The translations under genes and the position numbers were made by a program. From Chrysoperla carnea (lineage: Eukaryota; Arthropoda; Insecta; Neuroptera; Chrysopidae), in assembly GCF_905475395.1 (NCBI RefSeq), contig NC_058342.1, positions 27,190,640 to 27,254,639 of the forward strand: 64,000 bases of DNA. The letters are read 5' to 3'. Under the pieces are notes generated by a model that was not told where the DNA came from, did no database searches, and saw only the letters and a program-made list of their open reading frames with translations. Below are positions 1 through 64,000 of this stretch, in pieces (the first letter of the stretch is position 1; the number at the start of each line of letters is the position of its first letter).

Positions 1-947
1 CCAATAATAATAAAATTAATGAGTTTTAAAGTGTGTAGTGTGAAACAATATTTATAATAATCACTTGTAAAAAAATAAAAAAATATAAATACGTATATTT
101 ATTTAAACAAAAAAGAAAGAAATTAAAAAAAAAGAATTTTTTATTTAAAGAATATTATTTGATTTAAATAGCTTTTTTGGCGGAATGTTTTCACAAAATT
201 TTGACTAAAAAAAAACACAGAAAAAAAATGAAATAATTATATCAAATAATAAATTAATTTAAAATGTAAATATAATATAATTATTGAAAATATTTTTAAT
301 AATAATATCTTCTTTTTTTTTTTAAATAATTTGGAATTATATTTTTGGTCAGGTATTGTTTGAATAATTATTTAATGTGCGACTGAGTTCATTTTTCATT
401 AAAGTGTTGTTCTGCGATTTATATTATTTACGTTTGAATTTTTTAATAATATGTAAGTCAATATTTGAAATTAAAGTAAATAGATTTTAAGTAATAATTA
501 GCTTAAGTCATAAATAATTATAATTAGCTTAAGTCATAAATAATTTACCTAGTTTATTCTGAGGTAAAACTTGAAATAATTTTGTAATATATAAAAAAAA
601 AAAATTTACAATTCTTTCGAGATTACTTCATCATGGCAAAATGATAAAATTTTATTCTTATCCTAATCTCGAAATGATTGTCGCAAATAAATATATCATT
701 CTAAAAATGATGTTTTTTTTAATTTTCGTATATTCGATTTTTTTCCGTAATGGATTTTCGTATCGATCCAATAATTTTAAATTGAAATAATTTATTTTTA
801 TTAAATGTCCCAAGTCTTCTAACATATGAAAAATAACTTAACATAAATTCATTAATTAGAAAATGGAATGAATTTTTCGATTTTTCGAATGTTTCTTACT
901 TTATTTTAAATTAAAAATTAATTAGTACTTAAAATTTGTCATTTTTT
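1..947. other. AT-rich intergenic stretch, no gene seen
   Basis: Long A and T runs and no convincing open frame. Two small structures are visible. A 26-bp unit containing TTAGCTTAAGTCATAAATAA is present twice head to tail at 495-545. An 11-bp inverted pair, TTTCGAGATTA at 615-625 and its complement at 664-674, encloses a short AT-rich loop. Neither marks a gene. Confidence 0.6.
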
Positions 948-1472
948 TTAATTTTTAAATTTTCTACGGTTCCGCTCAATAAAATAATATAGCATGTAGC
1001 TAAACGGAAATCCCATGTTAAGCTTGTTGAGGCGTTACAGAAAAGAAAGACCATTAACTTAAAATTTTGAGAAATTATTCCTAAACATTTTAAGGGGGCA
1101 CTATTAGCTCAGTTGGTTAAGGCATAACCAATTCCGTCCGCGGTTTGCTTAAGGTAGTGGGTTTGATTCCCGCCGTCACAACAAAATTAATTTAATTAAT
1201 AGTTGTGATGGGCTGGTGTAGTGGGTATATGCATGCAGGAGGTGCACTCAGCCTCTGAAAATGAGGAGCTGATAAACGAAATTATGAACGGAAAGGGGAT
1301 AAAACCCATATATGGTATCACAATGGGCTCTATAGCCTAAGTGTGTCCTTCCTGGACAGCCAATATAACGTAAGCAAATATATGCCTTTTTTTGTTAATT
1401 TTTAAATTTTCTACGGTTTCGCTCAATAGATCAAATTAAAAAACGTTGGAATTATTCTTAAACATTTTAAGA
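948..1472. repeat. Direct repeats flanking the SINE
   Basis: A segment of about 34 bp beginning TTAATTTTTAAATTTTCTAC occurs at 948-983 and again at 1395-1430 with one base changed. A second pair (AATTATTCYTAAACATTTTAAG) occurs at 1073-1094 and 1450-1471. The order is the same in both copies but the spacing differs by about 70 bp. This suggests a segmental duplication around the SINE rather than a simple target-site duplication. Confidence 0.6.
1098..1385 (+). repeat. tRNA-derived SINE copy
   Basis: The 5' part resembles a tRNA: an A box (TAGCTCAGTTGGTTAAGG) near 1105 and a B box (GGTTTGATTCC) near 1159 with a pairable T stem. The two halves of the acceptor stem do not pair, so this is not a working tRNA gene. 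A body of about 200 bp follows. A piece of the same body recurs near 58,735-58,800. The exact 3' end is unclear. RNA polymerase III would be the expected promoter type for an active master copy. Confidence 0.6.
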
Positions 1473-1587
1473 TGCAATTCAATTTTTTTAAATATTGAAA
1501 ATTATGCAAGATTTTTAAAAATAAATTAATATAGTTCTTCATCTTATGGGAATTAACAAAATTATAGTAAACATCTAATTTTCCAGT

Positions 1588-1940
1588 CCGGTTTTTATAT
1601 TAGAACAACTTATAGCAACTTGTAAAGTCAAGGTAGAATCTCCGTAAACCTACTTTTTTACTGAATGAAATTATAGGATAATGTTCAAAAGTTCTTAAGA
1701 TCTTATTTAAATTATGTGACTTTTAGTCAACTGGTACATTTAACTCCAAAAAAAAACCAATTTTGATAGCGAATATATTTTTTAATTGATAACAAACAAG
1801 TTTAGATTTAGCAATTCTTAAGAAGACGATTGTTTTTAACATTCATTCATAATTTTATTTCATTGTGTAAAAAAGTAGGTTTACGGAGATTCTACCTTGA
1901 CTTTACAAGTTGCTATAAGTTGTTCTAATATAAAAACCGG
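1588..1940. mobile_element. MITE with 74-bp perfect terminal inverted repeats
   Basis: Positions 1588-1661 and 1867-1940 are exact reverse complements. The arms begin CCGGTTTTTATATTAGAACA at each end. The 205-bp centre has no coding potential, so this is non-autonomous. A diverged internal part of the same family recurs at 53,940-54,120. No clear target duplication was found. The superfamily is not assigned. A further inverted match outside the arms (GAAAATTATGC near 1497 and its complement near 1948) hints at a larger original element. Confidence 0.8.
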
Positions 1941-1959
1941 CATTTTTGCATAATTTTCA

Positions 1960-3060
1960 CATAATTAATTAATATTTATTACGACGAATTTTTTTGGTAG
2001 TAAAATGACGGTTCTCCAAAAAAAATAAATAAATAAATAACAATTTATAAATATGCACCTGTGTGTTTATAATTTGTATATGTATACACACGATGTCTAA
2101 GTATTATGTACAGTTTGTTGTCATAAATATGAGCATATTTTGAGAAATTTTGCTATAACGGATTTTCTGTCTGAATGGATTTTTTATGAGATGTACCATA
2201 GCTGAACAGATATATAGAAAAGTATAAACTATTGTCTTTCATCATGACAAAACTTCTACACCGATTTTTATGAATTTCGACAAGGAAATGGCTTGCATGT
2301 GGCTGTATAAGTATATTGATGCACAGCCACACTTAGTCATTACTGTAGATATTTTCATACTTATTGAAATTTGAAAAGAATGTAGCCAAGACTGGATTTA
2401 GGTATAAACATGGGCTGAATCGATGTGGATAAAAATTGAAGGGTAGATTATAATTTGCATCATGAGATAAAATATCCCACGCAGGCGAATTCAGATTATT
2501 AAAAATTGAGCCCAAAATTTGTAGCGATTAGAAATATTAGAGAGAAGAAATAGTAACAAAAATCGTGGTATATACGTATGATACATCGACAAAAAATTGC
2601 TCAAAAACGAAAGTATATCCTGGGTTAAAATTTTAAACGTATTTTTGACTCAATTTCATGGGCTAGGAAAATTGGTAAAATTTTAAGCCGTGATTACTTC
2701 TTTAGTTGGAGATAATATTTGGATAATCAGTGATATGTTATATAATAATTATAGATAGATATTTCATTGAAAATTTATTGAAAATTGATAAAATTTATAT
2801 TGTCGTCATAAAAACATAAAAGTTAATGGGAAATATTGAAGATTTTTCATTTGCAAAATGTATAGATAATCAAAATTTATCATTTTTAAAATATACAGAG
2901 TTGTGTCATGATTTTTACAAGTGAGTCACAGTCATTTTTAAAAATATTTGCATAAAATGCCTCCTTTGAATGTGTATGAACTGATTGAGATGGAATTTAG
3001 TAGACAGTTTAAATCTGAATTAACACATAATATACTTTATTTCTTTCTGGACCCAATTCT
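1960..3060. other. Intergenic stretch, no feature recognised
   Basis: AT-rich sequence with no credible open frame, RNA gene or repeat match noticed within the window. Confidence 0.5.
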
Positions 3061-3063
3061 GTT

Positions 3064-3721
3064 CAAATAGTTCATAGAGTGGCGGCCTGAAATTGATCAA
3101 CCCACTTTTTCGGTAGCACAACAAACCCTATAGCAGGCATGGGCAAACGGGACTTACAGAAGTCCCACGGACTCTTAACTTAAAATACGAGTAAGACAGA
3201 GAAACAACATTTTGTTTCTACCTATCTTATTACAATTCGAGAAACTGAGATAGGTACAAGAGTCGTATACTTGTCTCACTTCCTCCTCTATGAGCAATGC
3301 TGACTTGGATAAAGAGACACACAATAAAGTTTATGACACAGAATAAAGTTATAACAATGGTGACTTCGACTTAAAATAAGACATCCAATCTAACCTAACT
3401 CAAATAGTTCATAGAGTGGCGGCCTGAAATTGATCAACCCACTTTTTCGGTAGCACAACAAACCCTATAGCAGGCATGGGCAAACGGGACTTACAGAAGT
3501 CCCTCGGACTCTTAACTTAAAATACGAGTAAGACAGAGAGACAACATTTTGTTTCTACCTATCTCATTACTATTAGAGAAACTGAGATAGATACAAGAGT
3601 CGTATACTTGTCTCACTTCCTTCTCTATCAGCAATGCTGACTTGGATAAAGAGACACACAATAAAGTTTATGATACACAATAAAGTTATAACAATGGTGA
3701 CTAAGACATCCAATCTAACCT
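3064..3721 (+). repeat. Tandem pair of truncated hAT MITE copies
   Basis: Two head-to-tail units, 3064-3400 and 3401 to about 3721, offset by 337 bp. Each carries a unique-looking 5' segment followed by CAGGCATGGGCAAACGGGAC, the terminal sequence of the family seen intact at 12,394-12,681 and 23,610-23,877. Both lack the opposite terminus and end instead in CATCCAATCTAACCTAACT. The second unit has a short internal deletion. The units must have been duplicated after the first truncation. Confidence 0.75.
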
Positions 3722-3743
3722 AACTTAACCTAACCTAACCTAA
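3713..3743 (+). repeat. Short CCTAA run, insect telomere-type motif
   Basis: The sequence after the second tandem unit reads as about five units of CCTAA with one variant. TTAGG/CCTAA is the usual insect telomere repeat. The run is too short to be a telomere and is probably interstitial. It abuts the truncated end of the hAT MITE pair, which carries a two-unit version of the same motif. Confidence 0.5.
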
Positions 3744-4091
3744 TTGTGAGTTGACAACAGGTATAAAAGGTACAATTGCATATAATTAAAATGAAATATA
3801 TAAAGATGCATTAAAATAAAATTCTCATAAAATTTATCAGTTTAATTAATATAATCATGATTTATATATATTATTGTTATTATTATTCAAGTTAAAGTGG
3901 TGTGCTATTGAATGAAATTGAAATTCATTAATATTTATTTATTAATTTAAAACTACTTATCTATATAATTCTGTATATTTGAATTAATTTAACATACGAA
4001 TTTAATTTAATATACCTATATTCAATATACGACCGCCTTGGAATTCTTGCATAATCAAATTCCTTTTTTAAATTGCAATTTTCTCATGTCT

Positions 4092-4662
4092 TTTTATACC
4101 ATGTATATATGATATATACATAGTATATTAAATTTAGTCCCAAGTTTGTAACGCTTAAAAATAATGATGCTAGGAAAAAAATTTTGTCATAGGTGTTCAC
4201 TATATCACCTAATTTGTCCATTTCCGGTTGTCCGTCCGTCCGCCCGTCCGTCTGTGGACACGATAACTCAAAAACGAAAAAAGATCTGAACAGTGTACTC
4301 AGGACGTAAAAAGTGAGGTCAAGTTCGTAAATGAGCATCATAGGTCAATTGGGTCTTGGATCCGTAGGACCCATCTTGTAAAGTTAGAGATAGAACAAAA
4401 GTTTAAATGTAAAAAATGTTCCTTATCAAAAAAAAACATTTTTTTATCTTAAAAAACTTTTGTTTGAAACATTTTTTCGTAAACATCATTGTTTACCCGT
4501 GAGGGCGCCAATTAGGCGGAAATTTTATAATATGTACTATACTTGATTATCAGTTATGTATGTGTCACATGTATGTATGTGTAATATGATAAATCAACAC
4601 TGACTATACATGGTATTTCAACAAACTTTTTAACTCAGTCAATTATTTGTTTTCACTTGTTT
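4092..4662. repeat. Family B element, near-complete copy
   Basis: Begins TTTTTATACCATGTATATAT and carries the complementary TATACATGGTATTTC near 4611-4625, followed by a shared tail to CACTTGTTTA. The inside has a GTCCGTCCGTC-type run, which gives a misleading DGRTDG-like open frame on the minus strand, and a conserved TTTAGTCCCAAGTTTGTAACGC segment. Other copies lie at 11,440-12,000, 30,085-30,530 and 62,717-63,304, with fragments at 13,965-14,200, 16,290-16,570, 32,088-32,165, 49,380-49,460 and 61,180-61,260. No transposase is encoded. Confidence 0.7.
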
Positions 4663-5540
4663 ACACATAAAATTAATTTCTGTTACTTATTATTTGTGAA
4701 TTTTCTTAAGCCAGTTAAATTTTAATAGCGATTTTTCAATAAATTTTCATAGTTAATGAATATTAGAAGTAAAAATATTAGAAGAAAAACTATAAGTTAT
4801 TCATTCTTAAAGCACAGACAGTTTGTTTTCTCTTGAATAAATAATATAAAGGAATTACCATAATATTTTACTAGCAATTATCCGCCCGCATCGATGGGCA
4901 ATCTCAACAACGATCACCGCGTTTTGGCCTTCACTTCTTTTGTCTTAACTTATTTCCCCTTGTAATTCCTAGGTTTTAATTATTTATTATTACTATTTGG
5001 TGCGGTATCCCAATTTTTCTAGAAAATAAAATATAGCCCGTGTTACTCGCTGATAACGTAGGTCATTCTATAGGTGAAATAATTTTTAAAATAGGTTTAG
5101 TAGTGTATTCAAAAATAACAAATTTGCATACAAACTTTCATCCCCATTTTCACCACCTTAGGAGTTAAACTTCCAAAAATTCGTTCTTAGTAAGTGTCGC
5201 AAATCGCGCAATGAATAACGAATAATAATAATGGGGTTTTAAAAAATTAATTGATTAAATAATTGAATTTCTTGGAAATATACATAATTGATTTTCTTCC
5301 AAATATACTGTGTAGGTTTAAGTGATGGTCTCAAAGAGAACTGCATGCAATTGCAAACTGCCGCATGCGACTTGCCATATAATTGCTTTAAATGATCTAT
5401 GAAATTCATATATACTTGTGGCTTTTTTGTGAATAATTTTAGATAACTTGCGTTTTCGTATCAGTCGTAATATAATAGAAAAGTCGATTTAAATAGTATA
5501 GATCGATTTCTAACAGTGTTGATAATTTCAAAAGTGTATT
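4663..5540. other. Intergenic stretch, no gene seen
   Basis: AT-rich with a brief GC-richer patch at 4880-4950. No open frame or RNA gene can be supported. Confidence 0.5.
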
Positions 5541-6215
5541 TAGACCGAGAAACGGGGCACAAAAAAATGATCAAAGTTCGAAAAATTTGAGCAGTAAGTC
5601 GGATTTGAATGCGGTTTCTGGCATTCGATTCGTTAAAGCGTCAGAAAATTATGTGACCTATTCTGATTTATAAGCAATTAAAAATATGCAATTAGCATCA
5701 TTAATATGCATTGTATAATTTTTAATTGACCGTAAATATTAAATTCCTTGATGAAAATGATTCCAAACTTTTTACCCGGGGGTTTTTTGGTCGCTGAACA
5801 CGAATATCGAAACAGAACCATTGCACCAGGTACCTCTGAGACCAATTCTGTCACGATATTCGTGTTTAGCGATCAAAAAACCCTCGAGTAATGAGTTTGG
5901 AGTTTATATAACAAATTTCCCGAAAACTCCACTCGACGACGAGAAACCGTTTACCTTGAGCACCAGGTACCTCCGAGACAAATTCTGTCACGATATTCAT
6001 GTTCAATTGAATTGTGAATTTAATATTTACGATCAATTTAAAATGCAATTATTAAACGCATATTAATTATGCTAATTTCATATTTTTAATTTCTTATAAA
6101 TCAAATTGGGTCACAAAATTTTCCGACGCTCTAAAGAATCGAATGCCGGAAACCGCATTCAAATCCGACTTACTGCTCAAATATTTCGAACTTTATTCCT
6201 ACGTTTCTTCGTCTA
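5541..6215. mobile_element. Foldback element with long inverted arms
   Basis: The left arm, roughly 5541-5750, is matched by the complement of roughly 6010-6215. Both carry TTTGAGCAGTAAGTCGGATT and ATGCGGTTTCYGGCATTCGA. The centre has further inverted and direct copies of CACGATATTCGTGTTYAGCG and CACCAGGTACCTCYGAGAC. A half copy of one arm lies at 31,895-32,085. The short open frames inside are by-products of the arms. Confidence 0.75.
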
Positions 6216-6644
6216 ATTCGTAAACATTATCAAAAACTGTTTTTAAGATTTACCTTTAATAGACCATCGAAGACCACCCAAGTAATTTAACCCGGATACA
6301 AAAAATAATAATCCCAACTTAAAAAATTCCTTTTTGAATGCCTTCTTTTAAGTTTAAATAATAACATATAACAAAATGAGCAATGTTATTTATTCTTTTC
6401 TTATTCAATTTACCACATATTTCATGACTTCATGTGGGTAATTACACCACTCACATGTACTCATACCGTACATCAAAGACAGGCATCAATAATTTATAGG
6501 TATTCCTTGACTACCATACATACTTTATTCATATTAAAAAAAAACTCATGAGCATCAGAGTTCCATCACTTAAGTCCTATTTTCCCCTCATTAGATGATT
6601 TTTATTGAAATGGTATTTTTTTGTCATTTCATGTTTAAGAGAAA

Positions 6645-6753
6645 TAAAATAAAGTATTTATTTATATAAGGATGAATTCTTGTTGACTTCGAGTTATGTC
6701 TCAACTCGAAGTCAACAAGAATTCATCCTTATATAAATAAATACTTTATTTTA
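6645..6753. repeat. 51-bp perfect hairpin
   Basis: Positions 6645-6695 and 6703-6753 are exact reverse complements around a 7-base loop (ATGTCTC). The arm includes GAATTCTTGTTGACTTCGAG. A single-copy, slightly diverged version of the right arm lies at 53,651-53,690. Perfect identity in such long arms points to recent formation or active homogenisation. The hairpin is directly followed by sequence leading into the Penelope-like fragment. Confidence 0.85.
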
Positions 6754-6795
6754 ATGAGGGGTTATTGAAATAAATACCACGATACTCGAAATAAA

Positions 6796-7005
6796 ATTGC
6801 GAAACGAGATAGATTAAAATATCAACTTTCTAATCCATCTGTTCCTAGGTTATACTGCTTACCGAAAATTCATAAATCAGACAATAGTTTTAAACCAATA
6901 GTTTCTGGCATTAACGCTCCTTCCTTTAAAATTGCTAAATGGCTTGTTTCGGAATTTAATAATCTATCTAAGACAAATTTTCACCTCAATTTTATAGGGC
7001 TATAA
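6796..7005 (+). pseudogene. Penelope-like retroelement reverse transcriptase fragment
   Basis: An open stretch of 69 codons ends at TAA 7003-7005. Residues near 17-29 read PRLYCLPKIHK, followed by FKPIVSGINAPS. These match the N-terminal RT signature of Penelope-like elements, usually P-x-LYGLPKIHK followed by RPIVS. The rest of the RT domain and the GIY-YIG endonuclease are missing. Stop codons lie upstream in frame, so this is a dead fragment. The sequence just upstream (TTATTGAAATAAATACCACG) recurs at 53,536-53,646, suggesting both loci derive from one element family. Confidence 0.75.
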
Positions 7006-7244
7006 AGGTGCGCCAAACAGTGAAAATCTTAAAAAAAAATATATTTTAAGACTTGCAATTATCTTCAAATGACCGGTGGTACGTCTCTTTACTTGTCGAC
7101 AATTCATCAACAATCATTCATCCAAAGACAATACACCCAATGAAAATACATCCATAAATCAAATTACCCACGACCAATCACTTATCGACAATACAATAAA
7201 TATTTCTTTTCTAAATTCCTGCTGGCCATGTATTTAATGAGATT

Positions 7245-7700
7245 GAGTTAGCACCTTAGACCATTAAGTACATAGACAGAGCATCGCCGATCTTTTCGTA
7301 CAGTGAGAGGTGTGCCAACATCTGAGGTAATCGCTTGGATCAGTTAGGAACATTTATCAAAAAATACATTTATTAAAATAATATAGGGACATTTATCAAA
7401 AAAAACATAAATTGAATTTCAAATTTTAATATCACAAAATGTTTTACATAAAACAACGTGATTTTACTGAACTTTTTCGCTTTTTGACTTAAAAAAATAC
7501 TTATCACGTATCAATTTACATTCTTTTTTACGAATCTACAAAGACAAGTATGATAACATTATTTTGTTTTGACATTTCCACACCGTCCCAATGATGAATT
7601 TGACCCAAGCAATTACCTCAGATGTTGGCACACTTTAAATCGTTCGACGCTCAGTCCATGTACTTAACGATCTAAGGTTAGCACAGGTTTGGAGATTTTT
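7245..7700. mobile_element. Inverted-repeat element (MITE), about 450 bp
   Basis: GTGTGCCAACATCTGAGGTA at 7309 is matched by its complement ending near 7633. Outside these, GTTAGCACCTTAGACCATTA at about 7249 pairs imperfectly with the complement of 7665-7690. The arms total about 90 bp each. The centre is AT-rich and non-coding. A third GAGTTAGCAC motif at about 7813 suggests another partial copy immediately downstream. Confidence 0.65.
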
Positions 7701-8090
7701 AACCTTTTTGTAGACTCTGTTATTCCGTCCACTCTGTGATTCACAGATTGGCCATGCCTCTGTGATTAATATGCATATGCGTTCTGCGTGATGGCAATCC
7801 CTCGAATGGGGTTGAGTTAGCACGTGTCGGCCGGTTTTTGATTCTTGCATTATCTCTGTGATTTTGTCTACTATCTGATCCACGGATAGGTCATATCTCT
7901 ACTTGGAGCGAGATTTGATTTGAGGATGTATTATCGCGGGTGATCCGGTCTGCTGGTGATTTGTAACAAGTGATATATTGCGGTTGAATTGATTTGCGAA
8001 TAAATTGTTACCCAAATTACTGAAATCAAATCCTGTTTTAATACCCACGTAATTAATTTTCTTTTTTTTAAATTTGGAGTTCTTTTTAAA
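7700..8090. other. Non-coding flank of the MITE
   Basis: Contains a minus-strand open frame at 7635-7883 that lies mostly in repeat sequence and matches no family I know. Nothing else was recognised. Confidence 0.4.
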
Positions 8091-8103
8091 TTATCTTTTT
8101 AAT

Positions 8104-8405
8104 AATAATGGGGGGTTTAACCTCCGTTTTTTGTGACGCATGCCTAAACACAGAGGCCACCCACATGATTACTTGTTAGTCTTTATTTATTCCATTACAA
8201 ACATATTTACAATTACATTTTTGATATGGGTGGAGTCGGTTATTTCGTTCTTATCCAAGTGACGACAATGTGATCAATTCTGCACTCCCATTAATTATAA
8301 ATTGTTCACACTGCCGCTGCCTGGATTCGAACCCGCAACCTAAGTCTAAATAGTCCAACGTTCTAAGATTAGCATCTTAGATCGCTCGGCCATTTAGGCT
8401 CTTTC
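8104..8405 (-). mobile_element. tRNA-Leu/Ser-like SINE, full copy with target duplication
   Basis: Flanked by an exact 13-bp duplication, TTATCTTTTTAAT, at 8091-8103 and 8406-8418. Read on the minus strand, a tRNA-like head (A box GGCCGAGCGATCTAAGATG, B box GGTTCGAATCC) is followed by a body of about 190 bp and an ATT-repeat tail. The body contains ACCGACTCCACCCATATC and TGGGTGGCCTCTG. Head layout with a long variable arm resembles type II tRNAs (Leu or Ser). Relatives are at 35,002-35,298 and 41,564-41,817. Confidence 0.88.
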
Positions 8406-8418
8406 TTATCTTTTTAAT

Positions 8419-9465
8419 CATATGAATAATTAATGTGTTCAAAACATCAATAAAACAAAACTATTATATTTGTAGGGTTAAAAAAACGGATTTATAACGC
8501 ATCCTCACCACTTCCCGTTACCTTGAATACAATTCATAAGTCTATATTTTCGAAGAAAAAATGGCTAATAAGTTTTAAAAGTAGTGTACTTTAATACCTA
8601 CTACTTATACTTAAAAATTTCAAATTAACACTATATCACAGAATATCATATTGCGTTCTTGCGTGTTTTTTAATCTCAAATAACATTCATGTTACTATAC
8701 TTTAAATTAGACATTATTGATTTTATAAAATAATAAAATAAATGTTAATATAGTTAGGATTCAAGAAAACCAAGTTGAAATGTTAAGTTGGTAGTGTTTT
8801 TATGTAATCAAACTGTGTGGTGCGAAAGAAATAAAATACAACAATAACAAAAAAATAACTGTTTAAAATATTAAAGAAATATGTATTTATAACAATTAAA
8901 AAATGTGTTAATTACAAATTAGGAGTACGCATGGTTCAGTTTTTTTTTACGATATGTAAGTACCGCTCTCACAAAATCAATTTTGTTTAAAATGGTAGTC
9001 TACAACCTCCCACTCTTCGAATGAATTAATTGGGAGATGGAGGGGGTAATCCATATCACAAAATCGTTAGAATAAGGTGTTGTTTACTACTCGTTTAAAA
9101 ATTAGTACTTGGATGATCGAGCGTTACTCGGCATTTTTTTAGTTGAAAAGACCAAAGAGGTTCTATATAACATAGAGACTTAAAAGTTTAGGAAACGCAG
9201 TAAGTGAATTATTGACCGTTAAAAAGAGACCGAAAAAAGGGGAACCACCTCCCCTTCTTGTCTCGCAGCCTGACAAAGCGAGAATATTAATATTTTGAAT
9301 TATTGTATAAACACGTGCATGGCTGTGTATTACATAAAGGTCATATAAGACAGACGAAGACAGCTACACGCATACTTTTTTAAGGTCTCTCTCTATAACG
9401 ATCAACTTTACGGTTCTATGTTATTACTTCTATGGAAAAGACACAATTTTTATCACTAATATAAG
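8419..9465. other. Intergenic stretch, no gene seen
   Basis: AT-rich. A small hairpin, AAGGGGAACCACCTCCCCTT, lies at about 9237-9258. No coding or RNA gene is supported. Confidence 0.5.
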
Positions 9466-9469
9466 AATC

Positions 9470-9740
9470 ATTTTAAATGTTTTCACACAAAAACCAATTT
9501 GAATGTCTCGGTAATGTACTTTATTTCGTCTCCAATAGATGTCAGGAAGAGTCATATTTTGCAGTCAATGTTTCAGTTATTCCTGAAAACACAGATAAAA
9601 AGACGTTTCCTACAAATTTAATCCAGCTAGATCAATTCCTCACCCGAAAAATCTCTTGCATACTAATTTTCAGGAAAATCGTTGGAGTCGTTTCCGCGAT
9701 TGATGATATTTTGGTTTTTGCGTTTTTTTTTTAAATGTTT
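9470..9740 (-). repeat. Family D repeat fragment
   Basis: Shares CTCGCATACTAATTTTC-like and TTTCAGGAAAA-like segments with the copies at 52,030-52,650 (plus) and 54,660-54,850 (minus). The plus-strand open frame over it is a product of the repeat. Confidence 0.4.
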
Positions 9741-9994
9741 TTGGAAATTTTGTCGGTTTTTCTTTTTCTATTTTGCAATAACTAAAAATAGCTCAAATTT
9801 CATGACCATCTGAGCTCTCTATTACTGCTCAATAAGTGCGGTTATTACATAGAACGGTTTTTTTTACTGTATATACGAAAATAAGTTTCATCTAGATTCT
9901 AGAAGAATTTATGTAGTAAAACTAATAATATTACATCCGGTTAACAACTGAGGAAATTTTAATATAAAAAATTTTCTTGAATAATCAGTCAAGG

Positions 9995-10540
9995 AAGTAC
10001 GATCATCAAGGCAATTTTAATTAAAAAGCTAAATTTTTTTTTATATGAAGTTGGAAGTCTAAATCAATTCTGAAAATTTTAGGGGGGGGGGGTGGGGTTT
10101 GTTCGATTATTTAAATAAAAATGACTTCAAAAATAGGCATATTTAACATTTTATGGTAAAACGGTAGATGAATGATATCTTTTCATAGATTTCTTCAAAA
10201 CTAGTCGGTGGAAATAAAAAAAAAAATATTTAAATTGTAAAAACCTTAATAAATTATTGCAAACAAAAAAAACCCGCTGTGCCCGACTAATTAAGGATGT
10301 ATAAGCACGGCAGTGGGGACACAAATTAATAAAAATATTTATTTTCCATTTTGATGATGAATTATGTTACAAATTTTTGATAACTGAGTAATTTTCTAAA
10401 TATCGAAAATTAAACACTTCTACATTCATTAAGTTATAACAAAATTCATCATGAAAGATGAAAATAAGGTACAAATAATTTTAATCCTAATTCTTAAATT
10501 GCCTTGGTGCTCAAACTATCTTAATTAAGGACGTTGCTCC
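9995..10540. mobile_element. Foldback element of the TTAAGGATGTATGAGC family
   Basis: Contains CCGCTGTGCCCGACTAATTA followed by AAGGATGTATAAGCACGGCA, then the paired segments TTTGATGATGAATTATGTTA and AACAAAATTCATCATGAAAG. The same order is seen in the better copy at 36,072-36,658. A G run at 10,082-10,092 is included. Non-coding. Confidence 0.6.
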
Positions 10541-11439
10541 TCTACAATATTCTTAAAAAGTTTTTGATTATATAAACAATACGAGTATATGAGCTTGTAG
10601 TGAAATTTGGTATAATTTTTGTCTAGTACTTTACCAGTTGAAGCTTCACACACGCAATACTCAGCTTGTGATCACATTACTCTACTATAGTTGACTAGAA
10701 GATGGTAATATTTCTACTACACAAACAAAAAAAATTATAACTTCAATTTTTCCGAAATATGTCAGTTTTAATCGCAACTATCTCATAAATGCTGTGGTAA
10801 ATCGCTTTTAAATTTTTTAATTGTTTTTTTAATTTCTTAATACATTTTAATCGCGGAGCAAATATCTTTACTATGCGAAAAATGTTCTATATATAAGTGC
10901 ATAAACCACGATAACTTCAACCTTGAAGTGAAAAAGTATGCAAATTGAATTATTTGTGTTTCCCTGTGAGATTCGAGTTAGTATGTTTATAGACGGGAAA
11001 AACGGTGAAATAGAAAATTACGGAACGATTTATTACATTCTTTATGGTAGTTTTAGTATATATTTTATTTATGGATGTTTTTCCATGGTTGGGAAAAAAC
11101 TATTATTGTTTTTGATGGTAAAAATAGTTCAGTATGGTGCCAAGACTGTTGGACTTCAGTATCTTAAGTACCTTAATAATATTTTTTGTTCGTAAATTTT
11201 TAGTTTTCATTAAAATTGCATTATATATATTTAGAAGAACGTTAAAATTACAAATATTTTAAATTTAATTAGTGACCATATGATTCTTAGTAATAGTACT
11301 CAAAAATTGCATTTTAGTACATTTTTAAATTTTTAAAATGGGTTTGAAGTTCTTGTCTTGTGTGATGTAATTTTAATTACTAAGGTTTCTTTTAAAATGC
11401 AACTCAAAATACAGCTATTTTGCAACTCAAAGTGACGAC
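10541..11439. other. Intergenic stretch, no gene recognised
   Basis: Holds an 85-codon plus-strand open frame (10,938-11,195). It matches no family I know and has repetitive TTTATxGTT-like wording. I do not call it a gene. Confidence 0.4.
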
Positions 11440-12000
11440 AGTCACGATTTATTATATCATGTATATGAAATATACCAAGGTATACTATGTTTAGTCCCCA
11501 GTTTATAACGCTTAAAAATATTGATACTATGAACCAATTTGTGGTATAGGTGTTCATAAAGTCATCTAATTAGTCCAATTCCGGTTGTCTGTCTGTCTGT
11601 CATCTGTTTATCCATCTGTCATCACGATTACTAAAAAACGAAAAGAGAAATCAAGTTTAAATTTTTATAGCGTGCTTAGGACGTAAAAAGTGAAGTCGAG
11701 TTCGTAAATGAGCAACAGGTTAATTGAGTCTTGTAAACCGTTAGAGATAGAACAAAAGTTTAAAGGTACAAAATATTCCTTATAAAAAAATAAAAACTTT
11801 TGTTTGAAACATTTTTTCATAAACATCATTGTTTACCCGTGAGAGCGCAAATTATGCGCAAATTGTATACTATGTATTATGTGGGAATATCAGTTATATA
11901 TGTGTGACATGTATGTGTGTGTAATGTGATAGAGTAAGCAACACTATACATGGTATTTCAACAATTAACTCAGTCAATTGTTTGTTTTCGCTTGTTTTTC
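11440..12000. repeat. Family B element, diverged copy
   Basis: Carries the same ordered blocks as 4092-4662: CATGTATATGAAATATACC, TTTAGTCCCCAGTTTATAACGC, a GTCTGTCTGTC run, AAACATCATTGTTTACCCGT and TATACATGGTATTTCAACAA. Same orientation as the copy at 4092. Confidence 0.65.
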
Positions 12001-12393
12001 TAATAAATTTGATTCTAAAATACTAAGGTTCTTTATTTTACAATTTTACAATAATTTGTTTTATGTATTTTGGCCCCAGATACAATTTAAAATCATAAAT
12101 CCTGCTTTGAGGAAAATATTCGATATTTAAAAACACTCTAGAACGCGACTTTCTTTTGCATGTAGTGACAGTCACATTTTCATTTTGTTAAATAAATCCA
12201 GTCACGTATCGAATCACCCTTATGACAAAACACTGGCGAAAATTTCAAAAATTTGTTTTTATTGGTTCTTATGACGAATGATTTCCTTGTGTCTTTTGGC
12301 CTGCACGTCCTGAGTCAAATGTCGATAATTTCATGACCTTTTCTACAGAACTTTCAATTCAACCTCATTTCCTTGAATTATTTTTGTTTAAAA

Positions 12394-12681
12394 CATGCAT
12401 GAGCAAGTGTGGCTTAGAGAAGCCACTCAGACTTCTGTAACTAACATACTAGTAAGACAGTGTCAACCAATAACATGAATAAGACAGAGATACAACATTT
12501 TTTTTCTACCTATCTCATTACTATTAGAGAAACTGAGATAGGTAGAAGAGTCGTATACCCGTCGCACTTCCTCCTCTATGAGCAATGCGGACTTCGATAA
12601 AGAGACACACAATAAAGTTTATGACACACAATAAAGTTATAACAATGGTGAATTCGACTTAAAATAACTCGCCCATGCCTG
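12394..12681. mobile_element. hAT-type MITE with 8-bp target duplication
   Basis: An exact 8-bp duplication, GTTTAAAA, flanks the element at 12,386-12,393 and 12,682-12,689. The right end is GCCCATGCCTG. The left end is a degenerate version (CATGCATGAGCAAG). Terminal CAG/CTG with 8-bp duplications is the hAT pattern. 288 bp, non-coding, same family as 23,610-23,877 and the truncated pair at 3064-3721. Confidence 0.85.
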
Positions 12682-12689
12682 GTTTAAAA

Positions 12690-13960
12690 GTAACATGAGT
12701 AAAATTTTAACATTTTATTTAATAACAAATAAATTTTCCAATGAATCTCACTCATGCATGTTCTCAAAGTGATGTTATATTATTCATAATAAATAAAATA
12801 TGTACTTAGGTTTAAGTTTTTTGTTTACCTACCAAATTACAATAGATTTCTATCATTGACTTGTAGGGAAAACCCGAGAATGTTTGTTCAACAAAATATT
12901 AACTTTCAAATATTGAAGTTAAAAAATGTGTTTACTTTTAGCAAAAATTTAGTTTTATCTTTGTATTGTTAAAATTTATATTACATGGCACAAATCGTTC
13001 TTTTGTTTTGTTTTGTTTTGTTTTTTTTTTGGAATTTTTAAGAGTAAGCTATTATTTTAAAAATTGTCTTTTTAGCGAATTACTGATTATATATTTCAAT
13101 AATTTCTTTTTGCTGAAAATTTAATAAATAGTGTCTATTGTCAGTTTTATCGCAAGTGATTTCTTTAAATTTATTTTCAAGTTTAGCTAGTGGCGGATTT
13201 AAGGAAAAGGGCTCAGCGAGCAAAATCTGTAAATAGGGCCTTTTTTTTTAGTCCTTGTTAATCATCTTGGTGCCTCTTTGTGGTGCCATTTCCTACAAAT
13301 TTGTTTTTTTCTTTTTTTTTTCTTTTTGGTTTTCGTTTATGAACTTCGTGCTCCTTTGCCGTGTCTTTTTGTGCAAATTTATCTATTCCCCTCTTTTTTT
13401 AGTCTTCGTAAATGCACTTCGGGGGTCCCTCTTGTTGTGCCCTGCCTCGGCTTAGTGGGTAACAGCTTCTTGCCACTGAGCTCAGCAGTAAGGATATCAA
13501 ATGAAAGTTTTCTGATTATAAAAAAACTGGAATTAAGATATCAATGGCGGATTTCAGGAAGAAGATTTATGGACAATTTTTTCTGAAAGATTGACAACGT
13601 ATAAATCAATTTGTAGCCCAAATTTCCTGGTGTTGAACGTTCAATAAATCCAGTCGTATTATTCCAAGGCAAACCCACACTGAAGGAATTTTACAGTACA
13701 CTTAAAATTTTTTTTAAACAAAAATCTGAAATTTTTTTATCTGTAAATTAATTAATTAAATTTAGATAACATCCAACATCATTAGTAATCAAATTTATGT
13801 AATTATTTAATTACTAAAAATTTTAAAGAATCGTCTTTGGACTCTGCCCGTGTTGGCGGACGAAAATGTTCGTGATTTTTTTTTTTGTCTTTTGTCTCCA
13901 TCGAAAATGTTGTTTATTTTTTTATAAGCAACATTTTCTACATTTAAATTTTTGTTATAT
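12690..13960. other. Intergenic stretch with a possible decayed hAT-like segment
   Basis: Includes a TTTTG run at 13,003-13,030. A GC-richer segment at 13,190-13,510 starts GTGGCGGATTTAAGG and has GTGCCTCTTTGTGGTGCC. Its wording resembles the ends of degraded hAT-type elements, but no target duplication or transposase is seen. The T-rich open frames across 13,255-13,586 are low complexity. Confidence 0.35.
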
Positions 13961-13964
13961 CTCT

Positions 13965-14200
13965 AACGACTTGCAAAATGGGTCCTACGGACCCAAGACC
14001 CAGTTAATCTATATTGTTCATTTACGAAATCGACCTCACTTAGTGTGCGTGTTGTCAGACGGACAGACATGCAACCAAAAATGGATTTTATGACCACCTA
14101 TACCAAAATTTTATTCGTAGCATCAATATTTTTAAGTGTTATAAACTTGGGACTAAATTAAGTATACCTTGATATATTTCACATATACATGGTACAGAAA
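13965..14200. repeat. Family B fragment, inverted
   Basis: Carries AACGACTTGCAAAATGGGTC, a TTTACGAAATCGACCTCACT block and TTTTAAGTGTTATAAACTTGGGAC in the orientation opposite to the copy at 4092. The left half of the element is missing. Confidence 0.6.
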
Positions 14201-14761
14201 TCTGTGCATAATAATGTATTCAATATTAATAAATATTATAATAATTATAAAAAAAATAAAAATTGCCGTTGACCATGATTCTAAATAGCATTTAAATCAG
14301 TTATTTGTTGGTAATACAGGTAGTTCTGAGTAGTAATAGTGGGTAATAATAAATGTTTATTGTTTACGTAATAATTAAATAAAAAAATATAAATAAATAA
14401 TTACTACAATCCAAGATCATATCAAACATATCAAATATGTACTTATAAATAAATATTTATGTTATTTAAAATTATAGTATTTCAAAATTAAAATGCAAGC
14501 TTTGATTAAAAAAAAAAAAAAAAAATTGACATGAATAAAATTCATGAAATAGTTCTGAATTACTAGTAAATAGATAAGTTCTATAAACTAATAAATTTTC
14601 GGCATCTCAGCTAAAATACTGTTGTTCTTAACTATTTCTAGTTGGCCCTGAAAATAATTTACAATCAAAGTGTCAAATTAGCAGGAAACTGCATGTGTTA
14701 AGGGAAATTTTTTACTACGAAGTTATCCAAGGCCATAAATTAAACTAATGCAGTTTATTTT
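14201..14761. other. AT-rich intergenic stretch
   Basis: Includes an A run at 14,508-14,525. Nothing else seen. Confidence 0.5.
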
Positions 14762-15091
14762 TGGAGTTTACTCCTTACAAATCGATTTTCCGATAAAACG
14801 AAGTAAAATTTAATGATTGAATGAATTGAATTATAGTAATGCATGTGTATAACTTGTACACTTGTGTGCTGTCGACAAAGCATCTATTGTTTGAAACTTA
14901 CCTTAACCTGACGGAGGAAACACACAGTGTTGTTTGTTATCCACTGATACAGAATGCCTATCTACATAGCTACTGAGCGATATATAAATTTTACTACATA
15001 CTATATATAACAGATAAAGCATCTATTGTTTGAAACTGACGATAACCTGAGGGACATTGCATACTATACACCACTTAAGGAGTAAACTCCA
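14762..15091. mobile_element. Small inverted-repeat element, 330 bp
   Basis: Bounded by an exact 16-bp inverted repeat, TGGAGTTTACTCCTTA at 14,762-14,777 and its complement at 15,076-15,091. Inside, AAAGCATCTATTGTTTGAAA occurs twice in direct orientation, near 14,877 and 15,015. No coding region and no clear target duplication. Confidence 0.6.
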
Positions 15092-16289
15092 GTTGTGCGT
15101 TGAATCTGACACATACAATTTTTTGTCTTACTTTGGTGACATATTATTTTATTTAGCCAAAAATATATTAAAAATTTGTTCTTAGAACTTATCCCTAGGG
15201 TTTTATATCAGGATCCTGTACAATGTAAAACAAGCGAATATTCAATGATTCAATGACTCGTGTGAAATCACTTTTTGGGTAACATCAATAACTACGAAAA
15301 TATGAAAAATTTAAATGTACAAGTAAAAAGAAAGGAAAATGACACTTGGTGATGTCATAGCCTGCAATTGTTAAGGAAGTTTTTTTGCAAGAATAAAATA
15401 GAAAAAATTGTTTAATTGCTTATAAATGGATATCTTTTATGTTTATCAATCGATTTTAACTATGATTTCAGATTGTTTCACCTATTCTAGCACATTTTCA
15501 AATTTTAACGAAAGATAAAGTGAAATCGACATAAGGGCAAAGACCTATTATGCATATGAAAGAGATAAAATTTAAAATTGGATGATTTTTACTCTTACAA
15601 ACTCAATTTTATTCAAATTAATAATAACCTCTAATGGCTAGATTAACCTTTTTGATTTGGCAATTATTTATTTTAAATTATTATTTTTTAATTACCAATA
15701 AAATGAAAGTAATTTCCCTCCCAAGGTAATTTTTTAATTAACATGGCTTTTATACATGCACGTATAGATCTGTAATTCGTCTTTCGATAAGATGTGTATT
15801 TTTCATTTTTCGTTCGATGACTAAATCTAAAAGTAATCCGAAAAGAGTAGCAAGTGGTATATTTAATTGGTTTACGCATTCCAATTGACGTGTAGGAAAG
15901 CCGCGGGCACCATTCAGTTTGGATATAATTTACAAATAACTGAGTGTTTATAAAAAATAATAAGTGTAACTGTAAACTTAATTTTATGTGAATCAAAATT
16001 TTTTTTAGTTTTTAGTCCAATTAATATAAATATAACATCGGTCACACTGAAACATTCAATTTCCTTTGATTATTGTATTAACAATTAAGGAAGTTTTTTT
16101 CACCAACCTGTCTTGCTATGTGCGTTCACAGGGAAACAGTGTGTAAATTTTAATTATTTTAAATTAATAAGAAAATTTAATTAATAAAGAAAATTTTTTG
16201 AAATTCTGTTTAAATAATTAACTGTAAATAGTTTCAAGTATACTCGATACTTTTTAAACTTAAAATTCAACGAAATTAATTCGAGAACA
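15092..16289. other. Intergenic stretch, no gene recognised
   Basis: A 102-codon minus-strand open frame (15,688-15,996) has no family resemblance and normal intergenic AT composition. TTAAGGAAGTTTTTTT occurs at both 15,373 and 16,085. No gene is supported. Confidence 0.4.
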
Positions 16290-16570
16290 GTATTTTTATA
16301 CCCTGTATATACGTTGTTTATATCAATTTATACTAAGATTAGTCCTAAGTTTTTAACATTTAAAAATTTTCATGCTACGAACAAAATTTTGGTATATGTG
16401 TTCATAAAATCACTTAATTAGTTCATTTTCGGTTGTCTGTTCGTCTGACCGTTGTCAGTCTGTCTGTCTGTCCGTCATAAACGAAAAGAGATATCAAGCT
16501 GAAATTTTTATTAGTCATAAGTGAATTTGAGTTCGTAAATGAGCAGTATATAATTGGGTCAATTTTTTTC
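16290..16570. repeat. Family B fragment
   Basis: TATACCCTGTATATACG, the TTAGTCCTAAGTTTTTAACATT block and a GTCTGTCTGTCC run follow the order of family B. The 3' half is absent. Confidence 0.5.
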
Positions 16571-16656
16571 GGATCAATTTTTTTTAAATTCATTCAAACA
16601 ATATGAAAGTATGACAAAAAAATGTAACACCTTGGCCAAGAATCGAAGCTAGACAC

Positions 16657-17200
16657 ATTTTTACAAGCTTTTATTTAGTTTCACCTGTCTCATTGTCTGC
16701 CTGAAATCAAATCTTGCAAGTCAAATTTGATCTACTTTCCGGTTTCCGATTGAGCTGAAATTTTGCATGCACATTTAGTTTGGATGACAATGTATGGTAA
16801 GGATGTGGCGTCCTGATTTTCCCATCGCTTCCACCATATTTGATATATATACATGTTTTTTATCTTAGATAAAAAAAATTTAATAAAAAATACTTTTTAA
16901 GGGACAAGCTTTTATTGTACTAAAAAGTAGAAAAAAAGTTTTATCTATGAGTTACTCATACCCGACTATTTTTAAAAGCTTGAGGCGCTTAATATCAAGA
17001 ATGAATCGAAAAATAATTAGGCATGTAGAGTAGATGAGGCGTTCCGATTCATTCTTGATATTAAGCGCCTCAAGCTTTTACAAACAGTCAGGTATGAGTG
17101 ACTCAGATAAAACTTTTTTTCTACTTTTTAGTACAATAAAAGCTTGTCCCTTAAATAGAATTTTTTATTAAAAATTTTTTTTTGTGCATCACATTGCCTT
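16657..17200. mobile_element. Foldback element, ACAAGCTTTTATTTAG family
   Basis: A leader (ACAAGCTTTTATTTAGTTTC to about 16,860) precedes two arms that are near-exact reverse complements, 16,880-17,008 and 17,045-17,171. The arms include GGGACAAGCTTTTATTGTAC and AAGCTTGAGGCGCTTAATAT. Relatives: 34,045-34,445 and 45,690-45,895. Non-coding. Confidence 0.8.
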
Positions 17201-18165
17201 ATTAACCGGTCTAATTTTTTTATTCAATTAATAAAAAAAAGTACACAGCTAATTTGATTACCTCGAACCATCAATACTAAATCGTCCACACGATGTTGAC
17301 ATGTGCACTGTTCAGTTTTAGTACATGTACCACATGTGTTTAATATGTCAATGGTTGTTTAATAATACTCAATTGTTGCGTATTTATTATATTATTGAAT
17401 CATTGAATGAATAAGTAGTCAGACTATATGGACAACAACACGAGACAATCCCTCCAATTTATTTAATATTATGCACAGTCATTTAAAAAGTTTTTTTTTT
17501 ATTAATTATATAACTAAAAAATAAAAGTGTTGATTTTATATTTGAAAAGTAAACAGCTCTTAAAAATTTATTACGTAGTGTGTTAGTGGACAAATATTAT
17601 GTATATTATGAATAGTGGTTAAACCACTAATATTTAATAAACCGGGTGATTTTAAATGATTAATGGTAAGCATACATTTAAGGGAACTTTCTCATTTAGA
17701 ATAGGATATTAGTCAAAAATAAATCATGAAATTTGAAAAAAGTTAAAATTAATGTAAAATATATTTAAATATTCTGATTTCGAGTGATAAAAGCACATTT
17801 TTCTTTTAAAATATTAAAATTAAAAATCGTAATTTTTAAACTGTATATCACGTGACCTAAAACGCGGGTAAGCCTTGCTGTGATGTCATAGCGGTATGAG
17901 TCATAGACCATCAATTAGTTCAGTGTAGACAGTTGGGTATAATATATCCATAGATAATGAGTATTTATATTTATTATAATCCGATGTCTATGAATATATC
18001 TGTTAAACTTATTTGTGTTATTTCGTATAATGATACCTATATTGCGTCATCAAATTGGATGCCCGCGTTTTTGACAGTTTAAAAAAGGTTTAAAATTTAA
18101 TTTAAGTTTTTGGCAAGAAAGCGTGTGTATTTTTCCGAAATTTATTTCTATTAGCAAAAGTGGAA
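17201..18165. other. Intergenic stretch with a possible small TIR element
   Basis: Near 17,845 AAACTGTATATCACGTGACC leads into AAAACGCGGG. Near 18,060 CCCGCGTTTTTGACAGTTT is its partial complement. This could be a decayed inverted-repeat element of about 240 bp. The rest is AT-rich and featureless. Confidence 0.35.
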
Positions 18166-18169
18166 TACC

Positions 18170-19060
18170 CTATTTTAGACTTATGGTTGAAATTATTTGT
18201 ACCTTATTTTAAACTTTAATGATGAATTTTGTTATAACTTGAATGTAGACGAAAAATAAGAATAAAAGTTTTCGATATCTACGATTCTACATTCACCTTT
18301 GTGCCAAATATTTTACCCAAGACCCCAAATTCTTGAAACCTATTAAAGAAAGGTTAAATTTAACCACAAATTTGATAATAATGTTCCAAGTTTAATTGGA
18401 TACATACTTGGTTTATCAAGATTGGATAAAATTTGGATGTAATAAAGCAAAATTAAAGTGTTTGGATTTTAATGACGTCATTGAGTTCAAAAAATCTTTT
18501 TTTTATAACACAGCCAAATTTTATCCGATTTAAGTGAAATTTTTTTTGAAACCCACAATATTTGGGTTAAAGTTTTCATCCCTGATGGAAGTTTTTTGCT
18601 AACATTCAACTTTGTGCTAAATATTTTACCCAAGACCCCAAATTCTTGAAAGCTATTAAAGTAAGGTTAAATTTAACCACAAATTTGAAAAGTATGACCC
18701 AAATTTAGTTGGATTACATACTTGGTTTATCAAAATTGGATATAATTTGGATGTGAAAGAGCAAAATTAAATTTTTTGGATTTTGATGACGTCATCAAGT
18801 TCAAAAAATCGGTTTTTTTTTATAACACAGCCAAATTTTACCCGACTTTAAAGAAATTTTTTTTTAAACTATACTTGGATCAAAATTTTCATCCCTGATG
18901 ATAGTTTTTCGCTACCATTCGCCATCTCGGGACCAAGACTCCACATTGTTGAAACATATGAAAGATAGGTTAATTTTGATCACAAATTTGAAAAATATGA
19001 TCGAAATTTTTTGAGATATCAATACTTGGTTTACCAGAATTGACAAATGGACACTTCTTT
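18170..19060 (+). repeat. Tandem array, about 314-bp unit with TGACGTCA
   Basis: About two and a half head-to-tail units. Recurrent blocks are TTTTACCCAAGACCCCAAAT, ACATACTTGGTTTATCA and GATTTTGATGACGTCAT. The palindrome TGACGTCA is intact at 18,473-18,480 and 18,787-18,794, 314 bp apart. The third unit is degenerate. Inverted or direct copies of the unit lie at 46,790-47,590 and 50,090-50,600. The first 120 bp also hold half of a TTAAGGATGTATGAGC-family foldback arm. Confidence 0.75.
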
Positions 19061-19539
19061 TATGAGCTTAATACCAACTCATTGATTTAGAATCAATTCC
19101 AATGATTTAGATACAAAATAATAGTTTTGTGCAAATTTTTTGCAATGTACTCCGTCATTATCAATCATTCATAACCACTCCGTATAAATAGTATACCACC
19201 AGATCTTATAAAACTTTTTATTGTTACATAAACATTTTTAAAATCTTTTAATAATACAATGGATGTTGATTAGTTTTTTCGGTACAGTGGCTGGTAACGA
19301 CCAGTGTTTATATTTTTAAATTAGTATGTATGATAATTAGTTCTGTTTTTAATAAAATTATTGTTATAAAATATTTTTATTATCGATATTTTTAAATTTA
19401 ATTTTTTTAAATTCAAATGTGTTTATATTAAATTAATTAATATAAAAAATTTAATTGAGTGTTTATAAAAAATTAATTTAGGTGTTTATGAGTGAATTAT
19501 AATTTTTTGTTTAAATTAGTGTATTTTTGTTGCAGAAAT
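19061..19539. other. Region upstream of the rost-like gene
   Basis: AT-rich. A good splice acceptor, TGTATTTTTGTTGCAG, ends at 19,535, four bases before the proposed start codon. This suggests an upstream untranslated exon, not identified here. No promoter motif can be defended. Confidence 0.4.
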
Positions 19540-19635
19540 ATGGTATATAAAATATTTTCACCAAAATTCACCAAACATTTAAAAGTATTATGTGTCAATG
19601 AAAAGTTTCAACAGGAACATTTTTATTTATGTCAG
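19540..19635 (+). CDS. rost: rost-like coding exon 1
   Basis: 32 codons from ATG 19,540. Donor CAG|GTAAAT. Ends in phase 0 at the Gln codon, so that FYLCQ runs straight into WQKS of exon 2, the typical family N-terminal junction. Confidence 0.75.
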
Positions 19636-22600
19636 GTAAATGTAAATTTTTGTGCGTTTAAGGATGTATGAGCATGACAACAATGTTTGATTTAAAGGCT
19701 CAAAATTTGTTTGTAGGTAGTCTTTTACTCAAAGAATATGTGGTTAAAATTTCAGCTTAGGTATCCGTGCAAATTTTTAAGAAAAAAGTCATTAAAAATC
19801 GATATAAAATACATTGGCTCTTATGGAGGAATCTCAAAAAACGACATATTTTGGAAGTTTTTGATAATTTTCATTTGGAATGAATGAAAACAAATTTAAA
19901 AAAAAACTTTTTAATAGAAAGTAAACATATTAGCAATGAATTAGAAAAGAAAAAAACTAAGTGTCACCGTCCATATAAGGGATCTAAGAGCAGGGTAGAT
20001 TAAGGGTTGAAATTATTTTTATCTTATTTTCAACTTTGATGATGAATTTTGTTATAACTTCATGAATGTAGACGAAAAATAAGAATAAAATTTTTCGATA
20101 TGTGTCTTGGTTTTCGAAATATCGAAAGCTAAATAATTAAGCAAAATTTTCAATTTTCGATATTTTGAAAATTAAGCCAGATATCGAAAAATTTTATTCT
20201 TACTTTTCGTCTTATATCGTCAAGTAATAATATAAATTTATCATCAAAATTGAAAATATCTATTTTTAAATTTGTGACCCCACTACCATGCTCATACATC
20301 CTTAAAAGGATAAGATCACGGATATTACGAAGATCCAAGATCCGTTGACTACGGTTTACCTTCTCCTTCGGGAACAGGTTCTCAGTAAAGATCCCCTCCA
20401 GACAGGATTGGAATGCGAACCTGGTCAAGTCAAAGGGCGTCGTTTTTTACTTTAACGGATCTGAGTTAGAGAAGAAGGTAGGTTGTGGGATCTTCTCTGA
20501 AGATCTCAATCTGCGTCTATCATTTCGGCTGTCGGATCACTGTAGCGTGTATCAAGCGGAAGTGATGGCTATTCATGAGGAATGTATAAGACTTAACACC
20601 CTTAGGTGCAGGAACATTACAATCTTCACCGACAGCCAAGCAGCTCTTAAATCCTTCAGTTCCGTCTATCTAACGTCAAAGGTAGCACAGGACAAATTAA
20701 ATGAGCTGGACAAATTAATGTAAACCTGGTATGGTTACCAGGACACAGCGACATTCCAGGAAATTACGAAGCCGACTTGCCAGAAATGGCACAATGCTAC
20801 CGGACATAAGCATTAATAAATATCCGGAAGTTCCATTTGCGAACTGCAAGTTGCTCTTCAAAGAGTATGTCTTAAAAAGGGCCAATCTTAGATGGAGGGA
20901 GTAGCGTATTTGTAGCACTACAAGACAGATATGGTCTGAGTACAATCGCAGGCGTTCCGAAGATCTTATATCACTTCCAAAGGCCTCTGTTCGCAAAGTT
21001 GTTGCGGCTATTACATGACACTGGTTGGGATCCAAACAAAATGTGATTTTTTGGTTCTTCCTTCAGAACGTCCTTACTTACTTAAAAGCCCTTCGTCAGA
21101 TTTAAAAAAAATTATTTAATACGTATGAGTTAACAATTAATAACATATCAAAATTCAGATTTTTATCTCTATATTGCCTTAAAATCAACCTTAAGATTGC
21201 TTTCTCTATGAATAAAGTATACGTAACTGTCGGGAAATTTTGAAAATTTTACCAGGTGATAATTTTTGATATTTATATTTACAGTGGCAAAAATCCCAAA
21301 ATATATCAATATGGTTCATGATCTATCGAATTTTAATGACAATCACGACAGTCGGTATTATGATCTTATCACTGATCAATCAACTGGAAGTTGACCCCGA
21401 TTACACAATTTTCAAATGGTTTATATACATGACACATTGGGGATATTTAATAATTGTATTGCAATTTTTGCTGGCAACATTAATCCATACCTATTATTTT
21501 ATCAAAGAAAAGTTGCTGGTGAAAACAATATCAGGTAGGACTTATTGACCTATTTTGAAAAAAATTGTGCAAAAAATTTAACAGCTTCAAATCGTGAACA
21601 AGTTCTTTAGAATTTTTTTATTGTATTCCGTATTCAATTTTTTGTGGTTTGTGGTTTTATACGGCAAATAATTAAAAAATTGTGTCCATTTAATGGGATT
21701 TATAGAACAATTAAGACCCAAGAAATACAAAAGTTTGCATAATTTACGATTGAAACAGTAGATATATTTTCGAATATTGGTATATTTCATCGAAATACCG
21801 TTTTTCGTACATAATTTGGAGTGATATTTCAGAAACAATTGGCCTAAGGGTTAACTACATCAGCAATATCGGAGAAAAACGATCTCTCGAATCAATTTTT
21901 AAGATTTTCTCGAAAACTACTCGCCCAATCGTCAGATAAACCCAATTTTTGCACATTTTGGTTCAAAATGAGCTTATACATTGAGTTTTATTGAAATCGG
22001 AGGAAAATTATTTGTCTCGATTTTTTGCAATTTTCTTAAGGGGTACTCCTTTGGAAAAATCGAAAAAATCATGAATAATTTTTTGTTTCAGAATTTGATA
22101 AAACTCAGTTTATAAGGACAATTAGACCCAATAAAATAAAAAATTGGGTTCTTTCGACCATTGAGCGAGTACTTTCTGAGAAAAACGATAATTCGAATCG
22201 TTTTTTGACGTTTTCTCGAAAACTACCCGTCCAATCGTCAAATAAACCCGATTTTTGCACATTTTGGGTCAAAATAGTCTTATAAATTGAGTTTTATTAA
22301 AATCGGAGGAAAATAATTTTTCTCGATTTTTTTGCAATTTTCTCAAGGTACGTACCCCTTTGGAAAAATCGAAAAAAATTTGAAATTTGATAAAAGTCCT
22401 TCTATAAAGTAAGTTTGACCTAAAATTCACAAAAATCGCATTCATTTGACGATTAGACGAATAGTTTCTGGGATCACTTGAAATATTACCCAAAATTCGA
22501 TCTCTGGGAGCGATTTCTGACAATATCTCAGAACTAATTTGAAACGTTTTTTATCAATACTATCGATTTGTTATTTTCTAAATACACGGCGTTTACGCTA

Positions 22601-24872
22601 CCATTTATATAAACAATTTTTCTAATTTTGATGAATTCAAACTACTTTTAAATACTTTTTGCACGATTTTTCCCAAACACTCGGTATATTAACATAACTG
22701 TAATATTAAAGATAAAGAGCAACCATCAACTGCACCAGAAGCAACAAATCAAAACCAAAATGTGGATCTTAAAAAACAGCACAAGATCAATTTAGTATGT
22801 AAATTTTATGGAGTAATTCACGCTATGGCCGCAGTACTTGCGATTGGAATCACCGTTTTATATTGGGTTTTAATTTACAATCCAGGTATTTATTTTGTAG
22901 GCCTTCATTCAGATTTAAAAAAACCCTTATACCGTCAGCACTCGCATTATGAGCATTTTGCTCACATTTTATACAAATATTTTTATTTCAAGTCCCTCAG
23001 AAATTGTGAGAATTTCTCTCATAACGCAAGTAAAGGTGTAAGCAAAAAAATATTAACTTCTGAAATTTTCGGGCCTATTCGTTAAATCAAACTATTTTTA
23101 ATTAGCTAGAGCATTAACAATAAATATATAATAAATTATGTAGAGGTTATGATTCACAAAGTTAAATAATATTTAATATTTGACGCATGAGCAGAACGTG
23201 TAAGCCTATCTCTCATCACGGGACTAAAGATTACCGAACGATGGACACGAGTGCTGACCGATTATTTATAAAAAAAATTATCTTTTTATCAAATAAATGA
23301 TTAATTATCTGTTTTCAGAAATCCATAAAATCAATTTCATAAATTTGGCAATGCATGCAATGAATTCAATTATAATGTTGATTGATTTAATGTTGGTAGC
23401 ACATCCGATGTATTTGCTACATGTTATATATCCATTTTTGTTCGCCATTATTTATACATTTTTTACATATTTCTATTATTTAGCTGGCGGTAAAGGAAAG
23501 TAAGTATTACAGTTGTTATTTTACTATTACCACTCCCCCTCCCTTCTTTCTCTTACATACAATGAACAAAGCGATCCTGAATGTTGGGTGATAATTAAGA
23601 ACTCTAAAGCAGGCATGGGCGAGTAATTTTAAGTCGAAGTCACTATTGTTATAACTTTATTGTGTGCCATAAACTTTATTGTGTGTCTCTTTATCCAAGC
23701 CCGCATTGCTCATAGAGGAGGAAGTGAGACGGGTATACGACTCTTCTACTTATCTCATCTTCCTTAATAGTAATGAGAATAGTAATAGGTAGAAAAGAAA
23801 TGTTGTCTCTTTGTCTTACTCGTATTTTAGTTACAAAAATCCGAGGGACTTCTGTAAGTCCCGTTTGCCCATGCCTGCTTTAAAGACTGTAATTACTGCC
23901 TTGAGTTACGTTAGCTTGGTGTTCGATTTTAACATTTCTCAAAGTAAATCCGTAATCATGCGTAATGGAAGTTTTTTCTCTTGCTTGCTTTATGACATTT
24001 ACTTACGTAGGGCACAATTTGAACAGAAACGTTAAGATCAAATACCGAGCGAGCATGGCTCTAAACGTCTAAAGTGGTTAGGGTTGTCATCTCTCCAGAT
24101 TTGATCGGGAGATCCCAGAAATCTTCAAAATCCTTAGAAAAAAATCAAAGTTTAGTACAGATTTTTTGATTATTTATTTCATATTCAGGTCAATTGGACA
24201 GTTCTAAGCAAGTTTTATTTAAAATTATTTGAGGAATACTTATTTAAAATTTTTAATTATGGAAAAACTTGAAATACAAAACAAATTAGATCAAATATTT
24301 ATATAAATTTCATTATCTCCCGATTTTCAGATTTATTTCCCGCCTTCCCTGAACTTTGAGATGGCAACCCCAAAAGTAATAATATATATTTCATAGAATT
24401 GGATGAACTGAGTTTGTGGCCAATATCTCCTTCCCTCACTCTTTCAATTACAACTGATTCAAAGACAGATATTGACGAACCTGTTTTTTCGAACCCTCTT
24501 ATTTCTCAAGACCCGAATTATTAACTTCATTTCAAGTCTTCCAACAATTTAAATTTAGCTCGTTTTCACAAATGTGTTTTTTTGTTTATTTTTAGGGAGG
24601 GTCAACCAAGTATATACGAAGTATTAGATTGGAATCGACCGGTTAAAAGTATTATCGTATCCGTGAGTGCGATTTTATTCGTAGTGATACTATTTTTCAT
24701 GACATATTTATTAGTTTTCGCACGGAAATATTGTAAGTATAAATGTGCCAAACCAAAGCAAATCGATGATGCACAATCCACGCCAAATAATATACCAACT
24801 GTATCTTTAAATGAAGTTACTATAAATAGTATTCAAGAACAACAGATTGGTTCAAATGATATCATAGTTTAA
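19540..24872 (+). CDS. rost: Rolling stone-like multi-pass membrane protein (five coding exons)
   Basis: Predicted polytopic plasma-membrane protein of the insect rolling stone family. In Drosophila the founder acts in myoblast fusion; for this copy only family membership is inferred. Exons: 19540-19635, 21285-21534, 22712-22885, 23319-23499, 24596-24872. All four introns are GT-AG with phases 0, 1, 1, 2, and every junction keeps frame, giving 325 residues. Likely membrane segments lie near residues 43-63, 76-100, 147-171, 181-201, 207-229 and 253-275. Family-like marks are FYLCQWQKS (residues 28-36), FIYMTHWGYL (78-87), HAMNS (186-190) and GQPSIYEVLDW (236-246). The hydrophilic tail (276-325) is unlike the rest. 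Exon 3 could instead begin at 22,739, which also keeps phase and shortens the product by nine residues. Start codon chosen as the first ATG after an acceptor; its N-terminus fits the family length. Transcript evidence is not available. Confidence 0.85.
19658..20305. mobile_element. Foldback element in rost intron 1
   Basis: Bounded by an exact 19-bp inverted repeat, TTAAGGATGTATGAGCATG at 19,658-19,676 and its complement at 20,287-20,305. The right half (about 20,018-20,262) folds on itself through AAGAATAAAATTTTTCGATA and its complement. Non-coding, 648 bp, inserted 22 bp past the exon 1 donor. Same family as 9995-10,540, 29,580-30,555 and 36,072-36,658. Confidence 0.8.
20306..21060 (+). pseudogene. 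LINE fragment with RNase H domain, in rost intron 1
   Basis: Frame-disrupted translation gives an RNase H domain of the kind found at the end of ORF2 in non-LTR retrotransposons: YFNGSEL (first catalytic Asp position reads Asn), YQAEVMAI, IFTDSQAALKS, then after a frameshift VNLVWLPGHSDIPGNYEAD. A post-RNase H region follows with KRANLRW and a VVAAITGH-type motif, after more stops. Sense strand matches the host gene. The element abuts the foldback element with no gap. Clade I/R1/Jockey/LOA-like, not resolved further. Confidence 0.8.
21285..21534 (+). CDS. rost: rost-like coding exon 2
   Basis: Acceptor TTTATATTTACAG, donor TCAG|GTAGGA. Encodes membrane segments 1 and 2 and the conserved FKWFIYMTHWGYL stretch. 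Ends in phase 1. Confidence 0.88.
21842..22525. repeat. Family W tandem repeats in rost intron 2
   Basis: Two and a part units offset by 306 bp, measured at TCGAAAACTAC (21,910 and 22,216). Each unit has CCAATCGTCARATAAACCC, a TTTTGCACATTTTGG block and a near-palindromic AAGGGGTACTCCTTT or variant. The same family occurs at 48,485-49,110 and 61,440-62,112, with a fragment at 29,395-29,575. The open frames on either strand are repeat by-products. Confidence 0.75.
22712..22885 (+). CDS. rost: rost-like coding exon 3
   Basis: Acceptor ATATTAAAG is weak in pyrimidines; CTGCACCAG ending at 22,738 is the alternative in the same phase. Donor CCAG|GTATTT. Encodes a polar Asn/Gln-rich loop and membrane segment 3. 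Ends in phase 1. Confidence 0.8.
22886..23318 (+). other. rost intron 3
   Basis: 433 bp, the shortest intron and the only one in which I saw no mobile element. Confidence 0.6.
23319..23499 (+). CDS. rost: rost-like coding exon 4
   Basis: Acceptor CTGTTTTCAG, donor AAA|GTAAGT. Encodes membrane segments 4 and 5 with the HAMNS motif and LIDLML, which are the most conserved part. Ends in phase 2. Confidence 0.88.
23610..23877. mobile_element. hAT-type MITE in rost intron 4
   Basis: Ends CAGGCATGGGC and GCCCATGCCTG. Flanked by CTCTAAAG (23,602-23,609) and CTTTAAAG (23,878-23,885), an 8-bp duplication with one change. 268 bp, non-coding. It is opposite in orientation to the copy at 12,394-12,681. 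Confidence 0.85.
24596..24872 (+). CDS. rost: rost-like coding exon 5, with stop
   Basis: Acceptor TTTATTTTTAG. Begins within the Lys codon leading to EGQPSIYEVLDW, a hallmark of the family, then membrane segment 6 and a 50-residue cytoplasmic-type tail rich in Asn, Gln and Ser. Stop TAA at 24,870-24,872. Confidence 0.88.
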
Positions 24873-24901
24873 GGGGCAACACCCTATGTAGACTGGTGTT
24901 T

Positions 24902-25165
24902 TTTTGTATCGAAATTTACGTTTTAAACAGGACCTTCCGTTTTACGATACGTCCAAAATTTTTTACTACGATTTGATGTATCGTTCTCGAATGCGAAGTT
25001 CTGTAGAGTGTGAATCGATCTTGGAGATTGTTTTTTCTATCGAAATTTACGTTTTAAAAAGGACCTTCCACTTTGCGGTACGTCAACAATTATTTACTAC
25101 GATTTGACGTATCGTTCTCGAATTCGAAGTTCTGTTGAGTGTGAATCGATCTTGGAAATTGTTAA
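24902..25165 (+). repeat. Two-unit tandem repeat just after the rost stop
   Basis: A 131-bp unit starting ATCGAAATTTACGTTTTAAA is present at 24,908 and 25,039, about 90% alike by eye. Each ends in GAGTGTGAATCGATCTTGGA. It begins about 35 bp past the stop, so it probably lies in the 3' untranslated region. Confidence 0.75.
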
Positions 25166-26042
25166 AAAATAGATGTGTCCCTTACAAAACGTCAAGGTTA
25201 CGAATCGTTACGTAAATACTACTTTTTACAGAACGTCAATGTTACGGACCGACAATACATATTGCATTATGTAAACTTTGATGAAACTGTGAATGGATTT
25301 TCCAGATTGTTTTGCATTCAAAGATGAAACGTTATCAATCCGTAATATGAGGTTTTGTAAAGTGTAAATCGACTTTTAGAATTGTTTAATAATTTGTTTT
25401 AAGAAAATGGTTTTATTATACAAATTAAAAAAGATGAAAAAGCAATTTCTATGAAGATTTATTAAAAAAATTTATGACACTCTTCCTCGAACACCTTTTT
25501 GGAAACGCGTATCCACAGCAGGATAGACAAAATTGCAGTTTTTGAACTAGAAAAAAAAAAAAGAAAGTTTTTATCGATTGTTTTATATTAAAATTTTATA
25601 AATTACTAGTTTTTCTTAATTGTCAATATGGGAAATTTGTCAAAAAATGCCTTAAGTTGATTCAAAAACCTGTCAGCTCCCCTTTTTATCCTTGCCAACA
25701 TTAAATAGCTCTTATTTAATTGAAATTATTTTTCGAAAACGTTTAGAAAACTGATTCGAGCTAGTTGAAAATTGAACTCGAAAATTGAAAGAAATTTTGT
25801 ATATTTTTGTTGAATTTATTCGGCTCAAGAAATAAAATATACAAAAGATAGTTTGCCGTCCAAAAATTAAGACTGATTGAAGTCCGTCCTAGAAGATCCT
25901 TTGACTTCCGGCTAGATATTTTAGAAGTTCAGACCGTGAAAGTCAATGAAAGAAACAAAATTTACCAGAGCCATAGCAAAGTAATGAAAATGCTAACGAA
26001 AATTGCTGGGTTATTTACAAGGATAATTTTCATAATATTTTT
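25166..26042. other. Downstream of rost, possible 3' end
   Basis: AATAAA at 25,831-25,836 is one possible polyadenylation signal, but such hexamers are common in DNA this AT-rich. No other feature recognised. Confidence 0.3.
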
Positions 26043-26308
26043 ATCTATATGTCGCAGTCAACTAGCTTAATTAGCTGTTTAGTTAACATCTTAACTTTTT
26101 CCAAGTGAGAAACACCAACAATATTGTTGCTTATCGGCGCCATATTGAGAGCGTGTGGGTATCAGCACCAGGTGGCAGAAAATGGAACTATATTTAAAGA
26201 CTTGGCTAGGACAGTAGCAAAACGTTATCGAAAGTAGAAAGTATCAGCGCCGTTTAATAAAAAGGCTAGACAGTTAATTAAACGGCTAGTTGGCTGCGGC
26301 ATATAGAT
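26043..26308. mobile_element. Small inverted-repeat element, 266 bp
   Basis: 24-bp arms at 26,043-26,066 (ATCTATATGTCGCAGTCAAC...) and 26,285-26,308 match with two differences. The interior is non-coding. TTAATTAGCTGTTTAGTTAA-like sequence extends the pairing imperfectly inward. Confidence 0.6.
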
Positions 26309-27672
26309 CGTTTTCGAAATAAAATTTATATTCTTTATCGGGGCATTGCATTAATTGAAGAAAAAAACTCAAACATTGCAAAAAATTACGGAGATTTTTG
26401 GAATGATAACTTTTGAAAATCATTGTTGAGATACAAAAGAGTCGAATATGGACTTTTTTCACCGATCTACATAGGTGCTTCCTCTTAAGAACCATCGTCA
26501 AGTGAAAAATTATTTATTCAATTATTAATAATAATTATTTATTATAACATTCACTAATTTCACATTCCATATTTTAAGTGTTTTTTTGGATTCAGTTCCT
26601 GTATTTCTAAAAGAATTGTATTTCTTTTTTTGTTTTTTTGTATTTGATATTTTTAAATTATTCCAAGGCTGTTAATAAATACACTAATAAGTATAATAAC
26701 TATTTTCATTTATTTTCCTCAAAAACACCGTGAGAAATTAACTAACCAAAGAAAATCGGTATAAAAACAAATTATCGATTGTATCTGGTTTTATTTGATG
26801 ATAATCTTAGGTAACAAGCGATAATTTTACGGCCCTGAAAATATGCGAACCCCTAACATAACTGCTAATACTGTGTGTCATAGTAAACAGTACGCAATTT
26901 TCATTCGAGATAAGAAGAAAATTTATGTTACTATATATTTGACTGAGGTTAGTCGGAGACTAGAAAATCTGGACTAGATGATTACCGAGAACAGAAAATT
27001 ATTTATAGATTTAATTTAGCGGGAATGAAAGCTTTTATTTTTCATAGAACTGTGAATAACAATTTTGCGCTCATTTTGAAATGCATTAATAAATAAATTC
27101 GTGAATCATAGGGTTAACTTAAGGACCAAAAACACGCAGACCCGTACTAACTCGATTCTATTAGAGACATGGTCTAATCGAGGATCAGTGAATGAACGCA
27201 ATCACAGAGTTAATCAAATAGCCAAAAAACCTGCAACCCTACAAGCATTAAAATTGATTGAATTAGACAATTTAAAGGCAAAAATGTTGTAAGAAAGTCA
27301 AGAAGGTCATATCTGCAGTCTATGAGCTGCAATTTTCTGTGACCAAAATAAAAATCGAAGCCAGAAAATTAAAATCGATTTTCTCGTAACAATAAAAAAA
27401 ATCTGACTATTTACCTCAAAAAACTATAAATTCACATCCAAGCAATAAATATCCAAGATTTATGCATGCATAGCAACAATTCGAAAAATTTAACGCATCG
27501 ACGCAGAAAGCCATCAAGTCTACAAAAGAAATACCATATTCTATTAAATTTAACGTTATTTAAATTACGCAGTTTTCAAAATTGATTACCTTCAATGTGT
27601 AAATAAAATCGTGTTCACATTTCAAGCACCAAAACTTTTCCAAACAATACTCGTAATTAATCAACAATCAAG
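26309..27672. other. Intergenic stretch with one strong splice donor
   Basis: CAAG|GTAAGT at 27,669-27,678 is a textbook donor with no coding frame beside it. It follows about 100 bp of C-containing, less AT-biased sequence. This might be the end of an untranslated first exon of a gene lying further along the plus strand, but no matching coding exon was found. A 63-codon frame at 27,101-27,292 is of unknown meaning. Confidence 0.25.
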
Positions 27673-28375
27673 GTAAGTTTTAAATTAGTAATTCAAATCA
27701 AATTTTGTTTGAGGTTGCTTCGCCACTAGCCAATATTTTTGAAGTATAAATTATCATCAAAAGGAATTATTTGAAAGGATTTAATGAAATCTATGCTCAT
27801 AATTATTTTAATTTTATCTAAAACGTAAAATTTATTTATAAAATGTCAAAGTTGACATGTGTTTCATGTTTATATTAAATGGCGCTGTTTTCGTATCGTA
27901 TTTTAGAACTAAGAATAATAATGATTTCTGTATGGGTACAACTAGGTTTGATTCTAAACTAAGGACGCCATCATAATTTTATATAGAATAGTATCAAACT
28001 TGGTTCATAGATGTCACTAAACTGCAAAGCTGATTGCATATAAAAGATGCTACAATTGTATAATAATTAAAAGAGTTCTTGATTAAAAATCCAAAACTGA
28101 TTTTAATTAATTGATGAAAATTTTAAATAAATTGAAAAATAAACATGTTTTTATTTCTGCCGATGTAACATAATAAACGAAAAGTTTTAATATGCATTTT
28201 TATAAGGATTTTATATTTTTAAGTTTTCTTAATTTTTCTTCGGCTTTGAAATTGATATTTTTTGAAACTCGTTCAAAATTTTCCAAAAAGTAATTCGGTA
28301 AATGTATAGCCCAAGAAACATTTCTTAGAAATACAGTTTAGTTAGGGGATGGCATTATCACCCAGTGGTGTAACA
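27673..28375. other. Intergenic stretch, nothing recognised
   Basis: AT-rich, no coding frame and no repeat match noticed. Confidence 0.5.
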
Positions 28376-28377
28376 TG

Positions 28378-28783
28378 TTTCTATGTAAATCATCCCCTTT
28401 ACATAGTATTAAACAAAGTCGCTCCAATCCGTCTGTCTGTCCCTAATCCCTGTGTATGCTCAGATCTTTAAAACTACGCAACGAATTTTGATGCGGCTTT
28501 TTCGAAAGGGGTTGAAAGAGATGAGCTTCAAAATCGCATTCAAAAACTTAAAAAGTTGTGCATCGATTAAGTTCAAAAATTTACAAGATATACAACCATC
28601 TTCAAGGATTGTTTTTATCTATTTTTAACCTTCGGAGAGTGGAAAGATGGAGCGAGAAAGTGGGGTATCAAATAAGAAAGCACGACGTGTACCTCACAAA
28701 ACCATAACACCTACGTATGGGGATATGGGTGGAGGGGATGAAAGTGGGGATGTTGCCCAGCAAAGTAGGTAGTTCACAGCTAG
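28378..28783 (+). mobile_element. Helitron-like non-autonomous element
   Basis: Starts near CATAGTATTAAACAAAGTCG and has CTACGCAACGAATTTTGATG inside. It ends in CCCAGCAAAGTAGGT, a weak hairpin, and CACAGCTAG. A 3' terminal CTAG after a short hairpin, inserted before T, is the Helitron pattern. A second, 3'-truncated copy is at 39,775-40,060. No Rep-helicase gene is present. Confidence 0.5.
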
Positions 28784-29394
28784 TATTAATAATGTTTAAT
28801 CACATGGATAAAAACATGTATCGTCTACGAACCACTTTAAGACATAAATAATAATAATTTGCATGTTTGTTGTAGAAAGCGCATCGCATATAAAAGTAAT
28901 GTTAGTCGGTCGGTTAGTGACACATAAATGGTAGAAATGTAGAAATGTTTGTAATGGTAGAGTATTCTTAAAAGATATTTATGATATTATATTAGAATGT
29001 AAATAAATATAACTAAAGAATAAGATAAAGATATCTTTTTTGGAGTTGTTGGACTCCAAACACTGAAACACTGTTCACTTTTCATTTATACAATCGTTTA
29101 CTTACACGCTAACACGATGGATGATGAGTTTTATGTCAATTTACACGAGTAATTCTACTTTTGTTTTTTTAAATTGTATTCGATTTTAATGTCTCTATGG
29201 CTAATTGGGGTCCATATTTTTAGCTCTGACGCAAAGTACGGAAATCACATTTAAAATATGCCTAAATAAGGTACTTTTTAGGTGCTAATTAAGTACCAAA
29301 ATCTGAAATTAGGTGCTCTGTAACTTACACCGCAACTCAATACTCAAAGTTGCGTTAAAAGCATTATTTGATAATTTGTAATTTTTTGTTTGTT
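28784..29394. other. Intergenic stretch, nothing recognised
   Basis: AT-rich sequence without a gene. No repeat match noticed. Confidence 0.5.
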
Positions 29395-29575
29395 TCAGAA
29401 ATTAAATAAACTCTGTTATAATTTGACCTTTAAAATTCAAAAATCGAAATTATTTGATCATTTTAAGCATGGTTTATAAAATGTTGTTAGAAATTGCACG
29501 GTTTTAGGTGATATCTTAGAAACTATTCGCCCAATCATTAAATAAACCTGATTTTTGGGTCAAAACTACTCATAA
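29395..29575. repeat. Family W fragment
   Basis: Carries TTTCAGAAATTAAATAAACTC, a TTTGACCTTTAAAATTCAAA block and CGCCCAATCATTAAATAAACC in family W order. Confidence 0.5.
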
Positions 29576-29579
29576 AAAT

Positions 29580-30555
29580 GATCTTTATCCAAATTTCAAC
29601 TTTAATGATGAATTTTGTTATAATTTCATGAATGTAGACGCAAAATTAAGAGAAAATTTTCGATATCTTTCTTAGTTTTCGAAATATCGAAAGCTAAATA
29701 ATTAAACAAAATTTTCAATATTTTGAAAATTACTTCAGGTATCGAAAAATTTTATTCTTACTTTTCGTCTTATATTGTCAAGTTATAACATAATCCTCCT
29801 TCAAAATTGAAAATATAATTTTTTAAATTTGTGTCCCAGTACCGTGTTCAAACATCCTTAATTAGTCGGGCAGAACGAGTTTTTTTTGTTAACAATCATT
29901 TATTAGAGGAAAAATCTATCAAAACATATCATAATTGGAGAAATCTATGGAGACATATCATCCATCTACCGTTTTACCATAAAACCAATGTTAAATATGC
30001 CTACTTTTGAAGTCATTTATTTATTTAAATAATTGGGCAACCCCTTCTAAAAATTTCAGCTTTGATTTAAAAAAGATCAAGCTTTTATACCATGCATATA
30101 TGTAATATGCAAGGATACTAAGTTTAGTGCCAAGTTTGTAACGCTTAAAAATATTGATGCTACGCACAAAATTTTGCTATAGGTGTATAGAATCACCTAA
30201 TTAGTCCATTTCCGGTTGTCCGTCCGTCTGTGGAGACGATAACTCAAAACCCATCTTTTAAACCGTTAGAGATAGAACAAAAGTTTAAATATAAAAAATG
30301 TTCCTTATCAAAAATTACTTTTGTTTGAAACATTTTTTCATAAACATCACTGTTTACCCGTGAGGGCGCCAATTAGGGGGAAATTTTATAATATGTACTA
30401 TACTTGAATATCAGTTATGTATGTGTCACATGTATGTATGTGCTATGTGATAAAGAAATCAACACTGACTATGTATGGTATTTCATCAATTAACTCAGTC
30501 AATTGTTTGTTTTCACTTGTTTATTTAAAATTTCCTTGATGCTCATACATCCTTA
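29580..30555. mobile_element. Foldback element interrupted by a family B copy
   Basis: The reverse of the order in 36,072-36,658: palindromic core at about 29,600-29,815, CATCCTTAATTAGTCGGGCA, then CCTACTTTTGAAGTCATTTA, and a terminal GATGCTCATACATCCTTAA at 30,537-30,555. The element is split between about 30,085 and 30,530 by family B sequence. The nesting shows family B moved after this foldback copy was in place. Confidence 0.65.
30085..30530. repeat. Family B copy nested in a foldback element
   Basis: Starts TTTTATACCATGCATATATG and ends TATGGTATTTCATCAATTAA plus the shared tail. Shorter than the copy at 4092 because of a deletion after ACTCAAAA. Confidence 0.65.
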
Positions 30556-31227
30556 AACACTGTAGACACACGAAAACGTAAAAATTTCGATTTACAAAAC
30601 TAAGAAGATATTTTACTTAGATCACGTTAGCGTGTAAATAACATACAAACACTCAAATAATAAAATACAAAATACATATAATTCTGTATATGATGTGATT
30701 GTAACAATAACAATAACAAGCTCCAAGCTTCAGTTCCATAAAGCTCACATAGCTCAACATAGCTAGCTCCAGAATCGCATATACATATAATACTTATACT
30801 CTCTATCCATTATCTATTATCTATAATATAATAACATTACAACATTATATATGTTAGGTAGATAGATAGATGTTTGTATTATATATTATACATATTATAA
30901 CCATTTTATATTATATAACAACTAATATAATATGGTTACATAACATAACAACTAACTATATATGGGTGTAGAATTGTATACATATACGGTATTATTATAT
31001 AATGTTTGGTTTGTTGTCTTAATATGAAAGATTTCTTGTTGAAGATAACGCGTATGAAATATGACAAAAATGGTATTTTGTGTAAAATTTATCTATATCT
31101 TTTATTTTATTGTTATGTATAAAACAATTGGTGAATTTTACTATCATGGGACGAGGTTTTTAATCCATATACAAGAGGTTGGGAAATGTTTTCAAACTCA
31201 CCTTATACCCACATTCTCTTGCAGAGT
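30556..31227. other. AT-rich, microsatellite-laden stretch
   Basis: Contains GATAGATAGAT and many TATA/ATAT runs at 30,760-31,000. No gene. Confidence 0.5.
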
Positions 31228-31240
31228 ATGGTCGCCCAGT

Positions 31241-31665
31241 CCATGGCTCCCACTCAAGAAAAGCTTGCGAGGATGCCATACCAAGAAGGTCTTAACAGAT
31301 TAGGAGATAATCTAAAAAACCAACAATTAAAGGCATGGACCAGCTACGAGGGAGGGCGAATCGCCAAAATCCTGTTGGGTGAAGGAAACTCGCTCGGTAA
31401 CAGAGCCGAGGAGATCTTGAAACTAAACAGAGCTGATATTAGAGTCATCGTAGAGTTATTCACAGGGCATGATAACCTGAACAAGTTCCAACATCAGATT
31501 GGAAAAAGACAATCTCCCACGTGTGACAGATGCGGAGAAAATTCAGAGGAAACAGCGGTCCACTTTCTCCGTTACTGCCCGGCGCTCATACAACAGCGAA
31601 GGAAATGGTCTGGTCCGGCCATAGTCGAATCAGAAGAAATTAGGAAACTCAGCGCTAGGCACTGA
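31241..31665 (+). pseudogene. LINE ORF2 C-terminal remnant
   Basis: About 140 codons open to TGA 31,663-31,665. Motifs: VIVELFTGHDNLNKF, then a zinc-knuckle-like CDRCGENSEETAVHFLRYCP. These follow the RNase H domain in I/R1/Jockey-type non-LTR elements. The RT and RNase H regions are absent through 5' truncation. The open frame continues upstream into unrelated flank, so its first ATG is not meaningful. Confidence 0.8.
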
Positions 31666-31819
31666 AAAGCGTAGCGAGGATAGAGTACAAGGGTCTATTT
31701 GGCTAGGTGCTCTGAACCATTGCTTCGAGGCCCGATGCTCGAGCATAGCCCGCTTGTGACGTTTCAATTCCTTTACTATAAATTTTTTACGTTTTACGCT
31801 AACCTCCATACCCATACCC
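31241..31819 (+). mobile_element. 5'-truncated LINE copy with 13-bp target duplication
   Basis: ATGGTCGCCCAGT occurs exactly at 31,228-31,240 and 31,820-31,832, flanking the segment. The tail reads CCATACCCATACCC rather than poly(A). Inside is the C-terminal part of a LINE ORF2 (see the pseudogene entry). The segment is noticeably richer in G and C than its surroundings, consistent with an origin as coding sequence. Confidence 0.65.
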
Positions 31820-31894
31820 ATGGTCGCCCAGTATATTCGCCAAAGTTAGTCGAAGTGAAGTATTCAATGCTAGCCGTGAAAACGAAACACTAAA

Positions 31895-32165
31895 AACAGC
31901 CAAAGTTCGAAAATTTTGAACAGTAAGACGGATTTGAGTGCGGTTTTCTGCATTCGATCCGTCAGAGAGTCAGGGAATTTTGTGACCTAATTTGATTTAT
32001 AAGAAATTAAAAATATACAATTTGTATAAATATTATGCATTTTATAATTGCATAGTGATGAAAAGGATTCCAAACTTACTCGGGTGTTTTCTTTTTCGAG
32101 TTATCGTGTCCACAAACAGACGGGCAGACTTTTAGACGGACAATCGGAAATGGATTTTATGATCA
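31895..32165. repeat. Half foldback arm followed by a family B scrap
   Basis: 31,895-32,085 matches one arm of the 5541-6215 element (AACAGTAAGACGGATTTGAG, TTTGATTTATAAGAAATTAA). It then joins GAGTTATCGTGTCCACAAAC and GGAAATGGATTTTATGA, which are family B wording. Confidence 0.55.
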
Positions 32166-33035
32166 CACCCAAACCACATGATATAAAAACCGAGCGCTGT
32201 GCGTCAATGAAAATTTTTCGTATAACTTATATAATAAAATTGGTCAACTTTTATGAATATGATTATAACATTTTACTGTATATATTTTTAAAGAAAATAT
32301 ATTTCTTTATTTTAATATTACCGCGATTTCCCGGGCGTCGGTAAACAAAGATCTCCAACGAAACCAACATTATTGATATGTATTGTTAGGAACACATAAA
32401 TTGAATAAAATTCGTTCGATTGATAATTGAGTGAAATTGAATTCATAAAAGATTTTGATAGGGAAACCGACAGCTTAAAATAATAAACTTTAAATGCCGT
32501 TTCTCTAATTACATGTAAACCTTGTAATTTTATTATATAACTTGTATAAATTAAATATTTAATTTTAAAAAATATATCTCTAATTACAGGGCAACACAAG
32601 TTTATTTCTGATAAAAGACCCTATTGGATAAGAATAATAAGTTTACATATAATATATTTTTAATGAATAAGATGGTATAGTGATCGTATAACCTTAAATG
32701 AAGAAAATAAAGATTGTGGTATAAAACGTAAGAATTTATTAAAAGCCCATAATATAACACACATATGTAAATGAATAACATTATCTATTACACCGCTTAC
32801 ATATTTATGGTGGGTATATGAAGCTCTGAAGCTATGAGCTATGCAGATACGTAGAGTTACTGCTGATTCTGATATATAATAATAAGTTAAAACTACCTAT
32901 CTATGAATGGCGTAGATACTTTTATAATTTATGGTCTTAGTTAACTGTAAAGTCAGATATAAGAAAAATGGGAGTTTACAAGAAGAGATGATATTTAAAT
33001 AATCTACCTTAGTGTGTAGGTAACATCGTTACCTA
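32166..33035. other. Intergenic stretch, nothing recognised
   Basis: AT-rich, no gene or clear repeat. The short open frames here have no family resemblance. Confidence 0.5.
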
Positions 33036-33039
33036 TCTC

Positions 33040-33530
33040 TATATATTATAAATGCGAAAGTAAGCATGTTTGTTTGTTTGTTTCTTACGCTTTCACGCTA
33101 AAACTAGCGAATGGTTTTTAATGAAACTGTTGACCAATATGGCTCACATATAAGAATAACACATGATATATATTTTATAAAGATAAATTAATAAAAAAAT
33201 TAAAAAAATTTAAAAATTAATTTAATTTGACATTACCATAAATTACAGATTTCTGTAAAGGTAGTCATTTGACATTACCATAAATTACAGATATCTGTAA
33301 AAATAGTCAATAAAAAATATTTCACGGCCATCTTCTCTGATATACTCAATGAATAATTCCTATTATACATTTACAAAAATAGAAAACCATACATATATTT
33401 TACCTGTGTAAAACAATCCTTACCATAATTTCGAGTGTTATAGAAAGGGGATAAGTGGGAGCAATCTTTATCAATCTTTGCTTTTAAACCCAGCGAAGCG
33501 GGTGGATATCACTTTAGTATAGTATATATT
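33040..33530 (+). mobile_element. Helitron-like non-autonomous element
   Basis: Starts TATATATTATAAATGCGAAAG, then a TTTGTTTG run and CGCTTTCACGCTAAAACTAG. Ends near CCCAGCGAAGCGGGTGGATA. A 30-bp segment with GACATTACCATAAATTACAG is duplicated at 33,230-33,310. The inverted relative is 45,944-46,298. Confidence 0.5.
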
Positions 33531-34040
33531 TTATAATAATATTATTATCACAAACCTTATACCTTTTATACCTTATACGAATCTTATTATTATTTTATCT
33601 ATTGTGTTTGTGTTACCTTTAATATATTTATTTATGATTTATAATCATAGATACATTTCATTTTAATATATATTTGGTGTGTATTTTCAATAATTAATTA
33701 TTTTATTACGAATAAAGGTTGTAATTATTTGATATGTATAATTGTATTTATAAATAAATATATAAATAATATCTATAAATGATTATTTTAAACAGTAGTG
33801 GTTTGAAAGATTTCGATATATTTGTTAAATCGGCGAAAAGTTAGTCAAGTTTATAAAAAAAAATTGCTCATGTATATGTGCATTATTTGTGACAACAGAT
33901 GTGTAAATGTACATAATACTTGGACATCGTATGTATGTATATACAAATTATACACACTCGGTTGCATATTTATAAATTGTTTTAAAAAAATGGAAAAGAA
34001 TCGTTTTATTTGTACCGAAAAATTCGTTATATTTTAAGGT
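33531..34040. other. AT-rich stretch, nothing recognised
   Basis: Simple ATA/TTA runs, no gene. Confidence 0.5.
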
Positions 34041-34044
34041 ATTT

Positions 34045-34445
34045 TATTACAAGCTTTTATTTAGTTTCACCTGTCCCGTTGTCTGTCTATAATCAAATCT
34101 TGCAAGTCAAATTTGATCCACTTCCCGGTTTCCGATTGACCTAAAATTTTGCATGCACTTTTAGTTTTGATGACAATGTATGGTAAGGTTGTGGTGTCCT
34201 AATTTTCCCATCGCTTCCACCATATCTGATATATATACATTTTTTTTAGTCTTAAATTAAAAATTATAATATAAAAACACTTTTCAAGGGACAAGCTTTT
34301 ATTTTACTAAAAAGTAGAAAATAATTTTATCTATGAGTCACTTATCTATTATCTATGAGTCGTGCTTTTACATAGATAAAATTATTTTCTACTTTTGAGT
34401 AAAATGAAAGCTTGTACCTTAAAAAGTATTTTTTATTAAAAATTT
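34045..34445. mobile_element. Foldback element, ACAAGCTTTTATTTAG family
   Basis: The same leader as 16,657 (CAAGCTTTTATTTAGTTTCA) is followed by arms at about 34,282-34,345 and 34,374-34,437 with AAAGTAGAAAATAATTTTAT and its complement. The inner part of the arms is deleted compared with 16,657-17,200. Confidence 0.7.
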
Positions 34446-34988
34446 TTAAACAAAATCTGTGGAAAAGTTTTAAACATATGATTTATAGCATAGTAAACAA
34501 ACCTATTTCTTACGAAAAATTGTTTGCTGAATGTATTGACTTGCCATTTTTTTGCATTGGCAGACAATTATCAAAAAACAAGTTTTTATGGCTCAAAGAG
34601 GAACTTTTAGTTCTAATCCCCACGTCATTGGGATGAAGGGGGTTTATATCGTAAAGTAAATCAGATAACTTTTAAAAGATAATAAAAAGGTCAAAATGCT
34701 AATGTAACCCCAAATTTAAGATATTTTTAGTAATAAACTAATCTATGAATCCCCCACCCCTCTCTTTTGGGAGTCTGAAAGATCCTCAAAATGAAAAAGA
34801 CCAATTTTTTGCAAATTAGACTTTAAATGACGTATGAGGGGGATTTTGGCGCTGCTGATTTTGAATTTTCAGTCAAAATGTTTAATTCGTTACCCTCCCC
34901 CTCTTTTAGCCCACATAGGTAACATATATATTTGAGCTTAGCATTCCCTATCTAGCCAACAACTGCAAAACTTTTCCCAGGCATAAAT
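34446..34988. other. Intergenic stretch, nothing recognised
   Basis: Contains C-rich patches (CCCCCACCCCTCTC, TACCCTCCCCCTC) but no gene. A 74-codon open frame at 34,412-34,636 starts inside the foldback arm. Confidence 0.45.
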
Positions 34989-35001
34989 ACATTGTAAACT
35001 A

Positions 35002-35298
35002 ATAATAATGGGGTTTAATCTCCGTTTCTCTGACATATACGCCTATAAAAGAGGCCACCCACATCATTATTTGTTAATCTTTATTTATTTAACTACAAAA
35101 ATATTTACAATTACATTTTGATGTGGGTGGAGTCGGTTACTTCGTTCTTATTCAAGCGACGACAATGTGATCAATTTTGCACCCCCATTAATTATAAATT
35201 GTTCACACTGCCGCTGCCTGGATTCGAACCCGCAAACTAAGTCTAAATGGACAAACAGTCAAAAGCAAACGCCTTAGACCGCTCGGTCATTTAGGCTC
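35002..35298 (-). mobile_element. tRNA-Leu/Ser-like SINE, full copy with target duplication
   Basis: Flanked by an exact 13-bp duplication, ACATTGTAAACTA, at 34,989-35,001 and 35,299-35,311. On the minus strand the head reads ATGACCGAGCGGTCTAAGGC and later GGTTCGAATCC, followed by the same body as 8104-8405 and an ATT-type tail. The head is better preserved than in the 8 kb copy. Confidence 0.88.
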
Positions 35299-35462
35299 AC
35301 ATTGTAAACTAGTAAATTATACAATCCAGCACTGATTTAAAAAAAAAAAAAACAAAATTTGTACTCTATTTTCGGTCGTTAGACATTGTTTGTTACGATA
35401 TATTTACGTATGTATAACATATCAGAGAGCTATATGAGAGCTGTTCTTATATAAATACATAC

Positions 35463-36065
35463 ATAGATATACAGGGTGGCTTTTTTAAGTTGACTTATGG
35501 TTGAAATTGGATAAATAAATGTAATCGAGGAAAATTCTTCGAACGAAAAATATTAGTTTCAAAGGGAGACATCTGAAACCAGCATCGAATTCGATCAAAG
35601 TTTTCAGGTTTCAATTAAAACCTCACTCTGATTCATAACAAAAATTATTAGAAAGTTGTTCTTTATAAATACACAAACATTTTTTGTTTTAAACATTTTT
35701 TTGACGAATAGTTTAGACAGTAATTGATACACAGAAATTTAGCTTTTTGTGCGTTTGTTCAATCAATTTGAATAAAAATGGAAAAACAAACCACTTTTAT
35801 TAGATTTATTGGAAAATTTTGTTCGAAGAATGCCTAGATTTCGCAGAAAAAATTATACGAAATAACAATTTTGATGCGAAAAAACAATTTTGCGGAAAAA
35901 TATTTCGAACAAAAAATGTTTATTCAGTAACAACTTTCTAATAAGTGTTCATCTATCGATTACCAGTTATGGAGTAGAGTGAGCTTTTCATTGAGCTTGA
36001 AAACCTGGGTGAAGTTTAATGTCTGCGTAAGATGTGCGATAAAGGTTATTTTTCGAGTTTCAAGC
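35463..36065. repeat. Family C repeat
   Basis: Begins ACAGGGTGGCTTTTTTAAG. It shares TTTTTGACGAATAGTTTAGACAG and TCAATTACTGTCTAAACTATT-type blocks, in inverted order, with 45,290-45,640. Several AACAATTTTGxxG variants repeat near 35,860-35,900. Non-coding. Confidence 0.5.
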
Positions 36066-36071
36066 ATATGT

Positions 36072-36658
36072 TAACTTAAGGATGTACGAACGCCGGGGCT
36101 ATTTTGAATAAAAGACTTGATTTTTTAAAATATGAAATTTTGGTTAAGTCTTAATCAATTTTGAAAATTTAAGGAGGGCTTGTCCGAATTTTTAAATAAA
36201 TAAATGACTTCAAAAGTAGGCATATTTAACATTGGTTTTATGGCAAAACACAGATTTATCCAAAATTAGTCGGTGGAAAAAAAAAACTATTTAAATTAAA
36301 GTTAAAGCCTTAATAAATTATTAAAAACAAAAAAAAATCCCAGTGTGCCCGACTAGTAGTGGGGAAATAAATTTAAAAAATATATATTTTCAATTTCGAT
36401 GGTGAATTATGTTATATCTTGACAATATAAGACGAAAAGTAAGAATAAAATTTTTCGATATCTGGAGTAATTTTCAAAATATCGAAAATTTAAAATATTG
36501 ATATTTCGAAAACCAACCACATATCGATAAACTTTATTCTTATTTTTCGTCTATATTCATGAAGTTATATAAAAATTCATCATCAAAGTTGAAAATAAGG
36601 TACAAATAATTTGAACCACAAAGTTTAAATTTGTGTTGGCGCTCGTACTACCTTAACT
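36072..36658. mobile_element. Foldback element, best copy of the TTAAGGATGTA family
   Basis: Starts TTAAGGATGTACGAACGCC and ends in the imperfect complement GGCGCTCGTACTACCTTAA. The right part (36,395-36,610) folds through AAGAATAAAATTTTTCGATA and CATCATCAAAGTTGAAAATA. About 587 bp, non-coding. Confidence 0.75.
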
Positions 36659-36659
36659 T

Positions 36660-37515
36660 AAAGACACTCTGTATATTATAGCTACCTAATGCTGTTAGTA
36701 AGGATGATATCTTAGAGATATAGCAAGCACAGCCAAACGAAGCTCCCAAACACCCAAACCTCATATCATAACACAATGTTACACATATATCTGGTACCTA
36801 CGTATATAATGTTGTTGTTATAACATTCTATTGGGGCTATAACTCTAAAATTTATTACTTTTCTTACAACAGTTATGGTGGGTATATAAATAAGTATATT
36901 TTATATAATATAAATACCTGTCTGAGTTTATGAAGCGCACAGATTATACACAAAGCTTTGTACCCAGCTTTCCGGCTTTCTTCTTGCTTGCTTGCTATGT
37001 CGACATCGTACCACCAAGTAGTACCAACTACCAGCATCGTATGCTAAAAAGTATCTATTTAGTTTCTGTTTAGTAAAGTATATGTGAAGCTATATATAAT
37101 GCTATTTATCTGTTGAACATTTATATTATACATTATACATATATTATATTATATATTCATATTTTATATTTATATTTATATTTATTATTATTATCATTAT
37201 TATTATTATTATTAATTATATGTTTAAAATATTTATTTATTATCGTATAATTTATAATTATAGATTTATTTGTATGTGTGATATATAATTCACTTTACGA
37301 TTGGGGAATTGAGTAAGGAGATTTTAAATACTTACATCCTCGCCGAACAACGGAAATCTTTTTTTATATAAGTTTATTTCAAAAAAAATTATTTTAAATG
37401 TCCACCTATTTGTTTATTTCTATTTATGTGACTGAAATCGTCTCGAAGACAAAACCCCAATTCTGAAACTTCGTGAGTGGTTCCTTTTTGATGAGCCTTT
37501 CAAACTTTGCTGTAT
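36660..37515. other. AT-rich stretch, nothing recognised
   Basis: Includes ATT/TTA microsatellite at 37,170-37,215. No gene. Confidence 0.5.
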
Positions 37516-37517
37516 GA

Positions 37518-37791
37518 TTTTTTTCGAAAAAACTACGTTTTAAATGAGCATAATGACGTCATATTTGCGTTATCGTTCTGAAAAAACGCAGCAGGGAATT
37601 GGTCGGACCTTATAAATACTTGATAACATTAATTATTATTAGACAATAAAATATTTTTTCCGACAAAAATACTGCACTAATGAACTTGTATAAAGTGGTC
37701 ATAGTGTCTTCTTTGCTGCGTTTTTTCAAAACGATAACTCAAACATGACGTTATCACACTCATTTAAAAAAGCAGCTTTTTCGAAAAAAAT
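37518..37791. mobile_element. Foldback-type element, 274 bp
   Basis: Left arm about 37,518-37,600 and right arm about 37,710-37,791 are reverse complements with scattered changes (GTTATCGTTCTGAAAAAACG against its complement). One arm carries an intact TGACGTCA near 37,553. Non-coding. Confidence 0.65.
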
Positions 37792-37899
37792 CTTAGAAGA
37801 TGTCCCACGGTCTAATATGTAGGCAATTCATTAATTTTGTAACGATTGTTAAAAATAAGACTCAATCGAAACTAAACATTTCAAAACATGGTTGAGGCA

Positions 37900-38045
37900 A
37901 GATCAAAAACAAGATACGGTTGATCAAGACCAAGACTGAGATTATTTTTTCATGACCTAGATCAAGACCAAAAATCAACTCGGTAAGACCAAGACTCAAC
38001 TCGGTAAGACCAAGACTCAACTCTGCAATACCAAGAATCGTTTCT
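37900..38045 (+). repeat. Minisatellite, about 22-bp unit
   Basis: AAGACCAAGACTCAACTCGGT is repeated two to three times exactly at about 37,985-38,030, with degenerate units on both sides. Confidence 0.65.
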
Positions 38046-39774
38046 GCCAGGCTATGACATATTTTTGGAAAACCAAGATAACTATGGTCGTGATCTTGAT
38101 TTTGGTCTCTCTATTCACTAATTTCGATAAATCATTTTTATTGGATAGGGTTTACTTCGAAGTTGGTACCATATAACTTTGAGAAAAACTTTTTCTCTTA
38201 AGAGTAGAAACATAGAAAATGATTGTTCACGCACTGAATTTTCATTCATCTGTGAATCGATTCTTATGTATTTTCACCAATTTCTCCCCCATCTGTGGAG
38301 CGATATTGAAATTTCTTTGAAACGGTATTCTCTTAAGTTGATCCCATAATTGTTTTATCAGAACCGATTCAGTAGTTTTTCAGACGTGGACTAATAAATG
38401 TAACTAACTTTGTTTATTATCTAGGAAGGTATACCTAAACTCACTAAAAGAATAAATTTATTTGCAAAAAATTAAACCGCCGTGTGTTCCAAAAAAGTAA
38501 AAAATCATTTTAAAGTCAACGCCAATGAACTGAGTTTAAGGTAATCTTTTCACTGCCTGGGTGTTAATTGTGAATTTTTTTTAAACTAACATTGGCGGCG
38601 AAACGTTTTCCTTAATTCAATAAAATAAGTATTTGACTTTTGACTAGGAAGAAAGTATTGTCTTAAATCAAAGTATTTACTTGCTGCCTTAAATACAAAT
38701 TTTCCTGCTAGTACTTTTTTTATAGTTTATTATTTATTTCTCAATAAATTAACGGTAACAAAAACAGAAACCTGAATATTTCGAACTAATTTTCAGTTTT
38801 TTTTTTCACTTCATCTAATCGATAACTGGTAATATAATTCAAGAAAAGTTGGTAGGGTCTTACTATCTCGTAAGACTGTCAACAAATGTCAATATTATTG
38901 AAAAAATTTACACGGTAAAATATGATTGAAACTTCAGTATACGATAGATAAGACTTAAACTATTATAAAAAAAATTATTAACAATTATTTTAAAATTATA
39001 TTTGTAATCTAATATTCTTTAATTAACATTGGCGGATCTTTTTTTTGCAAAAATATTTTTGTGCATTTAATTCCCAAAGAATCTAAGCTATCATAATTAA
39101 CCAATAAAGATTAATTAAATCTAATGAATCACATCCCGGATCAAAGTTAGATTAAAAGTAATGAGGCAATTAAGGATTTTTTGTTAATAACTAAATGAAT
39201 TAGAGTCTATATCTCTAGTGTGTATTCATGTGATTTATATACAAATAAATATATATACGTATATACATTCTATACCCATCATGTAGTATATACTACGATA
39301 TGAGATACTGTTGAATATAGTGGGTATATCGTGTAGATAGAAGATGTAAGAAGGGTACCAAGAGCATGATACAGATATAAACGGGATAGGAAATCCTAAC
39401 AGACGCTTATCCGTCGAGTTGTATGATGATAAGCAACAGGTTTAATCTCCCCTATCCTATATTCTATCCTATCCTATCCCAAGTTTAGTATATACTATGC
39501 TTGCTATTCAGTTATTCCCGTTCGTATATCTTTATTCCCATATTATATTCAATATAATGCTTATAAACTGTGGTGTTGTACGACTATAATACAGAGATAA
39601 TCCGTGGTAGACGAATTTGGCTATTGTTTGCATATTTTAACCATGTTGCGTTATGGAAATATTCATAAAAGTATGGTATTTAATTTTTGATAAATTTTAT
39701 CGAAACGTTGTTGTTTTGTGAAAAATTTTTCAATAAAATTCTTTTGATTTTAATCATTTTGGGAATCAATACAT
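38046..39774. other. Intergenic stretch, nothing recognised
   Basis: AT-rich. A CCTAT run (CTATCCTATCCTATCCC) lies at 39,460-39,480. No gene. Confidence 0.5.
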
Positions 39775-40060
39775 AGTATAAAACAAAGTCACTTTCCGCT
39801 GTCTGTCCCTATCTTTGCTTTGACCTTTAAAATTACGCAACGGATTTTGATGCGATTTTTTCTAATAGATAAAGTGAATCAAAAGAAAAGTTTTTATGCA
39901 TAATGTAGTAGAGTAAAGGGTTGAAAGGGATGTGCTTCAAAATCTTAAAAAGTTGTGCAGCGAAGTTCAAATATTGCCAAGATATACAACCAGCTACAAG
40001 TATTGTTTTTATCTATTTTTTACCTTCGGGGGTGGAAAGGTGGTGCGAGAAAGTGGGGAT
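39775..40060 (+). mobile_element. Helitron-like element, 3'-truncated copy
   Basis: ACATAGTATAAAACAAAGTC, TACGCAACGGATTTTGATGC and TTACCTTCGGGGGTGGAAAG follow the order of 28,378-28,783. The CTAG end is missing. The 71-codon open frame over it is a repeat by-product. Confidence 0.5.
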
Positions 40061-41456
40061 GATTAATCGAATATTTTCAAATAAACCCATTATTTCAAAT
40101 TTAAAGATTAGATCCTTCCGAGGAGTACTACTATGAAATCAATTGACCCTTAAATCTCTAAGGATCTGCATGCCGATTTACTCAGATATAAATCTGTCGA
40201 TAGTCTATACTGGATGAGATCGGCTCGCAGTATATGATTACAAGTTGGCGCTCAATAAGTTGAACCAATAGTTTTTATAATAATAGTTTCTATAAAGGAT
40301 TCAATCTTCAAACGATTCAATTGTTCAATAATTCAAACATTCTTATTCTCCTATATTAAGTTGCCACGGAAATCAATCAATAACTATTTTATTATTCAAA
40401 TTAAGGTGAGAATTTCTGTGGGCTGTATTATGCATTTTGATAAAATATATCCCCTTCAGGACCTACAATCATTACCTAGATTTATTGCAGGCTGAAGGGG
40501 ATATATTTTAACAAAATGAATACCTATTTTAATAATGGTCTATCCAAGAGTTAATGGCCTGGAGGATGCATATTGAATAGGGATGTTGACTAAATTTTTG
40601 TTTAATCACTTCAGATGAAGACTTCTTACTGGACGGGCAGAAAAATGAAGTTGATTTTGGAAAATATTTAGAAGTTTAAAATTTCTAATTAAACAAAGAG
40701 GAAGATATAGTTTAGTGACGTCATTGCACGGTATCACCATAGAGATTACATATAAAACTTTGCTTTGCTAAAAGGAGATGGTCATAAATCTTTGATTGCT
40801 TATAACTTCTTCGTTTTTTAATCAGTTTTAGTTTCATTTTGAAATTTTGTTATGTTATCGTGCCAAGTTTTAAAATTTTATAGGTATTATTACAAATTCG
40901 ATATCAGGCAACTACCGTCTTCAGTCAAGCGTGAGAAAAACTGTTCAATATGCGTAATGAGTAAAAAATAAACGTGATGTCTGAATTCGTACACTGTGGA
41001 TAATGAAAATTATAGAGCCAAAATACTTGGTATAGTAGCTACTACACTACCTACCATAATAATATCTAACTTATAAGTTTGTTACACATTTACATATATA
41101 AGTATTATGTGTGCATGTCTACAATAACAATATACAAAATATGTATACAAGAGTTAAATGTGTTATAATAGTCATGCTTATGATTTTTATAGCATTTAAA
41201 ATCTTTATGTATGCTAAAATATAAAAGCTTTGCTCAAATGAAATCAAAACTTTACAATTGTAAAAAAAAATAAAAAAAGTTTTAAAAGATTTTCTTTACT
41301 TCCCTGCGCCAACACCAAAATACATACTCTCTAAAAACTCCAAATTTAAAAAAATTCAACTACTATTATGAATAAAAATTGTATTTAAGAAATTCATTTT
41401 AAGGGGCCTCAAGGTTTGACATCAATTTTTTTTGGCTTCTTATTTAGGTACAAACA
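40061..41456. other. Intergenic stretch with one strong hairpin
   Basis: TAAAATATATCCCCTTCAG at 40,441-40,459 has an exact complement at 40,491-40,509, enclosing 31 bp. Otherwise AT-rich with no gene. Confidence 0.5.
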
Positions 41457-41471
41457 AGATAACTTTTACAA

Positions 41472-41817
41472 CAATACAGCATCGTTGGTTCAGTGGTAGA
41501 ATGCTCGCCTGCCACGCGGGCGGCCCGGGTTCGATTCCCGGACGATGCATATTATTTTATTAAGATTATTTAGATTTAGGTTGCGTTTTCGAATCCAGGT
41601 AGCGGCAGTGTGAACAATTATGATTAATGAGGGCGGTAGAATTGATCACATTGTCGTCGCTTGGATAAGAACGAAGTAACCGACTCCACCCACATCAAAA
41701 TGTAATTGAAAATATGTTTGTAATTAAATAAATAAAGATTAACAAATGATGATGTGGGTGGCCTCTGTTATAGGCGTATATGTCAGAGAAACGCAGGCTA
41801 AACGCCATTATTATATT
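41472..41817 (+). mobile_element. Chimeric retrocopy: pre-tRNA-Gly joined to a SINE body
   Basis: An exact 15-bp duplication, AGATAACTTTTACAA, lies at 41,457-41,471 and 41,818-41,832. Between the copies are, in order: a 7-nt leader, the tRNA-Gly gene, a short trailer with TTTT, and from about 41,564 a SINE body. The body matches the 8 kb and 35 kb SINEs (GAATCCAGGTAGCGGCAGTG, ACCGACTCCACCCACATC, TGGGTGGCCTCTG) and ends in CCATTATTAT. The SINE's own tRNA-like head is missing 5' of its B box region. The leader length and U-tail position fit a polymerase III pre-tRNA, so template switching from SINE RNA to pre-tRNA-Gly during reverse transcription is the simplest reading. Confidence 0.8.
41479..41549 (+). 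tRNA. tRNA-Gly (anticodon GCC)
   Basis: 71 nt and complete cloverleaf. Acceptor stem GCATCGT pairs fully with ACGATGC, discriminator A. Anticodon GCC at 41,511-41,513 in a CTGCCAC loop with a five-pair stem. A box TGGTTCAGTGGTAGAATG and B box GGTTCGATTCC are canonical. A TTTT terminator lies at 41,555-41,558. Compared with the usual animal tRNA-Gly-GCC, the last acceptor pair is T-A instead of G-C, with both sides changed, so pairing is kept. The gene sits inside a target-site duplication shared with a SINE body, so it may be a retro-copied gene. It looks transcribable, but function is unproven. Confidence 0.95.
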
Positions 41818-41832
41818 AGATAACTTTTACAA

Positions 41833-42081
41833 TAACACATTTAAACTTTAAGTATCTTAAAGTAGCATAAACAAATTTGGGGCGGAGAAATTACGAATTT
41901 GGTGGGGCATAATTCAGTGACGATATTTTTATTATAATTAGCTACCTAAAATATAAAAGTAATAATAAAGCTCCCTTGAAAATAGTTGTAATATCTATGT
42001 TCGTGACTACTACTTTGATTAAATATTTAATCAAAATATTTAAGAAAAAATCGATTACAATGATTACGATTACACTTTAAG
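41833..42081. other. Intergenic stretch, nothing recognised
   Basis: AT-rich spacer between the SINE chimera and a palindromic element. Confidence 0.5.
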
Positions 42082-42297
42082 AAATGCATGGCGATTATTC
42101 TAATGCTGGTATGGTATATGACATATTTAGAATACTATTGCGTTATTTACAATACTATGGCGTTATTTACAATACATTTTGGAGTTATTTACAATACTGC
42201 CATTGTAAATAACGCTATAGTATTATACATAACGCCATTGTGTGTGGCAAATAACGCCATATACTAATACCAGCATTGTAATAAACGCCATGCATTT
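42082..42297. mobile_element. Palindromic element built of GCGTTATTTACAATACTAT units
   Basis: Bounded by AAATGCATGGCG at 42,082-42,093 and its exact complement at 42,286-42,297; pairing continues inward through TAATGCTGGTAT. Inside, GCGTTATTTACAATACTATG-like units are repeated about three times in direct orientation and about three times inverted. Non-coding, 216 bp. Confidence 0.7.
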
Positions 42298-44159
42298 TTT
42301 TACTGTGTATTCAAGTTAATTACCCCATTTTGTTTAGGAAGATACTGTTAATTAAAAACTTACTAGAGACTCTTAATTATTAATCTAAATGATAGTAGAA
42401 ACCAATTAAATAATTTGTCGGATAAATATAAAAATTGAAAAAATGAAAACTTTTTTGGAAATAATTTGCTAATATAAATCCCACATGTTCGTAATTACCG
42501 GCCATTCGTGTTTACCTCCCTCTTCCCTTCTAACAGAGTTTGATCTGTGGCCCTTTCGATCGACTCTCTAATAGAATGATAAACGACTTGTAAAGCTTGG
42601 AAATGCTAAGATATTTTGTAATTTTAGAAATGTAGGGAATTATTAGCTTCGATGAGAGAAAATAATAAAAGATTATCTAAGAATGGAAGATCTTATTATT
42701 TCACTATTTTGGATAAAAATATTTCCTTTATCGGATCCATTCATAAATTTTATGAATGGTCACACAAATTTTATGATTTTTCGAATTAAGAAGATTTTTT
42801 ACAAATCTTTTGATCCCCTCTACGACTTGCCACATTTCGTTGACCCCGATGGACCGATGGTCCCTTTTAATTGACGCTCAATAATAAAAATACTGTGTTG
42901 TATTAAAAATAATATAATTTACGACATATTATTTCTTAAAGAAGTCGCAAAATCCTCAATCCAAGACGGCTTACTTCCTTTACAGACGCGCTGTGACTTA
43001 TATATTTTTCTCAGACTAATCCATATAATTTGAAAATAAATGCTACACATGTATCTATACTATTACATAACTAAAGTACAGTGCAATTTAAGATATGTGT
43101 ATTAAATTTAATAGATATTTAAGGACTCTATAACTATAATGTATATATATATATAATATAATAAATTATTATATATTATTATATATAGTTATATATTATT
43201 ATATTATGTTATATACGTATAGGTATGTAGTTTGAGTTTTAGTTAAGTTTTGTTGCAATTACCGTTTAAATACCCATCATAATTCATATAATCTTCATTT
43301 ATTGGATTAGTGATCTTTTATCTAGCATTCTAGCACAACATTTTATACTTAGGCTACCATCAATATCATTATATTGAATGTACGATGTGCAAAAACATCT
43401 CAATCTGGATATACCACGTCATACGGATCGAAATAATCCTAGAATATTTTTCTACTTTGAACGATTTTGACAAGTTTTTATTCAACTTGAAATGTTTGTA
43501 TGTATGTTTTTTCGGGTTAAATCTTGCAAATGAATTTTAACCTTTGCTTAGCACACTGGGTTCAAATTACTCAGACCTTTTTTGCAACTCGATTGTAAGT
43601 ACTTAGAGCAAATGATAACTGGTCTACTTCACCATTTCCCGATAGTTGAAGAGTTTTACCAACCTTCAGACATTTTTGCGTAACGTTAGAGCCCTTAGTA
43701 TACTTTTGGCAGCTGTTGAAAAGTGGTCTGTATTTTGACTTTAGATTGAAGGTAACAAATATAAAACAATATAATAACGATGAATGTTTATTGGTACCAA
43801 ATTTCTATACAATTTTACATCAAACATGTAATTTGTATTGCATAAAAAATTACAAAATGCGAAAGAATATGACTATTTGAACGCGAATTGAACCTGTTTT
43901 TTTTTTAACCAGGGATAATAAAAAAATAATAATATTTTTATAGATGTTTCATTCAGTTTATATTAATTTCATATAATTGTAATAAAATAATAAGATTTTG
44001 AATAAATATAATACTCATATAATATATTGGAGTATAATGGAGTATTTTGAAGAAAACGAGTATTTCATTTTTTCATCTTTTTTCAGCAATTATTCTCCAA
44101 AATAAATATACTTTTTGAAAGATCCGTTAAACTACTTTTTCTTTTCTTGTACTAGTGCA
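42298..44159. other. Intergenic stretch, no gene recognised
   Basis: An AT microsatellite occupies about 43,140-43,215. A 63-codon open frame at 42,683-42,874 matches no family. Nothing else seen. Confidence 0.45.
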
Positions 44160-44410
44160 CTAGTAGAAAACTGAGTTAAATTATTAGGCCTTAACATTGA
44201 GAATTAAAAAAGTTATGAAGTTTTCAATAAAAATAGTCATTTTTCTCAATTTTTCAATTTTGGTAATTTTTTTAACATTTTTACATTTAATTTAAAGCCA
44301 TTAAACCTATATAGTCTTTTTAAGTAAGTCTTATAAAAGTTTCAAAAAATTTTTGAAGTAAATCCATTGTTTCTTTTATTTAACGATTTTTCTCGTCCAA
44401 AGGACCCGGG

Positions 44411-45279
44411 CAGTGCTGGATTTACACTAGGGGCGGTCGGGGCTAGCGCCCAGGGCGGCAAATTTTCTAGGGCGACAAAATTTGGAAAGTGAGAAAACAT
44501 TTTCTATACAATATATAAATAACTAATTCTTTTAAATATACATTTCATCTTTCAAGAAATATAATTGCATTATGTATCAAATTAAAATTTTGTATATTAT
44601 AATATATTAAATTTAAGTGAAAACTATATTAAAATAAAATTAATTTATTTCCATAAAGGTTTGAAAAAATAAAATTTGATATTTTTTTTTCTGGAATTGA
44701 TAAATATAGTTTTTTTTTTTTGAAGAATTAAAAAAATTTTGTTTTTCGCATGTTTATTGGGAACTCTGGACATAAAGCTGAAGATTTGCTAGTTGCTGTA
44801 TTATCTGTTCTTGAGTTTCTTTGATCTTGATCTCTCAGATTGTCAAAGTCAGTCATATGATAACGCGAATAATGTATCAGGGATTTATTCGGGCTTACAG
44901 GCAAGAATTCATGAAATTATATCTTGCAGAACATGCTCCTTGTGCTGCTCATTCTATGAATTTAGTTGGAGTTCACGCAGTAAAATGCGCTCCAGAAGCT
45001 GCTTCATTCTTTCATACAGTACAAACTTTATACAACTTTTTTACTGCATCGACGCATCGCTGGGAAGTCTTACAGTTTCATACTGAAAAAAGAATTGCGT
45101 TAAAATCTTTATCTGCAACCAGATAGTCAGCTCGTTATGAAGCGGTTCTTTTTTCTGCAATTAATTAGTTATTCTAATTCTTAAAAAATATGATATCAAA
45201 ACTATTAAAATAAAATTTCCGTCATAGGGCGGCATTTTCTTCAGTGCCCCAGGGCGGCAGAAATTTAAATCCGGCCCTG
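44411..45279 (+). mobile_element. hAT element, internally decayed, with GACCCGGG duplication
   Basis: Exact 8-bp duplication GACCCGGG at 44,403-44,410 and 45,280-45,287. Left end CAGTGCTGGATTTACACTAG with AGCGCCCAGGGCGGCAAATT just inside; right end is the diverged complement (CAGGGCCGGATTTAAATTTC when reversed). CA..TG ends with 8-bp duplications define hAT. 869 bp, holding a broken piece of transposase, so not autonomous. Confidence 0.9.
44830..45168 (+). pseudogene. hAT transposase remnant, zinc finger MYM-type 1/DUF4371-like
   Basis: First frame gives CQSQSYDNANNVSG and YSGLQARIHEI, the DUF4371 core that usually reads GQxYDxASNMSG. Near 44,915 the frame shifts and continues as APCAAHSMNLVGVHA and LYNFFTASTHRWEVL, standard in this transposase group. 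A TAG at 45,124-45,126 interrupts LSATR-SARYEAVL. Upstream zinc finger and the C-terminal dimerisation domain are missing. One frameshift and one stop within about 110 codons show it is inactive. Confidence 0.88.
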
Positions 45280-45689
45280 GACCCGGGATAGTTTGTTTTT
45301 CTATAAAGGCCATTTTTGTTCAAATTAAATGAAGAAACACACAAAAAACTATGATATATGTAGTTTCTGATATGTTCTTTAGGGTATTTTTGCTATCAAT
45401 TACTGTCTAAACTATTCGGTTTACAAAACAATGTTTCAAGCAAAAAATGTTTGCATTTTTATAAAAAAAAAAAGAACTTAAAGTGTTTGTCCAGTTATGA
45501 ATTACAGGGAGATTTTAATTAGACCGGAAAACTTGAATGAATCCAATACCCGTATAAGATGCGTGCCTTTGAAATTAACGTTTTTCGATTGGAGCACGTT
45601 CCTTGATTAAACTTATTTTTCAAATTTCATGCATATATCAAATTCAAACATTCGTATATATATACCTTTCAAAGTTTTAAACAAAAAAA

Positions 45690-45895
45690 TTTAATACAAA
45701 AACATTTTAAAGGAAGCTTTTATTGTACTGAAAAGTAGAAAATAATTATTTACTGGAGAGAGAAGTGGTAAAAGCTTGAGGCGCTCCGAATTATCCTTGA
45801 TATTTTTATAAACAGTCTTGCAAGAATTAATCACAGAAATAACTATTTTTTACTTTCAGTACAATTAAAGCTTGTCCTTATCTTGATATTTTCGA
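45690..45895. mobile_element. Foldback element, ACAAGCTTTTATTTAG family, short copy
   Basis: AAGGAAGCTTTTATTGTACT near 45,710 and AAGCTTGAGGCGCTCC near 45,773 are the family arm. The complement, TACTTTCAGTACAATTAAAG, lies near 45,851. No leader is visible. Confidence 0.65.
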
Positions 45896-45943
45896 ATATT
45901 TTGACAGCTAAAAGACGAATATTATTAACTAGATTGATACCCG

Positions 45944-46298
45944 CCCGCTTCTTGTTTTGCTTCGCGTCTTGATATGCACAGTTCTCAATTTTGTTAAATG
46001 TAAAATGGTCGTAATTCGATTGAGTATATCAGAAAAGTTGGTCATGATTTGTTTGACTTTTACTATTTTAAATTTTGACAGAAATCTTTAATTAAAAAAA
46101 AAAGTTCAAATTAAATTAAATTTTTTTATTTAAAAAAAAATATATATATTTTTATAAATTATATTTCATGTGTTATTCTAATATATCAGCTATATTGCTG
46201 TACAGTTTCATTAAAAACCATTCGCTAGTTTTAGCATGAAAGCGTAACAAACAAATAAACAAACATGCTTACTTGCACATTTATTATATATAGGGCAG
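45944..46298 (-). mobile_element. Helitron-like element, inverted relative of 33,040-33,530
   Basis: Read on the minus strand: CTATATATAATAAATGTGCAAG, CGCTTTCATGCTAAAACTAG and a 3' end with a GC-rich CGCGAAGCAAAACAAGAAGC segment. Non-coding. Confidence 0.45.
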
Positions 46299-46692
46299 GG
46301 ATTTTTCGACGAGTTATGTCTTGGATCTCATGTGTTATAATTATACAATGACAACCATAAAATATCCTAAAACCTCGTATGTGTATATTGTATGGTATGT
46401 GTTTACTTCGTTTATTCTTCTTATTCGAATTCTTTTCGGTATTCATCTCAGCAGTCAGCTACCTCATCTGTTATACTTTCACATTCTCATTCATCTACAT
46501 ACTACATACCAATCTAAATTAAATATAATACCTATCTACCTACTTATATTATACTTACAGTGTACTAACTGAGTCTACGCTATCCACCTATATACCTAAA
46601 TACCCAAAAAAGAGATGGGTACCTTCATACAACATATACCACATACTAGGGTGTATATACCAACCCATCTTAGTACACCACTTTTAGTATAT
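46299..46692. other. Intergenic stretch, nothing recognised
   Basis: AT-rich. Opposed open frames at 46,231-46,446 and 46,321-46,572 are low complexity. Confidence 0.5.
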
Positions 46693-47843
46693 ACAATCAA
46701 AACCGGTTGTAACGACATCATTTATAACAACAAATCGATTATAACAACCAATTGGTAGGGTTTAACCTACTTTTAATAGATGCCATGGTCCCGTTTTTAG
46801 CACAAAGTGGATGATAGCGAAAAACTAACACAATGAATGTAAAGTATGACCTAAATAATTTGGTTTCAAAAAAAATTTCATTCAAATCGAATAAAATTTA
46901 GTTTTTATACAAAAAAATGATTTTTTGAACTTAATGACGTCACCAAAATCCAAAAAAATTTACCTTTGCTCTATTATATCTAAATTTTATCCAATTTTGA
47001 TAAACCAAGTATGTAATCTTACTAAATTTGAGTCATTCTTTTCAAATTTGTTGGCAAAATTAACCTAGCTATAATAAGTTTCATGAATATGGAGTCCTGG
47101 TCTCGTTATATAGCACATATGTGATAGGTAACGAAAAACTAACATTACAGCTGAAAAGTTTGGCCCAAAATTAGTGGATTTCAAGGAAAATTACAATCAG
47201 ATCGAAGCAAATTTGGCTGTGTAATCAAAAAAATCGAATTCTTTAACTGAATGACGTCATCAGAATCCAAAAAATTTAATTTTGCTCTATCATACCCGAA
47301 TAGTATCCAATTTTGATAAACTGAGTATGTAATCCTACTAAATTTCGGCCATACTTTTCAAATTTGTGGTTACAATTAACCTAGCTATGATAAGTTTCAA
47401 GAATGTGGAGTCCTGGTGTCGGAATTAAGCACAGAAGTGTTAGCTAACGAAAAACTGACAAAACTGAAAAGTTTGATCAAAATATAGAAGGTTTCAAAAA
47501 AAGTTTCAATTAAATCAGATAAAATTAGACGATTTTTGGAACTGAATGACATCTTCGAAATCAACCTTCAAAATGTACGGAAAATTGGATAACTAAAATC
47601 GGCTTCTGCATATCTAAGCGAGGCAATTATTGAAAAGAAATAATTGTTATTTCCTTAATCGGTTTACTCTTGAAAAAAAGTACTAATAACTGAAAAACTT
47701 GCTGCATTCGTATTTAATTACTATACATTTAAAAAATGTACCAAAAATGTCGGTATATGAATAAAATGAAAATATCGCTTATAATGACTACCGGATATAA
47801 TGACCATATTTGTAGGAATGTCGTTATAACCGTTTTTGACTGT
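46693..47843. mobile_element. TIR element carrying the TGACGTCA tandem array
   Basis: Left end ACAATCAAAACCGGTTGTAA and right end, reversed, ACAGTCAAAAACGGTTATAA; 20 of 24 terminal bases agree. Between them, from about 46,790 to 47,590, lie two to three units of the array seen at 18,170-19,060, in inverted orientation, with TGACGTCA at 46,935-46,942 and 47,252-47,259. The terminal wording resembles pogo/Tigger-type ends, but no transposase is present. Target duplication not resolved. Confidence 0.6.
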
Positions 47844-48484
47844 GCTATGGTATGAATAGATATCACCTACTACTCCCCACACCCCATTTGAACAGACCAC
47901 CCTAGTGTAGTACATATATACATTAAATATATTACAGTGTTATATTCTTACGTATAATAATATACTCACACCAAGTATTCTAGTTTCTAAAAGTTAAGAT
48001 TTACTGCCTTGTTAGAATTATATCGTCGGCTGGTTGTAGGCTGCTGCTACCACGCTTTGCTACCATTATATACTTCTTAATATCTATACGTACACTGATA
48101 GACTTTCATGAATTACCTACCAAAACATATCCCATGATCCATTTTTTCCTAAAATAAATATTTTTAAGTTTATTTTTAAGAAAAAATACATTATAAAACG
48201 AATGTAAACATGCAACTGACTTAATTGTTGAAACATCATGCATAGACAGATATACAGACGTTTGCTTTTTTACGTAAGTAAAGAAAGGTAGCCACCCCTA
48301 CACACAAAGTAATAAGAGTATCTTTCTTCTCACTTCCTCAGTGTACATAGTAATAAATAAACACATACGTATATATTAAACATTTTTACATGATACAATA
48401 CAGTGATGTTTACAGGTAAATAGTGATATTTACGAAAAAATGTTTCAAAAAAAAAGTTGTTAGAGATAAAACAAAAGTTTAGTT
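47844..48484. other. Intergenic stretch, nothing recognised
   Basis: No gene or clear repeat. AT-rich. Confidence 0.5.
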
Positions 48485-49110
48485 TACAAGATGAAAGAAA
48501 ATGTCTCAAAAATTACCCGCCCAATCGTTAAATGAACCCGATTTTTGAATTTTTTGGGTCATTTATACCTTATAAACAGTGTGTCATCAAATTCCGAAAC
48601 ATAATTTTTTTTCGATTTTTTATCGTTTTTTGAAGGGGTACCCCTTGGAAAAAAATCGAAAAAATCAAAAATTTTTTTCTGTTTCAGAATTCGATCAAAC
48701 TTAGTTTATAAGGTAATTTTGACCCAAAAAATTCAAAAATCGAGTTTATTTGACGATTAGGCTAGTAGATTTTGAAAAAAAACGAGTAATGGGATCGATT
48801 TTTGGCGATATCTCAAAAATTATCCGTCCAATCGTTAAATGTACCCGATTTTTGAATTTCTTGGGTCAATTATACCTTAGAAACTTTGTTTCATGAAATT
48901 CCGAAACAACAAAATTTTTTGGATTTTTTGCAATTTTTTGAAGGGGTACCCCTTGGAAAAAATCGAAAAAATCAAACAATTTTTTCTATTTCAGAATTAG
49001 ATAAAACTTAGTTTATAAGGTAATTTTGATCCAAAATCACCAAAAATCGGGTTTATTTGACGATTGGACGAACATTTTCTATAGTATCGCCCGAAATTCT
49101 AAATCCTAAG
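48485..49110. repeat. Family W tandem repeats
   Basis: Two units offset by 307 bp, measured at TCTCAAAAATTA (48,504 and 48,811). Each has CCCAATCGTTAAATGAACCC or a variant and a perfect or near-perfect GAAGGGGTACCCCTTGG. Non-coding. Confidence 0.75.
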
Positions 49111-50089
49111 TCGTTTTGGCCTCGTAAATTTAAAAAAACAAAAATATTTGAAAGGACTTACCATATGCAGTTAACTGAATTTCATCAATTTCCGGTATAT
49201 CCACCCTAAATTGTAGTTGACATAAAACACAAGGCGTCATACGTCGTAATTTAAAGTAAACGGTTTGTAACAAAATTTGGAATTGTCGACCAAATCTGAG
49301 TACGCTATAATTATAATTTCAGCTCGATATCTGTTTTCGAAGGTTTACAACATTTTGAAGGTTCGAAAACGAAGGTTTACAACATTGGTCCTACAAACCC
49401 AAGACCTTAACTTATGTTGCTCATTTACGAACTTGACCTCACTTTTTACACCCTGAGCACTGTATTTGATTGATTATAACTATGTTTTATTTTTCTTATT
49501 TTGATTATTAGTTATATTTTGCTTGAATGCTGATTGTATGGCTTTTTAGATAATTTTGGTGTAAATTTAACGTGAATATGTCTCTCTGGGTACTTAGGAA
49601 CATACATAAATACCTATATATAAAATATGGATACAGGCACAGTGGTGTCTTGGTGCTAAATAAAGATATGATAACTGTAAGTCTCTTCGGTCGGTTCTCA
49701 GCCTCCGTCCTCGGTCCTCGGCTCGCTATCATAGATAATAATAGGTAGTTTGTGTTTTTAAACTATAAGATTGTGGTATGTAAGCAACAATTTTATATAC
49801 ATATATAATCGGGGAAGGTGTAGTACCATGAATTAAAATTTTTGTTAGATTCAAGATACTTTATTTTCCGGATTTGAAACTTTACCTCCTCAAAATTTAA
49901 GTTTATGTTTAAAAATGGAATATGGTACAACACCTTACTTACCAATAATCAATGATTTACGTTGAGTATGATTTATAAAACGTTGAGTATGATATTTGAG
50001 TGCAAAACCACATTGACAACCAGTCTTCACCCTACCTATATTCTAAATAAAATACTCTCATTTCAATGCAAATGCTCTCAACTTAATGG
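49111..50089. other. Intergenic stretch with a family B scrap
   Basis: 49,380-49,460 carries CTACAAACCCAAGACC and GCTCATTTACGAACTTGACC, family B wording. The rest has no gene. Confidence 0.45.
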
Positions 50090-50600
50090 AATGTCATACC
50101 ATCTGTTGTTAATTCATTTGAACGATAGAATGACGTCATAAAGTTAAAAAATTAGATTTTTTTGATAACACAGCCAAATTTAATTCTATCTTATTGAAAT
50201 TTTTTTGAAACCCACTAATTTTGGGTTATTAATTTTAGCTGTGATGTCATATTTTCGATTCGATTTCGCATCATTTATGTGCTTAATTCCGGGACCTGAA
50301 CTCCATATTCATAAAACCTATTAGAGCTAGGTTAATTTTGACAAAATATTTAAAAAGTATGGCCCAAATTTAGTAGAATTACATACTTGGTTTACCAAAA
50401 TTATATAAAATTTGGATGTGATAGAACAAAATTAAATTTTTTGGATTCTGATGACGTCATAAAGTTAAAAAATTCGAATTTTTTGAGAAAACAGACAAAT
50501 TTGATCCGATCTTTTTGAATTTTTTTTTGAAACCTACTAATTTTGGGTCATTTTTTTCAGCTATGATGTCAATTTTTCGCTAGCTAAAGTACAAGATCCT
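50090..50600 (+). repeat. Tandem array with TGACGTCA, third locus
   Basis: About one and a half units. TGACGTCA at 50,131-50,138 and 50,452-50,459, 321 bp apart. Shared blocks are AACACAGCCAAATTTAATTC and GAATTACATACTTGGTTTAC. Confidence 0.75.
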
Positions 50601-52029
50601 CTAGGTATTACATTTTACCCTACCTACTGTTGTTTGTTACCATATATAATATATCAAAATGTTGGTAACACTGCTGCTAAAGTATAAAGTATAAAGTATA
50701 AGTAAGTAAGTCGTACCAAACTAGGCTCTCTGAGGCTCTTTCTTGATAGATAATAAGCATTTTAATCTATTAAAATATTTATTTAAAAAAATATTATTGA
50801 TATTGAATTTTATAGAAGGACTAGAACAGTCAGAGGGATTCAATAAGTATTTTAGTATTGCTTGTCATTTATTTATAAGCTATCAAATGACATAATACAG
50901 TTAAACTTCTTTCATACACATTTTAAGCAATTTTATAAGTTTAATCCACCGTTCTGTACCCCGAACTAGTAACATTTTCACTTTATTGCAATAAAAAGTG
51001 ATAATAATTGTAATTGTAATATAAAATTTAAAGCGTGGAGTGCCCCACATGCATTCTTTAAATTAGCTAACTTGATAGGTGTCTACCATCCCACGAGTTG
51101 AATTTTACCTCACATTAATTATTATGCACTTATGGAATAAAGCTTGCTTTTTAGTTCTTAAATCTATAATTTATGACCTTTATAGCTTCCTTTCGAAAAA
51201 CCGGTAAACTTAACCAAAAGTTATTTCAAGAAATTGTGTTTTCAGGTCTTTACTCTCTATAAAATCAAAACATGTGTTTGGGAGTAGTTAATACATTTCC
51301 CCCAAATAGATTTCTTTATTCATAGTCTATTTTTTTAATGAAATATCCGATAAAACCACGAACAATTAACATTTTGAGGTCCAAAGACCTTTAATTTGGT
51401 CGTTCAAACATTCTTAAACTTTTTGAACAACCATAAAATTCTATGGTGTAATGTTTTAAATGAAACTGAAGGTCTTTCAGGAATTTTAAGGAGATTGTCA
51501 CATAAAATTCTTTGCTCAGTACATAATTTGAGACAAAATTTTTTTAAAATTATATCATAGATTATTAAAACTCTGACGAAATGGCAAATTTTAACAGCGA
51601 CATTGTAACGTCGAATCTAAACTATGTTATAGAGACTCAGAATCGAAATCCCTTGTGTATTTTATTTCACTACGTTTAACTGTAGTTTTTATCAATCGAA
51701 TTCGAATTTAGAATCGAATACATGTGAAATCTTGTATAGAACTGGATATCTATATATCTATTACTTATATTTATAAACAACGTCTGACCTCTTTATAAGT
51801 AGCTTTTCTTGAAAGCTACTACATAACTATACTATATTTTCATAGGTAGAATATAGAATTCTATATCGAAAATATATATATAATTCAATTTTCAGATATA
51901 TATTATACATATATAGCTATTTTAGGTATTTGTATAAATGTAATTGATTTTTATGAATGACCATATACACAAACATAGAGTCAAAATCGCTTATAATGAC
52001 ATTTAAAAGTACTGTACAATTGTGGTCAT
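50601..52029. other. Intergenic stretch, no gene seen
   Basis: AT-rich. At 51,976-52,050 CAAAATCGCTTATAATGACA and GGTCATTATATCC are scraps of the TIR element at 46,693-47,843. Confidence 0.45.
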
Positions 52030-52650
52030 TATATCCAATATAAAAGAAGAAACTGGCTGGCTGTTTGACAGATCGATCAACGTACAGCTAAAACCTCTTG
52101 GTCAAGAAGCATGAAATTTTGCACAAACGTTCCTTAAATGAGAAGTTTTTAGCCCTTGCGTTCAAAAATGGGACACCATTACATACATTTTTTTCAGTCT
52201 ATTTTTTCCGGTCTATCGGTCTAGGAAACAGCTCCAACAATTTTCATGATAATTAGTATGCAGGGGTTTTGTGGGACGAAAAATCGATCTAGCTTGGTTT
52301 AGTTTTCAGAAAATGACGTTTTATCCGTGTTTTCAGGAAAAATTGATACAAATTGAAAAATGCTCTTACTGCTTTCTATTGGCGATTAGAAAAACTATTG
52401 TTTCTTTAATTGGGAGTAAATAACTACTTTACCGACACTGAAACTCTTAAGATAGGTTTCAATAGATAGCGTTGTTACACGATTAGTATGCAGGAGGTTT
52501 TTGGGTCGAAAAATCGAGGTAGCTAGGAATCTTTTATAGCTCAGAAACGGCTCCATTTTCATGATATTTAGTATGCAGGAGCTTTTGGGAGCCAAAAATC
52601 AATTTAGCTAGGTTTCATTAAAAATAAACACCGAGCAAAGCTCGATCATC
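52030..52650 (+). repeat. Family D repeat
   Basis: Three direct copies of TTAGTATGCAGGRG followed by a TTTTGGG-AAAATC segment and a variant of TAGCTAGGTTT near 52,254, 52,485 and 52,568. Inverted fragments are at 9470-9740 and 54,660-54,850. No coding. Confidence 0.55.
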
Positions 52651-53535
52651 CAGGTCCTTTAGTTTATACCTGACCAATTCAACGTAATAACTGATTCGTC
52701 ATAAGTGATGTCGTTGTAAAATATTTCGACTATATGATGATGGACCATGATGGTCCATGCATGGTCCAGTCCAGTCAATAATATTAATGCTTTATATTTA
52801 TCTATATTGTATAAATGGATATTAGGATTTAAATAAATTGTGCTGAATCAAACTTACAATAAATTATAAATAAATATATCTGCTTATACAAAGCAGGATA
52901 TTATTCAACAAACAAAATATTCAAAACATTTTATAATACAAATATCCAATATTCAGTTACGATTTTATCGTTATCGTTTTAGTGACCTATAGAGCAGCGT
53001 TTCTAAATAGTTTTTATACGAATACTAAGTCGTTGCAGTAGGATCTTGGGACTAGGATAGTGAAAATATTTTAATAATTTATAAAAAAAATCGATTTAGA
53101 ATATTCGAACAAAACTTAGGCAGAACTAAGCCTTCGCGTAAGAAACTTACGCGAACGAAACGTTGCCAGGATTCTGAAAACACGACTAATAACAACGAGA
53201 TTTTTTCTATTAACTGGGCTGGATAAAAACAGGGCGGTAGGTGAAAAAAGACAGTTGGGGTATTCTTTGTCTCTTTCGTATGTATAATTGACTCAGCTGA
53301 GTGACAAAATAACTCGACGTGTAGGATACGGAAAACTAATTTGTTTTACATTGAACAGGATCCTGATATAAAATCTGAGGGACAAATTCAAGGGATTTTC
53401 GTAAATATAAATCACATTATATTTTTAACTAGATTTTATTCCTGGGTCACTGCAGGTTTCTGAGAATTTGACTTCCTGAATATTAATAAGAAAAAAATTA
53501 TTTTTAGGGGCCAACTAAATTAATTTGTAGCCTAG
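52651..53535. other. Intergenic stretch, nothing recognised
   Basis: TGGACCATGATGGTCCATGC at 52,741-52,765 is a short palindrome. No gene. Confidence 0.45.
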
Positions 53536-53690
53536 TTATTGAAATACCACGATACTCGAAATAAAATCGTATATTAAGAAATTCTATTTAAAAAATACAA
53601 TTAAATACCAAGATTATTTCGAGTGTCGTGGTATTTATTTCAATAATTTTGTCTCAACTGGAAGTCAACAAAAATTCATCCTTGTAACTT
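53536..53690. mobile_element. Palindromic segment related to the Penelope locus
   Basis: TTATTGAAATACCACGATAC at 53,536 is complemented by the end at 53,646. It is followed at 53,651-53,690 by CTCAACTGGAAGTCAACAAA, the arm of the 6645-6753 hairpin. Both pieces flank the Penelope RT fragment at 6796, so this is probably a terminal piece of the same element family. Confidence 0.6.
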
Positions 53691-53939
53691 GTTACACATT
53701 TTTCATAAAATTTTAGATGAAACGTCGAAAATTACTTAATTTGTCGAAATACTCATACATCGAACTATCCATACAAATGCTGCGGGTTTCAGTTTGACAT
53801 TCTGGTGAAAAGTACTTCTTAAAGCACCTTTTAAACATTCTTAAAGAAGCATTTTCTATATGTGAACATTCCGTAGAAACGAATCTAAATTTTGGGTTAG
53901 GGAAACGATCCGCATGTTGATTCTGTAGGGTACTTCAAT

Positions 53940-54120
53940 TTTAGTTAACCGATACAATTAACTCGTATAAAAAGTTAAAACTTTAATAGCGAATATCGTT
54001 TTTAATTGATGGGTAAAAAAAAATTGGAAGTTAGCAGTTCTCAACAGGACGGTTATATCCTTAACAACTACTGAAAATTTTATTTCATTCTGTAAAAAAG
54101 TAGGTTTAAAGATATTCTTA
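53940..54120. repeat. Fragment of the 1588-1940 MITE family
   Basis: TTAATAGCGAATATCGTTTT, TTTTATTTCATTCTGTAAAA and AAAGTAGGTTTAAAGATATTC follow the interior and right arm of the 1588 MITE. The left arm is absent. Confidence 0.6.
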
Positions 54121-54659
54121 ATACAGTTTAGTTAATTTTTGAAGAAGGGACACTCTGGGGCGCTCATCCTTTAATTTATGAGCATTCTCTGTTAAGGAGG
54201 TTATTGTGTATACACCTTCCCTAATGGGTTGATGAATTGTAAGAAAACTGGGAAATTTTCCCAATATGTCTTGAATATAGTACTCTAGGATGTTGGAAAA
54301 TTTCCCATTGTTAACATTTATGAGATACACAAATACTTACCGACTAATACATTGAAGAACATCAAAATGCAAATAATAAGAAAGTGTCAAAGATAAAAAT
54401 ATTCATTTAAAAAAGATATCTTTAAAGAAGAGACTGAATATACAAACATAACCTCACCATATTTAAATATGAACCAGGTACTGCTAACTGCTAACTACCA
54501 TCTATATCTGTTTATATATCTATATACAGAGTGCAACATGAGTGGATGTACAGTTATAGAGAGTTACTTGAATGTTCCGGTAATGTACATTATTTCGTTA
54601 TCTAAGTTATACGTATATATCACACCAGCTATGTATCAACCAAAACTGATAAAGCCACA
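54121..54659. other. Intergenic stretch, nothing recognised
   Basis: Open frames at 54,118-54,330 (minus) and 54,469-54,750 (plus) have no family resemblance. No gene supported. Confidence 0.4.
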
Positions 54660-54850
54660 CGGACTTCACACCATACAATACATACGAAGCGAATCACGTA
54701 CTTTTCCTGAAAACAGGAATACAACGACGTTTTCTAAAAATGAAACCTAGATTTTTCGCCCCCGTAACCCTCTGCATACTAAATTTCATAAAACTCGTTG
54801 AAACTATTCCCGAGATTGTTAATATAGATATACAAGAATTGCTCGTTTAA
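54660..54850 (-). repeat. Family D fragment
   Basis: AAATGAAACCTAGATTTTTC and CTCTGCATACTAAATTTCAT are the complement of the 52,030-52,650 repeat. Confidence 0.5.
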
Positions 54851-55573
54851 ATATATAAGCATAGGCGTCCTTAGGACCAAATTATTCAGGCGGGCACCAA
54901 TAGTAGAAAAAATGGATAATTAATTGAAAAAAAAGTTGTAGATAAATAAACACGTTATAAATTTTAAGTATTTATTTAAGGCAAATTTTTCGACCAACAT
55001 ATCGAGTCCTGCGTCTGTCTTTTGTCTTTCAATGGCCATGAAAGCTAATCCTGCTAGCCTATCCTCTCCCATTTAACTCGTGGGTAGTTTTTCAGATGTC
55101 TGACCTTTGAAAAGTGACGAAAATGACCTTTCAGCCGTTGCTGTGGTAATATGCCACGAAAGACTAATCTCAAAAAAATGTAGTTTGCATGGAAGAGTTT
55201 TACTTAAATCATATTTTAAAAACAGACCAGCATGCTCACAAAGTGACGGTTTTTCGATGGTATCTTGAGAGTCTAATGTAAGTAATTACAAAAGCTCTAT
55301 ATATTTTGTATCCATTTAATTTGTAGAAAGAAGGTGATTCATGTTAACGAATATGTAAAATTTCACATAATATGTGGTAAATAAGTTATTTCCATTTATT
55401 TATTACGTGTTTAAAGAAGTCCAGAATAGTAAAGAAGTAAATAAACTATCTCTATTTTTATTATGTTTTCAAAAAAGTCGAAAATTATTTGGCGTGCGCG
55501 TACGCCCTTGTACCCCCCCCCCTCGTAAGGGAAGAAATTTAGAAAAGATAATTAAGATAAAGATAAGATAAAA
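54851..55573. other. Intergenic stretch, nothing certain
   Basis: AGGCGTCCTTAGGACC at about 54,867 and a C run at 55,513-55,522. No gene. Confidence 0.4.
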
Positions 55574-55966
55574 TTTTATGATCACACTAGCTGTGAACTA
55601 CCCGCTTTGCTGGGCAACATTCCCACTTTCACTCCTCCCCCCATATTCCATATCCTTTTCTAGGTTGCTATCTATCACCTAACTAAATTTCATAAAAATC
55701 CGTTCAGTCGTTTAGGCATGATAGAGCAAAACTCCCAGCAAAAACCATAAAAAAATCACTAACTCAATTCAGTTTTCTGCCTACTTCCTACCCCCTAAGT
55801 ACGATGACGTGATCATTTTGATCTTATATCCGTTTTTAGGTAACCATCTATTACCTTACCAAATTTCATCAAAATCCGTTCAGCCGTTTAGGCGTGAAAG
55901 AGTAACAGACAGACAGACAGGCAGGCAGAGTTACTTTCGCATTTATAATATTAGTATGGATTTGGC
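55574..55966 (-). mobile_element. Helitron-like non-autonomous element
   Basis: Read on the minus strand it starts ATCCATACTAATATTATAAA with TGCGAAAGTAACTCTGCC, then a CTGTCTGTCTG run and AACGGATTTTGATGAAATTT. It ends CCCAGCAAAGCGGGTAGTTC plus ACAGCTAG. The 5' wording and CTAG end match the other Helitron-like copies. CCGTTCAG-CGTTTAGGC occurs twice inside. Confidence 0.55.
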
Positions 55967-56689
55967 GGATAAATGTAGAATCAACCATAAAATTATACTA
56001 AAAATAAAATCGTTGACTTAATAATATTCATAATATGATGCATGACGTATCAAAGATAATGTCAGTCACATATGGAATCACCCCTATAATAAATAAAGAA
56101 AGTGATAATTTCTATTTCTGTATATCTATTTACAGCCCACACTGTGAATATGAAGGTACATTGTAGGTATGTGTCTATAATAATATTTATATAAATGAAG
56201 TAGATGGACTCACTTATCACTTCATTTCTTATTCAATTTTCAATTCAATAAAGTGATAATACGAATGATTATAATGATAATGACAACGATCATCATCATT
56301 ATCATTATCATAGCACATGTCTGTTGTATGCAATGTTGCTTTATCTGTCAAATTGGTAGGGGAAAAATTGTTATTTGAAATATTTTTAAAATTTCTTCTA
56401 ATCGTACTTTTTATTAATGAAATTATTTTCGAGGAAAAATGATTTTTATTGAATTGCAAATTATATGAAATTTTCTACCAAGTGGTATTTCTCTAGAAAA
56501 ATGCTTTTATCAAAATTGATTTGGTGGAATTTTTTTTGATTTACAAGGTAAGCTTACGCGAGCGTTTCATCGAATTTTGTATTTAATGATATACGATTCA
56601 TTTATTATTTATGTTTGTCTACTTAATTTTTGTGTACAAATTTAAACGTCAAAGTCTTTCGACTATTATTCATGTTTTTATGATACAAT
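55967..56689. other. Intergenic stretch, nothing recognised
   Basis: Contains an ATCATCATCATTATCATTATCAT stretch, a simple repeat, at about 56,289. No gene. Confidence 0.5.
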
Positions 56690-56830
56690 AGCATAAACTA
56701 TAAAGAAAAGTAACTTGTCGAGTTAATCTTAATTAAAGACAATTGAAAAAATACGTATATACCAGGACTCAAACCCAGGTCTCTTGGATTCATGCCTCCA
56801 ATATTCACCTGTTAAAATATAAAGCCTACA
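56690..56830 (-). repeat. tRNA-like SINE, second family, degenerate copy
   Basis: Minus strand: a decayed tRNA-like head with B-box-like GGTTTGAGTCC followed by TTTTTTCAATTGTCTTTAATT. The same head and tail order occurs at 63,405-63,583. The D arm is unrecognisable. Confidence 0.55.
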
Positions 56831-56959
56831 ACTTTTATACTTGTAAATTTCAGTATTGTGTGGCTGTTATCTTAAAAACCTTTAGTTGGTTTTGATTTTT
56901 GGCCGACAGCAGTTTTCGCCGTGTCCAAATCAGTCTGAAATTAAGTTTTTATTTAAAAA

Positions 56960-57275
56960 AATTATTTTCTCACCTCCATGCAGAAAGTGTCAACTTTCTG
57001 CCCACTATACAAAACGAAGTTGCCGTTTTCTGCCTCCGTCGGGTGGAAAAATAGTATACACACCACGGGAGCAAGTAAATAATGTTCATTGTCAAACATG
57101 AGATCAGAGACAATTTTTATTTCTCTCCTCCGTGTGAAAAGAGTCAACTTTCGCCTCGCGTGTTAAATGAAGTTGCCGCCTGGCGCCTCCGTCGAGTAGA
57201 AAAGTAGTACTCACTACGAGAGTAAGTGAAGGATGTCTTAGATCTCATGAATATGAGATCTGAGACATTCTTTAC
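56960..57275 (+). repeat. Two-unit tandem duplication with palindromes
   Basis: GTCAACTTTCTGCC...GAAGTTGCCGTTTTCTGCCTCCGTCG at 56,986 recurs diverged at 57,143. Unit about 155 bp. Each unit ends in a hairpin around ATGAGATC; the second, GTCTTAGATCTCATGAATATG at about 57,233-57,266, is nearly perfect. No coding. Confidence 0.65.
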
Positions 57276-58730
57276 TTTTGCTCCTTATGTGTGTAATATA
57301 CTATTACTATACCTTATCGGAGAAAATTGCGAAAAAATTTTTTAGTCCCATTGTAGTAAATGGTTATTTTCATTCGAATTTAAATATCGTTAATAAAACC
57401 GTAAAAGCCTCTTTCTCAAACGACACCATGGGATGAACTGATTTTCACTAAAGTGAAATAAATGAAGTATCGCTCAGGAATTTTCTAAAATCTATTAAAC
57501 AAACTATACTTGAGTTATTTTACCTAGGCCAACCTTGGAATCTTCAAAGTGTATTTTCGAGCCTAATAGTACAATTTATGAGATTCGAATTTATATTTTT
57601 ACTTAATATAAGTTACTTTACAGTGTCGCTTAAATGCATTGTCTTATTTAAGGGCCTTCCAATGCTGTTTTTGCAATACCCAGTAATCGCAATTACAATC
57701 CCAGTAATCGAAATACCCTTGGTTCTAATTCAGACCCGATTATTAAGACTCTACTGTAATTAAAAGATTTGAATTTTAATCAATCCATTCAATTTTTAAA
57801 AACTGTCAAACTGTCAAGTCTAATTCTCAAGTTCGAACGACAAAAAATATATTTATTAAAATAAACGAGTATGAAAAATGATAAAACTAAATATTAATAC
57901 AGTTTTGGGAGTAGGGCGAATTGTGTTATGGTGAGGGGGGAGGGGGTAGTCACTCAAGACAAATTTCTAAGTATCTATATTTATTTATTGTGTTTTTTTT
58001 TTTTGTATTTATTTCAACTGTAAATTGTAGTCATGTAGTGGTAAGTAAAAAGATTTCATTTGTTATGTGTTTAAGTGAAAAGACTTGTGATTTTATTAAA
58101 GACATATTTTTGAAAGTTAATTTCCTGTTAAAATATCTTCTCTCTCAATTCTCAAAGATGATGATATTATTTTCAATATTTTATAGTATTTGTATATATA
58201 TATATGTACAATTGTTTGGTTAGTTATACATTTGGCATTACTATGACATTACTGACATCTACATCTACTTATCTAAACTTTACATCATCTCAAACCACAT
58301 CATATTAATAACCACTACCACAGTCCCCACTCTTACCCCTACTCCTGTTCAATGTTCGCTGTTCAACCTTGCTTGTACTTCTTCATTCATTCACAATCGT
58401 CGTATTTAGAATTGGTGTTTATATAATATAATGTATAATGTATAATACAGTAGAAATGTTGAACAGATATACTTATACAGATATGAAAAGCATTACTAGA
58501 GGAGTCAGGAGATGGAGATGTGTACCATAACAGCTGTAACAATGATCATCACAAACCATCAACTGAAAACTTATTCTCTTTTATTTTGTGTATTTATTAA
58601 CCGACTTCGAAATCAAGATCAACTCTCCATTTACATGTTTGAAAAGATAAACATTTTCCCTTACTAATGTAAGAGAATTGAAATAAAAAAAAGACACATA
58701 CAGTAGTCTAATCCAGATTCTTTGGATTTC
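57276..58730. other. Intergenic stretch, nothing recognised
   Basis: A T run at 57,992-58,003 and a G-rich patch at 57,932-57,948. The open frame at 57,921-58,223 spans both and is low complexity. Confidence 0.5.
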
Positions 58731-58734
58731 TGCC

Positions 58735-58800
58735 CAGCGCACCCAGCCTTTGAAGTTGTCTCAACCTCATCACGAAATCATATATGGCGAATGGTGCCAC
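58735..58800. repeat. SINE body fragment
   Basis: GCACCCAGCCTTTGAAG and ATCACGAAATCATATATGGC resemble the body of the 1098-1385 SINE. No head visible. Confidence 0.4.
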
Positions 58801-58951
58801 GAATTTCATACAATTACCATACGGGGTTGAATGGTGAAGTTGACATAAACGCATGAGTTTGTATGAAAATAATATACAACTACACGAGCAGGAAAAAATA
58901 AAAAGTTCATACCTGGTAATAGGTTTATTTAAATAAAAAAATAGACTTCTT

Positions 58952-59042
58952 CAAGTTGGATTTGAACCAGCGACTATACGTATGGATTACTATTGATTTT
59001 ATATTTCAAACTCTCTGTTAACTGGTAACAACAATCTTCATG
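58952..59042 (-). repeat. Degenerate tRNA-like sequence
   Basis: Minus strand shows a B-box-like GGTTCAAATCC but no acceptor pairing and no clear A box. Possibly the head of another SINE copy. Confidence 0.3.
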
Positions 59043-59558
59043 AAGTTGCCTTAATCACATATGGACTAGACATGATAGATATGTTTTCGTACTAACCTAA
59101 TTCTATATTTAAAGTAAACGTAAAGATATGTTATTTTAATTTGTATATTCGTTTTATTTAAACGATTATATATTCCAACTAAGTACAATCTTATTTTCCA
59201 TCAATAAAATGCATGACTTTAAATTAAAATCAATCTGTTTCATAGAAGTAATGCTTTTGTTTATTTAACTGCAGTGATTTTGTATCAATGAATTCATATT
59301 TTAGATTCAATCCCATTCTATTGTAAATACAAATATTTAGCTGTACTTGTTGCAATCGTTTGGCAATTGTTTGAAAGTATTTTTACTTTATCTCAATATG
59401 AAACGGCCAACTTCGAAATGAGGTTGTCATTACTTTAATTTTTTCTCCAATGCATTATTATTTTTTGTTTCCCTTATTTTTCATTGACTCTGAATTGTAC
59501 ATACCTAATCAAAACTTATAACCTCAAATGCAGTGGATATGAGTATGTCTTCAGAAAC
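59043..59558. other. Intergenic stretch, nothing recognised
   Basis: AT-rich, no gene. Confidence 0.5.
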
Positions 59559-59997
59559 CATGGAGGTTATAAAGAAGGAGAACGATCGCTATAGAAAATA
59601 TTGTCCCTAAAATATGGACAAAATAAGTGAGGCGCTGGGATCGCTAAGTTGTCTCATTAAAAGCGAGCTGTTGTGCGCTAATTTCAAATGATCTATCAAC
59701 GTTTAATATACGTGTATATAATATCATTCAAAGGAAAAAAAAAGAAAATAATGAAATTATTATTAACTATTATTATTATTTACTAAGGAATAAATTATAA
59801 ATTATCTATTCTACTTTATAAATTTGGATGAACTTCATCTACTTGTACTCATAAACAGCTAACTTCGCAGATACTACTTACCGACGACAGCGCGGCTGGT
59901 GACTGAAAAATGAACTATAAATTCTACAAATTTTCAGGGACAGACGCGTTAATGCTTTAGCGCATAGCGATCGTTCTCCTTCTTTATAACCTCCATG
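59559..59997. mobile_element. MITE with 34-bp perfect TIRs and 8-bp duplication, P-type
   Basis: Arms at 59,559-59,592 and 59,964-59,997 are exact reverse complements beginning CATGGAGGTTATAAAGAAGG. An exact 8-bp duplication, TCAGAAAC, flanks both sides (59,551-59,558 and 59,998-60,005). Start CATG, arm length near 31 bp and 8-bp duplications are P-element features; Merlin or hAT cannot be excluded. The 371-bp centre has no transposase. Confidence 0.88.
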
Positions 59998-60005
59998 TCA
60001 GAAAC

Positions 60006-60528
60006 TATAAAAATTTACAGACTTTTCATATTAACTAAATTCAATATGTTTACCCCATTTGTCAAAATTCCCATTTTGTTGGTTATTTTTTATTTTCTAA
60101 AAAGTTGTTTTCTTTGGTTTTTTGATATTGTTCGTTTGTTTTTTTTTATATATTTCTATTCTTTTCTAAAATATATATTAAATTATAAATTAAAATTGAG
60201 AAAGAGAGAGAGAAATAAATATAAATATGGTTATTTTTTTTATGAAATACTTATATTGTAACTGTGAGAGATATAAGATATAGGTACATATATTTATTAT
60301 AATAGATAACAAATATTGTATACTATACTCTATCTATAATATAATATAAAATATAAACTTAGATTCAATTGAAATGTATATAAATATGTCTTATTTTAAT
60401 CTCAATTCATACACAAGAAACATTGTTACCTACATAGTTAATTGTTTATATACTCTGTATATTAAGTTTTGATTTTACAAATTTATTCACTTTTTTAGAA
60501 ACGGTTTAGAATTGTTTGAAGTTGAAAA
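60006..60528. other. AT-rich stretch, nothing recognised
   Basis: The 88-codon frame at 59,995-60,261 starts inside the MITE arm and is a string of Phe, Tyr, Ile and Lys. Not a gene. Confidence 0.5.
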
Positions 60529-60934
60529 CAGAAAATTTCGTATTTATTAATTCATTTGTTATCCCTTAAATTACAAAGCTAGGCCATTTGACTGTGATCG
60601 CCTGAAAGTTGCTAGAGCACAGTTGAGGAGGGTGGTGGGACTCATGACAGGACACTATCGATTGAACTATCACCTTCACAATAAGGGGTTGTCTAATGAT
60701 CCCACTGATGGAGCCTGTATGGAGGATGGCGAAACTTCTATACAGGTTATTTTCACCTTCAGAAATCTGCGGGGCGTAATATTCAGAATGTTTGGGTCCA
60801 AAACATTGGATCCATCTATCCTGGGAAAGATCACGACGTAGAAGCTGTAATCTTTCTGTCTGGCGTCTGGCCTCGACAGAATCTTTCAGAAAATTTCGTA
60901 TTTATTAATTCATTTGTTATCTCTTAAATTACAA
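60529..60934. repeat. 48-bp direct repeats around a LINE fragment
   Basis: Positions 60,529-60,576 and 60,887-60,934 agree at 47 of 48 bases, beginning CAGAAAATTTCGTATTTATT. They enclose exactly 310 bp of LINE-derived sequence. Confidence 0.85.
60577..60886 (+). pseudogene. LINE ORF2 C-terminal fragment
   Basis: Translates with small breaks as LRRVVGLMTGHYRLNYHLHN, then a degenerate zinc-knuckle region (ACMEDGETSIQVIF) and GSKTLDPSILGKI. This is the region after RNase H in I/R1/Jockey-type elements. It is closest in pattern to the fragment in rost intron 1 (VVAAITGH). There is no poly(A) or simple tail. Confidence 0.75.
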
Positions 60935-61439
60935 TCCTGATTAAAAAATTATTAAATTGGTTTTCCTTAAAATTCGTAAAAACTAAACATTATATTCATT
61001 TTGGTTACAGACCATATTTCGAATATAAGTCTCACTTCATATATATTTTTCGACAGAATTGTGATTTTAATTCTTCATAGAGCAAAGGATCGACATGATT
61101 TTTTGCATAGATAGTAATAGTTTAGGGGTCAGAAAATCATCGATTAGGGTCGTTTATAGCGTGCAAAGTACCTAAAAAGTGAGATCGATTTCGTAAATGA
61201 GCACCACAGAATATATTGGGTCTTATGAATAGGACTCATTTTGTAAAACGTTAAAGATCAAAAGAGAAGAAAAATTTAAATGTAAAAAGTGTTAAAATGT
61301 AAAAGCGTCGTTATAATCGATTTTGGTTCTATATACTTGGATTCATCGTAAGAGAGAATTGTCTATTCTGTCTTTTCAAATACCTTTTAATGTTCTTTAA
61401 AAGCTTTAAGATTTAATGAATAAATTGGTGTTTTTGGAA
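60935..61439. other. Spacer with family B scrap and a TIR end
   Basis: 61,180-61,260 is family B wording (CGTAAATGAGCACCACAGA, TTTGTAAAACGTTAAAGATC). 61,306-61,345 (CGTCGTTATAATCGATTTTG) resembles the end of the 46,693-47,843 TIR element. The block from 61,260 to 61,410 recurs at 63,680-64,000 around a LINE fragment. Confidence 0.5.
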
Positions 61440-62112
61440 ATATCATCATGTAATCGCTGCGAAATACCGTTCTTTTTACGGCATTTCTAGCGATATTTCA
61501 AAAGTTAATCTTCCAATTGTGAAATAAATAGATTTTTGCATTATTTTGGACAATATTATCTTATAAGGTGAGATTTGATCCAATTTCGCTAAACTTAAGA
61601 TTATAAGGTAATTTTGGCCCAAAAATTACAAATGTTGTATTTATTAGACGATTGGATGAATAGTTTTTAAGATATCGACAAAAATCCAGCGATTTTTATC
61701 GATATTTAAAAAACTACACCTTAAATCGTTATATTATCCCGATTTTTGCATTTTTTGGACCAAACTTACCCTAGAAAGTAAGTTTTATCAAATTCTAAAA
61801 TTAAAAAAAATTTTTAATTTTTACGATTTTTTCTAACGGGTACCCCTTGAGAAAATTTCAAAAAATCGAGAAAATTTGTTTGTTACCAATTTCACTAAAA
61901 TTAGGTATATAAGGCAATTTTGACCCAAAAATTACAAAAATCGGGTTTATAAGACGATTGGGTGAATAGTGTTTGAGATATCGATCAAAATCCAGCAATT
62001 CGTAAAAGAGAAAAAATTCGTGAAATAGATTTTTTGCGAATTTTTCTCAAGGAGGCTTGATTAATTTACACAATAACGATATAAATCTTTTAATCGCGGG
62101 GCGCAGCTAGTA
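61440..62112 (+). repeat. Family W tandem repeats ending in a Helitron-like terminus
   Basis: Two to three decayed W units (CAATTGTGAAATAAATAGAT, GGGTACCCCTTGAGAAAAT, TATCGATCAAAATCCAGCAA). One unit is shortened to about 209 bp. The array runs into TTTTAATCGCGGGGCGCAGC and CTAG at 62,112, a Helitron-type 3' end, so the array may be the interior of a Helitron. Confidence 0.55.
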
Positions 62113-62691
62113 TAGTCATATTTTTACCCATTACACTATTTTTATCCTAAAAGTATCCCAACATGCATGTAATAGTGGGTTAATAGAAATATAATGCGTG
62201 GCATAAAACCAATTGTTTTCATCAATGATTTGAAAGAGATTTTCCAAATGAAATGAGTGATGTCTTCAACTAGCTTATCTTCGTAGATCATTTGTTAAAA
62301 ATTGATGTGTGAAGTTTGTGATATATGATAAACATACCACATATTATTAAATAAATGTTCTCAAATAACATTCATATAGATTGATTGACACTTCTATTAA
62401 AATTATTTGAGGTTAGTTATAGTTGTATAGTTAGTTATATAGTTAACATAGTTGTCATATAAATATTATATTATAGATATATAGATAGATAAATGTTTTA
62501 GATGATAGGTATAAATATCATCATCGTTTAGTTTAGTTTCAAATAACTACACTACTACCTACTACCTACTACCTACTGCCTAATAGTCTTATAGTAGTCT
62601 TGCTGAGGAAATAGATACTGATATATACAATCATGTATATATGCCTTGACTAAGTATCATTTATATCTATTTTAATAATACATTATAATAT
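62113..62691. other. AT-rich stretch, nothing recognised
   Basis: Contains an ACTACCTACTACCTACT simple repeat at about 62,552. No gene. Confidence 0.5.
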
Positions 62692-63345
62692 ATAGTCAAA
62701 ATCGGTTTTAACGACAAAACAAGTGAAAACAAACAATTGACTGAGTTAATTGTTGAAATACCATGTATAGACAGTGTTGATGCGCAATCGTTTGTTTTTT
62801 TGACGTCATGTAAATAACAAAAGATATTCACTTTTAAATAGACACACACACAACTGATATTCCTATATTAATACATACTATAAAATTTGCACCTAATTAA
62901 CGCCCTCGTGGGTAAACAGTGATGTTTACAAAAAAATGATTCAAAAAAAATTTTTTTATTTTTTTATAAGGACCATTTTTTACATTTAAACTTTTGTTCT
63001 ATCTCTAACGGTTTACAAGATGGATCCTACGGACCCATGACCCAATTGACCTATGATGCTCATTTACGAACTTGACCTCACTTTTTACGTCCTGAGTACG
63101 CTGTAAAAATTTCAGCTCGATATCTTTTTTCGTTTTTGAGTTATCGTGTCCACAGACGGACGGAACACCGGAAATGGACTAATTAGGTGATTTTATGAAC
63201 ACCTATGACAAAATTTTTTTCCTAGCATCATTATTTTTAAGCGTTACAAACTTGGGACTAAACTTAATATACCATGTATATTTCATATATACATGGTATA
63301 AAAATTACGGCGTTATAACCGATGGTCGTTATAAGCGATATGTAC
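62692..63345. mobile_element. TIR element remnant interrupted by family B
   Basis: Left end ATAGTCAAAATCGGTTTTAA at 62,692 and right end TATAACCGATGGTCGTTATA near 63,313 belong to the TIR type seen at 46,693-47,843. Almost everything between is family B. Confidence 0.5.
62717..63304. repeat. Family B element, complete inverted copy
   Basis: Reverse order of 4092-4662: AAGTGAAAACAAACAATTGA, AATACCATGTATAGACAGTG, GGGTAAACAGTGATG, CGTCCTGAGTACGC and TTACAAACTTGGGACTAAAC, ending TATACATGGTATAAAA. It is the copy with the cleanest ends. Confidence 0.75.
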
Positions 63346-63404
63346 ATTAAAGTTTTTATTACTTATTGTTGTTTACATTTAATCATGCATACGATATTTA
63401 CATC

Positions 63405-63583
63405 ATGGTCTATTCAATTATTTTTGATGTAATATGATACATACAGGCGTAAACTAAATATTGACAAATATCTTGTCTAGTCATCTTAATTAAGGACAAT
63501 TGAAAAATGTACACTCGAACCAGGACTCGAACCCGGACTTCTTGGATTCATGTCAAGTGCCCTACCAATTAGGCTATTCGAGT
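63405..63583 (-). repeat. tRNA-like SINE, second family, best copy
   Basis: The head at 63,513-63,583 (minus strand) folds with a full 7-bp acceptor stem (ACTCGAA with TTCGAGT), a D arm, and a T arm with B box GGTTCGAGTCC. The anticodon loop (CATGAAT) lacks the universal U33 and the stem has a mismatch, so it is not a working tRNA. It is followed by TTTTTCAATTGTCCTTAATT and a body to about 63,405 shared with 56,690-56,830. Confidence 0.6.
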
Positions 63584-63804
63584 TCTAGACACGAATGCAA
63601 TTTTTTCAACTCAATAAATTTTTTAATTTGTTTATCCGCTTATTTATTGATCCATCTTGTAGATCGTTAGAGATAGACCAAAAATTTGAATGTAAAAAGT
63701 GTTAAAATGTAAAATCGTCGTTATAACCGATTTTGGTTCTATATACTTACTTTTAAATTATATATTCAGAGCGATTTGAATAGATTCATCGTGATAGAGA
63801 AAGA

Positions 63805-63891
63805 TGTGGGTCCATCAGAGATGGAGTAGAGGAAACTTTGGTCCATATTCTCTATCACTGCCTAACTTTTCTATATAAGAAGGCTAACTGA
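63805..63891 (+). pseudogene. LINE ORF2 zinc-knuckle scrap
   Basis: 28 codons to TGA, CGSIRDGVEETLVHILYHC, which fits the Cys/His region at the C-terminus of non-LTR ORF2. It interrupts a block that is continuous at 61,345-61,370. Confidence 0.55.
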
Positions 63892-64000
63892 CTTGACTTG
63901 AGTCAGTTTTCTCTGGTTCTCTCATCTCTAAGAAGTGTTGTTCGTCTATTTTCTTTTCAAATACCTTTTTATTAATGTTCTTTAAAAGCTGTAAGATTTC

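Follow-up and report, generated by a model that had tools for sequence, protein, structure and literature searches.

A tRNA-Gly(GCC) gene and a 5'-truncated SINE lie as one unit inside a 15-nt direct repeat, and their joint insertion in one event is well supported. The most probable route, to which we assign a probability of about 0.85, is that SINE RNA was copied by target-primed reverse transcription, that the enzyme switched template to a read-through pre-tRNA-Gly and that both went in as a single joint insertion. The unit lies in a 64-kb stretch of DNA (C6:27190640-27254639), hereafter the window, which was searched together with the assembly (559 Mb, 337 contigs). The unit and its borders consist of the following features, in window coordinates:

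41444..41456, plus strand: remaining left part of an old target repeat, 10/13 to the repeat consensus
41457..41471, plus strand: left copy of the 15-nt target-site duplication AGATAACTTTTACAA, present at most once per paralogous repeat copy
41472..41478, plus strand: CAATACA, 7-nt pre-tRNA leader or diverged end of a 22-nt duplication
41479..41549, plus strand: tRNA-Gly(GCC), 71/71 identical to 23/36 other gene contexts
41550..41571, plus strand: tRNA-Gly gene trailer with TTTT at 41555-41558, donor-type likeness up to the second T run
41568..41571, plus strand: ATTT overlap of tRNA trailer and SINE, the junction
41568..41817, plus strand: body of the SINE with its ATT-rich tail, truncated at about base 50-51 of a Leu-like head
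41677..41697, plus strand: left arm of an inverted repeat of the SINE body (partner 41750-41770)
41750..41770, plus strand: right arm of the same inverted repeat (partner 41677-41697)
41818..41832, plus strand: right copy of the target-site duplication AGATAACTTTTACAA
41833..42064, plus strand: right part of the old dispersed repeat hosting the insertion

Two copies of AGATAACTTTTACAA, and only two, were present within the window when both strands were checked, and this pair was the sole direct repeat of at least 12 nt picked up between 41400 and 41900. Among 19,882 pairs of 40-mers drawn at random with this spacing, 20 had at least 15 nt in common. At the SINE's own borders, a short gapped likeness (ATTAAGAT / ATTAGAT) was seen by eye and was rejected as a duplication belonging to the SINE because the likeness is too weak. 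An earlier note, made from the window alone, had placed tRNA-Gly and SINE within one target-site duplication, and this is borne out by the exact 15-nt repeat outside both parts together with a paralogous empty site. The unit thus has the make-up of a chimeric retrocopy: a single target-site duplication outside both parts, a 5' part that is a same-orientation copy of a small RNA with source genes elsewhere, and a 3' portion that is a 5'-truncated retroelement with its tail beside the duplication.

The repeat can be extended to 22 nt with two mismatches (91%), ending directly before the first tRNA base. CAATACA may therefore be a leader following a 15-nt duplication or part of a slightly decayed 22-nt duplication. 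By eye, it agrees with the right flank at 5/7 positions and with one donor-type leader at 5/7, and since the SINE is 3.6% off its consensus, a 15-nt duplication plus leader and a decayed 22-nt duplication both fit. In a related fusion, L136, the outer repeat lies about 7 nt before the tRNA-like part, a spacing that depends on the chosen start of that part; by analogy, this would lean towards the leader reading. Of the 7-nt leader start proposed in the earlier note, it stands that bases 41472-41478 precede the tRNA, while these bases could also belong to the 22-nt duplication.

The search with the right flank led to an old dispersed repeat, which was then used as an empty-site test. One repeat copy, L099, crosses the duplication site without any insert. 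With L099 as query, 20 further stretches were obtained, and the 21 aligned rows are unbroken matches of 101-314 bases and thus an unfair sample for insert-bearing copies. Their consensus at the site is TTATATAAAAACA-AGATAACTTTTGCAATAACACG. Comparing the 21-row consensus TTATATAAAAACAAGATAACTTTTGCAATAACACGTT with the window minus the insert (TTAGGTACAAACAAGATAACTTTTACAATAACACATT) gave a local score of 122, versus 42 for the best of 200 shuffles. The last 13 bases of the left flank agree with the consensus at 10/13 positions (0.23% by chance); the left flank without the 15-mer scored 19, with no alignment beyond chance (slightly longer shuffles average 24). At the site itself, the 15-mer is partly or wholly missing from L115 and L122, L124 diverges from the consensus, and L121 carries a short insert of about 30 bases nearby. 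No tRNA-Gly was found in the 21 rows, and the only SINE hit was a stretch of 21 nt in L115, outside the site. Judged from these alignments, it is well supported that the rows would represent the ancestral arrangement, in which the 15-mer occurs once and the tRNA is absent, and hence a paralogous empty site; the empty-site paralogs are about 67-85% alike and are not the orthologous locus. Loose repeats of a GCGTTATTTACAATAC-like unit were also seen by eye farther out in the right flank, at window positions 42140-42290.

The tRNA part is identical at 71/71 positions to 23 of 36 other tRNA-Gly contexts, which derive from the best 40 of 117 tRNA-Gly candidates and form a sample biased to likeness. 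Its T7:A66 acceptor pair is the usual tRNA-Gly form in this genome. Given this and the 71/71 identities, the proposal that the T-A pair marks selection or an odd source gene is not supported. The 22-nt trailer, which includes TATTATTTTATTAAG, agrees with three genes on C6 at 20, 19 and 19 of 22 positions and with the remaining 33 contexts at 5-16 of 22; random window 22-mers reached at least 18/22 in 1.5e-5 of trials, with the window's own site counted. These three donor-type genes (C6:29339733, 29341987 and 29607613) are 2.1-2.4 Mb from the insertion. A pattern made of tRNA end and trailer, with four free positions set where the three C6 genes and the window differ, has four genomic matches with all fixed bases, namely the window and the three C6 genes. 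Allowing up to three mismatches yielded 123 matches versus 66 for a reversed control.

The gene with the best trailer (20/22) has a tRNA with anticodon ACC that matches at only 68/71 positions, which excludes this gene as donor in its present form; the tRNAs of the two genes with a 19/22 trailer match at 71/71. The earlier note had called for a gene with the same acceptor pair, leader and trailer. The T-A pair turned out to be common and the trailer was recovered at 19-20/22, with the exact window trailer absent from all 36 tRNA-Gly gene contexts compared. On trailer likeness, the donor would be of the type represented by the C6 genes near 29.34 and 29.61 Mb, an assignment that is well supported for the type and does not extend to an exact source gene. 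The surrounding region C6:29338000-29344800 (L071) holds seven tRNA-Gly genes in both orientations, one with anticodon ACC, laid out as two runs of three with a period of about 152 bp plus one gene apart. On C3 and C4, intact or near-intact tRNA-Gly(GCC) genes are found within a dispersed repeat (L013, L023, L026, L027 and L030-L035), whose copies have up to about 1.1 kb in common at 81-94% identity. This is a second, different route by which tRNA-Gly genes spread.

Donor-type trailers contain a first TTTT and then a second run of five T, and the likeness of the window trailer ends at the third T of this second run. ATTT is common to the trailer end and the SINE start (ATTTAGA). The junction had been placed directly after the first TTTT and has to be moved, as the SINE starts about 9-13 bases later, at the second T run. 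The acceptor RNA would then have ended at the second T run, and the cDNA would have paired with the acceptor end via ATTT. Such an overlap is no general rule, since a fungal study describes, in the excerpts available, junctions without overlap (PMC2104539). Folding of the SINE placed the break inside a predicted hairpin.

Normal copies of this SINE start with GAGCCTAAATGGCCGAGCGGTCTAAGG, a head that by reading appears Leu-like, and end in ATT repeats. The genome-wide search gave 2699 first-look candidates, and the exact core CGAATCCAGGNAGCGGCAGTGTG occurs 952 times. For comparison, 42 copies were used, namely the 40 places closest to the window copy, a choice biased to close, young relatives, and two full-length copies in the window:

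about 35002-35298, minus strand: full-length SINE copy with Leu-like head and its own duplication
about 8101-8401, minus strand: full-length SINE copy with Leu-like head and its own duplication

Border repeats of 8-17 nt were present in 29/42 copies and less than that in 13/42, so the 15-nt duplication, being within the family's range, counts for SINE-type insertion. The chimeric SINE differs from the 42-copy consensus by 9/247 substitutions (3.6%), each common to at most 2/42 copies, while the two full-length window copies are 7% and 11% off. Loss of the SINE's own head, as first proposed from the window, is supported by the break at about base 50-51. Five of the 42 comparison copies likewise have a truncated or odd head. 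Eight of the 40 copies closest to the window copy are located on C6, which makes up 7% of the genome (binomial 0.005); this sample is ranked by likeness, and the excess may reflect a local subfamily.

The joint duplication, the lost head and the donor-type trailer support the template switch from SINE RNA to pre-tRNA-Gly that the earlier note had suggested. A LINE-type reverse transcriptase would have nicked the old repeat and begun copying SINE RNA at the ATT-rich tail. With some 50 bases at the 5' end of the SINE still uncopied, reverse transcription would have halted within the head. The enzyme would then have continued on the 3' end of a read-through pre-tRNA-Gly whose gene resembled those at C6:29.34 and 29.61 Mb. 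Copying of this pre-tRNA would have reached its 5' end or stopped close to it, and repair would have left a target-site duplication of 15 nt, possibly 22 nt, flanking the entire unit. We infer both the order of these steps and the enzyme. An RNA-level chimera, in which pre-tRNA was ligated to broken SINE RNA and then copied once, yields the same product, and RNA ligation is named beside template switching for sense chimeras in the available part of a 2026 L1 study (PMC13174262). The ATTT overlap is expected for a switch and not required by ligation, which is a weak point given that it concerns four bases in A+T-rich DNA; overall, we judge ligation improbable.

One point against a template switch is that the donor-type genes reside on the insertion's own chromosome. 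With C6 making up 7% of the genome, this is a mild coincidence if the RNA acted in trans. This shared chromosome would suit a DNA-level origin, with a full-length SINE sitting between the duplications and its head later replaced by tRNA-Gly via gene conversion or rearrangement, and such events are a named alternative for PittSINE in the excerpts of that study (PMC5729268). Here, the left border falls at the pre-tRNA 5' limit directly beside the duplication, no upstream donor flank was carried along, and the Leu-like head and tRNA-Gly have by eye little sequence in common, so that we give a DNA-level origin the least credence of all. The left flank had no match in the tRNA clusters (four candidates, all scored) and is unique except for three weak matches. 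A 9-nt stretch, CTTTTACAA, common to the duplication and two cluster leaders was considered as leader homology indicating DNA duplication and was discarded; random pieces equal it in 17% of trials (0.17, not significant), and the presence of the motif is explained by the old repeat. The chimera could also descend from a parent locus, where a tRNA-Gly gene had received a truncated SINE downstream and from which a read-through transcript was retroposed into the window. The trailer does continue past the first TTTT, meaning that read-through occurs or that DNA was copied. A parent locus was absent from the 37 tRNA-Gly loci searched, where the sole SINE is more than 2 kb from the genes (L072); 40 of the 117 tRNA-Gly candidates were scored. 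In addition, two junction patterns matched the window only, narrow patterns that missed the related fusions L126, L128 and L136. We consider descent from a parent locus very unlikely.

The template-switch product is probably a dead end as a SINE, with no sign of a founded family. It had been proposed to be a new tRNA-headed SINE, and a genome search for other junctions of tRNA-Gly and SINE body had been called for; these searches, all of limited reach, returned the window copy only. No second tRNA-Gly/SINE fusion was found among the best 40 of 2699 SINE candidates or among the best 40 of 117 tRNA-Gly candidates. Relaxed patterns for a tRNA B box before a SINE B box, which needed exact motifs and fixed spacing, matched the window only, and a strict two-B-box pattern was rejected as it had no match and excluded the window itself. 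Junction patterns of this kind would miss decayed copies or other spacings, so absence is not proven. A new family would also be expected to have several copies with the same junction, which were not seen within these limited searches, and to lack a Pol III terminator separating head from body. The window copy has two: TTTT is kept at 41555-41558, and a second one at 41586-41589 was made by two G-to-T changes.

The tRNA-Gly gene has an intact cloverleaf, an internal promoter and a terminator behind it, and its mature tRNA is identical to the product of many other genes. It is a possible rather than an established working tRNA gene. At 3.6% decay, a figure that also includes source-SINE and copying differences, 2.6 changes would be expected in the 71 tRNA bases and none were observed. 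The difference between 0/71 in the tRNA and 9/247 in the SINE (P 0.07, Fisher 0.10) is suggestive of selection having kept the tRNA since insertion, and not enough to establish it. A tRNA-Ser(TGA) gene is also present in the window (63512-63583, minus strand), with no convincing duplication beside it (longest common stretch 8 nt).

Three further places join this SINE, in sense, to the T-rich or A/T-rich end of a tRNA-like unit. They speak for the template switch and bring the fusions of SINE copies with a tRNA or tRNA-like unit that were encountered in the genome to four, with the window included:

C3:36486635-36486731, minus strand: L126, tRNA-like and SINE fusion with an imperfect direct repeat outside
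C3:90085820-90085900, minus strand: L128, tRNA-like and SINE fusion with a repeat that is more than half T
C1:128165350-128165890, plus strand: L136, tRNA-like and SINE fusion with a 12-nt repeat outside

A body-side pattern matched 32 places, of which 31 were judged by eye to be spacer variants of the SINE, each with a B box of its own; the remaining match, L125, was read as a junction with another tRNA-like element. Its head is tRNA-like by eye only, with no tRNA called by Rfam even at E 10 or by ARAGORN. In L125/L126, the tRNA-like stretch is followed by GTAAAATTTTTTG and then by the SINE from GAATCC. An imperfect 16-nt repeat lies outside (14/16, 1.1% by chance), and its right copy may be partly SINE. 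The tRNA-like part belongs to a dispersed family with 119 candidates. Among the 18 loci examined from the best 40 that were scored, a SINE stands directly behind the tRNA-like part in sense orientation in three (L126, L128 and L136). L136 consists of 7 nt, the tRNA-like part, GTAAAAATTTAAA, a full-length SINE and its tail, enclosed by a 12-nt repeat (TAATTTGGATTT, 0.07% by chance) outside both parts; the run before the SINE is AAAAATTTAAA and not a clean T run. In L128, GTAAAATTTTTGA precedes a full-length SINE, and an adjoining 12-nt repeat (TTTTTTTGACAA, more than half T) was found outside by eye. The automatic longest match for L128, 13 nt of AAAAATTCTCAAT, was rejected as it does not adjoin the element. 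By eye, the SINE parts of L128 and L136 are of different types. In 14/18 tRNA-like loci there was no SINE within the few hundred bases examined, and seven of those 14 (L132-L135, L139, L142 and L143) represent one longer dispersed repeat, with nearly identical sequences and a tRNA-like unit that ends in a T run of its own. Two different tRNA-like units seem to follow each other in L137. In L140 (C1:4132680-4133230), an antisense 5' piece of the SINE with an internal gap stands directly before the tRNA-like unit, head to head, an arrangement that recalls what twin priming might produce.

With the window and the three related junctions, the frequency and rules of such jumps become countable within one genome. 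One can go further and propose that SINE retroposition repeatedly captures oligo-U Pol III ends and that it planted here a complete, still working tRNA gene, which would make it a route of tRNA gene dispersal; we regard this as speculative and on balance doubtful. If the template-switch reading is true, the acceptor can be a whole pre-tRNA and the junction lies at a T run; such an event can also leave an intact tRNA gene even where the product is a failure as a SINE.

The mechanism has already been proposed for PittSINE and for U6 chimeras, as excerpts of the respective papers indicate, and the window holds an unusually clear example of it. A tRNA-Gly/SINE fusion of such form was not encountered in titles and abstract openings among the open-licence papers listed by the searches, and the available parts of PMC8010984 and PMC3747384 contain nothing on template switching. 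The following comparisons likewise draw on portions of the cited papers. In tailless tRNA retropseudogenes, unprocessed tRNAs served as templates of a LINE enzyme (PMC5322556); these are 3'-truncated tRNAs on their own, whereas the window tRNA is entire and fused to a SINE. Template-switch chimeras of U6 and other snRNAs, reported for L1, L2 and RTE, likewise have a small RNA 5', a truncated retroelement 3' and one duplication outside (PMC4476161). In the window, in contrast to U6/L1 chimeras, the acceptor is a pre-tRNA and the first template a SINE. The 21 mammalian tRNA/L1 chimeras also combine tRNA and retroelement in a single insertion, with duplications of 9-19 bp in the eight cases checked; they typically contain half tRNAs and are predominantly antisense, whereas the window has a whole tRNA with trailer in sense orientation (PMC13174262). 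HaSE3 of Helicoverpa armigera is, like the SINE studied here, an insect SINE for which head acquisition by template switching has been proposed (PMC3272025), but it is a SINE family with a 5S rRNA head, while the window has one copy with tRNA-Gly. PittSINE of suboscine birds joins a tRNA-Asp head to a TguSINE1/CR1 tail, and a change of template, from SINE RNA to a tRNA in the course of target-primed reverse transcription, was proposed for it, with gene conversion or rearrangement as an untestable alternative; the proposed mechanism and the product within one duplication are the same as here (PMC5729268). Its founder was inferred from the finished family, whereas the window holds a single founding-type copy, with no family found, that still displays its pre-tRNA trailer, donor-type genes and a paralogous empty site. 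Head exchange in PittSINE and HaSE3 was thus deduced from families, while here a single event is legible base by base, from the first template and the acceptor type to the junction, the duplication and the paralogous empty site.
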